Positions 1 to 64,000 of a stretch of DNA of 64,000 nt are shown piece after piece. The stretch is from Kyrpidia spormannii (lineage in GTDB: Bacteria; Bacillota; Bacilli; Kyrpidiales; Kyrpidiaceae): NCBI RefSeq assembly GCF_002804065.1, contig NZ_CP024955.1, positions 744,001 through 808,000 on the forward strand, given 5' to 3'. A program made the translations under genes and the position numbers. The notes under the pieces were generated by a model. It was not told the DNA's origin. It saw only the letters and a program-made list of their open reading frames with translations, and ran no database searches. Position 1 is the stretch's first letter. Every line of letters starts with the position of its first letter.

Positions 1-2
1 GC

Positions 3-896
3 TTGGCGGAGGGCGGAGAAGTTTCTGTTGCTCTCGTCGGGGATGGCGTAAGCGGATTTGCCCAGGGGCTGGGGGCGTACGGCGCCGATAAAGTGTACGT
101 CGTGGAAGATGCCGGGTTGAAGTATTATACACCGGACGCTTATGCCTCGGTGATGGAGCGGCTGATCCGAACGGCAGATCCCGACGTGGTGCTCTTCGCC
201 CACTCCGCTATTGGCCGGGACTTGGCGCCGAAGCTCGCGGCCCGGTTTGGCGCGGGTCAAGTGTCCGATGTGGTGGACGTGGGGCTGGAAGACGGCAAGA
301 TCGTGTTTACGCGGCCGATTTATGCCGGGAAAGCCTTTACCAAGGTGACGATCTCAGACGGCAAGGTGTTTGCGACCGTCCGGCCGAACAACCTGTCCGC
401 TGATGAGCCGGATGCGGGACGGAGTGCCACTGTGGAAACGGTGGGGGCGGGTCTATCGGGCGCCTCCTTGCGGACCGTGGTGAAAGAAGTGGTGCAAAAG
501 GCCACTTCCGGTGTGGATTTGACCGAGGCCAAGATTATCGTTTCCGGCGGTCGGGGGGTCAAGAGCGCGGAGGGCTTCAAGCCGCTGTATGAACTGGCCG
601 AGGTTCTCGGGGCGGCGGTGGGTGCTTCCCGGGCGGCCTGTGATGCCGGTTACTGTGATTATTCGATGCAGATCGGGCAGACCGGCAAGGTGGTGACGCC
701 GGATCTGTACATCGCCTGCGGAATTTCGGGTGCGATCCAACACCTGGCCGGCATGTCAAACTCGAAGGTGATCGTGGCTATCAACAAAGATCCGGAAGCG
801 CCGATTTTTAAAGTGGCGAATTACGGGATTGTCGGCGATCTGTTCGAAGTGGTTCCCATGCTCACCGAGGAATTGAAGAAAGTTCTCGCCGATTGA
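3..896 (+). CDS. etfA: Electron transfer flavoprotein alpha subunit, 5'-truncated by window edge
   Basis: EtfA binds FAD and, with EtfB, passes electrons from acyl-CoA or other dehydrogenases to an ETF:quinone oxidoreductase. The 297 visible residues end with the family FAD-binding region: SGGRGVKS, a [10 protein letters not shown] segment, the GQTGKVV and [13 protein letters not shown] motifs and an [11 protein letters not shown] stretch. Family members are about 325 aa, so roughly 28 N-terminal residues lie outside the window. The apparent TTG at the first codon is most likely an internal leucine. etfB would be expected just upstream. A strong terminator follows the gene, so it ends its operon. 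Function is confident from family motifs. Confidence 0.93.
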
Positions 897-960
897 GGCT
901 GGTGAGTTCCGGTCCGCGAGGGCGGTACCCCGGCGGTACAAGGAGGTAGAAGGCAGAAGG

Positions 961-987
961 GTCGGCGCCTCGCGCGCCGGCCTTTTT
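961..987 (+). terminator. Rho-independent terminator after etfA
   Basis: A GC-rich stem (CGGCGC / GCGCCG, extendable by a G-U and a G-C pair, loop CTCGC) is followed directly by CCTTTTT. The T run also supplies part of the -35 region of the next promoter, so terminator and promoter are packed together. Confidence 0.85.
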
Positions 988-1014
988 GTCGTCGGGCAAC
1001 GCTTTTGTTATACT
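986..1014 (+). promoter_or_regulatory. Sigma-A-type promoter of speE-MFS
   Basis: TTGTCG, 17-base spacer, TATACT. The start of transcription would fall near 1021, giving a leader of about 25 nt before the speE start codon. Confidence 0.7.
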
Positions 1015-1045
1015 GGCTTTTGGCGATGTGCGGGGGGTGAAGGAG

Positions 1046-1918
1046 ATGAACCGGCCTGAATACATTCAGGAGCGAGACGGGGCTTTGTGGTTGACTGAAG
1101 TGGAATCGGGTCATCTGAAATTAAACTGGAGATTAAAAAACGTTCTTCACGTGGAACGGTCGCCCTTTCAAGAGATCGCTATCGTGGACACGGAAACCTT
1201 CGGCAGGGCGCTGGTCCTGGACGGCGTGGTGCAGACCACGGCGGGGGATGAGTTTATCTATAACGAAATGATCAGCCATGTCCCCTTGGCCTTGCACCCA
1301 AATCCGAAGCAAGTCCTGGTGATCGGCGGAGGCGACGGGGGCGCGGTGCGGGAGTGTCTAAAATATCCTTCGGTGGAGCGGGTGGATCTGGTGGAGATCG
1401 ATGAGCAGGTCACCAGTGCTTGCAGGACGTATCTGCCCGAGCTCGCTGGACAGTTGGACGATCCCCGGGTGCGCACGCGGTTTGAAGACGGGGTGCAGTA
1501 TATAAAGGGCGTCGAGAATCAGTACGATGTGATCATCGTCGACTCCTCGGATCCCATTGGCCCCGCCACGGTTCTCTTTGAGGAACCGTTTTACCGCTCG
1601 GTGAAAGCGGCTCTTCGCCCGGGCGGAATCATGGTTTGCCAGAGTGAGTCCCCGCTTTTTTATCTGCCGGTGCTTCAAAATACCCGTCGGGTGCTAAACG
1701 AGTTGTTTCCCGTTACCCGGACCTATTGGGCCCCGGTACCGACATATCCTGGGGCTTTGTGGACCTTTACTTTGGGGTGTTTGTTCGATCCGTTTGAGGA
1801 TTCCGGATGGACCCGCCGGATTCGCGAGGAGAGTACACGGTATGTAACCGCCGATCTTGCGGAGGGGAGTTTTGCCTTGCCCGCCTTTGTGCGCCGCGCC
1901 CTCGGGGTGGCGGAATGA
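1046..1918 (+). CDS. speE: Polyamine aminopropyltransferase (spermidine synthase)
   Basis: Transfers an aminopropyl group from decarboxylated S-adenosylmethionine to putrescine, giving spermidine in the cytosol. The 290-aa product has the family order: an N-terminal beta domain with LDGVVQTT and DEFIYNEMI, the Rossmann VIGGGDGG motif, VEIDEQV, and the VDSSDPIGPA loop with the catalytic Asp. The ATG chosen has the SD GGGGTGAAGGAG and fits the family length; longer readings upstream would overlap the promoter. It shares ATGA with the downstream MFS gene, so the two are translationally coupled. An arginine decarboxylase gene (speA) sits about 43 kb away in this window. Confidence 0.93.
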   Translation: MNRPEYIQERDGALWLTEVESGHLKLNWRLKNVLHVERSPFQEIAIVDTETFGRALVLDGVVQTTAGDEFIYNEMISHVPLALHPNPKQVLVIGGGDGGAVRECLKYPSVERVDLVEIDEQVTSACRTYLPELAGQLDDPRVRTRFEDGVQYIKGVENQYDVIIVDSSDPIGPATVLFEEPFYRSVKAALRPGGIMVCQSESPLFYLPVLQNTRRVLNELFPVTRTYWAPVPTYPGALWTFTLGCLFDPFEDSGWTRRIREESTRYVTADLAEGSFALPAFVRRALGVAE

Positions 1919-3162
1919 GGATCGGGCGGCGGGAGAGCGTTGAGGATCCGGAAACCTCTTGGCGGCGACCACTCTACCTTCTGTGGCTCAGCAATTTTAT
2001 TGCGGTGTTGGGGCTCAATTTTCAGTGGTCGTTTATCCCCCTCTATCTTCCTCATCTGGGGGTGACCTCCACCCGGGCGGTGGGGGTGTGGTCCGGGGCG
2101 ATCATGGCGGTCACTCCCTTGGTGGCGGCGATCACCGGTCCGCTGTGGGGGAATTTTGCAGACAAGCACGGGCGTCGCCGGGTGGTGATCCAGGTCTATC
2201 TCGCCAATATTTTCATTATCGGGGCCATGGGATTTGTACATCAGCCGTGGCAGCTGTTCATTCTCAGAATTCTTCAGGGGGCCCTGGGCGGAGTGGCGGC
2301 GGCGTCCTTATCTTTGGTGACGTCCATCACCCCGGCGGATCGCTTGGGGTCCGCCTTGGGGCTGTACCAGACGTCGAATTTTACGGCGGCTGCGATAGGG
2401 CCCTTCTTTGGGGGATTGCTGGCCGATCTCGTGAGCATTCGGTTTCCCTACGTCCTGCTTGGCGCGTTGAACGTGGTGGCCGCCCTGCTGGTTTGGCTCG
2501 GGGTGGCCGAACCTTCCGGTGTTCGGCCGGTCGGCCGGGGGGCCGAACAGGGGTTTTTCGGTAAAATATGGACCCTGGTCCGACGCCCGGGGTTGCTGAG
2601 TCTGGCGATGACGGGCGCCATGGTCCAGTTCGGTGTGGTGGTCATCGCGCCGGTGATTCCCTTGTTCGTCAGGCATTTACTCGGCGATTCGCGGTTCGTG
2701 GGGACGGTGACCGGCCTTTTGGTGGCGCTGGCGGGGGTGGCGGGCTCGGTGTCGGCGGTGGTGGCGGGGCAGCTTGGGGATCGTTACGGCCATCGCCGCT
2801 TGCTCGTCTTCATGTGTATTGGCGCCGCCATTGTGTTCGGGTGGACCGGGACAGCGGAGACAATTGTGCAGTTGATCGCCTTGCGGACGGCGGCGGGACT
2901 CTTTATTGGGGGACTTCTTCCGACTTCCAATGCGTTGATTGGCCAGCTCGTCTCGGAATCCGAACGGGGCACGGCTTTCGGAATGACCACGAGTTTTCAA
3001 ATGATGGGTACGGTGTTGGGCCCCTTGGTGGGCGGGGCGCTCGGAACAACTCTGGGGTTTAGTTCGGTGTTCTGGACCACGATGGTGGTCTTTTTCCTCA
3101 CAGCCCTTTGGGTGTACGGGAGCGGCCGCCGACAGGCGGGCCGGGAAGAGCTCGGGACGTGA
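1915..3162 (+). CDS. MFS transporter, DHA1 drug/metabolite exporter type
   Basis: A 415-aa, 12-helix major facilitator protein. The loop between helices 2 and 3 carries the GNFADKHGRRRVV motif A, and the half-way repeat GQLGDRYGHRR is seen in the second half, both typical of proton-driven DHA1 exporters of the Bmr/Blt/MdtG group. Its ATG overlaps the speE stop by four bases. In Bacillus subtilis the Blt exporter moves spermidine and is linked to polyamine metabolism, so polyamine export is a reasonable inference here, but substrate cannot be read from the sequence. Confidence 0.85.
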   Translation: MRIGRRESVEDPETSWRRPLYLLWLSNFIAVLGLNFQWSFIPLYLPHLGVTSTRAVGVWSGAIMAVTPLVAAITGPLWGNFADKHGRRRVVIQVYLANIFIIGAMGFVHQPWQLFILRILQGALGGVAAASLSLVTSITPADRLGSALGLYQTSNFTAAAIGPFFGGLLADLVSIRFPYVLLGALNVVAALLVWLGVAEPSGVRPVGRGAEQGFFGKIWTLVRRPGLLSLAMTGAMVQFGVVVIAPVIPLFVRHLLGDSRFVGTVTGLLVALAGVAGSVSAVVAGQLGDRYGHRRLLVFMCIGAAIVFGWTGTAETIVQLIALRTAAGLFIGGLLPTSNALIGQLVSESERGTAFGMTTSFQMMGTVLGPLVGGALGTTLGFSSVFWTTMVVFFLTALWVYGSGRRQAGREELGT

Positions 3163-3310
3163 TGGGCTCTCACCGGTCGGGACGCCAGATTCTGAAACTT
3201 CACTATTTACCTTAGATGACAAACCCTTCCCCGTTTACTCGACATCGGGAAAAAACGCAAAGGATCGGCCATACTGTCACATTTTGGCCATATTAACTCC
3301 CAGGATTTTT

Positions 3311-3319
3311 TGATATTAT
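3311..3319 (+). promoter_or_regulatory. Extended -10 element upstream of ctaC
   Basis: TGATATTAT matches an extended -10 (TGnTATNAT) and lies about 65 nt before the ctaC start. No good -35 is visible at the usual spacing. It is the best promoter candidate in the 220-base gap after the MFS gene, which otherwise shows no gene or clear terminator. Confidence 0.5.
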
Positions 3320-3384
3320 GGAAATAGACTCCTGAGCAGGGGATTGGCCGCACTAGGAGATAAGGGAAAGGGAGGGTTTGGTGG

Positions 3385-4389
3385 GTGAGGCCGAAACATC
3401 GCATCGGACTACTGTTTGTCATGGTAGGGCTCCTGTTTGGGCTGACCGGTTGCGGAAGGACCGATATGTCCGTTTTCGATCCGGCCGGGCCGGTGGCCAA
3501 GATGGAATTATCGGTGATTATGACCAGCGTGTACATTATGACCGGCGTATTTATTGTGGCGATGGCGATTCTCGTTTATGTGCTCATCCGCTTCCGTCGG
3601 CGGAAGGGGCAGGATTTGCCGCCAAAACAGGTGGAAGGAAACAATTGGATGGAGTTGACCTGGACCATTATTCCACTCATTCTTATGGGGATTCTGGCTG
3701 TTCCGACGGTGTCCACCGCCTTTGCGCTGGATCAGAAACAGACGGGTCCGAACACCATGAATGTCACGGTTAAGGCGTCTCAGTTTTGGTGGCAGTTTGA
3801 ATATCCTGATCTGGGAATTGTAACGGCGCAAGCCTTACATATCCCCGTGGGAACCAAGGTCAACCTCAAGCTGGAAACCACCGATGTCATGCATTCGTTT
3901 TGGGTGCCCCGACTGGCCGGCAAGACCGACCTCATCCCCGGCCGGGTGAACACCATGTGGTTCGAGGCCAGTCAACCGGGCGAGTATCAAGGGAAATGTG
4001 CAGAATACTGCGGCCCGAGCCACGGTGTGATGGACTTTGTTGTCATTGCCGACACGCCGCAGCAATTCCAAGCCTGGGTTCAGAAGATGAAAAATCCCCA
4101 GGTGCAGCCGACGAGTGCGCAGGCGGCTGAGGGCGAGAAGTTGTTCGCGCAAAATTGCGCCACATGCCACGCCATTGCGGGAACCAACTTCAAAGGGGTT
4201 CTGGGGCCGGATTTGACGGGTTTTGCGGATCGTCCGAAAGTGGCTGGGGTGCTGGATAATAACCCCACCGATGTGGAGAAGTGGATCAGCGATCCGGCGG
4301 CGATCAAACCGGGCACCAAGATGCCCAAACTGCCCTTGAATCAGCAGCAGATCTCGGCGCTCTCCGCATTCTTGGAGGGGTTGAAATAA
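3385..4389 (+). CDS. ctaC: Cytochrome caa3 oxidase subunit II fused to cytochrome c
   Basis: Electron-entry subunit of the terminal oxidase. The 334-aa protein starts with a lipoprotein signal (lipobox LTGC, Cys23), then two membrane helices (about 45-68 and 92-114), a cupredoxin domain with CuA ligands His170, Cys205, Glu207, Cys209, His213 and Met216, and a C-terminal cytochrome c domain with CATCH (258-262) and probable axial Met313. This fusion is the hallmark of Bacillus-type caa3 oxidases. The GTG start follows the SD GGGAAAGGGAGG. First gene of ctaCDEFG; ctaA and ctaB (haem A synthesis) are not in this window. Confidence 0.95.
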   Translation: MRPKHRIGLLFVMVGLLFGLTGCGRTDMSVFDPAGPVAKMELSVIMTSVYIMTGVFIVAMAILVYVLIRFRRRKGQDLPPKQVEGNNWMELTWTIIPLILMGILAVPTVSTAFALDQKQTGPNTMNVTVKASQFWWQFEYPDLGIVTAQALHIPVGTKVNLKLETTDVMHSFWVPRLAGKTDLIPGRVNTMWFEASQPGEYQGKCAEYCGPSHGVMDFVVIADTPQQFQAWVQKMKNPQVQPTSAQAAEGEKLFAQNCATCHAIAGTNFKGVLGPDLTGFADRPKVAGVLDNNPTDVEKWISDPAAIKPGTKMPKLPLNQQQISALSAFLEGLK

Positions 4390-4450
4390 CGACTCATCCC
4401 ACGGCGGCTTGTTTCGAGGGGGCAGTTCGGTCGAAAAGGAGGGTTATGGG

Positions 4451-6331
4451 ATGGCAAAACCGCTGGAAGAAGTGTTGAGCCATCACGTGCATACCGTCGA
4501 AGCGCCTCATAAGCGCCACTGGTTGTTGGACTATCTGTCGACGGTGGATCATAAAAAGATCGGGATCATGTATGTGCTGATCGGGGTGTTCTATCTGCTC
4601 GTCGGGGGCGTGGAAGCGCTTCTGATGCGTATTCAGCTGTTTGTGCCCAATAATCAGTTTGTGAGTTACCCGACCTTTAACGAATTATTCACCATGCATG
4701 GAACGAACATGATCTTCTTCGCAGCCATGCCTTTGATCTTCGGATTGGTCAACTTGATCATGCCGGTTCAGATCGGGGCTCGGGACGTGGCGTTCCCCTT
4801 CATGAACGCCGTCAGCCTATGGTTCACTTTCGTGGGGGCTTTGCTCGTAAACATCAGCTGGTTTTTTGGCCCTGCTCCAAGTGCCGGTTGGTTTGCTTAT
4901 ACCCCCATCGGGCTCGATAAGTATACTCCCGGCACAGGGATGGACTTTTACGTCATCGGCCTACAGATTGCGGGCTTCGGGTCGTTAATGGGCGCGATCA
5001 ATTTCATCGCCACGATTCTCAACATGCGGGCGCCGGGCATGACCCTGCTCAGGATGCCGCTGTTCACGTGGACCAGCCTGGTGACCTCCGGCCTGATCGT
5101 GTTCGGATTTCCGCCGTTGACCGTAGGCCTGTTCTTGTATATGTTCGAGCGACTTTTTGGCGGCCACTTCTTCGATGCGACCATGGGTGGGAACCCGCTG
5201 TTGTGGACGCACCTGTTCTGGATCTTCGGACACCCAGAAGTGTACATCGTCGTGCTCCCAGCTTTCGGGATGATCTCCGAAGTGGTGGCGACCTTCTCCA
5301 GGAAGCGCATTTTCGGTTACACCTCCATGGTCATTGCGACAGTGTTGATCGGCTTTATCGGCTTCATGGTGTGGGTGCACCACATGTTCACGGTGGGCTT
5401 GGGGGCGATGGCCAACTCGATTTTTGCGATTTCCACGATGCTCATCGGTATCCCGACCGGGATGAAAGTCTTTAACTGGTTGTTCACCATGTGGGGCGGT
5501 CAGATCCGGTTCAAGCCCCCCATGATGTTCGCCTTGGGATTCCTGCCCACCTTCGTGATCGGCGGGTTCACGGGCGTGATGCTAGCGGCTGCTCCGGCGG
5601 ACTTTCAGTATCACGGGTCCTACTTCGTGGTGGCGCACTTCCATTACACGTTGATCGGCGGCGTGGTGTTCGGTTTCTTCGCAGGTCTTTATTACTGGTT
5701 CCCGAAGATCACCGGCCGGATGATGAGCGAGGTGCTGGGCCATATCAATTTCTGGCTGATGTTCATTGGGTTCCACCTGACGTTCTTCCCGATGCACTTG
5801 GCCGGACTGTTTGGCATGCCACGCCGGGTACCCACCTACAACCCGGGTATGGGGCTGGAGATCTGGAACCAATTGTCGACGATCGGCGCCTTTATCATGG
5901 GTGTGTCGATGATCGTCTTCGCTGCCAATGTGGTGTATGCCTTCACCAAGGGCAAGGTGGCGGGGGCCGATCCCTGGGATGCCCGGACCCTGGAGTGGGC
6001 GGTTCCATCCCCGATTCCGGAGTACAACTTCGCTCAGACGCCTTTGGTGCGCGGCCTGGATCCCCTGTGGATCGCCAAAGAAGAGGGCTCGACGGTCCCG
6101 GCAGCCGAACCCTTGGGTCCCATTCACATGCCGTCGAATTCGTTTCTGCCTTTGGTGATGGCCGTCGGACTGTTTATCGCCGGATTTGCGGCTATCTACC
6201 ATCGCCTCTTCTTCATCGTGCTGGGACTTGAGGTGATTGCATTGGCGATGTTTTATCACTCCCTCAATGACGACGAAGGACATCACATTCTTCCGGAGGA
6301 GAGCACTCGGGTGAGGGAGGTGCGGGCGTAA
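4451..6331 (+). CDS. ctaD: Cytochrome caa3 oxidase subunit I
   Basis: Catalytic haem-copper subunit: reduces O2 at the haem a3-CuB centre and pumps protons. The 626-aa protein shows His83 (haem a ligand, MHGT), the CuB/cross-link motif HPEVY (261-265), the His310-His311 pair, and HFH (396-398) giving the haem a and a3 ligands. The ATG at MAKPLEE follows SD AAGGAGGG; an upstream ATG in frame lacks one. The Glu-263 and Tyr-265 residues of the K/D-channel region are intact, so the enzyme should be active. Stop codon and the ctaE start overlap as TAATG. Confidence 0.96.
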   Translation: MAKPLEEVLSHHVHTVEAPHKRHWLLDYLSTVDHKKIGIMYVLIGVFYLLVGGVEALLMRIQLFVPNNQFVSYPTFNELFTMHGTNMIFFAAMPLIFGLVNLIMPVQIGARDVAFPFMNAVSLWFTFVGALLVNISWFFGPAPSAGWFAYTPIGLDKYTPGTGMDFYVIGLQIAGFGSLMGAINFIATILNMRAPGMTLLRMPLFTWTSLVTSGLIVFGFPPLTVGLFLYMFERLFGGHFFDATMGGNPLLWTHLFWIFGHPEVYIVVLPAFGMISEVVATFSRKRIFGYTSMVIATVLIGFIGFMVWVHHMFTVGLGAMANSIFAISTMLIGIPTGMKVFNWLFTMWGGQIRFKPPMMFALGFLPTFVIGGFTGVMLAAAPADFQYHGSYFVVAHFHYTLIGGVVFGFFAGLYYWFPKITGRMMSEVLGHINFWLMFIGFHLTFFPMHLAGLFGMPRRVPTYNPGMGLEIWNQLSTIGAFIMGVSMIVFAANVVYAFTKGKVAGADPWDARTLEWAVPSPIPEYNFAQTPLVRGLDPLWIAKEEGSTVPAAEPLGPIHMPSNSFLPLVMAVGLFIAGFAAIYHRLFFIVLGLEVIALAMFYHSLNDDEGHHILPEESTRVREVRA

Positions 6332-6972
6332 TGGAAGCCATGGAAACTCAGCCCAGGCTGGTCAATGCCGGGGATCGGCTTGAATTAGGACCAGAAACAG
6401 CGACCCTTGAGGGGAAAAATAAGGTTCTTGGATTCTGGGTATTCCTGGGGGGCGAATGCGCCCTGTTCGCCTCCCTCTTTGCCACTTACCTGACCCTTCG
6501 AGGGCACACCCTAAACGGTCCGACTGCCCACGAGTTGTTTCACCTGCCGATCATCGGCCTGGCCACCATCTTGCTGTTGACGAGCAGCCTGACCGGCGTG
6601 CTCGGCATCAATGCCATGCACCGGGGCAACCTTGGCTCGCTTCTCCGTTGGTTGGGGGTCACTGTGTTGCTCGGCCTAGGGTTTTTGGCCGTGCAGGTAG
6701 TGGAATTCATCACCTACGCCGGAGAGGGATTCGGTTTCGGTACGAGTGCCTTCTCTTCCGCATTCTTTACCCTGGTCGGATTTCACGGTGGCCACGTGGC
6801 TTTCGGGGTGATCTGGATCTCGATCTTGATGCTCCAGTTGAGGCGAAGCGGAATTACCCCAAGGAAAGCGCCTAAGGTGTTCATCGCCAGCCTGTATTGG
6901 CATTTTGTCGACGTGGTGTGGGTGTTCATTTTTACCGTGGTCTATCTCATGGGCATCTTGGGGATTTCCTGA
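6331..6972 (+). CDS. ctaE: Cytochrome caa3 oxidase subunit III
   Basis: 213 aa with about five membrane helices and no metal centre, matching the short bacterial subunit III. Typical features are LGFWVFLGGECALFASLF early on, VQVVEF, GFHGGHV, and the C-terminal WHFVDVVWVFIF. It stabilises subunit I. A second ATG three codons downstream could also serve as start. Its start overlaps the ctaD stop, so expression is coupled. Confidence 0.94.
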   Translation: MEAMETQPRLVNAGDRLELGPETATLEGKNKVLGFWVFLGGECALFASLFATYLTLRGHTLNGPTAHELFHLPIIGLATILLLTSSLTGVLGINAMHRGNLGSLLRWLGVTVLLGLGFLAVQVVEFITYAGEGFGFGTSAFSSAFFTLVGFHGGHVAFGVIWISILMLQLRRSGITPRKAPKVFIASLYWHFVDVVWVFIFTVVYLMGILGIS

Positions 6973-7013
6973 ATCCACCAAGTCTGCGTTTGGTGTGAAA
7001 GGATGGTGCAAGG

Positions 7014-7328
7014 ATGACGAACGTACCGACGGAGACCCACAACACCGGTACCGAATCCGGCTCCGGGCATGGGTCGGTTCGGAAACACATCATTTCCTTC
7101 GCGATTATGATTTTGTTTACGGTGATCGCCTTTGCGATGGTCGGCGCCGGCATGTCCCCTACAGTGGTCATCCCGGTGATCCTGGCGTTAGCGGTCATTC
7201 AGGTGATTCTGCAGCTGTGGGATTTCATGCACCTGAACCAAAAAGGTCACTCTTTTCCCACGCTGTTTATCACGTCCGGGGCGCTGCTGGGATTCATTTT
7301 CGTGTTGGTTTTGGTTTTGTGGCCCTAG
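7014..7328 (+). CDS. ctaF: Cytochrome caa3 oxidase subunit IV
   Basis: 104 aa with a polar N-terminus (about 25 aa) followed by three membrane helices and the short LWDFMHLNQKGH loop, the signature of prokaryotic cytochrome oxidase subunit IV (COX4_pro). It helps assemble the CuB site. Position directly behind ctaE and SD GGTGCAAGG support the call. Confidence 0.9.
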   Translation: MTNVPTETHNTGTESGSGHGSVRKHIISFAIMILFTVIAFAMVGAGMSPTVVIPVILALAVIQVILQLWDFMHLNQKGHSFPTLFITSGALLGFIFVLVLVLWP

Positions 7329-7346
7329 GATAAGGGGGGATTCCCG

Positions 7347-8228
7347 TTGCCATTTTGCGGCACGCCCATTGATGGATCCCTGTGGTCCTCTTGGAACATT
7401 CCGCTGCTGGCTGTCGTTCTGGCTATAGGAGTGTGGTACTGGGCCACATGGCGCAGGTGGCGGGCCTCGGGCGGCACCGGAGACCGATCGGCCGGGGTGG
7501 GCCGGAAAGTTTCCTTCTATAGTGGCTTGACCCTGTTTTACCTGGTGGCCGCCAGTCCGGTCGACTACATTGGGCACATGTACCTGTTCAGCGTCCACAT
7601 GACGGCCATGGCCCTGGAGTACATGGTGGTCCCGCCGCTGGTGCTGTTGGGCCTCCCAGAATGGATGGTTCGGTCATGGATGCAGGTCCGGGGGATTGAA
7701 CGGCTGATCCGGGTCCTCAGCCGCCCCCTGTTTGCGTTGATCACGTTGAACCTGTTATTCACGGCCTACCATTTCCCGTCCGTGTTCGATTTTCTCATGT
7801 CTCACGGCTCATTGGCCGTCTGGGTGCACTTGGTGATGATGATCGCGGCGTTTATCAACTGGTTGCCGGTGATCCAACCCTTTGCGGGGGTGAAGCGCCT
7901 CAGCGAACTCCAGAAGATCATCTACCTATTCGCGGACGCAGTGCTCCTGACTCCGGCCTGTGCTTTTATCATTTTCTCGGGCGGCCCGCTTTACGTCACC
8001 TACGATGCCATGCCGAGGCTGATCCCAAGCCTGTCGATCTATGTGGACCAGCAGCTGGGCGGCATTATCATGAAGCTGACCCAAGAGGCCGCCTACATCG
8101 GCGCCATCGTGTACATCTTCGTGCAGTGGACCCGGAAGGAGAAGGAGCGGGATCGGCAGGACAAAAAAGGACAGTTGGTTTTCTTCCCCGTGGACAAGGA
8201 TGGGTTTCATGGGGCGAACACCTGGTAA
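7347..8228 (+). CDS. ctaG: Cytochrome oxidase assembly factor CtaG (caa3 type)
   Basis: 293-aa polytopic membrane protein of the caa3_CtaG family (about seven helices), needed for caa3 oxidase assembly, probably for copper delivery to the CuB centre. Visible family signs are FSVHMTAMALEYM, PLVLLGLPEWM, LLFTAYHFPSVFD and the C-terminal DQQLGGIIMKL. A TTG start is used, with SD AAGGGGGGA at good spacing. It is the last gene of the oxidase operon; a strong terminator follows. Confidence 0.9.
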   Translation: MPFCGTPIDGSLWSSWNIPLLAVVLAIGVWYWATWRRWRASGGTGDRSAGVGRKVSFYSGLTLFYLVAASPVDYIGHMYLFSVHMTAMALEYMVVPPLVLLGLPEWMVRSWMQVRGIERLIRVLSRPLFALITLNLLFTAYHFPSVFDFLMSHGSLAVWVHLVMMIAAFINWLPVIQPFAGVKRLSELQKIIYLFADAVLLTPACAFIIFSGGPLYVTYDAMPRLIPSLSIYVDQQLGGIIMKLTQEAAYIGAIVYIFVQWTRKEKERDRQDKKGQLVFFPVDKDGFHGANTW

Positions 8229-8269
8229 GAAAGTCCTGGCAGGATAGACAACCGAAGGGTCATCAATGT

Positions 8270-8297
8270 GGCAGGGCGAGGGCCCTGCCTGTTTTTT
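8270..8297 (+). terminator. Rho-independent terminator of the ctaCDEFG operon
   Basis: A perfect 8-bp stem (GGCAGGGC / GCCCTGCC) with a four-base loop is followed by TGTTTTTT. Confidence 0.9.
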
Positions 8298-8354
8298 GGA
8301 GGATGCCGAGTCGGAGGTGATGTGTCTCAGCTGCGGAAGCGGTTCTCCGGAGTA

Positions 8355-8363
8355 TGGTATAAT
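8355..8363 (+). promoter_or_regulatory. Extended -10 promoter element of the OsmC gene
   Basis: TGGTATAAT, a perfect extended -10, lies about 55 nt upstream of the start codon. No convincing -35 was found, which is normal for extended -10 promoters. Confidence 0.6.
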
Positions 8364-8418
8364 CCCGATAAAGAAGGCGCAGAGCTTTCTCAGAGGTGAC
8401 ACCAAGGGAGGGTTTGGC

Positions 8419-8880
8419 TTGCGGGTGGACGTCAAATGGCTGGGGAAACGGGCTTTCGAGGCCTTGGGGCAGACCAGCGGTCACACGGTACGAATCGACG
8501 CGGCGGAGTCGGCGGGCGGTGAGGGCAGCGGCGTACGGCCGATGGAAATGCTGCTCATGGGGGTCGGAGGATGCACCGGAATCGACATCGCCATGATCTT
8601 GGAGAAAATGCGTCTCCACATCGACCGGTTCGAGATGACGTTGAATGCGGAACGAGCGGAGAAACATCCACAGCGTTTTACAAAGATCACCATCGATTAC
8701 GTCCTCGACGGGCCAGACCTGACCCACGAAAAGGTCAAGCGAGCCGTGGAGTTGTCCTATCACACTTACTGCTCGGCGCTGAATTCCTTGAATGCCGATT
8801 TTGAAATCCGTTACACCCTAAACGGTGAGACGCGGACCGTGGTTCCGGCACCAGCTGAATCGGTCGGCGGACGGGCGTAA
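8419..8880 (+). CDS. OsmC/Ohr-family peroxiredoxin-like protein
   Basis: 153 aa of the OsmC fold. OsmC and Ohr proteins reduce organic hydroperoxides with two cysteines, here the Cys in MGVGGCTGID (helix alpha2) and the Cys in YHTYCSAL. The YhfA-like subgroup, to which the sequence looks closest, has no proven substrate. The TTG start follows SD GGGAGGG; the open frame runs further upstream through the terminator and promoter and is not used. Single-gene transcription unit, convergent with the aldo/keto reductase gene. Confidence 0.82.
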   Translation: MRVDVKWLGKRAFEALGQTSGHTVRIDAAESAGGEGSGVRPMEMLLMGVGGCTGIDIAMILEKMRLHIDRFEMTLNAERAEKHPQRFTKITIDYVLDGPDLTHEKVKRAVELSYHTYCSALNSLNADFEIRYTLNGETRTVVPAPAESVGGRA

Positions 8881-8927
8881 CCCCTTCTCTCGAAAACATA
8901 CCGGGGCCAGGTGTATTCCATGGCTCA

Positions 8928-8980
8928 TAAGGACCGCAAAGCGCCCTGGGCATTGTGCACCCAAGGCGCTCTTGTCCTTA
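8928..8980. terminator. Bidirectional terminator between the OsmC and aldo/keto reductase genes
   Basis: Nested inverted repeats: outer arms TAAGGAC / GTCCTTA and inner arms AGCGCC / GGCGCT plus TGGG / CCCA. It lies between two convergent genes and its right arm overlaps the aldo/keto reductase stop codon. T tracts are weak on both strands. Confidence 0.6.
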
Positions 8981-10006
8981 ACGGGCCACGGGGATCGGTT
9001 TTTTCTCGCTGTCGGCATAGGGTTGATCGAGCAACTCCCGAAGTTCTTGGTCCCACAGTGTGCGGATCCGCGCCTGTTCCTCCTCGGTGAGGGGCGGCAC
9101 ATCCGGGGCCGCGGTAAATTCGGCGACATTGGCCTCACTGGTGAAATTCGGCAACACCGTCACCACCGAGGGCTGGGCGAGGGCGAATTGAATCGCCGCC
9201 TGGCCCAGGGTGCGGCCGGTGCCCGCGGTCAAGAACCGGAGCTTCTCCACCGCTTGCAATCCACGCCCCATCCACTCATGTTTCCGGTGATTGCGATGAT
9301 CTGATTTATCAAAGTGTTTTTCCGGGTTATATGTGCCGTCGAGCAGCCCGGATGCGTGGGGAACCCTGACGATCAAGCCGACGTGGTTCCGTTCCGCAGG
9401 CTCAAACAGGTCCAGGGAGGGCCATTGCTCCAACAGGTTGTAAATGACCTGCATGACGTGGATGGATCGGTTCTCCAGGGCGTACAACCCTTCGTTCCGC
9501 CAACCAATATCCGGCCCCAAAGCCGGCCCGTAGGCGCGGATCTTCCCTTCGTCTTTGAGACGCTCAAGGGTCTCAAAGATAATATCCTGTTGCAGTGTGG
9601 ACATGCGGGTGTTGTGCAACTGGTAAATATCGATATAATCGGTCCCAAGCCGTTTCAGGCTCTGTTCGCACGCAAAGCGGATGAATTCCGGCGTCCACTT
9701 CTGCGGAAGCTCGGACATCCCCGTTCGCTCACCCGGATTGCTGTAAATGTCATAACCGAACTTCGTGCCGATGATAATCCGATCGCGTTTCCCGGGAAAC
9801 GCTTCGGCCAGGATCGTCTCTCCCTTACCGGTGCCATAGACATCGGCGGTATCAAAAAAAGTGACCCCCGCATCGAAGGCCTGATGCAGCAGCCGCAGGG
9901 CGGTGTTTTGATCGCGGACTCCCCACCACGTGGTCGCCACCGACCACACTCCGAACCCTACTTCAGAAACCCGAATGTCCGTTCCGGGTATGGTGCGATA
10001 TTTCAT
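8978..10006 (-). CDS. Aldo/keto reductase
   Basis: 342-aa TIM-barrel NAD(P)H-dependent oxidoreductase. The catalytic tetrad is visible: Asp52 and Tyr57 in FDTADVYG, Lys82 in TKFG, His131 in QLHN. The sequence belongs to the large AKR group that reduces aldehydes and ketones; the substrate cannot be told. SD GAGGAGGGGG precedes the ATG. A possible minus-strand -10 (TGGTAAAAT) lies near 10060. Monocistronic, convergent with the OsmC gene. Confidence 0.88.
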   Translation of the reverse strand: MKYRTIPGTDIRVSEVGFGVWSVATTWWGVRDQNTALRLLHQAFDAGVTFFDTADVYGTGKGETILAEAFPGKRDRIIIGTKFGYDIYSNPGERTGMSELPQKWTPEFIRFACEQSLKRLGTDYIDIYQLHNTRMSTLQQDIIFETLERLKDEGKIRAYGPALGPDIGWRNEGLYALENRSIHVMQVIYNLLEQWPSLDLFEPAERNHVGLIVRVPHASGLLDGTYNPEKHFDKSDHRNHRKHEWMGRGLQAVEKLRFLTAGTGRTLGQAAIQFALAQPSVVTVLPNFTSEANVAEFTAAPDVPPLTEEEQARIRTLWDQELRELLDQPYADSEKKPIPVAR

Positions 10007-10148
10007 GGTCCCCCTCCTCGCCGGTTTCAGACCGGCCCCATTTGCCTACGATTCTTATTTTACCATTCCTTTTTCTCACCATGCAGATCAAGGGTTGTGA
10101 AGGAATTGTGGACAAGACGAGTGCAGGTCAAAAGTTCAAAAATCTCAA

Positions 10149-10177
10149 GTAGGATTTTGCCTCTCTTTGTCGAATTT
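10149..10177 (+). promoter_or_regulatory. Sigma-H-type promoter of the first prkA-yhbH-spoVR operon
   Basis: GTAGGATTT, 11-base spacer, GTCGAATTT. This fits every position of the Bacillus sigma-H consensus RnAGGAwww-N11/12-RnnGAATww as I recall it. Transcription would start about 100 nt before the prkA start codon. The rest of the roughly 280-base gap between the aldo/keto reductase and prkA contains no gene. Confidence 0.6.
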
Positions 10178-10285
10178 TAGTATCACAACTACGTCACAGG
10201 GTAGCCTTAGCGCCGGTGGTGCCGGACAGGCGTCGTTGAAACCGTGTGGCGTTTTTCTATCTATTCAGCGAAGGAGAGAACGACA

Positions 10286-12181
10286 ATGGATCTCCGCTCA
10301 AAACTCGATGCTTATCGTCGCCGGGAGGAGAGTCTGGCTTGGGAGGGAACGTTTCTGGATTATTTGGACCTGGTGCGGAAAAACCCCCGCATCGCCCAGC
10401 CCGCCCATGCCCGGATCTACGAAATGATCGTGTCGGCCGGGGTGGAGATCGTGGATGGGCACAAGCGATACGCCTTTTTCTCCCGGGAGTTGTTCGGGCT
10501 GGACGAGGCGTTGGAGAGGCTGGTCGAGGAGTATTTTCATCCTGCGGCCAAAAGGCTGGATGTACGCAAAAGACTGCTCTTGCTGATGGGACCCGTCAGC
10601 GGCGGAAAGTCCACGGTGGTGGCGCTCCTGAAGCGAGGGCTCGAGGAATATACCCGAACGGATGAAGGGGCGGTCTATGGCATCGCCGGCTGCCCCATGC
10701 ACGAAGAACCGCTGCACCTCATTCCCGGCCCGCTCCGGCGGGAGGTGGAAGAGGAGCTCGGGGTGTTTATCGAAGGTGACCTGTGTCCTCAATGTCAATT
10801 GCGGTTGGAGAACGAATACGGCGGCCGCATTGAAGATGTGCGAGTGGAGCGGGTGGTGTTTTCGGAGAATCGCCGGGTGGGGATCGGGACGTTCAGTCCC
10901 TCGGATCCCAAGAGCCAGGATATCGCCGATCTGACGGGGAGCATTGATTTTTCCACCATCGCCGAATACGGGTCGGAGTCGGATCCCAGGGCTTACCGAT
11001 TTGACGGGGAGCTCAACAAGGCCAACCGCGGAATTATGGAATTCCAGGAGATGCTGAAAAGTGACGAGAAATTCCTGTGGAACCTGCTGAGCCTCACCCA
11101 AGAAGGGAATTTTAAAGCGGGACGGTTCGCCCTGATCTCCGCAGATGAGTTGATCGTGGCGCATACGAACGAAACGGAGTACCGGGCTTTCATCAGCAAT
11201 AAGAAAAATGAAGCTCTGCATTCTCGAATGATCGTTATGCCCATTCCTTACAACCTCAAGGTCAGCGAGGAGGAAAAGATTTATCAAAAGCTGATCGGGC
11301 AAAGTGAGTTGCGCCACATTCATCTCGCCCCCTATGCCTTGCGAACGGCGGCCATGTTCACGGTGATGACCCGATTGCGGGAGTCGAAGCGGGCGGGGAT
11401 GGATCTCGTAAAAAAGATGCGCCTGTACGACGGCGAGGCGGTGGAGGGGGTTCAAGACAAAGACGTGGCCGAACTCCGGGCTGAAGCGCCGGACGAGGGG
11501 ATGTTCGGGGTCGACCCGCGCTACGTGATGAATCGCATCTCCAGTGCCCTGATCCGTTCTGACGCTCCGTGTCTCGGGCCGCTCGACATTCTCAAGTCCC
11601 TGAAAGATGGCTTTGACCAGCACCCTTCGATCACGCCGGAAGAACGAGAGCGACTCACCAATCTCATCGCCCTGGCGAGACGGGAGTACGACGAAATCGC
11701 CAAGCGGGAAGTCCAGCGGGCCTTTGTGTATTCTTTCGAGGAATCCGCCCGGACATTACTGGAGAATTATCTGGACAACGTGGAGGCGTTTTGTAGCTGG
11801 CAGAAGATTCGTGATCCTATAACCGGGGAAGAGATGGACCCCGATGAAAAGCTGATGCGTTCCATCGAAGAGCAAATCGGCGTCACCGAGAACGCGAAAA
11901 AATCTTTCCGCGAGGAGATTCTCATTCGCCTATCGATGTACGCCCGCAAGGGTAAGCGCTTCGAGTATACGTCACACCCCGCGTTGAAGGAGGCCATCGA
12001 GAAAAAGCTGTTCGCTGATTTGAAGGATGTCATTAAAATCACCACGTCGACGAAGACGCCAGACGAAGAACAACTGAAGCGGATCAACGATGTCGGCCGT
12101 CGATTGATCGAGCACCACGGATACTGTTCAGTGTGCGCGAACGAATTGTTGCAATACACAGGCAGTTTGCTCAATCGCTGA
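10286..12181 (+). CDS. prkA: PrkA-family serine protein kinase, copy 1
   Basis: 631-aa AAA+ fused to a PrkA C-terminal domain; homologues act as Ser/Thr kinases or ATPases/proteases in sporulation and stress (in B. subtilis PrkA is a sporulation protein). Walker A GPVSGGKST is at 102-110, the AAA core follows with GTFSPSDPKSQDIADLTGS and NRGIMEFQEM. Cysteine motifs CPMHE (136), CPQC (167-170) and CSVC (614-617) suggest metal sites. Length equals the B. subtilis protein. ATG follows SD AAGGAGAG. First gene of a triad with yhbH and spoVR. A second, full-length paralogue lies 15 kb downstream. Confidence 0.93.
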   Translation: MDLRSKLDAYRRREESLAWEGTFLDYLDLVRKNPRIAQPAHARIYEMIVSAGVEIVDGHKRYAFFSRELFGLDEALERLVEEYFHPAAKRLDVRKRLLLLMGPVSGGKSTVVALLKRGLEEYTRTDEGAVYGIAGCPMHEEPLHLIPGPLRREVEEELGVFIEGDLCPQCQLRLENEYGGRIEDVRVERVVFSENRRVGIGTFSPSDPKSQDIADLTGSIDFSTIAEYGSESDPRAYRFDGELNKANRGIMEFQEMLKSDEKFLWNLLSLTQEGNFKAGRFALISADELIVAHTNETEYRAFISNKKNEALHSRMIVMPIPYNLKVSEEEKIYQKLIGQSELRHIHLAPYALRTAAMFTVMTRLRESKRAGMDLVKKMRLYDGEAVEGVQDKDVAELRAEAPDEGMFGVDPRYVMNRISSALIRSDAPCLGPLDILKSLKDGFDQHPSITPEERERLTNLIALARREYDEIAKREVQRAFVYSFEESARTLLENYLDNVEAFCSWQKIRDPITGEEMDPDEKLMRSIEEQIGVTENAKKSFREEILIRLSMYARKGKRFEYTSHPALKEAIEKKLFADLKDVIKITTSTKTPDEEQLKRINDVGRRLIEHHGYCSVCANELLQYTGSLLNR

Positions 12182-12197
12182 GCCACGGAGGGAGGGA

Positions 12198-13349
12198 ATG
12201 AGGATGGGGCGTACGCCGTTTTCTCTCACCCACGATGACTGGAGCTTGCACCGAAAAGGCCAGATCGACCAGGAGCGGCATCGGGAGAAGGTACGCCGGG
12301 CGATCCGGGAGCGCTTAGCGGATCTCGTCACCGAGGAGAGCATCGTCCTGTCCCGGGGCGGAACCGTTTTTCGGGTGCCGATTCGCTCCCTGGAAGAATA
12401 CCGCTTTCGATATCAGTGGGATAAGGGGCCTCGGGTGGGCCAAGGGCAAGGGGGGACCAAGCCCGGAGACGTGATCGGTCGCATGCCGGGCGCCAGGGGC
12501 CAAGGGGCGGGTCAAGCCGGCGACGCACCGGGGGTGGATTATTACGAGACCGAAGTGAGTCTCGAAGAGCTGGAAAATATCTTGTTCGAGTCCTGGGAGC
12601 TCCCGAATCGCAGGCCGAAAGACCGCCGGGACATGGAGGTGGACCACATTGAGTTCACCGATATCCGCAAACAAGGAATGATGGCAAACCTCGACAAGAA
12701 GCGAACGATCCTGGAGGCGATGCGCCGCAATGCCCGGGAGGGCCGGGGAGCGATCATCGACCTGCAGCCGGACGATCTTCGCTTCAAGACCTGGGACGAA
12801 GTGAAAAAGCCGGAGACCGCCGCCGTGGTCATCGCCATGATGGACACGTCCGGCTCCATGGGGACTTTTGAAAAATATGTTGCCCGTTCGTTTTATTTCT
12901 GGATGGTCCGATTTCTTCGGCGCAACTACCGGAAAGTGGAGATCGCTTTTATCGCCCATCACGTCGAAGCGAAGGAAGTCAGCGAAGAGGAATTTTTCAA
13001 CAAAGGGGAAAGCGGGGGGACCCGGTGTTCCTCCGCCTATGAACTCGCCTTGGAGCTGGTGGAGCGGCGCTACCCGCCGGCGAGCCACAACATCTACCCG
13101 TTTCATTTCACCGACGGGGATAACCTCGGCTCCGACAATCCCCGCACGGTGGAGCTGGCCGAGCGACTGCTTGAGTATTCCAGCGCCATGGGGTATGCCG
13201 AAGTGATCTCCCATGGACGGGAGAGTCGGCTTATGGAAGAATTTCGCCGGATCCAGGCTCCCCATCTCCGCCTCTCTGCGATCCGGGATCGGGAGGACGT
13301 ATACAGAGCCTTGGCCAGTTTCTTCGCTCCGAGTCGGGATGTGTCGTGA
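12198..13349 (+). CDS. yhbH: YhbH/YeaH-family VWA-domain protein (DUF444), copy 1
   Basis: 383 aa. DUF444 proteins are genetic partners of PrkA across bacteria; in Bacillus yhbH is a sporulation gene. An N-terminal helical part (WSLHRKG, RHREKVR) is followed by a Gly-rich linker (about 80-112) and a von Willebrand A domain with the MIDAS motif DTSGSMG (216-222), a conserved HHVEAKEV, a GGTRCSSAY segment and FTDGDN. An ATG two codons in (12204) has better SD spacing and may be the true start. The stop overlaps a GTG of the next frame. Confidence 0.9.
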   Translation: MRMGRTPFSLTHDDWSLHRKGQIDQERHREKVRRAIRERLADLVTEESIVLSRGGTVFRVPIRSLEEYRFRYQWDKGPRVGQGQGGTKPGDVIGRMPGARGQGAGQAGDAPGVDYYETEVSLEELENILFESWELPNRRPKDRRDMEVDHIEFTDIRKQGMMANLDKKRTILEAMRRNAREGRGAIIDLQPDDLRFKTWDEVKKPETAAVVIAMMDTSGSMGTFEKYVARSFYFWMVRFLRRNYRKVEIAFIAHHVEAKEVSEEEFFNKGESGGTRCSSAYELALELVERRYPPASHNIYPFHFTDGDNLGSDNPRTVELAERLLEYSSAMGYAEVISHGRESRLMEEFRRIQAPHLRLSAIRDREDVYRALASFFAPSRDVS

Positions 13350-13420
13350 ACATCGACCGAGTCGAGGATCGGGGATATCACCAGGGGAGGACGAATCCGC
13401 CGGAAACAGGGGGGGTTAAC

Positions 13421-14725
13421 GTGCCACGTGGGGATTTGGATCGTTTGGAGGAAGTAATCGAGCGCATGACTGATATCGCCGAATCTTTTGGACTCCGTCC
13501 GTTTCCGATGCGCTATGAGATCTGCCCGGCTGACGTCGTCTATGCCGTTGGCGCCTACGGGATGCCCACCCGATTTGCTCATTGGAGTTTTGGCAAAGCT
13601 TTCGAGCGGATGAAACTGCAGTATGACACGGGGCTCAGCAAGATCTATGAACTGGTGATCAATGGTGATCCTTGTTATGCCTTTTTATTGGATACCAATA
13701 CTCTCCTTCAGAATAAGCTGATCGTGGCCCACGTTCTCGCCCACTCCGATTTCTTTCGCAATAATGTCCACTTTTCCACCACGCCCCGGGACATGGTGGA
13801 ACGGATGTCGGTTTATGCGGAGCGGATTCGACGTTATGAAATGGTTCATGGGGAAGACACCGTGGAAGCGTTTTTGGACGATGCTTTGGTGGTGGCGGAG
13901 CATACGCCTCCGCCCTCCCCGGTGGGGCCCGGTCGGCCACCCCGGGAAGCCGAGGAGGGGAGGGAAGGGGGGCGCGCCAAACGAGACAGACTGCGGGAAG
14001 ACATCCCCGCTTATCTCATCGAGTACAGCCCCGAACTCGAAGATTGGCAGCGGGATATTCTCGCTGCTCTCCGGGAGGAAATGCGGTATTTCTGGCCGCA
14101 GCTCGAGACGAAGATTATGAATGAAGGATGGGCCACCTACTGGCATTTGCGGATCATGCGGGAGATGGATCTTCCTCCGGACGAGGCCTTGGAATTCGCC
14201 CGGATGCACAGCCAGGTGACGCAGCCCGGGGGCTATTCCATCAATCCGTATCGCCTGGGGTTGGCCATTTATGAAGCTCAGGGGGAAGACCTGGAGCGGC
14301 TGTTCGAGATTCGGGAAGGGGAGACAGACGTTTCCTTTCTGCGAAATTATTTGACCGAGTCATTGGTTGAAGAACAGGATCTCTACCTGTGGGAGGCGGC
14401 CCGGGGGGAGCTCCGGGTGATGGAGAAAGACTGGCGGCGGGTCCGGGACGCTTTAGTGGCCGAACGGGTGCACGGGGGGCTCCCGACGTTAGAAGTAGCC
14501 GGGGAGTCGCCCCGGGGGGAGTTGGTGTTGCACCATCGCTACGAGGGTGTGCCCCTAGACCTGAAACACCTCAAAAAAGCGCTGATGGCCGTGCGGCGGC
14601 TGTGGGGGACCACCGTTCATCTCGACACAGTGGTCGACGAGCGTCCGGTGCGGTTTACCGCTGCAGTCGACGGAGTCCGGTCGGAACCGATATACGCAGG
14701 AGGCGTCGGGCCGTCCGGGTCCTGA
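13421..14725 (+). CDS. spoVR: SpoVR-family protein, copy 1
   Basis: SpoVR proteins are needed for normal spore cortex formation in B. subtilis; the biochemical activity is unknown. This 434-aa copy has the family blocks PFPMRYEI, GAYGMPTRFAHWSFGKAF, DTNTLLQNKLIVAHVLAHSDFF, WPQLETKIMNEGWATYWH and FLRNYLTE. The GTG chosen follows a G-rich SD and matches the start of copy 2 in alignment; a longer reading from a GTG overlapping the yhbH stop (13346) adds 25 residues unlike the family. The linker at about 185-215 is some 35 residues shorter than in copy 2 and is rich in Pro, Glu and Arg. Confidence 0.9.
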   Translation: MPRGDLDRLEEVIERMTDIAESFGLRPFPMRYEICPADVVYAVGAYGMPTRFAHWSFGKAFERMKLQYDTGLSKIYELVINGDPCYAFLLDTNTLLQNKLIVAHVLAHSDFFRNNVHFSTTPRDMVERMSVYAERIRRYEMVHGEDTVEAFLDDALVVAEHTPPPSPVGPGRPPREAEEGREGGRAKRDRLREDIPAYLIEYSPELEDWQRDILAALREEMRYFWPQLETKIMNEGWATYWHLRIMREMDLPPDEALEFARMHSQVTQPGGYSINPYRLGLAIYEAQGEDLERLFEIREGETDVSFLRNYLTESLVEEQDLYLWEAARGELRVMEKDWRRVRDALVAERVHGGLPTLEVAGESPRGELVLHHRYEGVPLDLKHLKKALMAVRRLWGTTVHLDTVVDERPVRFTAAVDGVRSEPIYAGGVGPSGS

Positions 14726-14761
14726 GGGTCGGCCGCGACGCCCATCCTTCCCCACTTTCGA

Positions 14762-15061
14762 TTACCACCCCAATCGGGCCCGGGCCGCCTCGGATAGGCG
14801 CTCCGGCGTCCAGGGAGGGTCCCAGACCACTTCCACCACTGCCTTTTCAACCCCCGGCACCCGGGCCACGGCCCGGCGTACGGCTTCGCTCAGACTGGTG
14901 TGAGCCGGACACCCCGGGGTCGTCATTGTCATGCGGATGAGGACGACCCCTTCTTCCGGCTCTTCGATTCCATAGATCAAACCGAGATCGACGACATTGA
15001 TCCCGATCTCCGGGTCCAACACCATCTTCAGAGCCTCCCGGAGGATATCCTGGTCAGTCAT
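14762..15061 (-). CDS. DUF59/MIP18-family metal-sulfur cluster assembly factor
   Basis: 99 aa of the FeS_assembly_P (DUF59) fold, related to SufT and PaaD, which help mature Fe-S proteins. The family blocks [18 protein letters not shown] and [11 protein letters not shown], with reactive Cys51, are intact. It overlaps the end of the upstream membrane-protein frame by eight bases and so is the last gene of a minus-strand operon with two DUF2249 genes. That context suggests it serves a dedicated Fe-S or haem-linked protein of this operon. Confidence 0.85.
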
Positions 15062-16470
15062 TGCCGCGCATCTCCCTTCCGATCTTGCCGAGGTCGACTA
15101 CCGTCAAAAGGTGAAAGCAAAAGACCCCCAGGGCCAGGGACACAACCGTTCCTCCCGCGGCCGCCGCCCAGGACTGCATCCAGGCGATGCCCGCGGTGAG
15201 TACGATCAGTCCCACGGCAAATGCCCAAAGCACCGGCCGGGGCTGCTCGGGGGAGATCAGATCGCCGATCAACGGAACCTTTTCCTTTCCCGCCCTTTGG
15301 CTGTACCGGCGGGTCCAGATCAAAAACGGAACAATTTTGTACGCGTAGCCCATAACGGCTAAAGTCATCCAGCCGAGGAGATACAAGGCGGCCACACCGG
15401 CCCATACCTTCGGGCTTCGAATGCCAGGGGCGAGAATGAACCCGGCGGATCCGATGAGTCCGGCGGCACCCGCGACAATCACGGCGCGAAGGGTAGGCTC
15501 TATCTTTTTGCGCAGCCGTTTAGCCAGGATCTCCCGCAGGTGGAACAGGTGCAAGGCAAAGGTCGCCAACCCCGCGATGCCCCCGAGTACCGTCACGGGG
15601 GCGACATGGGTCCAGGCGCCGAGGATGATCAGCCAGATGGCGGCATGGGCGAAGCCGAAGGTCCAATCCCGCAAGCGCACCGAAAAACCGTGGGAAAGGG
15701 TGAACATCGGCAGCAGCTTAAAACTGAAACCAATAATCAAGAATGTGAAGAAACCGCCGGCGGCGAGCACGATGTGGGTGACCAGAAGGGCCTCGATCCA
15801 GTTGCGCAGCCCGGGAACGCGAGGGGCGACGATGAGCAGCCATCCTACGGTCACCGCCAGGGGTAGGTACACGTGGGCCGAGCGCACAAACCGGAACATG
15901 GCGTCGCGATTTGGTGCCTTTTTGAGCGAGGCGCTGACAATTCCTGCGTAACCGCCAATGGAGATCGTCGCGGCCGCGCCGCTCAATAACAGTCCCGGAT
16001 TCCACCAGGCGGCCATCGATGCTGCGAGCCCTGCTGTGGACACCGCGTAGAGCCAAAAGTTCCACTTTGCCGCCTGTTCCGAAGCAATGGGGATCAAAAA
16101 GGCAACACTTTCCAATTGGTACACGGCCCCCATGACGAAGGACAGCAAGGAACCCAGGGTCAACAAATGGGTTAAGGCGATCCCCGCCCCCCCCGAACAG
16201 GCCGCCCTGGAATCCCCGAAGGGACTGAATGAGGAGATCCCCGGCAAACACCGCGAAACCGACCAACCCCAGGAGCAGGTACCGCATAGGTAGAGAAAAT
16301 GCTGGAGAGTAATCCGTCACTCCCGGGGGTAACATCCCGGGTGCAGATGCCCGTCCACCCGGCGGTCTGGACGCTGTAACCCGAACCTCTGCGGGATCCC
16401 CCCGGGCGCCTGGGGACGCCGCCCGACCCGCACTGGCTTCCGTCGGCCGTTCTGGTTTGGTCGTAGACAT
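15054..16470 (-). CDS. NnrS / oxidase-subunit-I-like multispanning membrane protein, interrupted by a one-base frameshift
   Basis: A Pro/Ser-rich start is followed by about twelve hydrophobic helices. The N-terminal 92 codons (ATG with SD GGAGGAGG) end in LRGFQGGLF, and the rest continues in the next frame with [27 protein letters not shown]. Dropping one G from a run of eight (plus strand C8 at 16187-16194) joins both frames into about 471 aa. Scattered helix-embedded His residues ([37 protein letters not shown]) recall NnrS and haem-copper oxidase I relatives tied to nitric oxide or low-oxygen metabolism. The exact family is uncertain. Whether the shift is a sequencing error, slippage site or mutation is open. 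Confidence 0.6.
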
Positions 16471-16553
16471 AATGGCACCTCCTCCACTGTTCCGATTTTG
16501 GCCCAGGCGGATGGAGTACGTCCCTTACAATCGCCGACTAACAGGCCCCTCCG

Positions 16554-17027
16554 TCACTGGGCTCGATAAATCTTGACCCGGACTGTTCCACTCTCTTCCT
16601 GCTCAATATCGTAGCGATATCCTCGTTCTTCCAGTTCAGGGAGCAGGAAGGCGGGCACTCGCTCATTCCAGATTTCGAGTCCCAGTTCACCGGCTCGGCA
16701 TTCGGAATGTTGCTCTAAAAAGTTCAGGGTCCGCATCATGGGCTCCGGCGGCTCCAGCCCGCGGTTGTCGAGGCGGAAGAAGGGCCGCTCCGTCTCCTCC
16801 CGATAGAACTGCACGATAAAATGCTCTTCGCTTTCTTGGACAACCGTACTCCGATACCCTTGCCGCCCCAGAACTCGGATTAAGGGGTCGGGACGAAAAG
16901 TCGCATGCAGTTGGAATACGTCCTCCGGTTCCAGGCAGCTAACCGTTTCCATAATGCGTTCAAAGGGCTCTTGCTTCGCCCGAAGCATGTCCCGGACGTC
17001 TAAATCGACAATCCTCCTCATCATCAA
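16554..17027 (-). CDS. Tandem DUF2249 protein
   Basis: 157 aa with two DUF2249-like halves: residues 1-72 (VDLDVRDML, EPFERIMETV, HATFRPDPLIRVLGRQGY) and 82-157 (LDNRGLEPPEPMMRTLNFLE, NERVPAFLLPELEERGY). DUF2249 domains are small TusA-like alpha/beta folds often found beside NO-, nitrite- or oxygen-responsive genes; no activity is proven. Second gene of the Fnr-linked operon. SD GGAGGA precedes the ATG cluster. Confidence 0.75.
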   Translation of the reverse strand: MMMRRIVDLDVRDMLRAKQEPFERIMETVSCLEPEDVFQLHATFRPDPLIRVLGRQGYRSTVVQESEEHFIVQFYREETERPFFRLDNRGLEPPEPMMRTLNFLEQHSECRAGELGLEIWNERVPAFLLPELEERGYRYDIEQEESGTVRVKIYRAQ

Positions 17028-17111
17028 TCCTCCTCCAGCCCCGAAAAACGGGCGGTCGGGCCCTCGACGAAAGCCGCGGGGGATTCCCGAACCGCTTTGA
17101 TCCGAGTTTTC

Positions 17112-17348
17112 TCACCGCTTCCCCAGTTGCACCCTCCACTCCGTCGGGCCTTCTTCAACGTAGTTCCAGTCAAACCGATTCGTTTGTTCTGCCGAGAATT
17201 GGTAATAGAGCGGCTTGGGATCGTGATCGTTAATCAGGAGCAGTTGTTCTCCCGGTGGCAGCGCCTCCCAGACGAAAAAGATCGTCCGGTGTTTGTCCGC
17301 AGGAGCGAACCGGCGCACATCGAGCACAGCGGCGTAACGGTTTTCCAT
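17112..17348 (-). CDS. Single-domain DUF2249 protein
   Basis: 78 aa. It begins with LDVRRFAPADKHRTIF and contains PPGEQLLLINDHDPKPLYYQF, the clearest DUF2249 signature (LLINDHDPKPLYYQ). It is the first gene of the minus-strand operon and lies just behind the TGTGA-N6-TCACA site and a matching -10. SD GGGAGGGAAGAGG is strong. Function unknown; small cytosolic partner of the following membrane protein is my inference. Confidence 0.8.
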   Translation of the reverse strand: MENRYAAVLDVRRFAPADKHRTIFFVWEALPPGEQLLLINDHDPKPLYYQFSAEQTNRFDWNYVEEGPTEWRVQLGKR

Positions 17349-17384
17349 CCTCTTCCCTCCCGAAAAAATCAGGCTGATGCCTTC

Positions 17385-17390
17385 ATTATT
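17385..17390 (-). promoter_or_regulatory. -10 element of the DUF2249 operon
   Basis: AATAAT on the minus strand, 33 bases centre-to-centre from the Fnr/Crp-type palindrome. This puts the palindrome at about -41.5, the class II activator position. Confidence 0.5.
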
Positions 17391-17412
17391 CAGGTTGGCG
17401 GGGTTGCACGTC

Positions 17413-17428
17413 TGTGAGGTGCATCACA
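17413..17428. promoter_or_regulatory. Perfect Fnr/Crp-family operator TGTGA-N6-TCACA
   Basis: TGTGAGGTGCATCACA has both half-sites intact. The Bacillus Fnr site is TGTGA-N6-TCACt/a. The site lies between the divergent DUF2249 operon and the GNAT gene, about 41 bases upstream of the operon's likely transcription start and about 80 bases from the GNAT -10, so it most likely activates the DUF2249 operon under low oxygen or nitrosative stress. Confidence 0.75.
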
Positions 17429-17496
17429 GTGGCGCGAAGGCTGTCGTCTAAAGGGACCCGGCCTAGGGGAAGGGAGCGGACGGGACGTCGCGCACG

Positions 17497-17505
17497 TGGT
17501 ACAAT
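17497..17505 (+). promoter_or_regulatory. Extended -10 promoter of the GNAT gene
   Basis: TGGTACAAT, an extended -10, lies 33 bases upstream of the TTG start codon. Confidence 0.55.
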
Positions 17506-17538
17506 AAAAGAAGATCTTGGGATGGGGAAGGGATACGC

Positions 17539-17985
17539 TTGATCCAAGTGATGGTCGTGCGGGATCCGGCAGATAAAGACAAAGCCTTGGCGGTTCGCCG
17601 CAAGGTCTTTATTGAAGAGCAAGAAGTACCCGAGGACCTGGAGTTGGACGAGTGGGACGAGGATCCGCGAACGGTTCACATTGTGGTCATCGAGTCGGGC
17701 TCCCCGGTGGGGGCGGCCCGGATGATCCCTTATGGGGAGAAGACGATGAAGATCGGTCGCATGGCGGTTTTGCCCGGCCATCGACGGAGGGGGCTGGGGA
17801 GCCGGGTCATCGGCATTCTTGAAGAGATTGCCGAACGGGAAGGGCAAAGAACCATCGTTCTGGATGCCCAGGTCCATGCTCGGGGATTCTACGAAAGACT
17901 CGGGTACGAGGCCGAGGGAGAAGAGTTTATCGACGCCGGGATTCCCCATATCCGCATGAGAAAGGAACTCCGCGCGCAACGCTAG
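17539..17985 (+). CDS. GNAT-family N-acetyltransferase (YjcF/ElaA-like)
   Basis: 148 aa. The acetyl-CoA motif GHRRRGLGSRVIG follows beta strand KIGRMAVLP, and the C-terminal ARGFYERLGYEAEGEEFIDAGIPH block resembles the YjcF/ElaA subgroup. Substrate unknown. TTG start with SD GGGGAAGGG. A small zinc-ribbon gene follows 22 bases downstream, probably in the same transcript. Confidence 0.85.
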   Translation: MIQVMVVRDPADKDKALAVRRKVFIEEQEVPEDLELDEWDEDPRTVHIVVIESGSPVGAARMIPYGEKTMKIGRMAVLPGHRRRGLGSRVIGILEEIAEREGQRTIVLDAQVHARGFYERLGYEAEGEEFIDAGIPHIRMRKELRAQR

Positions 17986-18007
17986 GGCATCCAAGGGGGG
18001 GAGCGGG

Positions 18008-18388
18008 ATGGATGGGTTGTTGTACTGCCGGTGTGAGGGACTGCCGATGTACCGAGGGCGGGATCGGCAGGAGTACGTCTGCCCCCATTGTCGGGCATCG
18101 GTACCCCTCTGGCGGGTGGAAGAAGCCATCCTGCACGCTCTCGATGCGGTGCTCAAACAGGAACTGGATTACGGGCGGCTGATCGCTTCGGCCCTGGATC
18201 TCGCCGCCCGGAGCGGGGTGGAGGTCGGTAATCTATTTTCCGAAGTGGAAGGGGCCCTCTCTTTGTACCCGGATGATCCGGTAAAGCGGCACCGGTTGAT
18301 GCGGCTCATGGTCTCCCGGGTGGAATATGTCCCCTACCACGGAACCCTGGAGGTGGCTTTCGAATTCGGAAGCCGGACGGAAGCGTAA
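18008..18388 (+). CDS. Orphan zinc-ribbon protein resembling the C-terminal part of a serine recombinase
   Basis: 126 aa. A Cys4 zinc ribbon (CRC at 7-9, CPHC at 25-28) leads into VEEAILHALDAVLKQ, an alpha-helical stretch, and ends MRLMVSRVEYVPYHGTLEVAFEF. The same order (zinc beta ribbon, helix, then a strand pair with L.RVE..P..G.. ) is seen at the end of large serine recombinases. The catalytic serine domain is absent and no fragment of it lies upstream, where a GNAT gene sits. SD AAGGGGGG and the intact frame suggest an expressed protein, so this may be a domesticated remnant. The resemblance is by eye. Confidence 0.55.
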   Translation: MDGLLYCRCEGLPMYRGRDRQEYVCPHCRASVPLWRVEEAILHALDAVLKQELDYGRLIASALDLAARSGVEVGNLFSEVEGALSLYPDDPVKRHRLMRLMVSRVEYVPYHGTLEVAFEFGSRTEA

Positions 18389-18463
18389 CGGCGTAACGGG
18401 TCGCCTGGGGGCCTGTGGGGCAGCCTGGGCTTTTTTTTTATGGATTTCGTTCTCTTGTGCCCG

Positions 18464-18492
18464 TTGAGGGAGGAAGGAGAACTCGTTACAAT
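18464..18492 (+). promoter_or_regulatory. Sigma-A promoter of nrdR-nrdJ
   Basis: TTGAGG, 17-base spacer, TACAAT. Transcription would start near 18499, eight bases upstream of the first NrdR box. Confidence 0.7.
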
Positions 18493-18506
18493 GGGACTTG
18501 TCCACC

Positions 18507-18522
18507 ACACTACATATAGTGT
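18507..18522. promoter_or_regulatory. NrdR box
   Basis: ACACTACATATAGTGT matches the NrdR consensus acaCwAtATaTwGtgt at 15 of 16 positions. It lies just downstream of the predicted transcription start, well placed for repression of nrdR and nrdJ by their own regulator. Confidence 0.85.
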
Positions 18523-18548
18523 TGGATTTGCATGATTTCGAGGGGGAA

Positions 18549-18562
18549 ACACTATGCAGTGT
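18549..18562. promoter_or_regulatory. Second, shortened NrdR-box-like palindrome over the nrdR start codon
   Basis: ACACTATGCAGTGT repeats the outer half-sites of the NrdR box (ACACT / AGTGT) with a spacer two bases shorter, and contains the ATG of nrdR. Its centre is 41 bases from the centre of the first box, close to four helical turns. Confidence 0.45.
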
Positions 18563-19018
18563 CCCTATTGCGCGCATGGGGATTCAAAGGTGATTGAGAG
18601 CCGCACGACCGCCGATGCCGTGCGCCGGCGGCGGGAATGTCTCGCCTGCGGCCGCCGGTTTACGACGTACGAGCGGGTGGAGGTCTCCCCCCTTCAGGTT
18701 ATCAAAAAAGACGGGATGCGGGAGACTTTTTCCAGGGAGAAACTCCGCCGCGGTCTGCTCAAAGCCTGTGAAAAGCGCCCCATCACCTCGGAAACCATCG
18801 ATGCTATGGTGGATCGGGTGGAACGGGATTTGCGCCAGGCGTTTGAGCGTGAGGTGACCACGAACCAGATCGGTGAGCGGGTCATGGCTGTCCTCCGGGA
18901 GGTCGACCAGGTGGCCTATGTCCGCTTTGCCAGTGTATACCGCGAATTTAAAGACGTGGAGACATTTCTTCGGGAAATTCTTCCGCTCCTGGACAAAGAG
19001 AGGGGTCAAGGGTTGTGA
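18554..19018 (+). CDS. nrdR: Transcriptional repressor NrdR
   Basis: 154 aa, full family length. Zinc ribbon ligands Cys3, Cys6, Cys29, Cys32 (MQCPYC, CLAC) are followed by an ATP-cone (about 46-136), the nucleotide sensor that lets NrdR repress ribonucleotide reductase genes when dATP is high. The downstream gene is its classical target, and its stop overlaps the nrdJ start region (TGATG). A NrdR box upstream implies autoregulation. Confidence 0.96.
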
Positions 19019-22000
19019 TGGAACAAAAGGATCGGACCATGCTGCCGTTCACCGAGGAGGACCGCCTCTCACCCACCGGGGAAAGGATTGTGGCAGATCG
19101 GTATTTGCTGAAAGACGCGAAAAAGGAGTCGCTGAAACCCGGCAGCCTTGTCGTCGCCGTAATTGACAAAAAGCGGGCCTACCACGAGCTGGGCAAGGTC
19201 GTCACCGTCGACCCCTCCCGGCGCACCGCTGTGGTGGAACTTCGGGATGGTCATCGCATTGAGCAGTCTTACGACGACCTCGACGTGCTAAAGGAGCAGT
19301 CACCCCGGGAAATGTGGCGGCGAATTGCCAAAGGGGCGGCGGCGGTGACCAAGGACCCGGGACTGTGGGAAGAGCGGTTTTATCAACTGCAGAGCGGATG
19401 GAAATATGTCCCCGGCGGGCGCATCAACGCCTCGATGGGCACGGGTTTCCAGACCACCAGTTACAACTGCTTTGTCATCCCCAGTGTCGGCCCCCGGCTG
19501 CGAGATTACGCGAAATCCTTTGGCCAGACCTTGGAGATCCAGGCCCGCTCCGGCGGGGTGGGCATGAACCTCTCCCGAATACCTCCCCGGGGCAGTCTCA
19601 TTCCCGTGTCAAAGGGTCCCCGGCGGTCTCACCTGCAATTGGTGCTGGACGTTTGGCACCCGGACCTCTTTGATTTTCTGCAAGAGTCCTATCCTCACAG
19701 CACCAAGGTGGTTCGGGTCAACCGGGCGTTCTTGCAAGCCGTAGAGGACCGGGCCGACTGGACCTTTGTGTTCCCGGATTCCTCTTTCGACGGATACGAC
19801 GACCTGTGGGACGGGGATTTGGCCAAATGGATGAAACAGGATCTGCCAGTCAAATATGGCACCACGGTACCCGCCCTGACGGTGTACGACAAAATCCTCG
19901 AATCCGGCGTGGTGATGACCGAAGAGGTGCTGGGTACTGTATTGGTACCCGGGGATAGCCGGGGTACCATCGCCGAGACCCTGGGGGATATGTGGGAGGA
20001 AATGGCCCGGGGCCGCCGGACGGCGGTGATCCTGTCTTCCCTGCGCCCTCGTTACACGTACGTGAAAGGGGTTAACGGGCGGAGTTCCGGGGCGTACTCC
20101 TGGGGGATCCTTTACGATAAGGGGAACCAGGTGTTCGGAGATGGTTTTGGCCCAGTGGGGGTCGGGGAAATCATGTCGGTGGGCTGCCAATTGACCCTCC
20201 AAGGAGGATCCCGGCGGGGGGCCCTGATGTTGATCCTGAACGACCGCCACGCCGATCTTCACCGGTTCATCCAAGCCAAGCAGGTCGAAGGGGTGATCAC
20301 CGGGGCCAATGTTTCGGTGGGTATCTCCGAAGAGTTCATGCAGGTGAAACAGCAGGGCGGTGATTGGAGTTTAGGATTTCCCCGGATGGAGGAGATGGAC
20401 GATTTCGATGGCGACTTCGGCCGCTGGGAGGCTACGGGTCGGGAATTGGTGGTCACCGAGACCCTTCCGGCGGAGGAGTTGTGGGAGGAAATCATCACCT
20501 CCGCGTGGAAATCCGCCGAACCCGGCGTGGTTTTCCTCGGGCGCTACAACGCCATGAGCAATAGTTGGTATTATAACCCAATCATCGCCACAAACCCTTG
20601 TTTCCACCCGGATACTCGGGTCGCGACGGAATTTGGCTATCTGCGCCTCGAGGACCTCTATCATCGGGTCGGTTCGGCGCCGTTTAAGGTCCTGACGGAT
20701 GACCGCGTTCATCGCCGGGTCGAAGTGGTCAACGGTCGATCCTACGCGGTGCCCGGGGTGTCGCCACGACCGGCTGTAGTCTTTCCCACGGGACGAAAAC
20801 AGACGGTGAAGGTGGCGCTGAAAAATGGCATGGAGTTGAAAGTGACGCCGGATCACCGGCTCCTTACATCGGATGGGTGGAAAGAAGCGGGAGAACTGCA
20901 GCCCGGCGACTTGGTTCTCATCCAGTCCGGGGAGGGGTTGTTCCCGGAAAAGGATGGCCTAGGACGGGATTGGGGTTGGTTTTTGGGATGGTTGGTCGGC
21001 GATGGTTGGATCTCAAAGCGCGGAGATGTCGGGATGGTCTTTGGTCGCGAAGACGCGGAAGTCATTCCGGAGATGATCAGGATCGGCAAGGAGCTATCCG
21101 GGGCGGAAGCCAAGGTATTCGAAAGGGAGAATGGGGTTTTTCAAGTTTTCTGGTGGAGAAAGGAATTTCGCGACCGGCTCCTGTCTCTAGGGGTAAAACA
21201 GGTCAGGGCCGAGGACAAGAGGGTGCCCGCGGCGGTGTTTGAGGCCTCGAGGGAAACGGTGAGAGCCTTTCTTCAGGCTCTTTTCAGTTCGGATGGCGCG
21301 GTTTATGAAAATGACGAACATCACCGCACCGTGCGAATGACCTCGGCTTCAAAAAGCTTACTTCAAGACGTGCAACTTTTGCTATTGAATTTCGGGATAC
21401 ATGGAAAGATATATGATCGACCCAAAAGGAACCAGGCGAAATTCCAGTACCAGACGATTTCCGGTGAATCCCGGGTGTACGAGAGTAAGGGTTTCTACGA
21501 ACTGATTCTGTCTGGCAACAATGTGGCGGTGTTTGCCGAGAAGATCGGGTTTGCACTCGTGACCCGAAAACAGGAGGCTCTCCAGCGAATCAGTCGGCCT
21601 TCTCGAAAACGGGAAAAATTTTATAGCGCCGTAGCGGGGGTGGAGCCAGGGGAGGAAGTGACGGTCTACGACGTCAGTGAACCGGAAACCCACTCCCTGG
21701 TGGCTTCGGGCATCGTCGCCCACAACTGCGGGGAACAGGGGCTGCCGGCCTTTGGGATTTGTAACCTCGGCGCCGTGGTGCTGAGCAAATTCACCACCGG
21801 CTTTGAGGACAGCGGGGTGGAGGCGACCTTTTCGGATCCCACCAAAGAAGAGTACATCCGCGGGTGGCTCCGCAAACATTTTGACGACGAGCGGGCGGAG
21901 TTTTTCCTCCACCACATCCGCTGGGAGGCCCTGGAGGAGACGGTCCGCACCGGTGTGCGCTTTCAAGATGCGGTGATCGATGCCACGTACTATCCGTTTG

Positions 22001-23469
22001 AGGAAAACCGGGAAAACCAACTGGGCGAGCGGCGGGTGGGCCTCGGCATCATGGGGCTGCACGATCTGCTGATCCACTGCGGCGTGCGCTATGGCAGCGA
22101 GGAGTCCACCCGGCTGATCGATGTGCTGATCGGGATGATGGCGGAATGGTCCTACCTGGAGTCGGTGGAACTCGCCAAGGAGAACGGTCCCTTCCCCCGC
22201 TTCGACGCCGAGAAGTTCCTGCAGTCCGGGTACATGCGGCACATGGCCGCGGAGAGGCCGCACGTCGTGGAAGCCATTCGCAAATATGGCGTGCGCAACG
22301 TGACCACCATGACCATCGCGCCCACGGGGACCACCGGCACGATGGTGGGGTGTTCCACCGGGTGCGAGCCGTACTATGCCTGGTCGTATTTTCGCAATTC
22401 CCGTCTGGGGATGTTTGAGGAGAACGCCCAGATTGTCGATGACTATCTCGCCCTTCACCCCGGCGTGGACCGGGAGCACCTCCCGGATTACTTTGTCACG
22501 GCCATGGAGTTGACCCCCGAGGAGCACGTGCGGGTGCAGGCGGCATTGCAAAAGTGGATCGACTCCAGCATCTCGAAGACCTGCAACGCGCCGGAATCCT
22601 ATACCGTCGAGGATACGAAGCAATTGTACGACCTGGCGTACGATCTCGGGTGCAAGGGTGTGACCATCTACCGGGACGGTTCCCGCTCGGAACAGGTCTT
22701 GGCCCTGAGCGAGGACAGGCTCAAGAAAGAGGGGGCGGGTGCCGGGGAAGGGGCCCAGACCGGGACGGCGGCGGTGGAAGCGGGTGCCGCGGCGCCTCAG
22801 GCGGCGGTCGCGGCGGAGTCGCCGGGGACGGGCCGGCCGAACACGACAAAATATGTCAAACGCAAGCGCCCGGATGTGCTGTACGGGGCGACGTACAAGA
22901 AGGAAACGCCCCTCGGCACTGCGTACATCACCATCAACGACGACCCGGAAGACCACCTGGCCCGGGAGATCTTCGTGAACATCGGGAAAGCGGGCAGCGA
23001 CGTGTACGCGGCGAACGAAGCTTTGGGCCGGGCGATCACCCTGTACCTCATGGACTCGCAAAATCCGGATAAAGAAGCGGTGTTGGTGCGCCACTTCTCG
23101 GGGATCGGAGGATATAGCGCCGTGGGGTTCGGGGAGCGACGGATCACCAGCGTCCCCGATGCCATCGCCAAATCCCTGATCGAGCACTCGGAAACTTTTC
23201 CCCTCCGCCATGGCGGGGTCTACCATGCGGCCGCATCCCAGGGCGCTCCTGACACCGGCGGGGGTGCAGACGGCAAGGACGCTTCCGGAGATGGACATGG
23301 CCGCGGAACAGGCGGTGGGCACGGAGATCATGGCCACGGAAACGGCAACGGGCGTTCCTTGCGGGGTTTCAACATTGGCAAAGACCTGTGTCCGAACTGT
23401 CACCGCATGTCTTTGGTGCGTCAGGGCGGGTGTTTTGAATGTGAAGCTTGCGGGTACAGCAAGTGCTGA
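19018..23469 (+). CDS. nrdJ: Adenosylcobalamin-dependent (class II) ribonucleoside-diphosphate reductase precursor with intein
   Basis: Makes deoxyribonucleotides with vitamin B12 as radical source. The 1483-aa precursor has an N-terminal domain, the reductase barrel with Cys151 (TSYNCF), then an intein at residues 528-903, then CGEQGLPAFGIC holding the thiyl Cys904 and redox partner Cys915, then MTIAPTGTTGTMVG and SKTCNAPESYT. A Gly/Ala-rich linker, a TSCPD domain (about 1235-1365), a His/Gly-rich stretch and a C-terminal zinc ribbon with terminal cysteines (CPNC, CEACGYSKC) follow. After splicing the enzyme has 1107 aa. A GTG one codon upstream is an alternative start. It is coupled to nrdR. 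Confidence 0.94.
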   Translation: MEQKDRTMLPFTEEDRLSPTGERIVADRYLLKDAKKESLKPGSLVVAVIDKKRAYHELGKVVTVDPSRRTAVVELRDGHRIEQSYDDLDVLKEQSPREMWRRIAKGAAAVTKDPGLWEERFYQLQSGWKYVPGGRINASMGTGFQTTSYNCFVIPSVGPRLRDYAKSFGQTLEIQARSGGVGMNLSRIPPRGSLIPVSKGPRRSHLQLVLDVWHPDLFDFLQESYPHSTKVVRVNRAFLQAVEDRADWTFVFPDSSFDGYDDLWDGDLAKWMKQDLPVKYGTTVPALTVYDKILESGVVMTEEVLGTVLVPGDSRGTIAETLGDMWEEMARGRRTAVILSSLRPRYTYVKGVNGRSSGAYSWGILYDKGNQVFGDGFGPVGVGEIMSVGCQLTLQGGSRRGALMLILNDRHADLHRFIQAKQVEGVITGANVSVGISEEFMQVKQQGGDWSLGFPRMEEMDDFDGDFGRWEATGRELVVTETLPAEELWEEIITSAWKSAEPGVVFLGRYNAMSNSWYYNPIIATNPCFHPDTRVATEFGYLRLEDLYHRVGSAPFKVLTDDRVHRRVEVVNGRSYAVPGVSPRPAVVFPTGRKQTVKVALKNGMELKVTPDHRLLTSDGWKEAGELQPGDLVLIQSGEGLFPEKDGLGRDWGWFLGWLVGDGWISKRGDVGMVFGREDAEVIPEMIRIGKELSGAEAKVFERENGVFQVFWWRKEFRDRLLSLGVKQVRAEDKRVPAAVFEASRETVRAFLQALFSSDGAVYENDEHHRTVRMTSASKSLLQDVQLLLLNFGIHGKIYDRPKRNQAKFQYQTISGESRVYESKGFYELILSGNNVAVFAEKIGFALVTRKQEALQRISRPSRKREKFYSAVAGVEPGEEVTVYDVSEPETHSLVASGIVAHNCGEQGLPAFGICNLGAVVLSKFTTGFEDSGVEATFSDPTKEEYIRGWLRKHFDDERAEFFLHHIRWEALEETVRTGVRFQDAVIDATYYPFEENRENQLGERRVGLGIMGLHDLLIHCGVRYGSEESTRLIDVLIGMMAEWSYLESVELAKENGPFPRFDAEKFLQSGYMRHMAAERPHVVEAIRKYGVRNVTTMTIAPTGTTGTMVGCSTGCEPYYAWSYFRNSRLGMFEENAQIVDDYLALHPGVDREHLPDYFVTAMELTPEEHVRVQAALQKWIDSSISKTCNAPESYTVEDTKQLYDLAYDLGCKGVTIYRDGSRSEQVLALSEDRLKKEGAGAGEGAQTGTAAVEAGAAAPQAAVAAESPGTGRPNTTKYVKRKRPDVLYGATYKKETPLGTAYITINDDPEDHLAREIFVNIGKAGSDVYAANEALGRAITLYLMDSQNPDKEAVLVRHFSGIGGYSAVGFGERRITSVPDAIAKSLIEHSETFPLRHGGVYHAAASQGAPDTGGGADGKDASGDGHGRGTGGGHGDHGHGNGNGRSLRGFNIGKDLCPNCHRMSLVRQGGCFECEACGYSKC
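20599..21726 (+). mobile_element. Intein with LAGLIDADG homing endonuclease inside nrdJ
   Basis: 376 residues, in frame. It starts with Cys (CFHPDTRVAT, block A), has block B TPDHRLLTSDGW with the TxxH motif, two LAGLIDADG motifs (LGWLVGDGWI and LQALFSSDGAV) and ends with block F/G VTVYDVSEPETHSL...GIVAHN, followed by Cys of the C-extein. All splice residues are therefore present. It sits exactly before the catalytic Cys in NPCGEQ, a known insertion point for RIR1-type inteins. Its endonuclease part is visibly less GC-rich than the flanking exteins, in line with horizontal entry. Confidence 0.95.
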
Positions 23470-23470
23470 A

Positions 23471-23517
23471 ACGGGCCGGGCGGCCCGTGCCAAAGGACCA
23501 CTCGGGCCCCGGTTTTT
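23471..23517 (+). terminator. Possible terminator after nrdJ
   Basis: A 7-bp perfect stem ACGGGCC / GGCCCGT is followed some 25 bases later by GGGCCCCGGTTTTTT; the second part can also pair with GGGGCCCG just downstream. GC-rich structure plus T6 suggests transcription end, but the geometry is not classical. Confidence 0.4.
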
Positions 23518-23564
23518 TGGGGCCCGGGCCGAGGTCGTAGAGCCATCCGGGAGGGGGTGTGGGA

Positions 23565-24215
23565 ATGGGATGCCGAACGTTCATCGTGGACGATAACCGG
23601 CGCGCCCGGCAGGCGGTGCGGGCCATTCTCGGAGGGGACTCGTTCTTCGAGGTGGTCGGAGAGGCGGAAAGCGCCCGGGAAGCCTTGGAGCGGATCCCCG
23701 GGCTGCACCCGGATCTGGTTCTCATGGACATCCGGATGCCGGGAACGGACGGCATCGCCCTGACCCGCATGCTCAAAGACCGGCTGCCCGAGATCAAGAT
23801 CGTCATCTTGACCGTGTCCCACGACCCGGCTGATCTGCTGCGGGCGGTGAGGGTGGGGGCTCAGGGGTATCTGGTCAAGAGCCTGGATCCCTCGGATTGG
23901 ATCAGTTACCTGCGGGCCGTGGCGGACGGCGCTTCTCCCATCTCCGGAGAGGTGGCTGCCCGGCTGGTGACCACCCTCGCTTCCCCGGCTCAGGGGTCTG
24001 CGGCAGAGGTGGCCAAACGGCTCACTCCCCGGGAACGGGAGATCCTCGGGTTGATCGCCCGGGGCAGGTCCAACCGGGAGATTGCCGAGGCCCTCACGAT
24101 TAGTGAGAATACGGTCAAAAACCATTTGAAAAACATCATGGCCAAGCTCGACGTCAAAAATCGCGCCCAGCTGGCGGCCTTGGCGGTTCGGGGGGCCGCA
24201 CCTCCCGAGGCGTAG
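23565..24215 (+). CDS. NarL/LuxR-family response regulator
   Basis: 216 aa. A receiver domain with acidic pair Asp9-Asp10, phospho-acceptor Asp55 (LMDIRMPG) and conserved Lys in YLVKSL is followed by a LuxR-type HTH (LTPREREILGLIARGRSNREIAE, ISENTVKNHLKNIMAKL). It should bind DNA on phosphorylation. No histidine kinase gene is adjacent, so the partner is unknown. The ATG has SD GGGAGGGGG at 7 bases; a GTG two codons earlier is possible. Convergent with the acyltransferase gene. Confidence 0.9.
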   Translation: MGCRTFIVDDNRRARQAVRAILGGDSFFEVVGEAESAREALERIPGLHPDLVLMDIRMPGTDGIALTRMLKDRLPEIKIVILTVSHDPADLLRAVRVGAQGYLVKSLDPSDWISYLRAVADGASPISGEVAARLVTTLASPAQGSAAEVAKRLTPREREILGLIARGRSNREIAEALTISENTVKNHLKNIMAKLDVKNRAQLAALAVRGAAPPEA

Positions 24216-24235
24216 TGCCCGTGTGCCCGCGGGAT

Positions 24236-25396
24236 TCAGGAGGAAAGGGATCGCCCGGCGGGGAGGGACCTTCCGTTCCATGGGGCATGTTGTCCGCTGC
24301 CGAGCAACCAGCCGAGCACGGGAACGCGGTTCGTCCCGGCCATCAGCAGCCAGGACAAAACCATCGTCATTGCCCACAACAGGGCGGTTTCCGCCCACCA
24401 GAAGCGATGGGAGCTGCCGGCAAAGAGGTTTTGCTCCAACAGGAACAGGATCAGGGGATGGCTCAGATAAATGCCGAAGGAGAAGCGGCCCACGGCGTGA
24501 ACCCATCCCCCTTCCCGTCCGTGTTCCCGTTTCCACCTGCCAGTCAGATACAGCGCCATGGACACGGCGATGCCATAAAATACATAAGACGGCTGCATGA
24601 TGTTTACGGCCCCTGCATAGGACCATCCCGATTTTAAGCGCACCACAAAGACGGTCCCGACGTAGAGGGCTGCGATGCCCGCGGCGATCCAACCCAGCCA
24701 CACGCTCCTGCGGGCGAGGCGCCGGCCCGGACCGGCCAGGGCCACCGCGGCGCCGAGGGCGGATCCGAACAGAAAATACACGAAATAGTAGGCGAGAAAC
24801 CGGTCCCGATATAAAAACCACTTGGCTGAACTGGTGTAATGAAGGGTCCAGTGAAAGTCCACGTATAACAAGACAAGGCCGGCCGCCGCGAGGAGGATCG
24901 TCCATCCTTGGCGCCGGGCCGGGGCCAGTCCCTGAAACCAGCGAATCCACCAGGGAAAGAGCAAGTAAAACTGAAGGGTCAGCACGATGTAATACAGGTG
25001 ATACATGGCGCCTCCGGTGAGCAGCGCTTCGATCACCGCCCAGGCATTTCGAACATCGATCCCCGTTCCGCCACCCAGGGCCGGCAGGACCGTCAGGTAA
25101 ATGGCACTCCACACCAGATACGGAACCACCACCGATTGGACCCGGCGGTTCAGAAACGGCCCGGGTTCCACCGTTCTTCCCCAATACTGGTATGTCAGGA
25201 CGAACCCGGTGATCACCATAAAGATCTGCCGGGCAAACCGCAGGGATGCCACGGAAGCCATGGGCAAAAAGGGATCTCCCCCGGCTCCGGGGACGACCGC
25301 GACGGCGTATCCCAGAACGTGCAGAAGCACCACCACGCCCATGGCGGCTCCCCGCATCCACGTGACTTCCTCGAGATTCGGTTTGCGCTTCGCCAC
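24236..25396 (-). CDS. Acyltransferase-3 family membrane protein
   Basis: About 386 aa with some ten hydrophobic helices. Family signs are the N-terminal WMRGAAMGVVVLLHVLGY with its conserved Arg and His, ITGFVLTY, RRVQSVVVPYLVWS and a late FSFGIYLSHPLILFLL. Such proteins acylate (often acetylate or succinylate) cell-surface sugars. The GTG chosen has SD AAGGGAG; another GTG seven codons upstream (25417) is possible. Target molecule unknown; no glycan genes are adjacent. Confidence 0.8.
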   Translation of the reverse strand: MAKRKPNLEEVTWMRGAAMGVVVLLHVLGYAVAVVPGAGGDPFLPMASVASLRFARQIFMVITGFVLTYQYWGRTVEPGPFLNRRVQSVVVPYLVWSAIYLTVLPALGGGTGIDVRNAWAVIEALLTGGAMYHLYYIVLTLQFYLLFPWWIRWFQGLAPARRQGWTILLAAAGLVLLYVDFHWTLHYTSSAKWFLYRDRFLAYYFVYFLFGSALGAAVALAGPGRRLARRSVWLGWIAAGIAALYVGTVFVVRLKSGWSYAGAVNIMQPSYVFYGIAVSMALYLTGRWKREHGREGGWVHAVGRFSFGIYLSHPLILFLLEQNLFAGSSHRFWWAETALLWAMTMVLSWLLMAGTNRVPVLGWLLGSGQHAPWNGRSLPAGRSLSS

Positions 25397-25452
25397 TGCT
25401 CTCCCTTCTTTCCTCACTTTTTCCGTTCCGGCTTCCCTGTGTCATTGTCCTC

Positions 25453-25470
25453 CATTGTACCAGAACAATG
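25453..25470. promoter_or_regulatory. Inverted repeat over the acyltransferase -10 region
   Basis: CATTGT-N6-ACAATG is a perfect 6+6 inverted repeat. On the minus strand it contains TGGTACAAT, an extended -10 for the acyltransferase gene, so it could be promoter plus operator. The rest of the roughly 300-base gap up to prkA copy 2 shows no gene and no convincing sigma-H or sigma-E promoter. Confidence 0.4.
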
Positions 25471-25703
25471 TCAAGGACCTGTGGAGGAGCTCTGGAGAGC
25501 CCATGGACTTGCCGGGTTAAAAACCCCCTGCCCCGGGCATGATAATTCGACTGCCCAGGTCTACCTCCGGGTATCCGGGTCCATACTGAGACTGAGACGA
25601 GATTCTGAACGAGGTGCGGCTCCGGGAACACACTGCAGCCATCATCGTAGAAAGGACCTTGACACCCAAGGAGAGGGGGCCGCCCGACAGGGGAGGTTGG
25701 ATC

Positions 25704-27596
25704 ATGGGGATTCTCCAACTCATTGAGGATTTTCACGAAGAGGAGCAGCGGCTGAATTGGGAGGGGTCTTTTGCCGAGTACCTGGAGCTCGTGGAAAAGA
25801 ACCCGCATCTGGCTCAAACCGCCCACGCCCGGATTTACAACATGATTGTAGATGCCGGGGTGGAGAAGGAGGAGGGGCGCACCCGGTACCACTTTTTTGA
25901 CCGGGAACTGTTCGGACTGGAAGAGACCATCGAACGTCTGGTGGAGGAATATTTTCATTCCGCCGCCAGGCGCCTGGACGTCCGCAAACGGGTGCTTCTT
26001 CTCATGGGGCCGGTGAGTGGGGGCAAATCCACCATCGTGACTCTCCTCAAACGCGGCCTGGAGGCGTACACCCGCACCGATCGCGGCGCCGTGTACGCCA
26101 TCAAGGACTGTCCCATGCACGAAGACCCGTTGCATCTGGTGCCCGATTCCTTGCGCCCGCAGTTCGAGCGGGAGTTCGGCATCCGGGTGGAGGGGCACCT
26201 GTGTCCGGTGTGCCGCCTGAATCTCCGGGAGCGGTACGGCGGCCGGGTGGATCAGGTCCGGGTCAAGCGGGTGCTATTTTCCGAAGACGATCGGGTGGGG
26301 ATCGGAACCTTCAGCCCCTCGGACCCCAAGAGCCAAGATATCGCCGATTTGACCGGAAGCATCGATTTTTCCACCATTGCGGAGTACGGGTCGGAGTCGG
26401 ACCCCCGGGCCTATCGGTTCGACGGGGAGCTGAACAAGGCGAACCGTGGGCTCATGGAATTCCAGGAAATGCTCAAATGCGATGAAAAATTCCTCTGGAA
26501 CTTGTTGTCCCTCACCCAGGAAGGAAATTTCAAAGCTGGGCGCTTCGCCCTCATTTCAGCCGACGAATTGATCGTGGCCCACACCAACGAGACCGAGTAC
26601 CGGTCCTTTATCAACAACAAAAAGAACGAGGCGCTCCACTCCCGCATCATTGTCATGCCGGTGCCCTATAACCTCAAAGTCGGCGCCGAAGTGAAGATTT
26701 ATGAGAAATTGATCGAACAAAGCGACGTCAAGGGCGTCCACATCGCCCCTTATGCGCTTCGGGCGGCCGCCATGTTTTCGGTGCTGACCCGTTTGAAGGA
26801 AACGAGCAAACCCATCAGCTTGGTGGAAAAAATGCGGCTGTACGACGGGGAAGATGTGGAAGGGTACAGCGAGGCGGACGTGAAAGAGCTCAAACAGGAG
26901 CATCCCGATGAGGGCATGAGCGGCATCGATCCCCGGTACGTGATCAACCGCATCTCCAGCGCCCTGATTCGCCAGGAGACTTCCTGCATCAACGCCTTGC
27001 ACGTGCTTCGGGCGCTCAAAGAAGGTCTGGACACCCACCCGAGCATTTCTAAAGAGGACCGGGAGCGTTACCTGCACCTGTTGTCCCTGGCCCGGAAAGA
27101 GTACGATGAAATGGCCAAAAACGAGGTCCAAAAGGCCTTCGTTTATTCCTTTGAGGAGCAGGCGAAGGTGTTGCTGAACAACTATCTCGACCACATCGAA
27201 GCCTATTGTCACCTCAAAAAGCTCGTGGATCCCCTGACCGGTGAAGAAGTGGAACCCGATGAGAACTTGATGCGTTCCATCGAGGAGCAGATCGGGGTGT
27301 CGGAAACGGCGAAAAAACCTTTCCGGGAAGAAATTCTCATTCGGATTTCCAGCTATGCCCGAAAGGGCAAGACCTTTGATTACCGGTCCCACGACCGCCT
27401 CCGGGAAGCGATCGAAAAGAAACTGTTCGCCGACCTGAAAGATGTTATCAAAATCACCACCACCAGTGCGGTGCCGGATGAGCAGCAACTCAAGAGGATC
27501 AACGAGGTCACCCGCCGGCTGATCGACGAACACGGATATTGCCCGGTGTGTGCGAATGAACTTCTCCGCTACACCGGAAGTCTGCTGAATCGCTAG
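25704..27596 (+). CDS. prkA: PrkA-family serine protein kinase, copy 2
   Basis: 630 aa, co-linear with copy 1 without gaps in the first 170 residues: Walker A GPVSGGKST at 102-110, CPMHE at 136, CPVC at 167-170 and a C-terminal CPVC. The AAA core from VGIGTFSPSDPK to GELNKANRG is identical in both copies, while the N-terminus and the region around 360-450 differ more. ATG with SD GGGGAGG. First gene of the second triad, with yhbH and spoVR directly behind. Two intact copies point to paralogues with separate timing or targets rather than redundancy. Confidence 0.93.
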   Translation: MGILQLIEDFHEEEQRLNWEGSFAEYLELVEKNPHLAQTAHARIYNMIVDAGVEKEEGRTRYHFFDRELFGLEETIERLVEEYFHSAARRLDVRKRVLLLMGPVSGGKSTIVTLLKRGLEAYTRTDRGAVYAIKDCPMHEDPLHLVPDSLRPQFEREFGIRVEGHLCPVCRLNLRERYGGRVDQVRVKRVLFSEDDRVGIGTFSPSDPKSQDIADLTGSIDFSTIAEYGSESDPRAYRFDGELNKANRGLMEFQEMLKCDEKFLWNLLSLTQEGNFKAGRFALISADELIVAHTNETEYRSFINNKKNEALHSRIIVMPVPYNLKVGAEVKIYEKLIEQSDVKGVHIAPYALRAAAMFSVLTRLKETSKPISLVEKMRLYDGEDVEGYSEADVKELKQEHPDEGMSGIDPRYVINRISSALIRQETSCINALHVLRALKEGLDTHPSISKEDRERYLHLLSLARKEYDEMAKNEVQKAFVYSFEEQAKVLLNNYLDHIEAYCHLKKLVDPLTGEEVEPDENLMRSIEEQIGVSETAKKPFREEILIRISSYARKGKTFDYRSHDRLREAIEKKLFADLKDVIKITTTSAVPDEQQLKRINEVTRRLIDEHGYCPVCANELLRYTGSLLNR

Positions 27597-27607
27597 GAGG
27601 CGGGATC

Positions 27608-28765
27608 ATGACGGAACCGTTGTTCATCCTCTCCCAGGAAGATTGGTCTTTGCACCGCAAGGGGTACGATGATCAACGCCGGCATCGGGAGAAGGTCCGG
27701 GAGGCCATTCGCCGGCACTTGTCAGATCTGATCGCCGATGAGAGTATCGTCTTCAGCGATGGTAAACAGGTGATCAAACTGCCCATTCGGACCCTTGATG
27801 AATACCGTTTCCGATTTAATGAAAACAAAGGGAAGCAGGTGGGGGCCGGGAAAGGGAGCAGCCGGGTGGGAGACGTTCTGGGGAAGGCGGGGGATCCAGT
27901 CCAGGCCGGGGGGATGGGCCAAGGGGCCGGGGACGCCCCGGGCATGGACTATTACGAGGCCCAGGTGGAATTGGAAGAGATCGAGGAGATGGTGTTTGCG
28001 GACTGGCGACTGCCAAATCTGCAGAAAAAAGAAGAGGTGCAAAGTTCTGCAGATGGTCTGGCCTGGACGGATGTCCGCCCCAAGGGCCTCACCGGCAACT
28101 TGGATAAGCGCCGTACCTTGCTGACCCACCTGAAACGAAACGGCTTGCGAGGGGACCGGGGGCTGGGCCGCATCCGGGAGGACGATCTGCGCTACAAAGT
28201 CTGGGAAGACCACCCGGCCCCGGACAGCCGGGCGGTGATCTTCGCCTTGATGGATACCTCGGGGTCGATGGGGGAGTTTGAAAAATACGTGGCGCGCACG
28301 CTGTTTTTCTGGATGACCCGGTTCTTGCGCCGGCAGTACAGCCACGTGGCCATCGAGTTTATCGCCCACCACACCGAGGCCAAACGGGTGACTGAGGAAG
28401 AATTTTTTACCCGGGGCGAGAATGGCGGTACCAGTTGTTCCAGCGCTTACCGCCTGGCCTTGGATTTGGTTCGGGAGGAGTACCCGCCGAGTCGATACAA
28501 CATCTACAGCTACCATGTTTCCGACGGGGATAACCTGCCGTCGGACAACGACCCGTGCCTGGCGGGGATCAATGAACTGTTGAACGTCGCCTGCGCCGTG
28601 GGCTTCGCCGAGGTCAATCCGTACAATCGCCCGTCCCTTTTGATCAGCCAGCTGCAACGGCTGCAACACCCCTTTTTCCGCATGGCGCGCATCCGCCAGC
28701 GGGGTGACATCCTCGGGGCACTGAGCGACTTTTTCCGCCCGGACGGCAGGGAGGCGGTTTCATGA
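27608..28765 (+). CDS. yhbH: YhbH/YeaH-family VWA-domain protein (DUF444), copy 2
   Basis: 385 aa. Same architecture as copy 1: WSLHRKG and RHREKVR near the N-terminus, a Gly-rich linker, then the VWA domain with MIDAS motif DTSGSMG, FIAHHTEAKRV, GGTSCSSAY and VSDGDN. It starts 11 bases behind prkA with SD AGGAGGCGGG and shares ATGA with spoVR, so the three are one translation-coupled unit. Divergence from copy 1 is greatest at the N-terminus and at 135-190. Confidence 0.9.
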   Translation: MTEPLFILSQEDWSLHRKGYDDQRRHREKVREAIRRHLSDLIADESIVFSDGKQVIKLPIRTLDEYRFRFNENKGKQVGAGKGSSRVGDVLGKAGDPVQAGGMGQGAGDAPGMDYYEAQVELEEIEEMVFADWRLPNLQKKEEVQSSADGLAWTDVRPKGLTGNLDKRRTLLTHLKRNGLRGDRGLGRIREDDLRYKVWEDHPAPDSRAVIFALMDTSGSMGEFEKYVARTLFFWMTRFLRRQYSHVAIEFIAHHTEAKRVTEEEFFTRGENGGTSCSSAYRLALDLVREEYPPSRYNIYSYHVSDGDNLPSDNDPCLAGINELLNVACAVGFAEVNPYNRPSLLISQLQRLQHPFFRMARIRQRGDILGALSDFFRPDGREAVS

Positions 28766-30156
28766 GTCTTTCGGCCCTGGAGAGGTCTCGTTTGGAGACG
28801 GCCATCGAGCGGATCACCGAGACGGCCCTAAACCTCGGCCTTCAGCCCTTTCCCATGCGGTACGAAATCACCCCGGTGGATGTGCTCTACACCATCGGAG
28901 CCTACGGGATGCCCACGCGGTTTTCCCACTGGAGTTTCGGAAAAGCGTTTTACCGCATGAAAATGCAGTACGATCTCGGCCTGAGCAAGATTTATGAGCT
29001 GGTGATCAACACCAATCCATGTTACGCCTTTCTCCTGGATACCAATACGTTGGTTCAAAATGAGCTGATCGTCGCCCACGTGCTGGGACACAGTGATTTT
29101 TTCAGGAATAACGCGTATTTTCAGCGCACTCCCCGGGATATGGTCGACCGCATGGCCGCGGCGGCAGACCGGATTCGACAATATGAGCGGGAGTTCGGGA
29201 CAGAGGCGGTGGAATCCTTCCTGGATGCGGCCCTGGCGATCCAGGAGCACATCGACCCGTCACATTTTTCAAATCCCGGTCAGGAGAAGGACCTGTCCGA
29301 AGGGACGAAAGGGCCGGGTCCCTACGATGACCTGTGGGCCCTGGACCGGGAGCCGATGGTCGATGAAAAGGAAGAGGCCCTTCGCACCGTGATGCGTCAG
29401 ATCAAGGAAAGAGCAGATGCCCGAAAGCGAGGAAAGCGCCCGGAAAAAGACTTGTTGATGTTTTTGATGGACAACAGCCCCGTCCTTGAGGATTGGCAAC
29501 GGGATGTGCTCACCATCGTCCGCCAGGAGATGCTTTATTTTTGGCCCCAACTGGAGACGAAAATCATCAACGAAGGTTGGGCGACGTTCTGGCATTTGCG
29601 GATCATGCGGGAGTTCGACCTGGATCCCGCAGAGAGCTTCGAGTTCGCCAAACTTCACGCCGGGGTCGTGGCCCCTTCGCCGGTTCAGGTGAACCCCTAC
29701 GCCGTGGGCCTGGCGATCCTGGAGGACATCGACAATCGGCTCGGCCGGGAGGCGCTGTTCGAGGTCCGAGAGATTGAATCCGACCAGAGTCTGCTGCGCA
29801 ACTATCTGACCAAAGAGATCGTCGACCGGCTGGACCTGTACCTTTATCAACGGGTGGGCTCGGAGTACCGGGTGGTGGACAAAGACTGGGAAGCGGTGCG
29901 GGATCGGCTGATAACCGCCCGGAACAACGGAGGGTTTCCGTACATCGTAGTGATGGACGGAGATCATGAGAATCGGGGAGAATTGTACCTGCGCCATGAA
30001 TTCGAAGGCGCGGAATTGGATCTCAAATACGTGGAAAAGACGCTGCCCTATGTCCATGCCTTATGGGGTCGACCGGTCCATTTGGAGACGGTGGTGGACG
30101 GCCTGCGGGTGCAGTTCACGTGTCAAGAGGACAGAGTCACCCGCAGGTTTCTCTAA
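28762..30156 (+). CDS. spoVR: SpoVR-family protein, copy 2
   Basis: 464 aa, close to the B. subtilis length. Family blocks PFPMRYEI, GAYGMPTRFSHWSFGKAF, DTNTLVQNELIVAHVLGHSDFF, WPQLETKIINEGWATFWH and LLRNYLTKE are all present. In contrast to copy 1 it keeps a long charged linker (about 190-240, KERADARKRGKRPEKD). Only 11 bases separate its stop from that of the convergent rsmF gene, and no clear terminator is visible there. Confidence 0.92.
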   Translation: MSLSALERSRLETAIERITETALNLGLQPFPMRYEITPVDVLYTIGAYGMPTRFSHWSFGKAFYRMKMQYDLGLSKIYELVINTNPCYAFLLDTNTLVQNELIVAHVLGHSDFFRNNAYFQRTPRDMVDRMAAAADRIRQYEREFGTEAVESFLDAALAIQEHIDPSHFSNPGQEKDLSEGTKGPGPYDDLWALDREPMVDEKEEALRTVMRQIKERADARKRGKRPEKDLLMFLMDNSPVLEDWQRDVLTIVRQEMLYFWPQLETKIINEGWATFWHLRIMREFDLDPAESFEFAKLHAGVVAPSPVQVNPYAVGLAILEDIDNRLGREALFEVREIESDQSLLRNYLTKEIVDRLDLYLYQRVGSEYRVVDKDWEAVRDRLITARNNGGFPYIVVMDGDHENRGELYLRHEFEGAELDLKYVEKTLPYVHALWGRPVHLETVVDGLRVQFTCQEDRVTRRFL

Positions 30157-30167
30157 ACGGGTGGCGG

Positions 30168-31643
30168 CTAAAGGCTGCCCGATTGTCCGTCGGCTCCGCC
30201 GTCCTCTGGGTCGTCCAATTCCCGGTCGGTGCTGAGGTCGCGGCGCAGGCCCTTCGGATAATGATTCTTCAGTTGGCCGGCGGAGATTTTGCCCCATCCC
30301 AAAGGGAAGCCGTCCACTCCCACCCGTACCCATCCCGGCTCTGCGCCGGGTGGGGCGGGCAGAGAGCGGCCTTTCAGCCACTCGACCACCTCCGGGGTGT
30401 TCGCGGGCCAGGTGATGGCCCGGGGGGACTCTTCAAAGGGAAGGGACATGGCCAGACTGTGGGCGGGGAGAAAGGTGGCGCCCCGAACCGCCCCCCAGGC
30501 TACGCCCTTGGCCATGATGCGCACACCGTCCAAACTGCCCAGACGAGGCAAATCTTCAGGCAGGGCAATCCAGGTGTCCCCCCGCTGTTCCCACAGGGCC
30601 GGCAGGGAGATTTCCGGCAACTGGCGGCGAATGGCCGCCGCGGCCCGATCGGGAAGCCGGGAAGTCTTCAGACTCCGCCCGATCCGGGGCCCTGTCTGCC
30701 CCCGACCTGCGCCCTGGGGACGGGCGTCTTCGGCCCGCTCCAAGAGTGCGTAAAAATGCCCATCAGCCGGTGTTCGGTGAGGCCATAGGCGACAACACCG
30801 GGACAACTCCTCGTTGCCGTCCGCCCACTCCGGGCGCCCCGGGCTAGAGCCCGGCAACTCGGCGGGGACCAGGTGAAAATCCCTTCGTTCCCGGAGAAAC
30901 CGGGCGATGACCTGTTCATTTTCTTCCGGCGCAAAGGTGCAGGTCGCGTAAAGCAATCGTCCTCCCGGCCGGACGAAATCTGCGGCCACCGAGAGGATAT
31001 GCTGCCCGCGCTCGGCGTTGCGGGTGATCCGCCGGAGGCTCCAGGCCTCGGCCACGGACGGATCTTTGCGAAACATACTCTCTCCGGTGCACGGGGCGTC
31101 GAGGAGCACCCGGTCGAAGAGGCCGGCAAACCGGAGGAGCGCCTCGGGCTGTTCCTGGGTGATGAGAGCGTTCGTGACGCCCAGCCGTTCGAGATTCTGC
31201 GCCAGGACCCGACAGCGCCTCGGGTGTGGCTCATTGGCCACGAGAAGGCCGCGGTTCTCCATCCGGGCGGCGAGATGGGACGATTTTCCTCCCGGTGCCG
31301 CAGCCAGGTCGAGAACCCACTCCCCGGGTTGGGGAGCCAGCAGTACCGCTGCGGCCATGGCGGCCGGTTCTTGGATATAGTAAACCCCGGCATCGTACCA
31401 CGGGTGAAGCCCCGGCCGATCCGGGTGGTGGTACAAGAAGCCTTCCGGAGCCCAGGGAACCGGGGCAAGGGAGAAAGGGGAACGCCTCGCCAGGGCGTCC
31501 GGTCTGGCCCGGAGAGTGTTCACCCTGAGGCCCCGGGATCGGGGCCGGCGCAGGGCTTCAAAAAAATCCTCGGCTTCGGGGCCGAGTAATTCTCGCATGC
31601 GATGGACGAAGAGGTCGGGCAAGGCAACCACAAAGCGTTCCAT
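30168..31643 (-). CDS. RsmF/NSUN-family rRNA m5C methyltransferase
   Basis: 491 aa. Methylates cytosine C5 in rRNA using SAM. Seen are the SAM motif [14 protein letters not shown] (112-125), the two catalytic cysteines in DAPCTGE (Cys185) and [11 protein letters not shown] (Cys235), and a C-terminal PUA-like region with [14 protein letters not shown]. The architecture matches RsmF/YebU. ATG at MERFVVALP has SD AAGGAG; upstream codons in frame run into the divergent ispH promoter. Target base cannot be read from sequence. Confidence 0.88.
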
Positions 31644-31674
31644 GTCTCGGCTCCTTTTCTCGGCGTGCCGCCGT

Positions 31675-31703
31675 TTGGCCGGATTGGCCGCTTCAACTAT
31701 AAT
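31675..31703 (+). promoter_or_regulatory. Sigma-A promoter of ispH
   Basis: TTGGCC, 17-base spacer, TATAAT, about 60 bases before the GTG start of ispH. Confidence 0.75.
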
Positions 31704-31767
31704 AAGCATATCGAGGCCGGTTCAGGCAAGGCCGGGGATCGGTTGTGGAGGGAGAGGGGGATTCGGG

Positions 31768-32712
31768 GTGGAAGTGGTCAAGATTGCGCCCCGGGGATAC
31801 TGTTACGGCGTGGTCGATGCGATGGTCTTGGCCAAACGGGCGGCGGATGATCCTCACTTGCCCAGGCCGATTTATATTCTCGGCATGATCGTTCATAACC
31901 GCCATGTGGTGGAAGCTTTTGAACGCGAGGGCGTGATGACCCTGGACGGGGGGGATCGCCTGAGCTTATTGGAGAAGATCGACCGGGGAACGGTGGTGTT
32001 TACCGCCCACGGTGTGTCCCCGGAGGTGCGAAAGCGTGCCGTTGAAAAAGGGCTTACGGTGGTGGACGCCACCTGCCCCGATGTGATGCGTACCCACGAA
32101 CTGATCCGGGACCGGGTGGCCAAGGGCTACCAGGTGATTTATATCGGGCGACGGGGGCATCCGGAACCCGAGGGGGCGCTGGGCGTGGCGCCGGGCCGGG
32201 TTCACTTGGTGGAGAATGTCCAGGATATTGAAGAGCTGGATCTGCCTCCGGGTCTTGTGCTGGTGACGAATCAGACCACCATGAGCCAGTGGGACACCCG
32301 GGAGCTGATGGAGCGGGTCAAGGAGCGGTTTCCCCAGGCCGAGGTCAAAAATGAAATTTGCCTGGCCACCCAACTTCGCCAAGAGGCGGTGGCCGAGCAG
32401 GCGAAAGGTTGCGACTTGGTGGTGGTGGTGGGCGACCCCCGAAGCAACAACACGGCGCGATTGGCTCAGGTGGCCGAAGAAATCGCGGGCGTGCCGGCCA
32501 AGCGGGTGGCGGATGTCACCGAGTTGGACATTGCCTGGCTTCGCGGGGTGCGCCGGGTCGGGGTTACCGCTGGGGCATCGACTCCCACCCCCATCACCCG
32601 GGAAGTAATCGCTTTTCTGGAACGGTTTGATGAAAAGGACGACTCCACCTGGGTGCCCGTCCGTACGGTGTCTCCGGACCGCCTGCTCCCAGTGGGGCGA
32701 AGAGAGCCCTGA
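31768..32712 (+). CDS. ispH: 4-hydroxy-3-methylbut-2-enyl diphosphate reductase
   Basis: Last step of the MEP isoprenoid pathway: reduces HMBPP to IPP and DMAPP with a [4Fe-4S] cluster. The 314-aa protein has the three cluster ligands Cys12 (GYCYGV), Cys103 (DATCPDV) and Cys198 (EICLAT), plus conserved His43, His81 (AHGVS), His131 and the TNQTTMS motif. GTG start with SD GGAGGGAGAGG. Single-gene unit ended by a terminator. Confidence 0.95.
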
Positions 32713-32757
32713 ATTGGAACAGGCGGCAGGAAATTGTCTGACCGAAACTTCATTTAC

Positions 32758-32801
32758 GCCGTCTGGTTTGCTGTGATTTACTATGGCCGGACGGCTTTTT
32801 T
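32758..32801 (+). terminator. Rho-independent terminator of ispH
   Basis: Nine-base stem GCCGTCTGG / CCGGACGGC (one G-U pair) with a 20-base loop, followed by TTTTTT. The remaining bases up to the next gene at 33036 are AT-richer than the surroundings and hold two copies of GAATATATC 78 bases apart (32879 and 32957), but no clear promoter. Confidence 0.8.
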
Positions 32802-33035
32802 CGTTTTGGTGTGAAATCTTATAAGAATATTTACAAAAAATCAATCGGCCAGTCGGCAGGATTTTGGGTTCAAATCGCGAATATATCACCTACCCGAGTG
32901 TTAAGGTCGTTTCGCCAACCAAAGGTTCTTGCCCCCTAGAGTCGGTGTAATCGTCAGAATATATCGGTTTAATTTGAGCCAACTCCAAACGGCCGTGATT
33001 CGTCGGGTGTCACAGAGGAGGGCATTACGGGAAGG

Positions 33036-33455
33036 ATGGCAGCTTCCCAGCCAGGGGGAGTGGGACAGGTGAGGTGTTGGGCCGACATCCGGGGAGACAT
33101 TGTCGTGTTCACCCTCGAGGAAGCGTTTTCCGGTCAAGTGCAGCCTCGCCCGCCGGTGTCTCCCGAGGTGTCGAGAGCGATGCCCGGGCGTTCGGGGGTG
33201 CTCATTCATGCAGTGGGTGGAGTGGGCTTGAACCAGATCGGGGGATGTATCGATGTCCTCAATATTCACGCATACGTGAAACAGATCGACGCACCCCGGC
33301 TGGCCTACGTGGCCACCGATGTGCGGCAGTTAACGGCGTTTATGCGGGTGGCCAAAGCTTGGGGGCTTCACGGGCGAGCGAGCTACTTCAATCATATGGC
33401 GGACGCCTTGGAGTATCTGGGTTGTGCGTCTGTCCGCGCGGTGATGACCGCATAA
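33036..33455 (+). CDS. Unrecognised 139-aa protein, faint STAS-like C-terminal half
   Basis: I do not recognise this gene. The N-terminal 50 residues hold two short strands (IVVFTLEEAF), Pro-rich PRPPVSPEV and a VLIHAVGGVGLNQIGG segment. The C-terminal part (RLAYVATDVRQLTAFMRVAKAWGLHGRASYFNHMADALEYLGC) has the strand-helix-strand-helix rhythm of STAS domains of the SpoIIAA type, but without the conserved phospho-serine region. There is no signal peptide or membrane helix. The ATG has only a weak SD (GGGAAGG directly upstream; GAGGAGG further off). Codon use is like its neighbours. It stands alone between ispH and the convergent queC. Confidence 0.55.
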   Translation: MAASQPGGVGQVRCWADIRGDIVVFTLEEAFSGQVQPRPPVSPEVSRAMPGRSGVLIHAVGGVGLNQIGGCIDVLNIHAYVKQIDAPRLAYVATDVRQLTAFMRVAKAWGLHGRASYFNHMADALEYLGCASVRAVMTA

Positions 33456-33481
33456 GACGCCTGGGTTTGGTCGGGCCGCCC

Positions 33482-34318
33482 TCAGTTGGGGCGGCCCGCT
33501 TGCCATGCAATGGGAACGGCGTACGGGATCGGGTCGACGAGGCCGGCCTCCCGGAATCCCTGGATGCGGAGCCGGCAGGAGTCGCATACTCCGCAGGCGG
33601 GAACCGTTCCCTGATAGCAGGAATGGGTCAAAGCGTAGGGCGCTCCCAGCTGGGATCCCCAGCGGATAATCTCGGCCTTGGTGAGATGTACCAGGGGAGC
33701 CTTGAGGCGGATCCCGGCGCCCTCGCTTCCGGCGACGGTGCCCGTATCGATGACTCGTTGGAACGCCTGGAGAAACTCCGGCCGGCAGTCGGGGTAACCT
33801 GAGTAATCCAAGGCATTGACACCGATGAAGATGGCCCGGGCGTCTATCCTCTCGGCGAAGGAAAGGGCCAGGCTGAGAAAGACGGTATTCCGCCCCGGCA
33901 CGTAGGTGGAGGGGACGCCGGTTCCGATTTCCTCCAGGCTGCGACCGACGGGGATCGATTGATCCGGGTCGGTCAAGGAAGAACCGCGGATAAAGTTTCC
34001 CAGGTCGACCACCCGGTGGCGATCGCCCACGCGGTAGTGGGCAGCCACCTGTTTTGCGGATTCCAGTTCCACCGCGTGTTTCTGCCCGTAAGAAAAGGTG
34101 ATGGGATAAAGTTCATACCCTTCGTGGTCGGCGATGGCCATACAGGTTGTCGAGTCCAACCCCCCCGATAAAATCACCACCGCCCGGGGGGCCCTATGTT
34201 CCAAACCGAGGTTTGTCGGCTCCTGCCACGGTGCCCACGAAGGGCTTTGCGGCTCCACCTCCGGGGAAAAAGCGGGGCGGCCGGTCGCCGGTCGGGTTTC
34301 TCCTTCTCTTTCTCCCAT
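33482..34318 (-). CDS. queC: 7-cyano-7-deazaguanine synthase
   Basis: Converts 7-carboxy-7-deazaguanine to preQ0 with ATP and ammonia, on the route to queuosine. The 278-aa protein has the PP-loop SGGLDSTTC (51-59), SYGQKHAVEL, YVPGRNTVFLSLA, GVNALDYSGYPDCRPEF and the C-terminal zinc site CYQG...CGVCDSCRLR. An unusual Pro/Glu-rich stretch of about 44 residues precedes the PP-loop; QueC normally starts there. The ATG at MGEREGE has a G-rich SD; no better internal start was found. It follows queE, in the order queD-queE-queC. Confidence 0.93.
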   Translation of the reverse strand: MGEREGETRPATGRPAFSPEVEPQSPSWAPWQEPTNLGLEHRAPRAVVILSGGLDSTTCMAIADHEGYELYPITFSYGQKHAVELESAKQVAAHYRVGDRHRVVDLGNFIRGSSLTDPDQSIPVGRSLEEIGTGVPSTYVPGRNTVFLSLALSFAERIDARAIFIGVNALDYSGYPDCRPEFLQAFQRVIDTGTVAGSEGAGIRLKAPLVHLTKAEIIRWGSQLGAPYALTHSCYQGTVPACGVCDSCRLRIQGFREAGLVDPIPYAVPIAWQAGRPN

Positions 34319-34320
34319 GG

Positions 34321-34977
34321 TTATACCCCCCTCTTTCCGGGTTCCCACAGCCACTTGTGCAGTTGTACTTGTAGTCTGACATCCCACTCATCTTGGAGAA
34401 TCCACTCCGCCAGGGTACGAGGCTCCAACACGCCGTACACGGGGCTGAACAACAGCCGATACCCCCGCTCCGGGCTGATTTCGTACCGGCGGATGATCTC
34501 TTTTGACCAGAGATAATCCTCTTCGTTGCCCACCACAAACTTGATTTCGTCCCGCTCGGGGACAACTCGTTTCAAATTGTCGAAATCCATGTAGGTGTGC
34601 ATGTCTGAGGAAGGCACTTTGATGTCAAGGACGAACCGTTGTTTTGGCCGCAGTTTCACCCGCTCGATATCGATGGAACCGTCGGTCTCGATCGACACCT
34701 CGTAATTATTTCCTCCGAGCAGATCCAAAAGTTGTTGCAATTCTTCCCGAGGTTGAATCAGCGGTTCGCCGCCTGTCAAACACACCCGACGAACGCCGTA
34801 TTCTTCAATCCGCCGGAAAATCTCTTCGGGGGTCGTCCGAGTGCCCTCAAAATAGGCGTAGGTGGTGTCACAGTACGAACAGCGGAGATTGCATCCCGTG
34901 AAGCGCACAAACACCGTGGGCAGCCCCATGGAGGAGGATTCGCCTTGAATGGAGAAAAAGAGTTCATTCAGTTTCAC
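34321..34977 (-). CDS. queE: 7-carboxy-7-deazaguanine synthase (radical SAM)
   Basis: Ring-contracts 6-carboxytetrahydropterin to 7-carboxy-7-deazaguanine. Radical SAM motif CNLRCSYC (Cys29, Cys33, Cys36) in the 218-aa reading, preceded by the typical start MKLNELFFSIQGES and followed by CLTGGEPL. I chose the GTG at 34977 because it gives the family N-terminus and a 14-base overlap with queD; an ATG at 35010 would add eleven residues (MPKYKGRISSD). SD GGGAGG is shared by both readings. The stop lies two bases from the queC start. Confidence 0.93.
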   Translation of the reverse strand: MKLNELFFSIQGESSSMGLPTVFVRFTGCNLRCSYCDTTYAYFEGTRTTPEEIFRRIEEYGVRRVCLTGGEPLIQPREELQQLLDLLGGNNYEVSIETDGSIDIERVKLRPKQRFVLDIKVPSSDMHTYMDFDNLKRVVPERDEIKFVVGNEEDYLWSKEIIRRYEISPERGYRLLFSPVYGVLEPRTLAEWILQDEWDVRLQVQLHKWLWEPGKRGV

Positions 34978-35398
34978 GTCTGATGATATCCTCCCTTTGT
35001 ACTTCGGCATAGCTGGTGGGAGTTTCCCACAGGCGCACCCGTTCGAGGTTCACATCGGTGGCCAGGGGAGTCTGCCGCAGGGCTTTGGCGAGCTCTTCAT
35101 AGAGAAACACCACGAGATTTTCCGCCGTGGTGTTGAAGGGAACCTCGTCGTTGAGATAGCGGTGGTCGAACCGCTCAAGGACCACCCGCTCAACCAGGGC
35201 TTTAATCTCATTAAAATCAATGACAAGTCCCCGGGGATCCGGGTGTCCTTTGATCTCGACCTCCAAACGATAGGTGTGTCCATGCAATTGGGCACATTTT
35301 CCCTCGTAGGCTTCGAGGCGGTGTGCGGCATCAAAGGTGAATTGTTTCACAACGGAAACCGGTAGCGCACGGTAACGAAGCGGGTTCTGTGCAACCAC
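34964..35398 (-). CDS. queD: 6-carboxy-5,6,7,8-tetrahydropterin synthase
   Basis: Converts 7,8-dihydroneopterin triphosphate to 6-carboxytetrahydropterin. 144 aa with zinc ligands His26 (FDAAHRL), His39 and His41 (LHGHTY) and catalytic Cys35 (KCAQ). The GTG chosen follows SD AGGGAGG; an ATG seven codons upstream has no SD. First gene of queDEC. The preQ0 reductase gene queF and a preQ1 riboswitch were not found in the window. Confidence 0.93.
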   Translation of the reverse strand: MVAQNPLRYRALPVSVVKQFTFDAAHRLEAYEGKCAQLHGHTYRLEVEIKGHPDPRGLVIDFNEIKALVERVVLERFDHRYLNDEVPFNTTAENLVVFLYEELAKALRQTPLATDVNLERVRLWETPTSYAEVQREDIIRRETE

Positions 35399-35458
35399 GA
35401 TACCCACCTCCCTTTCCATGATAGCCTGTGTCGAGTCTTTCGTCCATATGTGAACCCT

Positions 35459-36214
35459 CTAGATGGGCCAGCCGAGAAGATCCCTCACCACCACGCTGGC
35501 CAGGATCATCCCGGCCACCGGGGGAACAAAGGCAAGACTGGCCGGGGGCATGGCGGACTTTCTCGTACGGGCGGCGGCCCGCTCTTCCGGGGTCAACATC
35601 CGGGCGAGCACGTCGAGCCTCGGTTCCCGCGGCTGTTCATCAGAACAGACGACGCGTACCCCGGAGACGATGCCGCGCTTGCGCAGTTCACGGCGCACGA
35701 CCTTGGCGATGGGATCCACTCGGGTTTCCGATAGATCCACCACCCGAAACCGCGTCGGGTCGATTTTGTTTGCGGCTCCCATGCTGGAGACCACGCGGAC
35801 ATCACGCCTGATGCAGGATTCGATTAAGTCGATTTTGGCGCTGATCGTATCCATGGCGTCCACCACGTAGTCGGGTTGGTGGCGAAACAGCGCTTCCTCG
35901 TTATTTCTGGCAAGGCGCGTCTGTACGGTAACGACGTCGCACCCGGGGTGGATGCGGGCGATCCGCTCTTTCATGACTTCGACTTTGGGACGCCCGACCG
36001 TGTCGATCAGGGCGGGGATTTGCCGATTGATATTGGTAATGTCCACGGTATCGGGATCGAAGAGGATCAGGCGACCGATACCGGTGCGCGCCAAAGCTTC
36101 CGCTGTAAAGGAGCCGACGCCGCCCAAACCGATGACCGCCACGGTGCTCTTGGCCATGACGTCAAGCCCTTCCGGGCCGATGACCAACTCCGTTCTGGAG
36201 AATGAATGCAGCAT
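35459..36214 (-). CDS. tcdA: tRNA threonylcarbamoyladenosine dehydratase (ThiF/E1-like)
   Basis: Cyclises t6A37 of ANN-decoding tRNAs to ct6A using ATP. 251 aa; nucleotide-binding GLGGVGSFTAEALARTGIG (29-47), DPDTVDITNINRQ with the Arg that contacts ATP, and DAMDTISAKI are as in YgdL/TcdA. The C-terminal PPASLAFVPPVAGMILASVVV is also typical. ATG at MLHSFSR has SD AAGGAGAG; a much longer open frame upstream is not supported. Other E1-like adenylating enzymes (ThiF, MoeB) are less likely because no ThiS/MoaD gene is near. Confidence 0.85.
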   Translation of the reverse strand: MLHSFSRTELVIGPEGLDVMAKSTVAVIGLGGVGSFTAEALARTGIGRLILFDPDTVDITNINRQIPALIDTVGRPKVEVMKERIARIHPGCDVVTVQTRLARNNEEALFRHQPDYVVDAMDTISAKIDLIESCIRRDVRVVSSMGAANKIDPTRFRVVDLSETRVDPIAKVVRRELRKRGIVSGVRVVCSDEQPREPRLDVLARMLTPEERAAARTRKSAMPPASLAFVPPVAGMILASVVVRDLLGWPI

Positions 36215-36257
36215 TGATTCTCTCCTTTGCCCATCCCACCCCGAAGGCCCGGGCGGT

Positions 36258-36285
36258 TTGAGCCTGTCCGGGGGCGTGCTATACT
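36258..36285 (+). promoter_or_regulatory. Sigma-A promoter of the ArsC/Spx-like gene
   Basis: TTGAGC, 16-base spacer, TATACT, followed by the start codon 24 bases later. Divergent from tcdA. Confidence 0.6.
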
Positions 36286-36308
36286 TAAACCGGGGGAGGG
36301 TAGGGCTG

Positions 36309-36659
36309 ATGGTGACGTTTCTAGGATATCCGAGATGCGGCACCTGCCGCAAGGCCAAAGCGTGGTTGAGCGAGCAGGGCGTGCGCTTTGTCGAGCGAGA
36401 CATTGTGAAGCATCCTTTGAACCGAGAGGAACTCGGTTCTCTGGTGGCGGCGGCGGGGGTCGCCCCGGGTGAGTTGGCCAATCCCAAGGGCACGCGGTAT
36501 CGGGAACTCGGGCTCAAGGATCAGACTCTGAGCGACGAGCAGTGGTTGGCGCTGCTCAGTGAGGAGGGAAAGTTGTACAGGAGGCCGATTCTGTGGACCG
36601 ACCGTGGAGTGGTGATCGGTTTCTACCCCGATCGCTGGGTCGAAGTGCTGAAAAACTGA
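36309..36659 (+). CDS. ArsC/Spx-family thioredoxin-fold protein
   Basis: 116 aa with the CxxC pair Cys10-Cys13 (YPRCGTCRKA), the VKHPLNREEL turn, NPKGTRYRELGLKD and the RRPILWTDRG motif that holds the conserved Arg-Pro. It is closest to the YusI/YffB/Spx-like reductases of unknown substrate. True Spx is longer and has an RPI motif placed differently; a role as arsenate reductase is unproven. Good promoter and SD. Confidence 0.85.
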   Translation: MVTFLGYPRCGTCRKAKAWLSEQGVRFVERDIVKHPLNREELGSLVAAAGVAPGELANPKGTRYRELGLKDQTLSDEQWLALLSEEGKLYRRPILWTDRGVVIGFYPDRWVEVLKN

Positions 36660-36706
36660 ACCGGGTCTCGGGTATGCATGGTTGTAGAAAGATGAGGAGA
36701 ACGTGA

Positions 36707-36925
36707 ATGCCGAAGACTTGGGTGGAACGGGAGACGTGCATTGCGTGCGGAGCGTGTTCCGCGGCCTGTCCAGAGGTCTACGGAGAGGACGAGGATGGGT
36801 TTGCGTTTGTGAAGTTGCCCGGGGGCCGGGAGGGCTTCGTGGAAATTCCCGAAGAGTACGTGGCGGACGCCCGGGATGCTTTTGAAGGGTGTCCGAGCGA
36901 ATCGGTGAAATGGCAGGAGGACTGA
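36707..36925 (+). CDS. Ferredoxin, single [4Fe-4S]
   Basis: 72 aa, acidic. Cluster ligands are Cys11, Cys14, Cys17 (CIACGAC) and Cys62 (GCPSES); Cys21 is an extra cysteine that in similar Bacillus ferredoxins can form a disulfide. Electron carrier in the cytosol; the korAB-encoded oxidoreductase in this window is one possible partner, though 21 kb away. SD GAGGAGAA. Confidence 0.92.
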   Translation: MPKTWVERETCIACGACSAACPEVYGEDEDGFAFVKLPGGREGFVEIPEEYVADARDAFEGCPSESVKWQED

Positions 36926-36969
36926 TTCCGCCCGGCCGATGATCCCGGGGAATGTGAGGGGGTGATGAG

Positions 36970-37530
36970 GTGGGCAGGTATTTTTGGGGGATCGGCCTCC
37001 CGGAGGAAATCGGGGCGCGAATCGAGGCGTGGGCGGCGGACCAAGGGGCGGCCATTCCGGTCAAACGGTGGTATCATCGCAGGCAGTTTCATATCACACT
37101 GCTTTTTTTTGGCGATCTTATCGATGACAAGCTGGATTCGGCCGATGGAGCGGCCCGGGAGACGGCTAAAAAAACGGCCCCTTTTGACCTCGTCCTCGGG
37201 AGCCTTGGGACGTTTAACCGGAGTAAGGTCGTTTGGCTCGGAATCCGGCCCAACCCGAACTTGATGGCCCTGCGACAAAGCCTGTGGGAGGCCGCCACCG
37301 CCCTGGGGGCTTCGGGTAACGACCGGCCTGCTTATCGTCCCCACCTCACCTTGGGCCGCCTGTCCCTCCCCTGGGAGCCAGCCGGCTCCCGGGCTCCGGA
37401 TACCGAGGAGCTGGCGGGGATTTCCTTCCGGGTATCGGAATTTCATCGCTATGAGTCGAGGCTTTCCCCCGCCGGTCCGGATTACCGGGCGGTGAGCAGC
37501 TTCGGGTTCCAGGCGGACCAAAATGACTAA
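36970..37530 (+). CDS. thpR: RNA 2',3'-cyclic phosphodiesterase (2H family)
   Basis: 186 aa with the two HxT catalytic motifs of the 2H phosphoesterase fold, HITL at 41-44 and HLTL at 125-128, and the typical WGIGLPEE start. ThpR/LigT hydrolyses RNA 2',3'-cyclic phosphates. GTG start with SD GGGGGTGATGAGG. It lies 44 bases behind the ferredoxin gene and may be co-transcribed. Confidence 0.9.
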   Translation: MGRYFWGIGLPEEIGARIEAWAADQGAAIPVKRWYHRRQFHITLLFFGDLIDDKLDSADGAARETAKKTAPFDLVLGSLGTFNRSKVVWLGIRPNPNLMALRQSLWEAATALGASGNDRPAYRPHLTLGRLSLPWEPAGSRAPDTEELAGISFRVSEFHRYESRLSPAGPDYRAVSSFGFQADQND

Positions 37531-37571
37531 AAAGAACACGGGGGAAGGGCGCGAACGGAGCCGAAGGACCT

Positions 37572-38534
37572 ATGAGGAATCCGTGGCATCCGTTTCGCGG
37601 ATTTTGCTGCCAGCCTGGGAGGGAAGAAAGTCTGTTCATCCATGTGACAGTTCCCGTCATCCTGATTATCGGAATCGGTTACTTATTCGGGCGTTACGGT
37701 GCAACGGATTTAACGGCTATATCAAAATTCTCCATATCCGTGTTAAGCCCGGCGTTGATCTTTAGTTTTTTAGCTCGTAATCCACTCACCCTCGGACAGA
37801 TGGCGGAAATGACGGCCGCCGTGTTGTTGTTTACCGCCGCCATGGCAGGTATCACTTGGCTGGTCATCCGGGTCCTGGGGATGAAGACATTTTTGATGCC
37901 CGCGTTGATGACCACAGTGTTTCCCAACACGGGGAATTACGGTCTTCCCATCTTGCTTTTCGCCTACGGGCAAGAAGCTTTTTCCTTGGGCGTCATTATT
38001 GTGGTGTTGAACTTTGTCCTGATGTATACGCTGGGCGTCTATTTTGCTTCCTTGGAGCAGTCCGATTGGCGGAGGGCCGCGGCCGATGTGTTCCGCCTGC
38101 CCACCACCTATGCAGCTGTGGTGGGCCTTGCCGTGAATGTGCTACATATCCCCATTCCTGATTTTATTTATGATCCGATCAAGATGATCGGAGATGCAAT
38201 GATTCCCGTTGTGATGTTGATTTTGGGAATGCAACTGGTCCACGTCAAACCCAGGGGAGACGTTCTTCCGGCGGCGGTATCCAGTTTGGTTCGGCTTCTC
38301 GCGTCCCCGGCCGTCATGGTCGGTATCTGCTATTTGCTCGGCATCGGCGGCTTGACGGCGAAGATACTGGTGGTGCAGAATTCCATGCCCACGGCGGTGA
38401 TTATGACCATGATCGCCGCCCAGTACCGAACCCGCCCGGATTTTGTCGCCGGCACCACATTTTTGTCCACCGTGATAAGTTTTGCCACCGTAACCGGGCT
38501 CTTGTACGGGGTGAATTGGCTGTTTGGTTCGTGA
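37572..38534 (+). CDS. AEC-family (auxin efflux carrier-like) transporter
   Basis: About 320 aa with ten predicted helices in two five-helix repeats. Family features are PVILIIGIGYLFGRYG, SPALIFSFLA, FPNTGNYGLPI and the late QNSMPTAVIMTMIA. Bacterial members move malate, malonate or amino acids. The first 20 residues from the ATG are hydrophilic and unlike the family; a start nearer the first helix (for example GTG at 37644) is possible. Ends in a strong hairpin. Confidence 0.85.
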   Translation: MRNPWHPFRGFCCQPGREESLFIHVTVPVILIIGIGYLFGRYGATDLTAISKFSISVLSPALIFSFLARNPLTLGQMAEMTAAVLLFTAAMAGITWLVIRVLGMKTFLMPALMTTVFPNTGNYGLPILLFAYGQEAFSLGVIIVVLNFVLMYTLGVYFASLEQSDWRRAAADVFRLPTTYAAVVGLAVNVLHIPIPDFIYDPIKMIGDAMIPVVMLILGMQLVHVKPRGDVLPAAVSSLVRLLASPAVMVGICYLLGIGGLTAKILVVQNSMPTAVIMTMIAAQYRTRPDFVAGTTFLSTVISFATVTGLLYGVNWLFGS

Positions 38535-38553
38535 GGCGGTATTCAGAAGAACG

Positions 38554-38584
38554 GGGGAAGAGACGGGACACCCGTCTTTTCCCC
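38554..38584. terminator. Bidirectional terminator between the AEC and MBL genes
   Basis: A 14-bp stem (GGGGAAGAGACGGG / CCCGTCTTTTCCCC, one G-U pair) with a three-base loop between convergent genes. Confidence 0.75.
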
Positions 38585-38592
38585 AGGAGGAT

Positions 38593-39525
38593 TTAGCGAT
38601 TCGAATACCAGTGGAGTAATCCCATGGCATTGAGAAGCATGTCATCGTCCAGGAATGCGTCAGTGCGGGGGGTACCGACTGTTTGTTTCATATCATCCAA
38701 GGCGAAAGATTTCAGGTGACGAGCCATCTCTGCAAGGGCGATGTCCGGCCGATACACCTTCTCGGTCAACTGGGCTACAGCGTCCACCAACCGCTCGGTT
38801 TCGTCGAACACCCAGTCCACCGCATCGGTGGCGCCAAAATGGCCTAAGAACACTTTGGCCGGTCGCAAAGATCGCAAAAGGGCCACCGATTCGTGCGTTG
38901 CATTAGGATCAAAATCCACCGGGGTAGTGGTCGGGAACAAGTAGTCCCGGTCGAGTCCGGTCAACTTCCGATGATAGCGAATCCCCGTCGTGTCCCCGGT
39001 GAACACCCCTCGACTCACCGGGTCAAAAATGCTGATATGGTGTTTCGCGTGTCCAGGGGTGTGATAAAAGGTTAATTTCCGGCTGCCGAGGTCGAGGGTC
39101 CCTCCGTGATCCGCGGCGATGAGGCGATCGGCGGGAACTGGGAGAACCTCCCCGAACAAAGACTCCAGTCTGTCCCCGTAGACGGCCCGGGCGCCGGCCA
39201 CCAGCCGGGTGGGGTCTGCCAGGTGGCGGATCCCCCGGGGGTGAACCACCACTTTGGCCTTCGGACAGACAGCCGCCAGACTACCGGCGCTCCCGGCGTG
39301 ATCCAGGTGGATATGCGTGAGGAGGATATAATCAATCGCGTCGAGCGACAGACCCACCTCCTGGATTCCAGCAGTGATTTGCGGTAGAGATAGACTGCCT
39401 CCGGTTTCAATGATGGCGTTTTTTTCTCCGGGAAGAATGTACGAACCCGTGCGGCCGGACAAGCCGCGTTCCATCAGATCCACCATCCAGATTCCGTCTC
39501 CGAGATCGAATAATGAGCGGTTCAA
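38593..39525 (-). CDS. MBL-fold metallo-hydrolase
   Basis: 310 aa. Metal motif THIHLDHAG (His71, His73, Asp75, His76) is followed by further ligands in HTPGHAKHH and FTGDTTG and a late LGHFGATD. The metallo-beta-lactamase fold covers glyoxalase II, lactonase and RNase types; the substrate is unknown. TTG start with SD AAGGGAG. Divergence from ftsW-type gene is none: both lie on the minus strand with 122 bases between. Confidence 0.85.
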   Translation of the reverse strand: MNRSLFDLGDGIWMVDLMERGLSGRTGSYILPGEKNAIIETGGSLSLPQITAGIQEVGLSLDAIDYILLTHIHLDHAGSAGSLAAVCPKAKVVVHPRGIRHLADPTRLVAGARAVYGDRLESLFGEVLPVPADRLIAADHGGTLDLGSRKLTFYHTPGHAKHHISIFDPVSRGVFTGDTTGIRYHRKLTGLDRDYLFPTTTPVDFDPNATHESVALLRSLRPAKVFLGHFGATDAVDWVFDETERLVDAVAQLTEKVYRPDIALAEMARHLKSFALDDMKQTVGTPRTDAFLDDDMLLNAMGLLHWYSNR

Positions 39526-39647
39526 CAGGCAAGACTCCCTTCCGTGGTAAAATCCGCGCGCAGGTCAAAGCGCGGCGACCGGGCTGGGCGTACGGGGTCG
39601 CCCGCCGACAGGTTACCTTCATTGTACCACGGCCACCCTCCCGTCCT

Positions 39648-40802
39648 TTAACCCGAAGCGGGCCGCCGGTTGGGACCTGGAGAAGTGTAGGCGGCCTCCG
39701 GCACCTCCCCGGTGCGGGTATACCTCGAAATGTTTAACAGCATCCCCGAAGCGGCCAGCTTGATCAACAAGGAACTACCCCCATAACTGATGAAGGGAAG
39801 CGGGACTCCGGTGACGGGGAGGATTCCCGTCACCGCCCCGAGGTTAATGAAAGTGCTCAGTCCGATCATGGCCGTGATGCCCCCGGCGGTCAAAGACAAA
39901 AAGCGATCCGGAACATGCAGGGAAATCCACAACCCCCGCCAAACGTACAGGGCAAAGAGCGTCACCAGGGCAATGGCCCCGATGGCACCCAGCTCCTCGG
40001 CGATGACGGCGAAGATAAAATCTGTGTGGGATTCAGGGAGCCACAGATATTTTCCGATTCCATAACCGAGCCCCCGCCCGAACCACCCGCCGGAGGCAAA
40101 GGCGTAAAACGCTTGGATCATCTGGTAGCCGTCCCCGTGGGCGTCTTTCCACGGGTTGAGAAACACTGTGAGCCGGGCCAGGCGATACGGTTCGAGCAGG
40201 ATCAACAGGCCGATTCCCAGGCCGCCGGCCGCGACCAGGGCGGCGAGGTACCGAAGCGGTGTGCCCGCCAGAAATAATAAGGAAAACACGGTGCCCATGA
40301 TGATCATCCCCGTTCCGAGATCCGGTTCGAGCATGATCAGCATGAAAACCACAAACGCAATGACCAGGGGCGGCATCATGGACCGCCGGAATTCCATGAG
40401 ATGATGCTGGCTCTTATCGAGAAGATAGGCGCTGTACAAGATGACCGCCAGGCTGGCCAACTCCGAAGGCTGGAGGTTGATCGGGCCCAGATCCAGCCAC
40501 CGCCGGGCGCCGTTGACCGAGGTTCCCACGTGGGGGATGGCCACCATCACCAACAGTAAAAGGCTCACGACGAAAAGCGGCTTAGTCAATCGCCGAAGCC
40601 CCTGGGCACTTTGTTTCATGAACAGAAACAGGAGGATGAACCCCAGCCCCGCCCAAATGCATTGGCGCACAAAAAAATACGACGCCTGCCCGTACAGGGT
40701 GACCGCTGTCACGCTACTCGCGCTGTAGACCATGGTCAGGCCTCCACCGACTAGACACAGGATGAGAAAAAACAACAGAAAATCCGGGCGGTGTCTCTGC
40801 AT
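39648..40802 (-). CDS. SEDS-family peptidoglycan glycosyltransferase (FtsW/SpoVE/RodA type)
   Basis: 384 aa with ten membrane helices. SEDS proteins polymerise lipid II with a partner class B PBP. Seen: the start FLLFFLILCLVGGGLTMVYSAS, WLDLGPINLQPSE, MLEPDLGTGMII, ASGGWFGRGLGYG, ESHTDFIFAVIAEELG and PFISYGGSSLL, the set found in FtsW and SpoVE. It stands outside a division cluster, so whether it is the vegetative FtsW or the sporulation SpoVE cannot be decided. SD GGGAGG. Confidence 0.88.
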   Translation of the reverse strand: MQRHRPDFLLFFLILCLVGGGLTMVYSASSVTAVTLYGQASYFFVRQCIWAGLGFILLFLFMKQSAQGLRRLTKPLFVVSLLLLVMVAIPHVGTSVNGARRWLDLGPINLQPSELASLAVILYSAYLLDKSQHHLMEFRRSMMPPLVIAFVVFMLIMLEPDLGTGMIIMGTVFSLLFLAGTPLRYLAALVAAGGLGIGLLILLEPYRLARLTVFLNPWKDAHGDGYQMIQAFYAFASGGWFGRGLGYGIGKYLWLPESHTDFIFAVIAEELGAIGAIALVTLFALYVWRGLWISLHVPDRFLSLTAGGITAMIGLSTFINLGAVTGILPVTGVPLPFISYGGSSLLIKLAASGMLLNISRYTRTGEVPEAAYTSPGPNRRPASG

Positions 40803-40865
40803 CCTCGGCTTCCCTCCCCGTTCCCTGTCTCTACATTCGACGCCGGGACGAACAGTTCCTGTTGT

Positions 40866-40895
40866 TTGCCCTGGATTTCTGCGCTGCCGTATAAT
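40866..40895 (+). promoter_or_regulatory. Sigma-A promoter of the DUF1802 gene
   Basis: TTGCCC, 18-base spacer, TATAAT, 31 bases before the GTG start. Confidence 0.65.
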
Positions 40896-40926
40896 GGGGC
40901 CAGAACGGGGAGGAGGTGCGGTTTGC

Positions 40927-41571
40927 GTGTTAAAGGTAAAGGAATATACTCCGATCTCGTCCTCGGACGGCGTTATGCATCGTGACGCCGGGGTGGCGGA
41001 CGGATTGGCGTTAAAAGAGTGGGCGGTGGCGATTCGGGCTCTGGACGCAGGGGATCAAATCCTCCTTTTGCGAAAAGGAGGGATCGTCGAGGAAACGAAA
41101 GATTTTCGCGTCCGGGGGACGAGCTTTTTTCTATATCCCACCTATGAGCATCAGAAGAAAGAGTTGGTGAAACCTGGGTGGCACAGGCAATTAGAAGAGA
41201 CCCTCCGGGACAGGGAAGTGCCACCCACAGAAGTGGAAATTACCCACGCCGCCCGGGTGGTGGAAGATATTGAGCTACAAGATGAGGCGGCCTTGGCCAA
41301 CCTCGTCGATTTGCACATCTGGACCGAAGACTACGCCAGCCAGCGCCTGCACTGGCGCCCCTATAAGCCTTTGCACGTGTTGGCCGTGCGGGTTTATCGT
41401 TTGGATGAGCCCCGAATCCTGCCGGTGCGGGAGACTTATCTCGGGTGCACGTCTTGGATCCGGCTTGAAGATCAGGTGTCTTCCCGGGGAGTCCCGGTTC
41501 TCGGTGACCAGGAGTTTCGGGAGCGGCTGGAGGCCGTACATCGGCGGGTGGGGTGGGCCGGTACGCCGTGA
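40927..41571 (+). CDS. DUF1802-family protein
   Basis: 214 aa. Family blocks are LKEWAVAIRALDAGDQILLLRKGGI, FRVRGTSFFLYPTYEHQ and HWRPYKPLHVLAVRVYRL. DUF1802 proteins are found in Bacillota and cyanobacteria and have no known function. The sequence is soluble, rich in charged residues and Trp, with no catalytic motif that I can name. GTG start with SD GGAGG at ten bases; monocistronic. Confidence 0.8.
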   Translation: MLKVKEYTPISSSDGVMHRDAGVADGLALKEWAVAIRALDAGDQILLLRKGGIVEETKDFRVRGTSFFLYPTYEHQKKELVKPGWHRQLEETLRDREVPPTEVEITHAARVVEDIELQDEAALANLVDLHIWTEDYASQRLHWRPYKPLHVLAVRVYRLDEPRILPVRETYLGCTSWIRLEDQVSSRGVPVLGDQEFRERLEAVHRRVGWAGTP

Positions 41572-41636
41572 CGAGCTCCGACGCTCCTTTTGTCGGTGCT
41601 TCTCGGCAGCGCGGCAAAAAAATTTCTTAGCATGTG

Positions 41637-41653
41637 TGTTAGATTATCTAACA
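41637..41653. promoter_or_regulatory. Perfect GlnR/TnrA box upstream of glnA
   Basis: TGTTAGATTATCTAACA fits TGTNA-N7-TNACA completely and is a perfect palindrome. Its centre lies about 52 bases upstream of the predicted transcription start, a position used by GlnR for repression and by TnrA for activation in Bacillus. Confidence 0.85.
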
Positions 41654-41660
41654 CAAACAG

Positions 41661-41690
41661 TTGACCTTTCTTTCACTCCCATCGTATAAT
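41661..41690 (+). promoter_or_regulatory. Sigma-A promoter of glnA
   Basis: TTGACC, 18-base spacer, TATAAT, 31 bases before the ATG. Confidence 0.85.
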
Positions 41691-41721
41691 AGCCACAACG
41701 TTGGGAATGGGAGAGAGGAAG

Positions 41722-43146
41722 ATGACTGTACAAGACGTGTTGGATTTGATCCGCGACAAAGGGATCAAAATGGTCGATTTTCGCATTGTGGACGTCCCCG
41801 GTCGGCAGCATCATGTGACGGTCCCGGCGACCCACGTGGACGAGGAGACCCTGCGGCGGGGCTTGCCTTTTGACGGGTCCAGCATCCAAGGGTTTCGGGG
41901 GATCGAAGAAAGTGACATGGTCATGCGGCCGGACCTGGATACCGCCTTCGTGGATCCCTTCACCAAGGTCCCCACTCTGAACCTGATGTGCGATGTATAC
42001 GAACCGAGCGGTATTCGGTACGATCGGGATCCCCGGTTTATCGCCCAGAAAGCCGAGGCGTATCTCGAACGAACGGGAGTGGCGGACAGGGCGTATTTTG
42101 GTCCGGAATTAGAGTTTTTCGTTTTTGACGACGTGCGGTTCGACACCGGGCAAAACGGCGCGTTCTATGCGGTGGATTCCGAGGAGGGGATTTGGAACAG
42201 CGGAAAAAGCGGGGAAGCGAATCTGGGCTACAAGATCCGCAACAAAAGCGGATATTTTCCCGTGGCGCCTTCGGACACCCAGCAGGATCTGCGCTCGGAG
42301 ATCGTTCTCGCATTGGAGGAAGCCGGGCTTCCGGTGGAGCGGCATCACCACGAGGTCGCCACCGCCGGGCAGGCAGAGATTAACTTCCGGTTCGATACGC
42401 TCACCAAAACGGCGGATCATGTCCTGTTATACAAGTATATCGTCCGGAATGTCGCCCGGAAGTACGGAAAGGTCGCCACTTTCATGCCCAAGCCCCTCTT
42501 TGGCGACAATGGGTCCGGGATGCACGTCCACCAGAGCCTCTTCCGGGGTGAGGTGCCGCTGTTCTACCAGGAAGGAGCCTACGCCAGCCTCAGTGAGACG
42601 GCACTGCAGTACATCGCCGGGATTCTTTATCACGCTCCGGCTATTCTCGCTTTCTCGAATGCGAGTACCAATTCGTACAAGCGATTGGTCCCCGGGTTTG
42701 AGGCTCCAGTGAACCTGGTGTTTTCTCAGGGCAACCGCAGTGCCGCTATCCGGGTCCCCGTGGCGGGGGTTACCCCGAAAGCCGCCCGCATCGAATTCCG
42801 GACGCCAGATTCGACTTCGAACCCTTATCTGGCCTTTGCCGCTATGTTGATGGCCGGGTTGGACGGCATCCAGAAAAGGATGGATCCCAAAGCTCTGGGT
42901 TACGGTCCTTTGGACAAGAATATCTATGAATTGTCTCCGGCGGAGAAGGAAGGGATCCGCAGTGTGCCCGGATCTTACAGCGAGGCTTTGGCGGCGCTTG
43001 AGGCGGATCACGAGTTTCTCCTGGCGGGAGACGTGTTCAGCGAAGATTTCATTCACAACTGGATCGAGCTGAAAAAGACCAGCGAAGTCGAGCAGGTGGC
43101 CATCCGGCCGCATCCGTACGAGTTTTACCTTTACTTCGATCTATAA
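41722..43146 (+). CDS. glnA: Glutamine synthetase, long GSI-beta-like form
   Basis: Makes glutamine from glutamate, ammonia and ATP. 474 aa with FDGSSIQGF, FGPELEFFVFD, HHHEVATAGQAEI, NGSGMHVHQS (ATP/Glu region), NRSAAIRVP and EFRTPDSTSNPYL. It carries the roughly 25-residue insertion (DEEGIWNSG to PVAPSDTQQD region) and the KNIYELSPAE site that mark GSI-beta enzymes; the Tyr there aligns with the adenylylation Tyr of E. coli (KNLYDL). Classic Bacillus GlnA is a 444-aa GSI-alpha enzyme. No glnR gene lies next to it, although a GlnR/TnrA box does. The ATG with SD GAGAGGAAG was preferred to one seven codons upstream. Confidence 0.95.
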   Translation: MTVQDVLDLIRDKGIKMVDFRIVDVPGRQHHVTVPATHVDEETLRRGLPFDGSSIQGFRGIEESDMVMRPDLDTAFVDPFTKVPTLNLMCDVYEPSGIRYDRDPRFIAQKAEAYLERTGVADRAYFGPELEFFVFDDVRFDTGQNGAFYAVDSEEGIWNSGKSGEANLGYKIRNKSGYFPVAPSDTQQDLRSEIVLALEEAGLPVERHHHEVATAGQAEINFRFDTLTKTADHVLLYKYIVRNVARKYGKVATFMPKPLFGDNGSGMHVHQSLFRGEVPLFYQEGAYASLSETALQYIAGILYHAPAILAFSNASTNSYKRLVPGFEAPVNLVFSQGNRSAAIRVPVAGVTPKAARIEFRTPDSTSNPYLAFAAMLMAGLDGIQKRMDPKALGYGPLDKNIYELSPAEKEGIRSVPGSYSEALAALEADHEFLLAGDVFSEDFIHNWIELKKTSEVEQVAIRPHPYEFYLYFDL

Positions 43147-43203
43147 AACCCAAGTGGAACCGGTGTACAAACCGGCATCGTCTTGCGCAACGGCACCTGG
43201 GGT

Positions 43204-43236
43204 GGGAGAGGCAGAAGCGGCCTTTCTCGCCCTTTT
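43204..43236 (+). terminator. Probable terminator of glnA
   Basis: Stem GAGAGGC / GCC-TT-TCTC with a two-base bulge, then GCCCTTTTTG. Imperfect but well placed between glnA and the next gene. Confidence 0.45.
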
Positions 43237-43321
43237 TGTTTTCGGCTTTCCCGGGTCCCATTTCCCTTGCGGGTTCCATATCATGATAGCGTGAGCGCAA
43301 AGGGACTGGGGAGGGAGCGCC

Positions 43322-43888
43322 GTGTGGGCGGCGTTGGCAGCGGCCGTTTTCATCGGTTTTCCGCTTGGCCTGAACATGCGCGGAGTGCTTTATCGGCCGC
43401 GCCCGGCGGACGTATTGCTGATCCTCGGGGCCAAAATAAAGGGGACAGAGCCGGGCGCCGCGCTCAGGGCCAGGTTGGAAGCCGGGTTAGATCTGTACCG
43501 CCGCGGTTATGCCCCCCGGATTCTGGTCAGCGGCGGGCAGAGGCGCCCCGGAGTCCCCAGTGAGGCCGATGTGATGGCAGACTACCTGCGGGTTCGGGGG
43601 GTTCCACCCCGGGGGTTGATTCTCGAGGATCTTTCGTCAGATACGGTGGAGAACCTCCTGTTCTCCAGCCGCTTGATGAAAATTCACGGATGGCGCCGGG
43701 CTGTGGTGGTGACCAGCGCCTATCATCTCCCCCGGGCGCTCTGGCTGGCCAGGCTCTCGGGCTTGGACGCCTCGGGGTACGCCCCGGCCACCGCCGACGT
43801 CCTCGGCACCTGGATGTATGCCCTCCGGGAGATTCCCGCCTTCTGGCGTTCCTATCAAAAGTGGAAATGGTTGCAGGGCCGGGAATGA
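43322..43888 (+). CDS. YdcF/SanA-like DUF218 protein
   Basis: 188 aa. One N-terminal hydrophobic helix, then the DUF218 core ADVLLILGAKI, ARLEAGLDLYRRGYAPRILVSGGQ, SEADVMADYLR, EDLSSDTVENLLFSSRLM and VVTSAYHLPRALWLAR. DUF218 proteins (YdcF, SanA, ElyC) influence the cell envelope; the enzymatic role is not settled. GTG start with SD GGGGAGGGAG. The promoter of the next operon lies inside and just behind its 3' end. Confidence 0.82.
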   Translation: MWAALAAAVFIGFPLGLNMRGVLYRPRPADVLLILGAKIKGTEPGAALRARLEAGLDLYRRGYAPRILVSGGQRRPGVPSEADVMADYLRVRGVPPRGLILEDLSSDTVENLLFSSRLMKIHGWRRAVVVTSAYHLPRALWLARLSGLDASGYAPATADVLGTWMYALREIPAFWRSYQKWKWLQGRE

Positions 43889-43900
43889 GCCCGGTATAAT
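43871..43900 (+). promoter_or_regulatory. Sigma-A promoter of ywhD-speA
   Basis: TTGCAG, 18-base spacer, TATAAT; the -35 lies inside the 3' end of the preceding gene. Confidence 0.65.
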
Positions 43901-43966
43901 ACACTATACCGTACTTGGAATGCTACAGGTGCCGGCCGGAGCGGCGCGACAAAGGGGGGAGCCCGG

Positions 43967-44431
43967 GTGGAAGAGTTGGAGTTGACCGGACAGCCACGAC
44001 ACAAAACGCCGGACGAGCTCAGCGGTTTGACGGCCGTGATTATCGATGGCGAGAACGTTTATGTGGACAAGGGGGCACTGCACGCCAAGAGCCGGGTGGA
44101 GCGGGGCATCTCATTCTCCGACGATCCGGCCCGGCGCGGGCAGGGCCGGCGGGTGGCGGTGGCATGGGTGTCCTTGGGGCGCAACGAGGAACATCAACCG
44201 TGCATCCACGGGCTGGGCGCCTGTGAGATGTGGGTGAACGAAGGAGATCAAACCGGCTATAAGCGGCTGGCGGAACACGTGAATCAGATGGATCAGGCGG
44301 TCAAAGGACGGGTGAACGTGGATGTTCTGGGTTCAGAGGAACGGCGGCGATTGGCAGACTTTTTTGCCGAGAATCACCGGGATGTGTGGGAGGCTTCGCC
44401 GGCGTCCTTGCGGGATGCCTTGCTGAGATGA
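43967..44431 (+). CDS. ywhD: YwhD-family protein
   Basis: 154 aa. The core VIIDGENVYVDKGALHAKSRVERGI, the CEMWVN segment and YKRLAEHVNQMDQAVKGR match YwhD of Bacillus as I recall it; function is unknown. It shares ATGA with the arginine decarboxylase gene, so the two are translated together. In B. subtilis ywhD lies close to speE and speB. A polyamine-related role is thus an inference from two genomic contexts. GTG start with SD GGGGGGAG. Confidence 0.82.
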   Translation: MEELELTGQPRHKTPDELSGLTAVIIDGENVYVDKGALHAKSRVERGISFSDDPARRGQGRRVAVAWVSLGRNEEHQPCIHGLGACEMWVNEGDQTGYKRLAEHVNQMDQAVKGRVNVDVLGSEERRRLADFFAENHRDVWEASPASLRDALLR

Positions 44432-45927
44432 AAATGGAGCGGGACTCTTTGGACCAGGGGTCGACGCCTTTGTTCACCGCCTTGATGGAGCACGCCCGGC
44501 GTCGGCCTCTCCAATTTCATATACCCGGACATAAGGCGGGGACCGGGGCGGATCCGGAATTTCGGGAGTTCCTCGGGGATGCCGCCTTTTCCATTGATTT
44601 GATCAACATTGCCCCCCTGGACGATTTGCACCACCCAGAAGGGGCGATTCGAGATGCCCAGCGGTTGGCAGCCGAGGCTTTTGGGGCGGATCATACATTT
44701 TTTTCTGTCCAGGGAACCAGCGGCGCCATCATGACGATGATCATGGCGGTGTGCGGCCCGGGGGACAAGATTTTGGTCCCGCGCAACGTGCACAAGTCGG
44801 TCATGTCCGCCATCATTTTGTCCGGGGCCCATCCGATTTTTATGCCGCCGGAGATCGACGAGCGGATCGGCATCGCCCACGGCGTCAGTGTGTCCACCGT
44901 TAGAACGATGTTGAATTGGCATCCCGACGCCCGGGCGGTGTTGGTGATCAATCCGACCTATTACGGAGTTGCCGCCGATCTTCGCGCCATCGTGGCCCTT
45001 GCCCACGACCGGGACATACCCGTCTTAGTCGACGAGGCGCATGGGGCCCATATCCATTTTCATGAAGATCTTCCGATATCGGCCATGGACGCCGGGGCGG
45101 ATATGGCGGCTACCAGCGTCCACAAGTTGGGCGGATCGCTGACGCAAAGTTCGGTGCTCAACGTCCGGGAAGGGCGGGTGGATCCTCGACACGTACAGGC
45201 CGTCCTCAGCATGCTGACCACCACGTCGACGTCGTACCTGTTGCTGGCCTCCCTGGACACGGCCAGGCGCCAGTTGGCGGTGCGAGGGCGGGAATTGATC
45301 GCCCAGGCGCTGGATCTGGCCCGGGAGGCCCGGGAGCGGATCAATCGGATCGAGGGCCTGTATTGTTTCGGGGAAGACGCCCTGAAAGGTTCGGCGGCCG
45401 TGGCCTACGACCCGCTAAAACTCACCGTGTGCGTCAAGGATTTGGGGATCACCGGATACGACGCGGAGCAGATCCTCCGGGAGCGGTTCGGCATCGAGGT
45501 GGAACTGAGCGACCTGTACAACATTCTCTGTATTGTCTCCCCGGGGGACGGGGAGGAGGAAATGAGAGCGCTTGTCGAAGCCCTGGAGGCTTTGGCGGCG
45601 GAGTTTCGCCCCCAGATCGGCCAATATCCCGTGGAAGTGAAAACCCCGGTGATGCCTCTGCTTGCCATGACGCCGAGGGAGGCGTTTTATGCCGAGACCG
45701 ACACCGTCTCCCTCCAGGATTCGGTGGGACGGATCTTCGCGGAGATGTTGATGGTCTATCCCCCGGGGATTCCAATCCTGGTACCCGGGGAGATCGTTAC
45801 CGAGGCCAGTCTGGAGTACATTCGCGAGCATATGAATGCCGGTCTGCCGGTGCAGGGCACCGATGATCCCGAGGTGCGCCGGGTGAAAGTTGTCCGCCGC
45901 CCGGTGGAAGAACTCCTTCGCATATAA
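44428..45927 (+). CDS. speA: Arginine decarboxylase (PLP fold I, SpeA/Orn-Lys-Arg decarboxylase family)
   Basis: Decarboxylates arginine to agmatine, the entry to polyamines in Bacillota. 499 aa with QFHIPGHKAG, FFSVQGTSGAIM, HKSVMSAI, DEAHGAH (PLP-binding Asp202) and SVHKLGGSLTQSS with PLP lysine Lys233. The C-terminal lobe has MTPREAFYAE, characteristic of this family. Lysine or ornithine as substrate cannot be excluded, but speE in the window and the SpeA-like length favour arginine. ATG overlaps the ywhD stop. Confidence 0.92.
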   Translation: MKMERDSLDQGSTPLFTALMEHARRRPLQFHIPGHKAGTGADPEFREFLGDAAFSIDLINIAPLDDLHHPEGAIRDAQRLAAEAFGADHTFFSVQGTSGAIMTMIMAVCGPGDKILVPRNVHKSVMSAIILSGAHPIFMPPEIDERIGIAHGVSVSTVRTMLNWHPDARAVLVINPTYYGVAADLRAIVALAHDRDIPVLVDEAHGAHIHFHEDLPISAMDAGADMAATSVHKLGGSLTQSSVLNVREGRVDPRHVQAVLSMLTTTSTSYLLLASLDTARRQLAVRGRELIAQALDLAREARERINRIEGLYCFGEDALKGSAAVAYDPLKLTVCVKDLGITGYDAEQILRERFGIEVELSDLYNILCIVSPGDGEEEMRALVEALEALAAEFRPQIGQYPVEVKTPVMPLLAMTPREAFYAETDTVSLQDSVGRIFAEMLMVYPPGIPILVPGEIVTEASLEYIREHMNAGLPVQGTDDPEVRRVKVVRRPVEELLRI

Positions 45928-45940
45928 GAACACGGGTATC

Positions 45941-45977
45941 AAAAAAACTCTCCAGTCCATGGCTGGGGAGTTTTTTT
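45941..45977. terminator. Rho-independent terminator of ywhD-speA
   Basis: AAAAAACTCTCCAG / CTGGGGAGTTTTTT, a 14-bp stem with one G-U pair and a seven-base loop, ending in T7. The A run makes it active in both directions. Confidence 0.92.
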
Positions 45978-46024
45978 GTCCCTTGGGGAATACTACCGGT
46001 GCTGTTGGAGGAGGTGTTCGGGCG

Positions 46025-47971
46025 TTGGATTTCCGGCGGTGGGTGAAGCGGCTGTTCACCGTGGACGATTCGATTCTGGATGCCACCTTTTCCCTGGGAG
46101 AACGTGAAGACGTCATGAAGGGACCGGGTGGGAATTCCGGGGGCGACGAGGACAAAAGCGAAGGCAAACCGGACAAACCCATGAAGGTTCGGGGAGATGA
46201 CCGGGACAACGAACAGAAGCCGGTGAGTCCGCAAAAACCGATCCCCTTGTCGGAATGGGCCAAAAAGGAAGGAAAAGGGGAATCCTCCCGGGGGGGATCC
46301 GAGTCGGACGCCGGGGACGACCCGATCCCCGCGTCCCTCGACTCACTAGAAGAAATGCTGAACAAGACCTTTACCCTCCCGCAGAACAAGGATATCATCG
46401 TCCGCCATCTCAGCATCGGTCTTCCCGAACCCCGGCGGGCCCTGCTTGTCTTTGTCGACGGCCTGGTGGATAAAGTCGTCATCAACAATTTTATCCTCGA
46501 ACCTCTTATGCTTCTGGCCTCGGTCCGGCCGGATACCGATCCCGGGACGGGGGATATGGAGCGGGTTTTGCGCACCTTGGTCCCCGGCAACCAAGTGGAG
46601 CGGGTCACCAAATTCCGCAATGCTGTCAAGCAGTTGCTCATGGGCAACAGCGTCCTGTTTATCGAAGGCCTCGGCGAAGGGCTGGCGGTGGAAACCAAAG
46701 GCTGGGACACCCGCAGTGTCTCCGACCCGAAGTCCGAGCAGGTGATTCGGGGTCCCCATGAAGCGTTCACCGAGAATTTTCGCACGAACACCGGCCTGAT
46801 CCGAGCGCGGCTGCGCTCCCCCCGACTGGTGACCGAAATCATCCAGGTCGGGCAAACCACCAAGAACGACGTGGCCGTGATGTATTTGAAGGGCGTGGCC
46901 AACCCCAAGCTGGTGGAAGAGGTCAAGCGCCGGGTCAACGGGCTGAGTTTGGATGCGTTGATCGACAGTGGGCTTTTAGAGCAGTACTTGGAAGACCCGC
47001 CTAGCACCCTGTTCCCGAAAATCCTCTCCACCGAACGGCCGGACCGGGTGGTGGCGTTTCTCGTGGAGGGGCACGTGGCATTGCTGGTGTCCGGCAGTCC
47101 CTATGCTCTCGTTGTGCCTCTCAGTTTTTGGTCTTTGCTCCATACGCCAGAGGACGCTTATCTTCGCTGGCCTTTCGGGTCTTTCATCCGGGTGATTCGG
47201 TTTGCGTCCCTGCTCATCGCCGTCCTCCTCCCAGGGCTATACATCGGCGTGGTGAATTACCATCCGGAAATGATCCCTACGGACTTGATGATGGCCATCG
47301 CCGCCTCAAGAGAAACGGTCCCCTTTCCGGTCATCGGCGAGGTACTCCTCATGGAGTTGGCCATTGAGCTGATTCGGGAGGCGGGCATTCGGATTCCTTC
47401 GGTGATCGGCCCGACCATCGGCATCGTCGGGGCATTGATTCTGGGGCAAGCGGCCGTCCAGGCGGGCATCATCAGCCCCCTGCTGGTCATCGTCGTGGCC
47501 GTCACGGCCTTGGCCTCTTTTACTACGCCTAACTACAACCTTTCCTTCGCCGTGCGGGTGATGCGATTTTTCTTCATCGCCCTGGCGGCGGGCTTCGGTT
47601 TTTACGGGGTCACCCTGGGGCTGGCCGCAGTTCTGGGGAACTTGGTCAGCGCGAAATCCTTCGGCGTGCCACTCATGTCGCCGGTGGCGCCCCATCGCCA
47701 TTCCAATCCCGACATTGTCCTGCGCGGTCAAGCCTATGAACAGGAGCTGCGCCCCGAGTATCTGCGCACGGGCGATTCGCGCATGCAGGAACCCATCAAC
47801 CGCCGGTGGGATGCGTGGAGCCAGGCCATTCGACCGCAGCCTACCAAGGAGGGACCGCGGGTGGAAGATACCGGGGCCAAGCGGCGAAAGGACGATTCCG
47901 GCGCAAGGGGGCAGGGCGAGGATGGCGGAAATGGCGAATCCGGTGGAGAAGGCGGGGGGAAAGACTCATGA
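46025..47971 (+). CDS. Spore germination receptor A subunit (GerA/GerKA family)
   Basis: 648-aa inner-spore-membrane protein. A hydrophilic N-terminal third includes a low-complexity Gly/Asp/Lys stretch (about 30-105); the family core follows with LSIGLPEPRRALLVFVDGLVD, LLMGNSVLFIEG, SEQVIRGPHEAFTENFRTNTGLIRARL, then about five helices including PTDLMMAIAASRETVPFPVIGEVLLMELAIELIREAG. The C-terminal 100 residues are again disordered. Usual length is 480-550 aa. TTG start with SD GGAGGAGG. First of four germination genes; a -10-like AATACTA lies near 45990 but no clear sigma-G -35. Confidence 0.92.
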   Translation: MDFRRWVKRLFTVDDSILDATFSLGEREDVMKGPGGNSGGDEDKSEGKPDKPMKVRGDDRDNEQKPVSPQKPIPLSEWAKKEGKGESSRGGSESDAGDDPIPASLDSLEEMLNKTFTLPQNKDIIVRHLSIGLPEPRRALLVFVDGLVDKVVINNFILEPLMLLASVRPDTDPGTGDMERVLRTLVPGNQVERVTKFRNAVKQLLMGNSVLFIEGLGEGLAVETKGWDTRSVSDPKSEQVIRGPHEAFTENFRTNTGLIRARLRSPRLVTEIIQVGQTTKNDVAVMYLKGVANPKLVEEVKRRVNGLSLDALIDSGLLEQYLEDPPSTLFPKILSTERPDRVVAFLVEGHVALLVSGSPYALVVPLSFWSLLHTPEDAYLRWPFGSFIRVIRFASLLIAVLLPGLYIGVVNYHPEMIPTDLMMAIAASRETVPFPVIGEVLLMELAIELIREAGIRIPSVIGPTIGIVGALILGQAAVQAGIISPLLVIVVAVTALASFTTPNYNLSFAVRVMRFFFIALAAGFGFYGVTLGLAAVLGNLVSAKSFGVPLMSPVAPHRHSNPDIVLRGQAYEQELRPEYLRTGDSRMQEPINRRWDAWSQAIRPQPTKEGPRVEDTGAKRRKDDSGARGQGEDGGNGESGGEGGGKDS

Positions 47972-49059
47972 TGCACACCGGGTATGTCGGCTCCAAGGAA
48001 GCCAGGAGCTTTTTGGCTATTGTTTTTTGTGCGTCGATTGCCTTGACACTCCCTCAGGATCTGGCATTGTCGGCCGGCCGGGCCGGGTGGCTGTCCATGG
48101 TGATCGCCCTTCTCGTGGCCCTTTTGGCCTGTACGCTATTCTCCCGCATCGTCGAGTTCGCCCCGGGGGATTCGGTGATCACCATGGCCGGACAGTGGTG
48201 GGGGAGTGCAGGCCGGTGGATTGTGGGCGTGATTTTGTGGGGATATTTCGTCCTCATCACCGCTTTGGTGACCCGGGCTTTTGTCGAGGCGGTGATCGGC
48301 ACGATTCTGCCCAGGACCCCGGCCCACGTGGTGATGTTTCTTTTCATGGCCGTCACCGTGTATATCGCTTACTACGGGATCGAGACTCTCAGCCGGCTGT
48401 CCCAGCTGGTGGCCGTCGTACTTTTGGTGGGATTTTTACTTCTGTTGGTCGCGGATCTGGGCTGGATGGATCATCGTTATTTGTATCCCGTGCTCGGTCC
48501 AGGTCTTGGCACGGTGGTGGCCGCGGGTGTGGCAAAGTCCTCGTATTTTTCCGAGCTTGTCCTTTTGGGGCTTATGTTCCCCAGCATTCGGGTCGTTCGG
48601 GATAGCGGCCGCATTGCCCGGGGCGCCGTATGGATTGCCGGAGTGTTGATGATCCTCATGGTTTTGGGGTACACCCTGTCCTTCCCTCCGCCGTCCGGGG
48701 CGGACAACCCGTTTCCTTTTTATCAATTGGCCCGCTTGGTGTACCTCGGCCGTTTCATTCAACGCATGGAAGCCATCTTTGATGTTCTCTGGGTACTGTC
48801 CGCCGTCATCTATATTGCCGCCGGGTTGTGGGCTGCGACGCAAAGTTTGGCGCAAGCGGGCGATTTGCCGGTCTACCGGCCTCTGGTGTTTGCGACGGCC
48901 GCCCTGGTGTACGGAGTGGCTTCTCTGCCCGCTGATTATGTGCAGACCGCCGACCTGACCAATCGTTATCTGCGTACCTGGGGATGGGTCATGTTGCTGG
49001 GCCTTCCGGCGGTGCTATGGGTCGGGGCGGTCATCAGCCGGCGCCGAAGGGAGGGGTAG
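47968..49059 (+). CDS. Spore germination receptor B subunit (GerB/GerKB family)
   Basis: 363 aa with ten predicted helices, of the APC-superfamily Spore_permease group that binds the amino-acid germinant. Typical are EARSFLAIVFCASIAL, PGDSVITMAGQWWG, ALVTRAFVEAVIGTILPRTP and FPFYQLARLVYLGRFIQRMEAIFDVLWV. Its ATG overlaps the A-subunit stop (ATGATGA), so synthesis is coupled. Confidence 0.92.
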   Translation: MMHTGYVGSKEARSFLAIVFCASIALTLPQDLALSAGRAGWLSMVIALLVALLACTLFSRIVEFAPGDSVITMAGQWWGSAGRWIVGVILWGYFVLITALVTRAFVEAVIGTILPRTPAHVVMFLFMAVTVYIAYYGIETLSRLSQLVAVVLLVGFLLLLVADLGWMDHRYLYPVLGPGLGTVVAAGVAKSSYFSELVLLGLMFPSIRVVRDSGRIARGAVWIAGVLMILMVLGYTLSFPPPSGADNPFPFYQLARLVYLGRFIQRMEAIFDVLWVLSAVIYIAAGLWAATQSLAQAGDLPVYRPLVFATAALVYGVASLPADYVQTADLTNRYLRTWGWVMLLGLPAVLWVGAVISRRRREG

Positions 49060-49061
49060 AG

Positions 49062-50393
49062 GTGCGGCGGTGGTGGTGTTTGGCGATGATGGCCGTGGCT
49101 TGTCTACTTGTCAGTGGTTGCTGGGACCGCACGGAATTGGAGGAAGAGGGGTTCGTCCCGAGTTTTGCCATCGATACGGGGCCTGCTCCGGGGGTGTACG
49201 TTTACACGTTTCGCATTGCCGTTCCCCGGGAAATGAGCGGCCCTTCGAGTTCCCCGGGAGGAGGGGGTGGTGGGGGAGGAGGCGGGGAGACGGAAAAAGG
49301 CAGCAAATCGGTGAGCGTTGTGGCCAGAAGCCTCGGGGAGGCTATCAATTTGGTGAACAGTACGGTAGAGCGGCGGTTGGATTTTGTTCAGTGCCAATAT
49401 GTCCTTTTCGGCGAGGGCGTCGCCCGGGAGGGAGTTTCTCCCCACGTGCTTGATCTCCTGCGGTTCCGGCAGTTCCGGCGGACCATGTTTGTGGCGGTCG
49501 TCCGGGGCAGAGCGGCGGATTCGTTTAAGGAAAACAAGCCCGTGTTGGAGAGCTCCGTCACCCGGTATATCGAGGGGTTGCAAAGGCTGAGAACCTTTAC
49601 GGGGATGGTCCCCGTGGTGCAGCTTCATCGCTTTGCCCGGGCGATGGATACGGATTCCGAAGACGCCTTTACTTCCGTCCTGGCGATCAATCAGGCGGTG
49701 AAAGCCCAGGACCGCAGCAAGGCGTCCCAGAAGCCCGGGGCGAATCAAGGCGGTGGAAAGGAATCTGAGAGCCCGGATGAAAAGGCTCGTAGCGAGCAAC
49801 AACTGCAGAATCCCTCGGTGAATTTTGAGGCGGGTGGAATGCAGCGGGTGGGGGGCAACCCCGAGGAGTTTCCGGGTGCTGCGGTGTTTCGGGGGGACCG
49901 CTTAGTGGAGATTCTGGATGGTCAGGAAGGGAGGATGCTGTTGGCGCTGCGCGGGGAGTTGGCCCACGCCTTCCTGACGTTTCGCGTCCCCCAGGGTCGG
50001 TTCACGGTGGAAGTCCAGCAGCACGAAGGGGGACCGGCGATGAGTTACAACTTGGCGGGGGGGCGCCCCGTGTGGCGCATTGCCCCGGAGTTTGACGTCG
50101 ACCTGGTCAGCGCCGTGGGGAATTTTGACACCCGAAGCCACCAAGGGCTGTCTCAGTTGCGCCAATGGGCGGAGCAGGAGTTTAATCGCCAAGCGGAACG
50201 ACTGGTGGCCAAATTGCAGCGGGACGGGTCGGACGCTCTGGGCCTGGGGCTTTACGCCCGAAAAGATTTTCTCACCGATGCTGAGTGGCAGAACTATCGG
50301 TGGCCGGAACGCTATCCTCAATTCTCGATTCAAGTGCAGAGCCGGTTTGTGATCCGCCGGGTGGGCAATCTGTTGACGTCCAAGAGGATCTGA
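49062..50393 (+). CDS. Spore germination receptor C subunit lipoprotein (Ger(x)C family)
   Basis: 443 aa. Lipoprotein signal with lipobox VSGC followed by the hallmark WDRTELEEEGFV. Ger(x)C blocks include YVLFGEGVAREG, FRQFRRTMFVAVVRG and FKENKPVLESSVTRYIEGL and a C-terminal domain. Two low-complexity inserts are odd: a run of ten glycines near residue 66-75 and a Lys/Gln/Ser-rich stretch near 230-255. GTG start with SD AAGGGAGGGG, two bases behind the B-subunit stop. Its stop overlaps a fourth small gene. Confidence 0.92.
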   Translation: MRRWWCLAMMAVACLLVSGCWDRTELEEEGFVPSFAIDTGPAPGVYVYTFRIAVPREMSGPSSSPGGGGGGGGGGETEKGSKSVSVVARSLGEAINLVNSTVERRLDFVQCQYVLFGEGVAREGVSPHVLDLLRFRQFRRTMFVAVVRGRAADSFKENKPVLESSVTRYIEGLQRLRTFTGMVPVVQLHRFARAMDTDSEDAFTSVLAINQAVKAQDRSKASQKPGANQGGGKESESPDEKARSEQQLQNPSVNFEAGGMQRVGGNPEEFPGAAVFRGDRLVEILDGQEGRMLLALRGELAHAFLTFRVPQGRFTVEVQQHEGGPAMSYNLAGGRPVWRIAPEFDVDLVSAVGNFDTRSHQGLSQLRQWAEQEFNRQAERLVAKLQRDGSDALGLGLYARKDFLTDAEWQNYRWPERYPQFSIQVQSRFVIRRVGNLLTSKRI

Positions 50394-50419
50394 TGGAAGG
50401 CACAAGGGAGGGACAGAGG

Positions 50420-50596
50420 GTGCTCCTGAAATGGTTGATCGCCGGGGTGATCCCTTTTGGGGTGCTGGTGTATACGTTTAATCTCAGTCGGTGGCTGTGG
50501 AGGCGGGGGCTGCGCTCGGGGGCGGTGGGATCGCTGGTCGTCGGCGTTCTGGGATTCGTGCTGTCGGTGTTGGGGGCTTGGCGCCCCTGGGAGTAA
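50420..50596 (+). CDS. Small two-helix membrane protein at the end of the ger operon (D-subunit-like)
   Basis: 58 aa with two hydrophobic helices (WLIAGVIPFGVLVYTF and AVGSLVVGVLGFVLSVLG) around a short RWLWRRGLR loop. Some GerA-type operons in Bacillus carry a small two-helix D-subunit gene; this one fits in size and place. The GTG has SD GGGAGGG at seven bases; an ATG nine codons upstream (50393) overlaps the C-subunit stop and would also couple it. Confidence 0.7.
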   Translation: MLLKWLIAGVIPFGVLVYTFNLSRWLWRRGLRSGAVGSLVVGVLGFVLSVLGAWRPWE

Positions 50597-50600
50597 AGAG

Positions 50601-51326
50601 TCAAGAGAGACACTCATAGACCCCCAGGAGCACGAGGAGGATTCCTGCGATGAAATGCGAGTATCGTCCGAACCAATGCTGCCCTGCATAGTGGCCAATG
50701 CGCACGCCGAGGTCTGTGAGCACGTAGCTGAATACAGCGGTCAGGACCGCGGCTCCGGCGGCAGAAAGATCGGTCAGGCCGGCTGCAAAGCCTCCCGCCA
50801 GGCAGTTGATTCCCAGGGCAATTCCCAATATGAGCGCTTCCTTCCAGGAGATCGACCCACTTCGGTCAGCGTCCGCGGAGACCGGTGTGCGAAAAACGGC
50901 GAACACCGCCGGAGGCTCTGCGCTGGCCGAGGACGTGGACGCTGCCGTTCGCCGGGCTTCCGGGCGAGGTGAGGTCCGAAAGGCGTGGGGATCCACGAGG
51001 TTCCGGCACTCTCCGGTCTCAAGAGGGGTTTCAGGCTCGTTCGGCGAGTCTTTGTCCGGCGGGGTCTGTCCTCCGGATCGAACCACCCAAACCCCGATGG
51101 CGATGATGATCACCCCACCAAGAAGATTGGCCATCTGCCTGGGAAGGAACAGGGCCACGGTGCGGCCGCCATACGCGGCGAGGCCGGTGGCCAAAGCGGC
51201 CATTCCGGCGATTAGGGCGTTCGACGTCCAAGGCAGTCTCACCCGTTTGAGTCCCAAACCGATGCCGATCCCGAGGTTGTCGAGATTCGATGCCAGGGCC
51301 AGGACCAGGAGTGCGATCCATTGCAC
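50601..51326 (-). CDS. ytaF: Sporulation membrane protein YtaF (MntP-like family)
   Basis: 241 aa with six helices in two three-helix halves. The motif ALASNLDNLGIGIGLG near the start is the YtaF/MntP signature, repeated as LGIALGINCLAGG in the second half, with a long Pro/Ser/Ala-rich cytosolic linker (about 82-145). YtaF is linked to sporulation in Bacillus; the MntP relatives export manganese. GTG start with SD AGGGGG. The same frame is open far upstream but the ORF there is antisense to the HD gene. Convergent with the ger operon. Confidence 0.82.
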   Translation of the reverse strand: MQWIALLVLALASNLDNLGIGIGLGLKRVRLPWTSNALIAGMAALATGLAAYGGRTVALFLPRQMANLLGGVIIIAIGVWVVRSGGQTPPDKDSPNEPETPLETGECRNLVDPHAFRTSPRPEARRTAASTSSASAEPPAVFAVFRTPVSADADRSGSISWKEALILGIALGINCLAGGFAAGLTDLSAAGAAVLTAVFSYVLTDLGVRIGHYAGQHWFGRYSHFIAGILLVLLGVYECLS

Positions 51327-51515
51327 GGGAAAGCCCCCTTCCTGGGTGTCTGCCCACAAGATATGAAGGAGACCATCGGGGGGTTCCGGCACGGGAAGAT
51401 GCCTATGATTTCGGAAACGTGGCGCTTCTTTGGTGCCGCCGGGTCGACGGGAAGGCGCCGAGGTGGTAACCTGTAGAGGCGGGCTTTGTCTGATGGCGAT
51501 GTGGGGGACGGGCGG

Positions 51516-52787
51516 ATGGAGCAGGTAAAAGAAAAAGTGTTGAAAGATCCGGTCCACAATTACATCCGGGTGAGGGATCCATTCATCTGGCGGCTGATTA
51601 ACACCCGGGTTTTTCAGCGACTTCGGCGGATTCGACAGTTGGGGACTTCCTTCTTGACGTTCCACGGCGCCGAACACAGCCGGTTCACCCATTCCCTTGG
51701 CGCGTACGAGACCATGCGCAAAGTTGTCGAGCATTTTATGCGGAATTACGGGTGGACCCCCGGGGAGCGAACTCGGCTGTTGGCTTTGGCCGCGGCTTTG
51801 CTTCACGACATTGGGCACGGGCCTTTTTCCCACGCCGTGGAACCGGTGACAGGCCAGCGGCATGAGGGGTGGACCGTTCGGCTGTTGCGGGAAGAAGCGG
51901 AATTGCGGGCAGTGCTCGACGATGTGGATGACCGGTTTGCCGAAGACGTGGCAGGGGTCATCACGGGGGAAACTGATTTTCCGCTCCTGCACCAGCTGAT
52001 CACCGGCCAACTGGATGTGGATCGCATGGATTATTTGCTTCGGGATGCGCTCTATACCGGGGTGGCGTACGGGCAGTTTGAGTTGGAGCGGTTGATACGC
52101 GTCATGATTCCAGGACGGGCTGAGGTCTTGGTTCGGCCGAGCGGACGCCTCACCGTGGAGCAATACATGTTGGCCCGGTATTTTATGTACGCCCAGGTGT
52201 ATTTGCATCCAACGACGGTGGGGTCAGATCTTCTGGTGCGGAAGATTGTGGAAAGGGCGAAAATGCTTCGCCGGGAAGGGGTCTTAAAAGATGTACCCCC
52301 TTTGTGGGATTCGTGGATGAGCGGCCTGGAGGATCCCGGGGAATTGTCCATCGAGGCCTTTCTCGGCATGGATGACGCCGTGTTTTTGGCCGGCTTGCCC
52401 GGATGGGAGCGCTCCGGGGATCCGATACTCTCTGACCTCGCCGGGAGGTTGCTCCATCGGCGATTGTTTGAATCGGTGCCTGTGGCCGAATGGACTCCAG
52501 AAGTGGAGCGCTTGGTCCGGGAGGCGTTTGTTCAGGCCGGGCTTGATCCGGACAGTTACGCGGGCTTTGTTCACGTGAGCATCGATGGCTCCGGGAACCG
52601 GGAACCCGTGTGGCTCTCGGACGGGGGCGGCAAGTGGGTGAATTTCTTTGAACAGTCTGTGCTTCTTCGGAATCTGCCGCCCATTGCGGTAAAACGTTTG
52701 TACTTCCCGGGCGACTTGGTGGAGTCTGGGGGGGATCGGGCGGCGTCCCTCCGCAAACTCCTCGTTTCCTTGTCCCACGAAGGCTGA
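51516..52787 (+). CDS. HD-domain phosphohydrolase, YwfO/dNTPase-like
   Basis: 423 aa. HD-domain metal residues are His54 (GAEHSRFTHSLG), His97-Asp98 (LLHDIGHGPFSH) and Asp at DVDRMDYLLRDA. The start VLKDPVHNYIRV and the overall plan match the YwfO group of deoxynucleotide triphosphohydrolases. Cytosolic. The ATG has only a G-rich stretch as SD. Divergent from ytaF. Confidence 0.88.
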   Translation: MEQVKEKVLKDPVHNYIRVRDPFIWRLINTRVFQRLRRIRQLGTSFLTFHGAEHSRFTHSLGAYETMRKVVEHFMRNYGWTPGERTRLLALAAALLHDIGHGPFSHAVEPVTGQRHEGWTVRLLREEAELRAVLDDVDDRFAEDVAGVITGETDFPLLHQLITGQLDVDRMDYLLRDALYTGVAYGQFELERLIRVMIPGRAEVLVRPSGRLTVEQYMLARYFMYAQVYLHPTTVGSDLLVRKIVERAKMLRREGVLKDVPPLWDSWMSGLEDPGELSIEAFLGMDDAVFLAGLPGWERSGDPILSDLAGRLLHRRLFESVPVAEWTPEVERLVREAFVQAGLDPDSYAGFVHVSIDGSGNREPVWLSDGGGKWVNFFEQSVLLRNLPPIAVKRLYFPGDLVESGGDRAASLRKLLVSLSHEG

Positions 52788-52846
52788 GGGTGAACACGCG
52801 TCCCGGGCTCTCCATATGTCTCGGGTGCGGGCCTGGTCAAGGGGGG

Positions 52847-52876
52847 TTGTGTAAGATTTTCCGCCCGTGGTATAGT
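52847..52876 (+). promoter_or_regulatory. Promoter of the glycosyltransferase gene
   Basis: TTGTGT, 18-base spacer, TATAGT with an upstream TGG that makes an extended -10. Confidence 0.6.
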
Positions 52877-52989
52877 GGGTGAGAACTGAGCTGTCTGTGT
52901 CATACTATGCCCTGACGGCGCTGGCTGGCCGAAGGCGGCGGTGTCGCGGGGACGGCCCTGCGGGGACGGGAAAAGAGAGGGAGTCGTGG

Positions 52990-54237
52990 ATGGATTTTGT
53001 ACACACAATGACGAACGGCTTTTTCATCCTCCTCCAGGTGGTGGCGGCGGTGGTGGGCATGTACCAAGTCGTCCTGTCGCTGTTTGGACTGCGGCGCCGC
53101 CACAGGACGAAGGAGCATCCACCGACGAAATCGTTTGCTGTCCTCATCGCGGCACACAATGAGGAAAAGGTCATTGCTCCGCTCATTGAAAACTTGAAGC
53201 ATCTGGACTATCCGAAGGAACTGTACGATGTCTTCGTGATTTGTGACAACTGTACGGACCGGACCGCCGATATTGCTCGGGAAGCCGGGGCGATCGCCTA
53301 CGAGAGGTTCGAGCCGGAAAAACGTGGCAAGGGTTATGCCATTGAGTGGATGTTGGGGCAGTTGTGGAAACGGCCCCGAGAGTACGATGCCGTGGTCATG
53401 TTTGACGCGGACAACTTGGTCTCGCCGAATTTCCTGCAGGTCATGAATAACAAGTTGTGCGAAGGGGCCAAGGTGGTTCAAGGGTATTTGGATGTGAAAA
53501 ACCCCTTTGATTCCTGGGTGAGTATTTCTTACGGATGTTCCTACTGGTACACGAACCGCATGTGGCAGTTGGCGCGGTACAACCTTCGTTTACCCAACGC
53601 TTTGGGTGGAACCGGGGTCTGCGTAGAGACCGCGCTATTGAAGGAGATCGGCTGGGGGGCGACGAGCCTGACCGAAGATCTCGAATTCGGAGTGCGCTGC
53701 GTGATGCGCGGGGTTTACCCGACCTGGGCCCACGATGCCCGGGTGTACGACGAAAAACCACTGACTCTCAAAGCATCGATGCGCCAGCGGCTACGTTGGA
53801 TGCAAGGGCATTTTGATTGTTTCCATCGGTATTTCTGGTCATTGTTGCGGGAGAGCCTGCGAAAACGCAATTTGGCCATGTTCGATTCGGCGCTCTATCT
53901 GTTTCAACCCATGCGGATGTTGATCGTGCTCTTGACGACGGGGATGTTGTATTTTCAAGTGTTCTCCCCGGGTTTCTTTGAACTCACGAACATCAGCACG
54001 CTGTTCCCGAACTGGTTCTGGGTCAGCATGAACATTTTCTTGTTCGGGCAGCTGCCCCTTGCCATGCTGTTGGAGAGAGTGCCTTTGAAGGCGCTGTTGG
54101 GCTTGGTGATTCTTCCCGTATTTACGTTGACCTGGTTTCCGGTGACGACAGCGGCTTTCTTTACTCGCAAGAATCGGGTGTGGGACCATACGCTACATAC
54201 CCGGGCGATTCGCTTGGACGAGATCCGGAGCCGATAG
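52990..54237 (+). CDS. Membrane glycosyltransferase, family 2 (processive type)
   Basis: 415 aa. One N-terminal helix, a GT-A domain with IAAHNEEKVI, CDNCTDRTADIA, FDADN (138-142), TED (228-230) and QRLRW (266-270), then about four C-terminal helices. The D,D,TED,QxxRW set is that of processive beta-glycan synthases such as those for N-acetylglucosamine or glucose polymers. Product unknown; no partner genes (deacetylase, PilZ) are adjacent. ATG with SD GAGAGGGAG; a leader of about 105 nt. Confidence 0.87.
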   Translation: MDFVHTMTNGFFILLQVVAAVVGMYQVVLSLFGLRRRHRTKEHPPTKSFAVLIAAHNEEKVIAPLIENLKHLDYPKELYDVFVICDNCTDRTADIAREAGAIAYERFEPEKRGKGYAIEWMLGQLWKRPREYDAVVMFDADNLVSPNFLQVMNNKLCEGAKVVQGYLDVKNPFDSWVSISYGCSYWYTNRMWQLARYNLRLPNALGGTGVCVETALLKEIGWGATSLTEDLEFGVRCVMRGVYPTWAHDARVYDEKPLTLKASMRQRLRWMQGHFDCFHRYFWSLLRESLRKRNLAMFDSALYLFQPMRMLIVLLTTGMLYFQVFSPGFFELTNISTLFPNWFWVSMNIFLFGQLPLAMLLERVPLKALLGLVILPVFTLTWFPVTTAAFFTRKNRVWDHTLHTRAIRLDEIRSR

Positions 54238-54245
54238 GATTCTTT

Positions 54246-54271
54246 GACGGCCCGCCACGGTGCGGGCCGTC
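54246..54271. terminator. Hairpin between convergent glycosyltransferase and yunC
   Basis: Perfect 10-bp stem GACGGCCCGC / GCGGGCCGTC with a six-base loop, nine bases behind the glycosyltransferase stop. There is no T tract, so it may act as a barrier or RNA end rather than a classical terminator. Confidence 0.55.
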
Positions 54272-54323
54272 GGTGTCGTCCCGGCAGGGGGTAACGTCGC
54301 TTTGGCGAGGCGGACGGGATGTG

Positions 54324-54656
54324 CTACACGGTTTTTCCAGATGCTTTTTCCCGGGCCAACAGGAGAGCGATCGCGGTTCGTCCGCTGATCCCGGGATGCC
54401 AACCGACGGCCGCTGCGGCGTCGGTTACTTGTTCTAAAGGAGCTGCCAGGAGCTCTTCCAGGGTTCTTACGCCAACCGCCCGTCCGGCGATGATCTCCCG
54501 GTTTCGCAGGCGGGTGTTGAGCAGGGATACGTCCAGTGCACCGCACATGATGTATCCCGTAGCGGTGGTGACGGCGAGAAGATTCGTCTTTGGGAGGGCG
54601 ATCTGGACAGCGATGGCGGTTCCTTCATCGAATGTCAAAGGCTCCACACGGATCAC
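54324..54656 (-). CDS. yunC: YunC-family protein (DUF1805)
   Basis: 110 aa. The family core ALPKTNLLAVTTATGYIMCGALDVSLLN and IIAGRAVGVRTLEELL is unmistakable. YunC is a small dimeric protein of unknown function found throughout Bacillus. GTG start with SD GGGGGAGG. Monocistronic. Confidence 0.87.
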   Translation of the reverse strand: MIRVEPLTFDEGTAIAVQIALPKTNLLAVTTATGYIMCGALDVSLLNTRLRNREIIAGRAVGVRTLEELLAAPLEQVTDAAAAVGWHPGISGRTAIALLLAREKASGKTV

Positions 54657-54836
54657 GGTTATGCCTCCCCCGTTGGGATATTTCCCACCGAACCATTCTA
54701 TGGTCGGGCGACACCCTGAGGTGACGGCGGAAGGCTAAACTCCCGGTTTGAGATGAGATTTCCGGGCGGAGGAATGTGCACAGCTGGTTATGGATTGGTG
54801 GAAAGATCTAGGGAATGGAATGGAGGAGGGAGTGCT

Positions 54837-55910
54837 ATGGATGCATCACTGGAGTTGTTGAAAGAGTTAACGGAAGCCCCCGGTGCCCCAGGAGCTGAAG
54901 GGCCCGTACGGGAATTGATGAGAAAGCACCTTGAGGGGCTCACCGACGAAGTTTTGCAGGATGGCCTTGGCAGCATTGTCGGCAAGAAGGTTGGTGATCC
55001 CGCGGGCCCCAAGGTCATGGTCATGGGGCATATGGATGAAGTGGCTGTTTTGGTCACCCATATCACCCCGGAGGGTTTTTTGCGTTTTGAGACCCTGGGC
55101 GGTTGGTGGGAGCAGGTGATGTTGGCCCAGCGGGTGCGGGTCCTCGGGCGAAAAGGGGAGATCATCGGTGTGATCGGATCCAAACCTCCCCATGTTCTCC
55201 CGAAGGAAGAGCGGGACAAGGTGGTTCGGAAGAAGGACATGTTTATTGACATTGGCGCCGGGAGCCGGGAAGAGGCGATGGAGTTTGGCGTGCGACCTGG
55301 CGATCCGGTGGTGCCGATTTGTCCGTTCACCGTCATGTCGGGGGGCAAATTTATCATGGCGAAGGCGATCGACAATCGCTCGGGTTGCGCGGCGGTGATC
55401 GACCTCCTGCGCCAATTGAAAGATAACGGCCATCCGAACGTCGTGTATGCCGGAGCCACGGTGCAGGAAGAAGTGGGTCTGCGGGGCGCGCAAACCGCGG
55501 CTCAATGGATTCAGCCCGATGTGTTTATCGCCGTCGACGTGGGAATCGCCGGAGACACCCCGGGCTTGTCGGAGCGCGAGGCGCTCGGCAAGTGCGGCAA
55601 AGGGCCGCTCGTCCTTCTCTACGACGCCACGTTAGTACCGAATGGTCCACTTCGGGATCTGGTCATCGATACGGCGGAAGAATTGGGGATCCCGTACCAG
55701 TTTGACGCCATGGCCGGGGGAGGAACCGATGCGGGCCGGGCTCACCTGGCAGGGCGGGGGATCCCCTCCATCGTGATCGGATTTCCGACCCGGTACATTC
55801 ACAGTCATGCGGCATTGCTACACCGGGATGATTATGACCAAGCGGTACGGTTGCTGACTGAGGTAGTGAGGCGGTTAGACCGGGAAACGGTGGACCGCCT
55901 GACGCAGTAG
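54837..55910 (+). CDS. M42-family glutamyl aminopeptidase / deblocking aminopeptidase
   Basis: 357 aa TET-type peptidase with a binuclear metal site: His65 and Asp67 (GHMDEV), bridging Asp179 (KAIDNRSG), catalytic Glu211 and Glu212 (VQEEVG), Asp234 (AVDVGIAGD) and a late His in YIHSHAALL. Such enzymes trim short peptides in the cytosol; some (YsdC, FrvX) were once called cellulases. ATG with SD GGAGGAGGG. Monocistronic. Confidence 0.92.
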
Positions 55911-55981
55911 CTCCGAGAATGCAGGCGATTCGCCTGGGAAAGCGGAGAAGTGCCCCAGGGCGAGGGGAACAGGGCGGGCAG

Positions 55982-56239
55982 TTACTCTTTCACCTGCTCC
56001 CGTTGGATCTTGTCAATGACTATCTGAAGGGCCAGGGCTGCATCGGGGACCACCGGGCTGCCGTATACGATGATTTTATCACTAGCCCGGGGCGTGCCCA
56101 TGGCGTAATACTCACCTTCCATCGTCTCGAATAGCTCGATATCGTAATCTTGCTGTTCCATCTGAAGGGTGAATGTTTCCTTGCGCAGCAAGCGCGCATC
56201 GGATGGGAGTTCTACGGAAGTCCAACTACCGGGATTCAC
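55982..56239 (-). CDS. Small hypothetical protein, 85 aa
   Basis: I do not recognise it. It is acidic, soluble and without cysteines, with a pattern of alternating strands (TFTLQMEQQDYDIELFETMEGEYYAMG) followed by SDKIIVYGSPVVPDAALALQIVIDKI, which reads like a small beta-sheet with a C-terminal helix. GTG start with SD AAAGGAG at nine bases and a minus-strand -10 (TACAAT at 56277-56282) support expression. It lies between the peptidase and a divergent PLP enzyme. Confidence 0.6.
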   Translation of the reverse strand: MNPGSWTSVELPSDARLLRKETFTLQMEQQDYDIELFETMEGEYYAMGTPRASDKIIVYGSPVVPDAALALQIVIDKIQREQVKE

Positions 56240-56276
56240 ACCGTTCGCTCCTTTCTACCTAGCGGGTTCTATGACT

Positions 56277-56282
56277 ATTGTA
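56277..56282 (-). promoter_or_regulatory. -10 element of the 85-aa gene
   Basis: TACAAT on the minus strand, about 40 bases before the start codon. The -35 would fall inside the adjacent hairpin and is weak. Confidence 0.4.
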
Positions 56283-56290
56283 CCGATTGT

Positions 56291-56321
56291 GACGCCCCGG
56301 CGCCAGGGAGGCCGGGGCGTC
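56291..56321. promoter_or_regulatory. Perfect 11-bp inverted repeat in the leader of the PLP-enzyme gene
   Basis: GACGCCCCGGC / GCCGGGGCGTC with a nine-base loop, ending seven bases before the G-rich SD. In RNA it would form a very stable hairpin next to the ribosome site; in DNA it lies between two divergent genes. No T tract follows. Confidence 0.6.
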
Positions 56322-56340
56322 CGCCGAAGGGGGAGAGTCA

Positions 56341-57510
56341 ATGGTGCAGCCGCTTGTTTTGCCCTTTATACACGCAGAGTGGTTTGAGACACCGGCTGTG
56401 GTGGTCCACCGCCCTACCCTTGATCGCAATATTGCCCGAATGGCCGCCTTGGCTGCCGACGCCAAGGTGGCGCTGCGGCCGCACGTCAAGGCCCATAAAA
56501 CGGTGGAAATTGCCCGCCGACAGCGGATGGCGGGGACCCAGGGCATCACCGTGGCGAAACTGGGCGAGGCAGAAGTGTTCGCCGAGGCTGGGTTTCGGGA
56601 TATCACCGTGGCCTATCCGGTGATATCGGCGGTGAAACGGGATCGGTTGGCCGCTCTGGCCGCCCGGGCTCGGGTTACGACGGTTGCAGATGATCTGGAA
56701 CAAGTGGACCTCCTGGCCCGAATGGCCGAGGAACGGGCGGTGACGGTGGGGTTGTGGCTGAAGGTCGACACTGGGCTGCACCGCTGTGGCATTCCGGCGG
56801 CCGAGGAGGACCGTGCTGCCGCTGTCGTCTCCAGGATCCTCTTGTGGGAAAAGCGCTGGCGGGAAGAGCCGGGGGGAGGGGTGTATTTTGCCGGTCTGTT
56901 GACCCACGCCGGCCACGCGTACGGCGCCGAGTCGAAGGAGGAGGTCGAGGCCATCGCCAAGAGCGAAGGCGAGCAGTTGGCGGCCTTAAAAAAAGCGCTG
57001 CAGATGAGGGGCCTGCCCACCCCGGCCTTGAGCGCGGGATCCACACCGACGGCCGCCCGTGTATCCAAAGTCCCCGGGATTAGCGAGATTCGACCGGGCA
57101 ACTATGTGTTTAATGACCGAACCCAGGTCCGCTTGGGTGCAGCCAATCCGGAGGACTGTTCCCTTCGGGTGGTGGCCCGGGTGGTGAGCCGGCCGACCCC
57201 AGACCGATGTGTCATAGATGCGGGGGCCAAGACGCTCGCTCTGGATCAGGGAGCCCACGGTTCTTCTGGACTCGAGGGGTTCGGGGTTCTCTGCGGAAAG
57301 GAAGGGCTCAGGGTGACTCGGTTATCCGAGGAACACGGTGTAATCGAAAGGCCGAATTCTGGGGTTGAACTCCCCCGGGTCGGAGAGGTGGTGGAGCTCA
57401 TCCCCAACCACGCTTGTCCGGTGGTGAACCTCACCCGGCGATTGGGGGTTGTGGGAGAAGCGGGGTGGGAAGGATGGTGGTCGGTGGACGCCCAGGGTCG
57501 GGTGGACTGA
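56341..57510 (+). CDS. Fold-III PLP enzyme, D-threonine aldolase / D-serine dehydratase family
   Basis: 389 aa. An alanine-racemase-like N-terminal barrel with TPAVVVHRPTLDRNI and RPHVKAHKT (PLP lysine Lys50), LKVDTGLHRCG, GLLTHAGHAYG, and SAGSTPTA; the C-terminal beta domain has RPGNYVFND and the metal motif PNHACP. These features define the DTA/DSD group that needs a divalent metal. Whether it cleaves D-threonine or deaminates D-serine cannot be told. SD GAAGGGGGAGAG follows the hairpin. Confidence 0.85.
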   Translation: MVQPLVLPFIHAEWFETPAVVVHRPTLDRNIARMAALAADAKVALRPHVKAHKTVEIARRQRMAGTQGITVAKLGEAEVFAEAGFRDITVAYPVISAVKRDRLAALAARARVTTVADDLEQVDLLARMAEERAVTVGLWLKVDTGLHRCGIPAAEEDRAAAVVSRILLWEKRWREEPGGGVYFAGLLTHAGHAYGAESKEEVEAIAKSEGEQLAALKKALQMRGLPTPALSAGSTPTAARVSKVPGISEIRPGNYVFNDRTQVRLGAANPEDCSLRVVARVVSRPTPDRCVIDAGAKTLALDQGAHGSSGLEGFGVLCGKEGLRVTRLSEEHGVIERPNSGVELPRVGEVVELIPNHACPVVNLTRRLGVVGEAGWEGWWSVDAQGRVD

Positions 57511-57617
57511 TCGAGATAAGGAACAAAATCCCTGCTCCCATCGTCTTATAGATTGGATGGACCCGGAAAACCCATAACCAGGGCCCTCCGGTGTCCGGGA
57601 AGAAGGGAGTGGGGAAG

Positions 57618-57782
57618 ATGTCTTTGGCGGTTTTACCTCGCGGTCGCTCGCCCAAGCTCAAAACTCCATGCCCACATTGCCACAGTGAGCGGACCCGCTT
57701 GGTTCGAATGCTGGTTCAACAGCGTCACGAAAGGTGGATCTGCCTGCGGTGCCGGGAGCAGTTTGAAGTTCGGGGGCGGTAG
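57618..57782 (+). CDS. Small zinc-ribbon protein, 54 aa
   Basis: Basic protein (many Arg/Lys) with two CxxC pairs, Cys18-Cys21 (CPHC) and Cys42-Cys45 (CLRC), a typical four-cysteine zinc ribbon. It resembles short transposase- or RNA-associated zinc ribbons in general form only. SD GGGAGTGGGG precedes the ATG; a GTG nine codons upstream is an alternative. Function unknown. About 280 bases up to korB then hold a hairpin and a tandem repeat but no gene. Confidence 0.6.
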   Translation: MSLAVLPRGRSPKLKTPCPHCHSERTRLVRMLVQQRHERWICLRCREQFEVRGR

Positions 57783-57911
57783 CCGATATCTTTCGGCGAG
57801 GGACGATATCTGGGGACAAGATACATAACCCGGCGAGCCGTCCCAGAACAAAGGCTGAGTCGAGCAGGCAGCTTAATCATACAAAGGACACACGCGTTTT
57901 TATGAAGGTTG

Positions 57912-57941
57912 AAGGCCCGGGATATGCCCCGGGCCTTTTCC
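57912..57941. terminator. Hairpin terminator between the zinc-ribbon gene and korB
   Basis: Perfect 10-bp stem AAGGCCCGGG / CCCGGGCCTT with a six-base loop, followed on the plus strand by TTCC (TTTT in total at the stem end). Confidence 0.7.
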
Positions 57942-57942
57942 T

Positions 57943-57990
57943 TGTGCGCCCTGTATTCCTTGTACGTGTGCGCCCTGTATTCCTTGTACG
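57943..57990. repeat. 24-bp direct tandem repeat, two perfect copies plus a decayed third
   Basis: Unit begins TGTGCGCCCTGTATTCC and is repeated without any change at 57967; a third, degenerate copy (CGCCCTTTGTTCGTGCC) follows. It lies in the non-coding stretch downstream of korB. The minus strand would read RTYKEYRAH repeats, but no start or SD supports a gene. Confidence 0.9.
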
Positions 57991-58064
57991 TCCGCCCTTT
58001 GTTCGTGCCGGTTTTCCGCTCCCGGCGGGAAAGCGGCGACCTCGCGAAAACCAACCCTCGTCTC

Positions 58065-58928
58065 TCAGGCGAACTCTGCGACCAACTCGCCAAACACACC
58101 GGGATCCATCTGTAGATTGTGCCGCGCCACAGGCTCCGCCTGGAAACCGGGAATCAGCTCTTCGTAGGAAGGACGCTCCTGCCGGTAGATCAACCCGGTA
58201 CACAGCCCACCGGTTTCCAACACTTTCTGCATCGCCCGGCTGCGATCGGTCGGATCGTAGGCCGGATCGTTTTCCAGGTTGACGATGTGCTGTTTGAACC
58301 AGTCGTAGGTGTTGGTCTTATTGAAGGTGACGCAAGGACTAAATACATTCACTAAAGCGAAGCCTTTGTGTTGAATCGCCAACTCCACGAGCCGGGTCAA
58401 TTGGTTGATGTCGCTGGAAAATCCCTGAGCGGCGAATCCGATGCCGGCCCCCAAGGCGAGTTCGATGGGCTGCACGGCGTGCTCGATATTGCCGGACGGG
58501 GTGGTCTTGGTTTTGAACCCATGGCCGCTGGTCGGCGAAGTCTGGCCCTTGGTCAGGCCGTAAATCTGATTGTCCATGGTTACATACGTGATATCCAGGT
58601 TTCGCCGGACGGCGTGGATAAAATGTCCCAAACCGATTCCGAACCCGTCGCCGTCGCCGCCTGCGGCGATCACGGTCAAGTCCCGGTTGGCGAGTTTTAG
58701 CCCCTGGGCTAAAGGTAACGCCCGGCCATGGACCCCGTGAAATCCGTAGGTGTTAATATAACCGGAAATACGCCCGGAGCAACCGATCCCCGATACCACC
58801 GCTACCTGTTCGGGCTCCATACCGAGATTGGCGAGGGCCCGCTGAATGGCGGCTTGTACGGAAAAATCTCCGCACCCCGGGCACCAGTTCGGCCGCACGT
58901 TGTTTCGAAACTCTTTGACCGTTGCCAT
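58065..58928 (-). CDS. korB: 2-oxoacid:ferredoxin oxidoreductase, beta subunit
   Basis: TPP- and [4Fe-4S]-binding subunit that with KorA converts 2-oxoglutarate (or pyruvate) plus CoA to the acyl-CoA, reducing ferredoxin. 287 aa with cluster cysteines in CPGCGDF (Cys16, Cys19) and IGCSGR, and the TPP motif GGDGDGFGIGLGHF followed by MDNQIYGLTKGQ. ATG at MATVKEF was chosen (SD AAGGAG); a GTG four codons earlier overlaps the korA stop. Confidence 0.92.
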   Translation of the reverse strand: MATVKEFRNNVRPNWCPGCGDFSVQAAIQRALANLGMEPEQVAVVSGIGCSGRISGYINTYGFHGVHGRALPLAQGLKLANRDLTVIAAGGDGDGFGIGLGHFIHAVRRNLDITYVTMDNQIYGLTKGQTSPTSGHGFKTKTTPSGNIEHAVQPIELALGAGIGFAAQGFSSDINQLTRLVELAIQHKGFALVNVFSPCVTFNKTNTYDWFKQHIVNLENDPAYDPTDRSRAMQKVLETGGLCTGLIYRQERPSYEELIPGFQAEPVARHNLQMDPGVFGELVAEFA

Positions 58929-58930
58929 CG

Positions 58931-60661
58931 TTACATCCACTCCTTCAGCTGACGGTACAACTCACCGGGCAAGAACGGATTGCCATCGAACTTTTTCACA
59001 GACACCGTCGGGGTCGTGACGCCAAAGAACCGCATCAAATGGGCCAGTTCTCCTGTAGCGTTGTTCTCTACCACGATCACCTTTTTTGCCCGTTCGGTGT
59101 ACGACGATAGGGCCTGGGTTGGGAAGGGGGCCAGAACCTTCACGTGAACGTGGCCGATTCGGTGTCCGTCCGCGGTGAGGCGTTCCGCCGCCTCTTCAAT
59201 CGGTCCCCGGGTGGACCCGATGCCGATCACCAGGGTGTCGTAGTGTTCATCCCCGGAGAAGGTCAGACTGCCGTCCAGTTCCACGTTCTCGAGCTTGCGC
59301 AAACGCTTTTCCATCATCTTGGCGCGGTTTGCACTCCCCTCGTCCGGTCGGCCGATCTCATTGTGTTCCACGCCGGTCACGTGATGGATCCCGCCTTTGA
59401 CACCAGGGATCACCCTGGGGGAGATGCCGTCGGGTGTAAAGGCGTAGCGCTTGAACAACGATCCACTCTGCATAGAAGGATCGACTTCGGTGATCAGTTT
59501 GCCGCGATCGATCTCGATGGTCTCCGGATGCAGCGGCTCCACCGTCTGTTTCGCCAAAGACAGGGCCAGGTCGGTGATGAGAATGACCGGGCACTGATAA
59601 CGCTCCGCCAGATTAAAGGCCCGGGCCGCTTCATAAAAGCACTCCTCGGCTGTGCTCGGAGCTAACACGATCTTGGGAATCTCGCCGTGGTTGCCAAACA
59701 GAACGGCGTACAGATCGCTCTGCTCGTGTTTGGTCGGAAGCCCTGTCGACGGGCCGCCCCGCTGGGTATCGACGATGACGACGGGAGTTTCTGTCATGCC
59801 TGCCAAACCGATGGCTTCCATCATGAGGGACAAACCGGGGCCGGAGGTGGCGGTCATCGCCCGGGCGCCACCGTAGGCAGCGCCGATGATCATATTGATT
59901 GCCGCGATCTCGTCCTCCGTCTGGACCACCACGCCTCCGACTTTAGGCATTTTCTTGATAAGATATTCCATGATGTCCGATGCCGGGGTGATGGGATAGG
60001 CGGCCATTACCCGACAACCGCCGGTCAGAGCTCCGAGGGCCACGGCGTCATTCCCCATCATAAACAGGTGGGAACCCTTGCCCGCCGGGGGTTGCAGCTT
60101 CATGTGGGTCCCATCTTTGAGTTGTTCCTTCATGAATTGATAGCCTTGGCGGATGGCTTCCATGTTTTGGTCAACGATTTTCTGGCCCTTGCGGGCAAAG
60201 GTGTCGTGAATCACCCCGGAGAAAATATCCACCGGGAGGTCGAGGAGGTACACGGAGGTGCCGAGGGCCACCATATTTTTCATGATGCTCGATCCGGCCG
60301 TCTCGGCGAGCTTCGTGAACGGGACGACGTAGAGCTCGGCCTTCACACCCTCCGGCAAGGTGGGATGAAACTTTTCGTCCGCGATGACCACCGCTCCTGA
60401 GCGGAGTTCTTTTGCGTTAAAATCGATCGACTCCTGATCGAAGGCGATGAGAATGTCCAGAAAATCGGCGCTGGCCAAGCGGCGCTTTGTGGAGACCCGA
60501 ACTTTATAGTTCGTATGTCCGCCCTTGATGCGCGAAGAAAAATGTCTGTACCCGTAGATGTAATACCCTTGCCGATTCAGAGCCGTGGCGAAGGTTTCGC
60601 CGGTACTGTCGATCCCTTCCCCCTGTTGTCCTCCGACCTTCCACGACAATTCCTCCAACAT
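58931..60661 (-). CDS. korA: 2-oxoacid:ferredoxin oxidoreductase, fused gamma-alpha subunit
   Basis: 576 aa. Residues 1-190 form the gamma domain (GGQQGEGIDSTGETFATALNRQGYYIYGYRHFSSRIKGG); 200-576 form the alpha domain with YPITPASDIMEYL, TEDEIAAINMIIGAAYGGARAMTATSGPG and QRGGPSTGLPTKHEQSDL. The fused gamma-alpha plus separate beta pattern is the two-subunit KorAB type, for which 2-oxoglutarate is the usual substrate; pyruvate remains possible. ATG chosen with SD GAGGAG; GTG four codons upstream touches the SD. Confidence 0.92.
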   Translation of the reverse strand: MLEELSWKVGGQQGEGIDSTGETFATALNRQGYYIYGYRHFSSRIKGGHTNYKVRVSTKRRLASADFLDILIAFDQESIDFNAKELRSGAVVIADEKFHPTLPEGVKAELYVVPFTKLAETAGSSIMKNMVALGTSVYLLDLPVDIFSGVIHDTFARKGQKIVDQNMEAIRQGYQFMKEQLKDGTHMKLQPPAGKGSHLFMMGNDAVALGALTGGCRVMAAYPITPASDIMEYLIKKMPKVGGVVVQTEDEIAAINMIIGAAYGGARAMTATSGPGLSLMMEAIGLAGMTETPVVIVDTQRGGPSTGLPTKHEQSDLYAVLFGNHGEIPKIVLAPSTAEECFYEAARAFNLAERYQCPVILITDLALSLAKQTVEPLHPETIEIDRGKLITEVDPSMQSGSLFKRYAFTPDGISPRVIPGVKGGIHHVTGVEHNEIGRPDEGSANRAKMMEKRLRKLENVELDGSLTFSGDEHYDTLVIGIGSTRGPIEEAAERLTADGHRIGHVHVKVLAPFPTQALSSYTERAKKVIVVENNATGELAHLMRFFGVTTPTVSVKKFDGNPFLPGELYRQLKEWM

Positions 60662-60766
60662 ACTCTGAGTCACTCCTCTAGTCGTCTTGAAAACATCTGG
60701 GAACCGTTCCAGCCGCCCTCAGCCACAATATAACCGAAACCTGGTATCTTTACGCGATGCGCGGTC

Positions 60767-61729
60767 TCACCCTCGGCGCACGTCAATGAGTGCCGCGCGC
60801 AACAAGTTAATGGATGCCACATCGGGTTGATAGACGAATTCGATGACCTCCTGGCGCCGGCGACAGAGTCGTTCCACCTCCCGCCGCCGGCCTGGGGAGA
60901 CGATGACACTATCCATCTCCCCGACGAACCATTCGAGTTCCTCGGGATCCGACGTGGTGGTCACCGACAGGTCCAGACCGTCCAGGCCGGCATTTTTCAA
61001 CGCCAACTGCACTTTTCCCGCGAAGTTTTCCGAACGGCACACAAGGCCGATCCGCCGACCAACGGGAATGCGGGCGATCCGAACAATGGTGTCCATCTGC
61101 GGTTCTAAGGAGATGGCCAGCACATTGCGTTTCGGTCCCAACAACTCCTTGACCTCATCGTAATGAAAAAATGTAGTAATCACGAGGTCTGCGGAGGTCA
61201 CCTTGGGGAGGTGCACTTCGACATTCTGTCGGAGTTCATCGAGGACGACGGGTGTGATGGACACCCCCGAACGGAACTGGATCCGACGGGCAAAATAATC
61301 CACTTGCTCACGGTTACACTCGATGAAGGTCACCTGGATGAGATTGAGCAACTCCCGCTTCTGCCTGGCCCGTACCGCCGTCAGTTCGGCGAACTCTTCA
61401 ATGGAGAAACCCAGCTGCAGACCTTCCTCCATCGCCACGTCGATGATCTTCATCAAAAGGTCTTTGCGGTTCTCAATGCGGACGGCGTCGTCTCGATCAC
61501 ACACAAAGGTTCCCCGTCCCTGAATGGACGTGAGAACGCCTTCGGCTTCAAGCTCTTGATAGGCCTGGCTTACGGTGTTGCGGCTCACCTGGAGACGCTC
61601 GGAGAGTTCTCGTTCCGTCGGAAGTTTGTCACCCGTCTTCCAATGTCCGTTCCGGATCTGTGCGAGGACGGCCTCCTTGACCTGTATGTACAAGGGGATG
61701 CCGTTCTTGCGGACGATAGGAAAGGACAT
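60767..61729 (-). CDS. GntR-family transcriptional regulator
   Basis: 320 aa. N-terminal winged helix PLYIQVKEAVLAQIRNGHWKTGDKLPTERELSERLQVSRNTVSQAYQELEAEGVL (12-66) with RGTFV wing. The C-terminal part (80-320) is not a usual FCD or UTRA domain; it holds a helical region and then a Rossmann-like or periplasmic-binding-like fold (ADLVITTFFHYDEVKELLGPK, RIGLVCRSENFAGKVQLALKNAGL). It precedes korAB in the same direction by about 105 bases and is a good candidate regulator of it and of itself. Confidence 0.88.
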   Translation of the reverse strand: MSFPIVRKNGIPLYIQVKEAVLAQIRNGHWKTGDKLPTERELSERLQVSRNTVSQAYQELEAEGVLTSIQGRGTFVCDRDDAVRIENRKDLLMKIIDVAMEEGLQLGFSIEEFAELTAVRARQKRELLNLIQVTFIECNREQVDYFARRIQFRSGVSITPVVLDELRQNVEVHLPKVTSADLVITTFFHYDEVKELLGPKRNVLAISLEPQMDTIVRIARIPVGRRIGLVCRSENFAGKVQLALKNAGLDGLDLSVTTTSDPEELEWFVGEMDSVIVSPGRRREVERLCRRRQEVIEFVYQPDVASINLLRAALIDVRRG

Positions 61730-61771
61730 CTAGGGTTCACCTCCCGGCTGTGGTGAGGGCGACTGTGGCTC

Positions 61772-61787
61772 AATGGATTGATCCATT
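61772..61787. promoter_or_regulatory. 16-bp palindrome upstream of the GntR gene
   Basis: AATGGATTGATCCATT, two perfect 7-base arms around TG. It lies 43 bases before the GntR start and 15-30 bases downstream of the start expected from the minus-strand TATAAT, the usual place for a repressor site. Confidence 0.6.
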
Positions 61788-61808
61788 AACCTTTTTCAAT
61801 GCAGCCCT

Positions 61809-61814
61809 ATTATA
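61809..61814 (-). promoter_or_regulatory. -10 element of the GntR gene
   Basis: TATAAT on the minus strand (GAGTATAATAG), about 80 bases before the start codon. The same bases read TATTATACT on the plus strand and could also serve serS; no good -35 is present in either direction. Confidence 0.45.
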
Positions 61815-61983
61815 CTCCAACGGTCCAGAGAAAGGGAAGGACTCTTGAAGATTTCGTGAACAACCTGTAGACGATGGCTTTCATCCCTTCGTCGGCACCG
61901 GGAACTCTGTTCAGGCGCGGTTTGCAATGGGGGGGTATGTCCAGTAATATAAAATTTGAATGTCGTGAAGATGGAGGCTTCCC

Positions 61984-63270
61984 ATGCTTGACATCCAGTA
62001 CATCCGCCGCCACCCGGACCGGGTGCAAAAAGCGGCCCGGGACAAGGGGATTTCCATTGATGTCCAGGATTTATTAGAGGTAGACGAACGCCGCAGGCAA
62101 TTGCTCGGACAGATCGAAGAGCTGCGGGCCCAGCGCAATCAGAAATCGAAGCGGACCCCAACCCTTCAGGGCGAGGAAAAACAGTTGAATATCGCAGAGG
62201 TGCGACAACTGAACGAGCGTATCAAGGGATTGGAAGACGAACTCGATACGGTCAAGAATCGGTATGAAGACTTGATGCTGCGGGTCCCGGCGGTGCCCTT
62301 CGACGATGTGCCGGTGGGGGAGAGCGACCACGACAACGTGGAACTGCGCCGGGAAGGAGAAGTACCGACATTTTCTTTCCCGATTCGCGACCACGTGACC
62401 CTCGGGGAGATGCACGATTTGATCGACATTCCCCGGGGCGTGAAGATCGCCGGCAGTCGGATGTATTTTTTGAAAAACGAGGCGGCTTTGTTGCACCGCG
62501 CGGTTATTCAACTGGCGGTGGACCATTTGGTGGCGAAAGGCTTTACCCCGATGATCGTCCCCGTGATGGTCCGGGATCGGGCGATGTTCGGGACAGGGTA
62601 TTTTCCCTTGGGCAAAGAACAGACCTACGTGATTCCCGAGGATGAATTAAATTTAGTGGGGACGGCGGAGGTGCCCCTGGTTTCTTACTATGCAGATGAA
62701 GTCCTCTCCGAGGAGGAGCTTCCGAAAAGGATGCTCGGGATCTCCAACTGTTTCCGGCGAGAGGTGGGATCGGCAGGTAAAGATACCCGGGGCCTGTACC
62801 GGGTCCATCAGTTTACAAAGGTGGAACAGGTCGTGATCACCCGGGCCGATGGGGACGAGGCCATGCGGCTGCACTGGGAGCTTTTGCACAATGCCGAGCA
62901 GTTGTTGCGCCTCCTTGAGCTGCCTTATCGGGTGGTAGAGGTCTGCACCGGGGACATGGGCCAGGGCCAGGTGAAGAAGCACGATATTGAGACCTGGATG
63001 CCCAGCCGCAATGCCTACAGCGAAACCCATTCCTGCTCGAGCTTTTTGGATTTTCAGGCCCGGCGGTCCGGCCTTCGGTACCGGGACGGCGATGGGCAAC
63101 TGCACTACTGTTATACCTTGAACAATACGGCCATCGCGTCTCCCCGGATTTTGATCCCATTGTTGGAGGTTCATCAGCAAGAGGATGGATCGATTCACAT
63201 ACCCGCCGCCCTTCGGCCGTATCTGGGGGGCCGGGAGTGGTTGCGGCCAAAGCGCGAGGTACAGGAGTGA
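61984..63270 (+). CDS. serS: Seryl-tRNA synthetase
   Basis: 428 aa class II enzyme. An N-terminal antiparallel coiled coil (about 27-100) that grips the long variable arm of tRNA-Ser is followed by the catalytic core: LVGTAEVPLVSYYADEVL, motif 2 CFRREVGSAGKDTRGLYRVHQFTKVE, DMGQGQVKKHDIETWMPSR and motif 3 NNTAIASPRILIPLLEVHQ. ATG with SD GGAGG. Many Bacillus serS genes have a T-box leader; none is visible in the 180 bases before this one. Confidence 0.95.
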   Translation: MLDIQYIRRHPDRVQKAARDKGISIDVQDLLEVDERRRQLLGQIEELRAQRNQKSKRTPTLQGEEKQLNIAEVRQLNERIKGLEDELDTVKNRYEDLMLRVPAVPFDDVPVGESDHDNVELRREGEVPTFSFPIRDHVTLGEMHDLIDIPRGVKIAGSRMYFLKNEAALLHRAVIQLAVDHLVAKGFTPMIVPVMVRDRAMFGTGYFPLGKEQTYVIPEDELNLVGTAEVPLVSYYADEVLSEEELPKRMLGISNCFRREVGSAGKDTRGLYRVHQFTKVEQVVITRADGDEAMRLHWELLHNAEQLLRLLELPYRVVEVCTGDMGQGQVKKHDIETWMPSRNAYSETHSCSSFLDFQARRSGLRYRDGDGQLHYCYTLNNTAIASPRILIPLLEVHQQEDGSIHIPAALRPYLGGREWLRPKREVQE

Positions 63271-63304
63271 GGGGCCGGACTGGGCGCGTGAACCCGCGGC
63301 CAGG

Positions 63305-63341
63305 CGGGCAGGGCCTCCGGCACATCCGGCGGCCCTGCCCG
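63305..63341. terminator. Hairpin between convergent serS and thiO
   Basis: Perfect 11-bp stem CGGGCAGGGCC / GGCCCTGCCCG with a 15-base loop that can itself fold (CCGG / CCGG). No T tract on either strand. Confidence 0.5.
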
Positions 63342-63362
63342 GGAGGACTGGGTGAAAGGGGT

Positions 63363-64000
63363 CTAACGCCGGGTGATTCGGAGAGGGTCGAAAGCCTCCA
63401 ACAGGGGATCTCGCTCTCCGCTGACCAGCCACTTGGCCATCAATCGGCCGGTGATGGGCGTGAGCAGGATACCGTTGCGGCCGTGCCCCGCGGCGATCCA
63501 CAGGTGCTCCGTATCGGGGATCGGTCCGAGATAGGGAAGATTGTCGTCCGACCACGGCCGCAGGCCCACCCGCACTTCAGACACCGCGAGGCCCTGTAGG
63601 TCGGTCACCCGGGACCCCGCCCGGGCGGTCAGTTGGGCGATCCCCGCAGCGAAGGGCTCCCTGGACCACGTTCCCCGCTCTTCGGTGGCCCCGAGGTACA
63701 TTCGCCCGTCTTTTTTCGGAACGAGGTAGATGTCTTTGGCAAAAACGGTGTGGCGCAGGGGCACGAGCCCCGCTTCGAGGAAGACCGCTTCTCCTTTGAC
63801 CGGGAATACCCGGCCGCGCCATTCCGGCCGCTGAAGGAGCAGGGAAGACCACGCACCCGCCGCCACGACCACGGTGCCCGCGGTATACGTGTCCAGGGCC
63901 GTGGTGAGCTGGACCCCGCCGCTGGTCTCTTCCAATCGAAGAATCGGCTCACCTTCGCGGATCGTGGCTCCTGCTTGTACGGCACCCCGGGCTAAAGCTT
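63363..64000 (-). CDS. thiO: Glycine oxidase ThiO / FAD-dependent amine oxidase, truncated by window edge
   Basis: The C-terminal 212 codons of a DAO-family flavoenzyme; the frame is open to the window end, so the N-terminal FAD-binding half is missing. Seen are VVVAAGAWSS, VFPVKGEAVFLE, VPKKDGRMYLGATEE, VGLRPWSDDNLPYLGP and HLWIAAGHGRNGILLTPITG, closest to ThiO, which makes dehydroglycine for the thiamine thiazole ring. D-amino acid oxidase is the alternative. No thi genes are in view. Confidence 0.85.
   Translation of the reverse strand, partial: ALARGAVQAGATIREGEPILRLEETSGGVQLTTALDTYTAGTVVVAAGAWSSLLLQRPEWRGRVFPVKGEAVFLEAGLVPLRHTVFAKDIYLVPKKDGRMYLGATEERGTWSREPFAAGIAQLTARAGSRVTDLQGLAVSEVRVGLRPWSDDNLPYLGPIPDTEHLWIAAGHGRNGILLTPITGRLMAKWLVSGERDPLLEAFDPLRITRR

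Follow-up and report, generated by a model that had tools for sequence, protein, structure and literature searches.

The window analysed here, a 64,000-nucleotide stretch of the Kyrpidia sp. EA-1 genome, contains an operon for two DUF2249 proteins, a twelve-helix membrane protein and a DUF59 protein. After comparison with its relatives, we give about even chances to the view that the four genes form a nitric oxide (NO) or low-oxygen response module, built around a degenerate, oxidase-like protein that probably holds a single haem. Since the genes occur together across many Bacillus-like bacteria, mostly under a switch of one type and frequently next to NirK, the nitrite reductase that makes NO, they probably protect cells from this gas.

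The operon of strain EA-1

Kyrpidia sp. EA-1 is a thermophilic aerobic hydrogen oxidiser whose PacBio genome, a single contig of 3,352,175 bases, was polished with Illumina reads to a reported QV60. All parts of the operon lie on the minus strand and follow the promoter box in the order DUF2249, tandem DUF2249, membrane gene and DUF59. The features are listed below in window coordinates.

17413-17428, no strand assigned: Crp/Fnr-type palindrome TGTGA-N6-TCACA, centre at about -42 (perfect-site search; enriched upstream of the operon in relatives)
17385-17390, minus: putative -10 hexamer (AATAAT) at a distance of 30 nt from the centre of the box (from the sequence)
17112-17348, minus: single DUF2249 protein of 78 aa, class A with KHxxIF and NDHDP motifs (PF10006, 91.3 bits against a cut-off of 29.5)
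16554-17027, minus: tandem DUF2249 protein of 157 aa, a class C half and a class B half (PF10006, 93.4 bits against a cut-off of 29.5, in two stretches)
About 15054-16470, minus: predicted 12-helix membrane protein of the haem-copper oxidase (HCO) superfamily, frameshifted in EA-1 (family alignment and AlphaFold2 model)
16187-16194, minus: G8 run whose single extra base breaks the membrane gene in two (from alignment with G001, a genome of the same genus)
14762-15061, minus: DUF59 / FeS_assembly_P protein, SufT/PaaD-like (PF01883, 65.3 bits against a cut-off of 23.5)

Pfam scores and coordinates agree on the four-gene operon behind a TGTGA-N6-TCACA site that a sequence-only reading of the window had described. 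The start of the DUF59 gene overlaps the end of the membrane gene, and its product scores below the cut-off of the NCBIfam SUF-associated equivalog (TIGR02945, 110.3 against 143.4 bits). A whole-genome profile search located all three DUF2249 domains of EA-1 in the operon. The gene after the operon is a convergent SpoVR gene. Elsewhere in the window, at 19015-23469 on the plus strand, a ribonucleotide reductase large chain carries an in-frame LAGLIDADG intein at about residues 528-904.

The gene set in other Bacilli

A scan of public genomes yielded 459 stretches encoding a relative, and the best 80 of these were kept and annotated by profiles grown from the window's own domains. In 66 of these 80 loci (best 80 of 459), which come from other Bacilli, the DUF2249, membrane and DUF59 genes were contiguous on one strand, and the membrane gene was flanked immediately upstream by DUF2249 and immediately downstream by DUF59. 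The gene order is conserved, and the set does co-occur in other genomes. The denitrifier Schinkia azotoformans has the set in locus L081. The membrane family was present in 66 of 300 sampled genomes of the class. Some loci contain RIC/ScdA genes, and radical SAM proteins related to haem b or haem d1 synthesis were found in 34. Near the operon in 34 loci is a TIGR04053 radical SAM/SPASM protein related to the heme b synthase AhbD (L121:4549-5694 and equivalents; in EA-1, at L130:1290-2525 beside the regulator gene described below). A family of about 124 aa with no Pfam or NCBIfam match lies near the operon in nine loci (e.g., L039:8222-8596).

Three classes of DUF2249 domain recur, namely A (KHxxIF, NDHDP), C (LDVRxML) and B (LDNRGLEPPxPM). 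The two halves joined in the tandem protein, C and B, are separate genes in Bacillaceae, in which a class-A DUF2249 gene often lies nearby on the opposite strand. AlphaFold2 predicted the structure of the tandem protein with a pLDDT of 94.4. Structure comparison assigned the second (B) half to the TusA fold, with Z scores of 10.8 for the SirA-like 3hz7, 10.5 for YeeD and 9.6 for TusA, and the same half gave a weak TusA profile match. The catalytic Cys of the TusA motif CPxP is replaced by an invariant Pro (PPxP) in 18 out of 18 aligned tandem proteins, and Pro occupies this position in over 80 percent of 79 class-B domains. This replacement excludes TusA-type persulfide chemistry for the tandem protein. 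Sulfur transfer of this type was therefore rejected, and the earlier suggestion of DUF2249 proteins as sulfur carriers loses its TusA mechanism there.

An oxidase fold without a binuclear centre

The membrane protein sequence by itself had no match in Pfam, NCBIfam or PDB, and its relation to COX1 and CcoN was reached through the family alignment only. In a Pfam scan to an E-value of 5, eight out of 16 family members matched COX1 (best E-value 1.6e-7) and none matched NnrS. The family profile matched CcoN of cbb3 oxidase. In this match the first four-helix unit corresponds to helices 9-12, and one invariant His falls opposite the second His in the His-Val-His motif of CcoN. The AlphaFold2 model of the orthologue from Kyrpidia Bu79 (pLDDT 91, pTM 0.88) consists of twelve long helices, and its structural matches were CcoN (Z 35.7) and the NO reductases (cNOR) of Roseobacter (Z 34.7) and Pseudomonas (Z 33.0). 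As judged from alignment and model, the membrane protein is a homologue of the HCO superfamily that keeps the 12-helix, three-times-four fold. The sequence-only reading had called the protein NnrS-like and had named NnrS and haem-copper oxidase subunit I for a profile search; the relatives found were COX1, CcoN and NorB, and NnrS was rejected by sequence.

The only His residues invariant in 55 out of 55 family sequences are H84 in helix 2, H215 in helix 6 and H243 after helix 6, to which the earlier description of a His-rich protein has to be cut down. K234, K361 and R301 are likewise invariant in all 55. The family does not have the six His ligands of HCO enzymes, as the helix-VII HisHis and the helix-X His-x-His are missing from the 55 sequences; the equivalent helix-10 position is Y346 in 53 of them, and H243 lies in a loop outside the classical sites. 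The missing helix-VII and helix-X motifs rule out that the protein, as aligned and modelled, is an ordinary oxidase or NO reductase. With the CuB His pairs and the helix-X haem ligands gone, it is likely to bind at most one haem.

Promoter architecture and the candidate regulator

The palindrome TGTGAGGTGCATCACA at 17413-17428 is the only perfect TGTGA-N6-TCACA site in the window and one of two in the 3.35-Mb EA-1 genome. The other (L131:5465-5480, genome 187,464) lies upstream of a ywiC-like gene (PF14256), a candidate second member of the regulon. The box of the operon is identical in one congener, and in another the half sites are kept and the core has diverged. Perfect boxes were present in 25 out of 113 operon upstream regions versus 55 out of 3526 background segments, and boxes with up to one mismatch in 62 out of 113 versus 213 out of 3526. 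A hexamer was called as -10 when it agreed with TATAAT in at least 5 of its 6 positions. Of 47 non-redundant promoters, 30 have such a hexamer at a distance of exactly 29 nt from the centre of the box, and no other offset was seen in more than four. This spacing, read from the promoter sequences, is the class-II Crp/Fnr position, with the box centre at -41.5. The putative EA-1 promoter comes within 1 nt of it, as AATAAT at 17390-17385 (+30) puts the centre at about -42; the position near -41.5 first proposed for the window is thus borne out by its relatives.

In Bacillaceae, 23 out of 85 regions have a Fur-like box (four mismatches at most) over the -10, versus 33 out of 5504 background segments including those 23. 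This overlap suggests joint control by iron and by NO or oxygen in that family. The loci concerned fall within L075-L124, where many Bacillaceae have such a box upstream of the operon. The EA-1 operon promoter has no Fur-like box.

A Crp/Fnr-family gene was found in 59 loci, in many of them directly upstream of the operon. The copies adjoining the operon mostly carry 0-2 Cys, and some loci have a second copy further off with three C-terminal Cys, the pattern of B. subtilis Fnr. EA-1 has one homologue, at genome position 2,556,455; no other protein encoded in the genome has a full Crp-type HTH, and its only Cys are those at positions 2 and 42. This sole candidate is not a classical Fnr, since it lacks a cysteine cluster for Fe-S binding, and the operon can no longer be called Fnr-linked in the Fe-S sense. 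Given the Cys-poor context, the regulator is more likely to be a Dnr/NnrR-like sensor, with NO as its presumed signal, than an Fe-S Fnr.

The EA-1 regulator gene adjoins a second membrane-protein homologue (L130:3785-7254, genome about 2,552,800-2,556,250), a hemerythrin gene and two radical SAM genes, one TIGR04053 and the other NirJ1-like but below the cut-off, related to haem b and haem d1 enzymes. This neighbourhood has a one-mismatch box of its own. Between the presumed promoter box and the second homologue lies a reverse-transcriptase-like ORF (L130:5326-6747), by eye of the group II intron type.

Association with NirK

Among the 300 genomes of the class, the membrane gene occurred in 30 out of 34 genomes with NirK versus 36 out of 266 others (odds ratio 48; p 8e-19, computed over genomes with kinship ignored). 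Conversely, 36 of the 66 genomes with the membrane gene have no NirK match. The association was also seen at the level of genera (19 out of 23 versus 23 out of 95, p 3e-7, counted by hand from the tables). Because NirK proteins of Bacilli all score below the curated cut-off, the threshold, 140 bits at near full length, was set by eye at a score gap. Nine genomes have NirK no more than 2 kb from a gene of the membrane family, and in L038 and L071 it comes just downstream of DUF59. The association with NarG was much weaker (odds ratio 3.4 in the same 300 genomes). Genes for HCOs, both Tyr-containing and Tyr-less, are found as neighbours in about 34 loci; nine loci encode an oxidase-like subunit I that has GHTLVN or GHIFAN, without the active-site Tyr, as NO reductases would be expected to have. 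The conserved operon, the class-II promoter and the association with NirK and Tyr-less HCOs together fit a response to low oxygen or NO, as the sequence-only reading had supposed.

A frameshift in the EA-1 membrane gene

A multispanning membrane gene is indeed present in EA-1, but it is not the single intact gene that had been assumed, because a one-base frameshift in the G8 run had been overlooked. The N-terminal part extends from 16470 to this run and the remainder continues in another frame, whereas in both congeners the gene is one open frame, of 471 and 454 residues. According to the alignment, EA-1 has one extra base within 16187-16194, where G001 has GGAGCGG; this is the only C/G run of at least 7 between 14701 and 17500. 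Between EA-1 and G001, the C-terminal part of the gene has a dN/dS of 0.15, compared with 0.11 for SpoVR. To judge from this ratio, purifying selection acted on the EA-1 gene until a short time ago, and the lesion therefore arose recently, varies by phase or stems from the assembly. Accordingly, three explanations come into question for the module in EA-1: that this strain has it switched off, that it is subject to phase variation, or that the G8 run was read wrongly. Neither frameshifts nor DUF genes turned up in a published mutagenesis study of EA-1.

Neither NarG nor full-length NirK was found over noise in EA-1, and NarG is present in G001. The tyrosine of GHPxVY is present in all four Pfam-level HCOs of EA-1, and the search thus revealed no haem-copper NO reductase. 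A B-type oxidase 17 kb upstream was considered as an NO reductase and rejected, since its GHPLVY motif reads as that of an O2 reductase.

For EA-1 only, the operon could be a decaying remnant, in which the membrane gene was frameshifted after nitrate respiration had disappeared and is now without function in this strain. We give this clearly less than even chances, and it is compatible with every reading of the family. It would account for a frameshift in a gene that is intact in both congeners, in a genome polished to the quality given above. The absence of NirK, NarG and a Tyr-less oxidase from EA-1, with NarG kept in G001, is consistent with decay but is not proof of it. On the other hand, there is a single lesion only, the rest of the gene is under purifying selection, the box and promoter are intact, and the G8 run could be an artefact of sequencing or of phase variation. 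Decay in EA-1 also leaves the family elsewhere unexplained.

Possible function of the gene set

We propose that a Cys-poor activator of the Crp/Fnr family, of the Dnr/NnrR type, would switch the operon on from the class-II site at about -41.5; comparison gives the promoter architecture, and NO would be the activating signal. The membrane protein probably holds at most one haem, through the His of helix II and/or helix VI. That haem may serve to bind NO, or the protein may hand on haem or iron at the membrane. Its partners in the cytoplasm would be the DUF59 protein and the DUF2249 proteins of TusA fold, which may keep haem and Fe-S proteins supplied or repaired during NO production. The absence of NarG, full-length NirK and a haem-copper NO reductase from EA-1, together with its broken membrane gene, counts against an NO module, as do the genomes with the membrane gene but no NirK match, which are more than half, and the place of H243 away from the classical sites.

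A rather unlikely alternative is a role in maturation, in which the membrane protein shuttles haem or copper and, with the DUF2249 and DUF59 proteins, assembles nearby NO reductases, B-type oxidases or NirK. The adjacency of NirK would fit such a role, as would the HCO genes around about 34 loci, an association counted within the loci only. The same is true of the Fur boxes over the -10 in Bacillaceae and of the haem b- and d1-related radical SAM proteins, which in EA-1 stand beside the second membrane homologue. Against this, the DUF2249 proteins showed no motif typical of known haem or copper chaperones. We hold as doubtful a more specific version of the NO response, an NO-triggered hub in which the oxidase-fold protein, deprived of its catalytic metals, the Cys-less TusA-fold proteins and DUF59 would capture or recycle haem or iron displaced by NO, wired in Bacillaceae to NO or low oxygen and to iron.

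It is improbable that the DUF2249 and membrane proteins act, in the manner of DrpA and DrpB of Thermus, as sensors of nitrate, nitrite or NO that adjust the Crp/Fnr regulator. The regulator gene adjoins the operon in many loci, DrpA and the C-terminus of DrpB are DUF2249, and in drp mutants the dnr and nar promoters are no longer controlled by nitrate (PMC6282519). However, no signalling domain and, in the tandem protein, no DUF1858 was found, and the link to NirK is stronger than that to NarG; moreover, DUF59 and the 12-helix protein, nearly always present here, are missing from DrpAB. Finally, a new active redox enzyme, e.g., for quinol-linked consumption of NO or nitrite with DUF2249 proteins as electron or substrate carriers, would suit the full HCO fold with its three invariant His, Lys234, Lys361 and Arg301, but is very improbable without CuB ligands, a second haem site, a redox-active Cys at the TusA position of the tandem protein, or a partner cytochrome or cupredoxin in the conserved set of the surveyed loci.

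If the module does serve to defend cells against NO or to repair cofactors, a part of denitrification, and of N2O release, by Gram-positive soil bacteria has been overlooked. A gene set without an assigned function occurs in about a fifth of the sampled genomes of the class, including nearly all of those with NirK. DUF2249, long noted around denitrification, thereby gains a constant partner in the membrane, a regulator that can be tested and a rule for the promoter. Judged by the literature searched, the four-gene set with its wide distribution, the -41.5 spacing, the overlap with Fur boxes and the preference for NirK appear to be new, and so do the low Cys content of the regulator, the change from Cys to Pro and the lesion in EA-1.

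Comparison with known systems

The sequence-only reading knew of no described complex of this make-up. This still applies to the four-gene architecture, which is apparently undescribed, but links of DUF2249 to NO reductase, denitrification and the HCO superfamily have been published. We take COG4309 to be DUF2249. COG4309 has been tied to nor operons under NnrR/NsrR (Rodionov et al. 2005, PMC1274295). In rhizobia and beta-proteobacteria it resembles the present case as a small gene under NnrR/NsrR control beside NO reductase, and differs in being a single gene with norB, outside a conserved four-gene set. In Thermus thermophilus, the DUF2249 proteins DrpA and DrpB are needed for nitrate control (PMC6282519). 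They share with the EA-1 operon the combination of single and double DUF2249 proteins, the context of nitrate respiration and anaerobic transcriptional control, whereas DrpB has a DUF1858 domain and the drp operon has no membrane HCO homologue or DUF59. In Haloferax mediterranei, all four DUF2249 proteins rise in denitrification (PMC11218638), and the same paper cites Pei et al. 2014 for a link of DUF2249 to the HCO superfamily.

The second half of the tandem protein has the fold of TusA, SirA and YeeD (Z 9.6-10.8), with the difference of the invariant Pro in place of the catalytic Cys. Among membrane proteins, three-unit 'HCO homology' proteins including NnrS were reportedly described by Pei and colleagues in 2014. 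The present family differs from NnrS in matching no NnrS profile; the three-unit proteins resemble it in their 12 helices, few conserved His and denitrification or NO context and, according to PMC11218638, in their association with DUF2249. CcoN and NorB (Pfam COX1), at 10-15 percent identity, differ in having CuB ligands and helix-X haem ligands, which the membrane protein lacks, leaving it with no binuclear centre. Like them, it has 12 helices in a three-times-four arrangement and matches the fold over its full length (Z 33-36), and its helix-II-type His is the one that aligns with CcoN.
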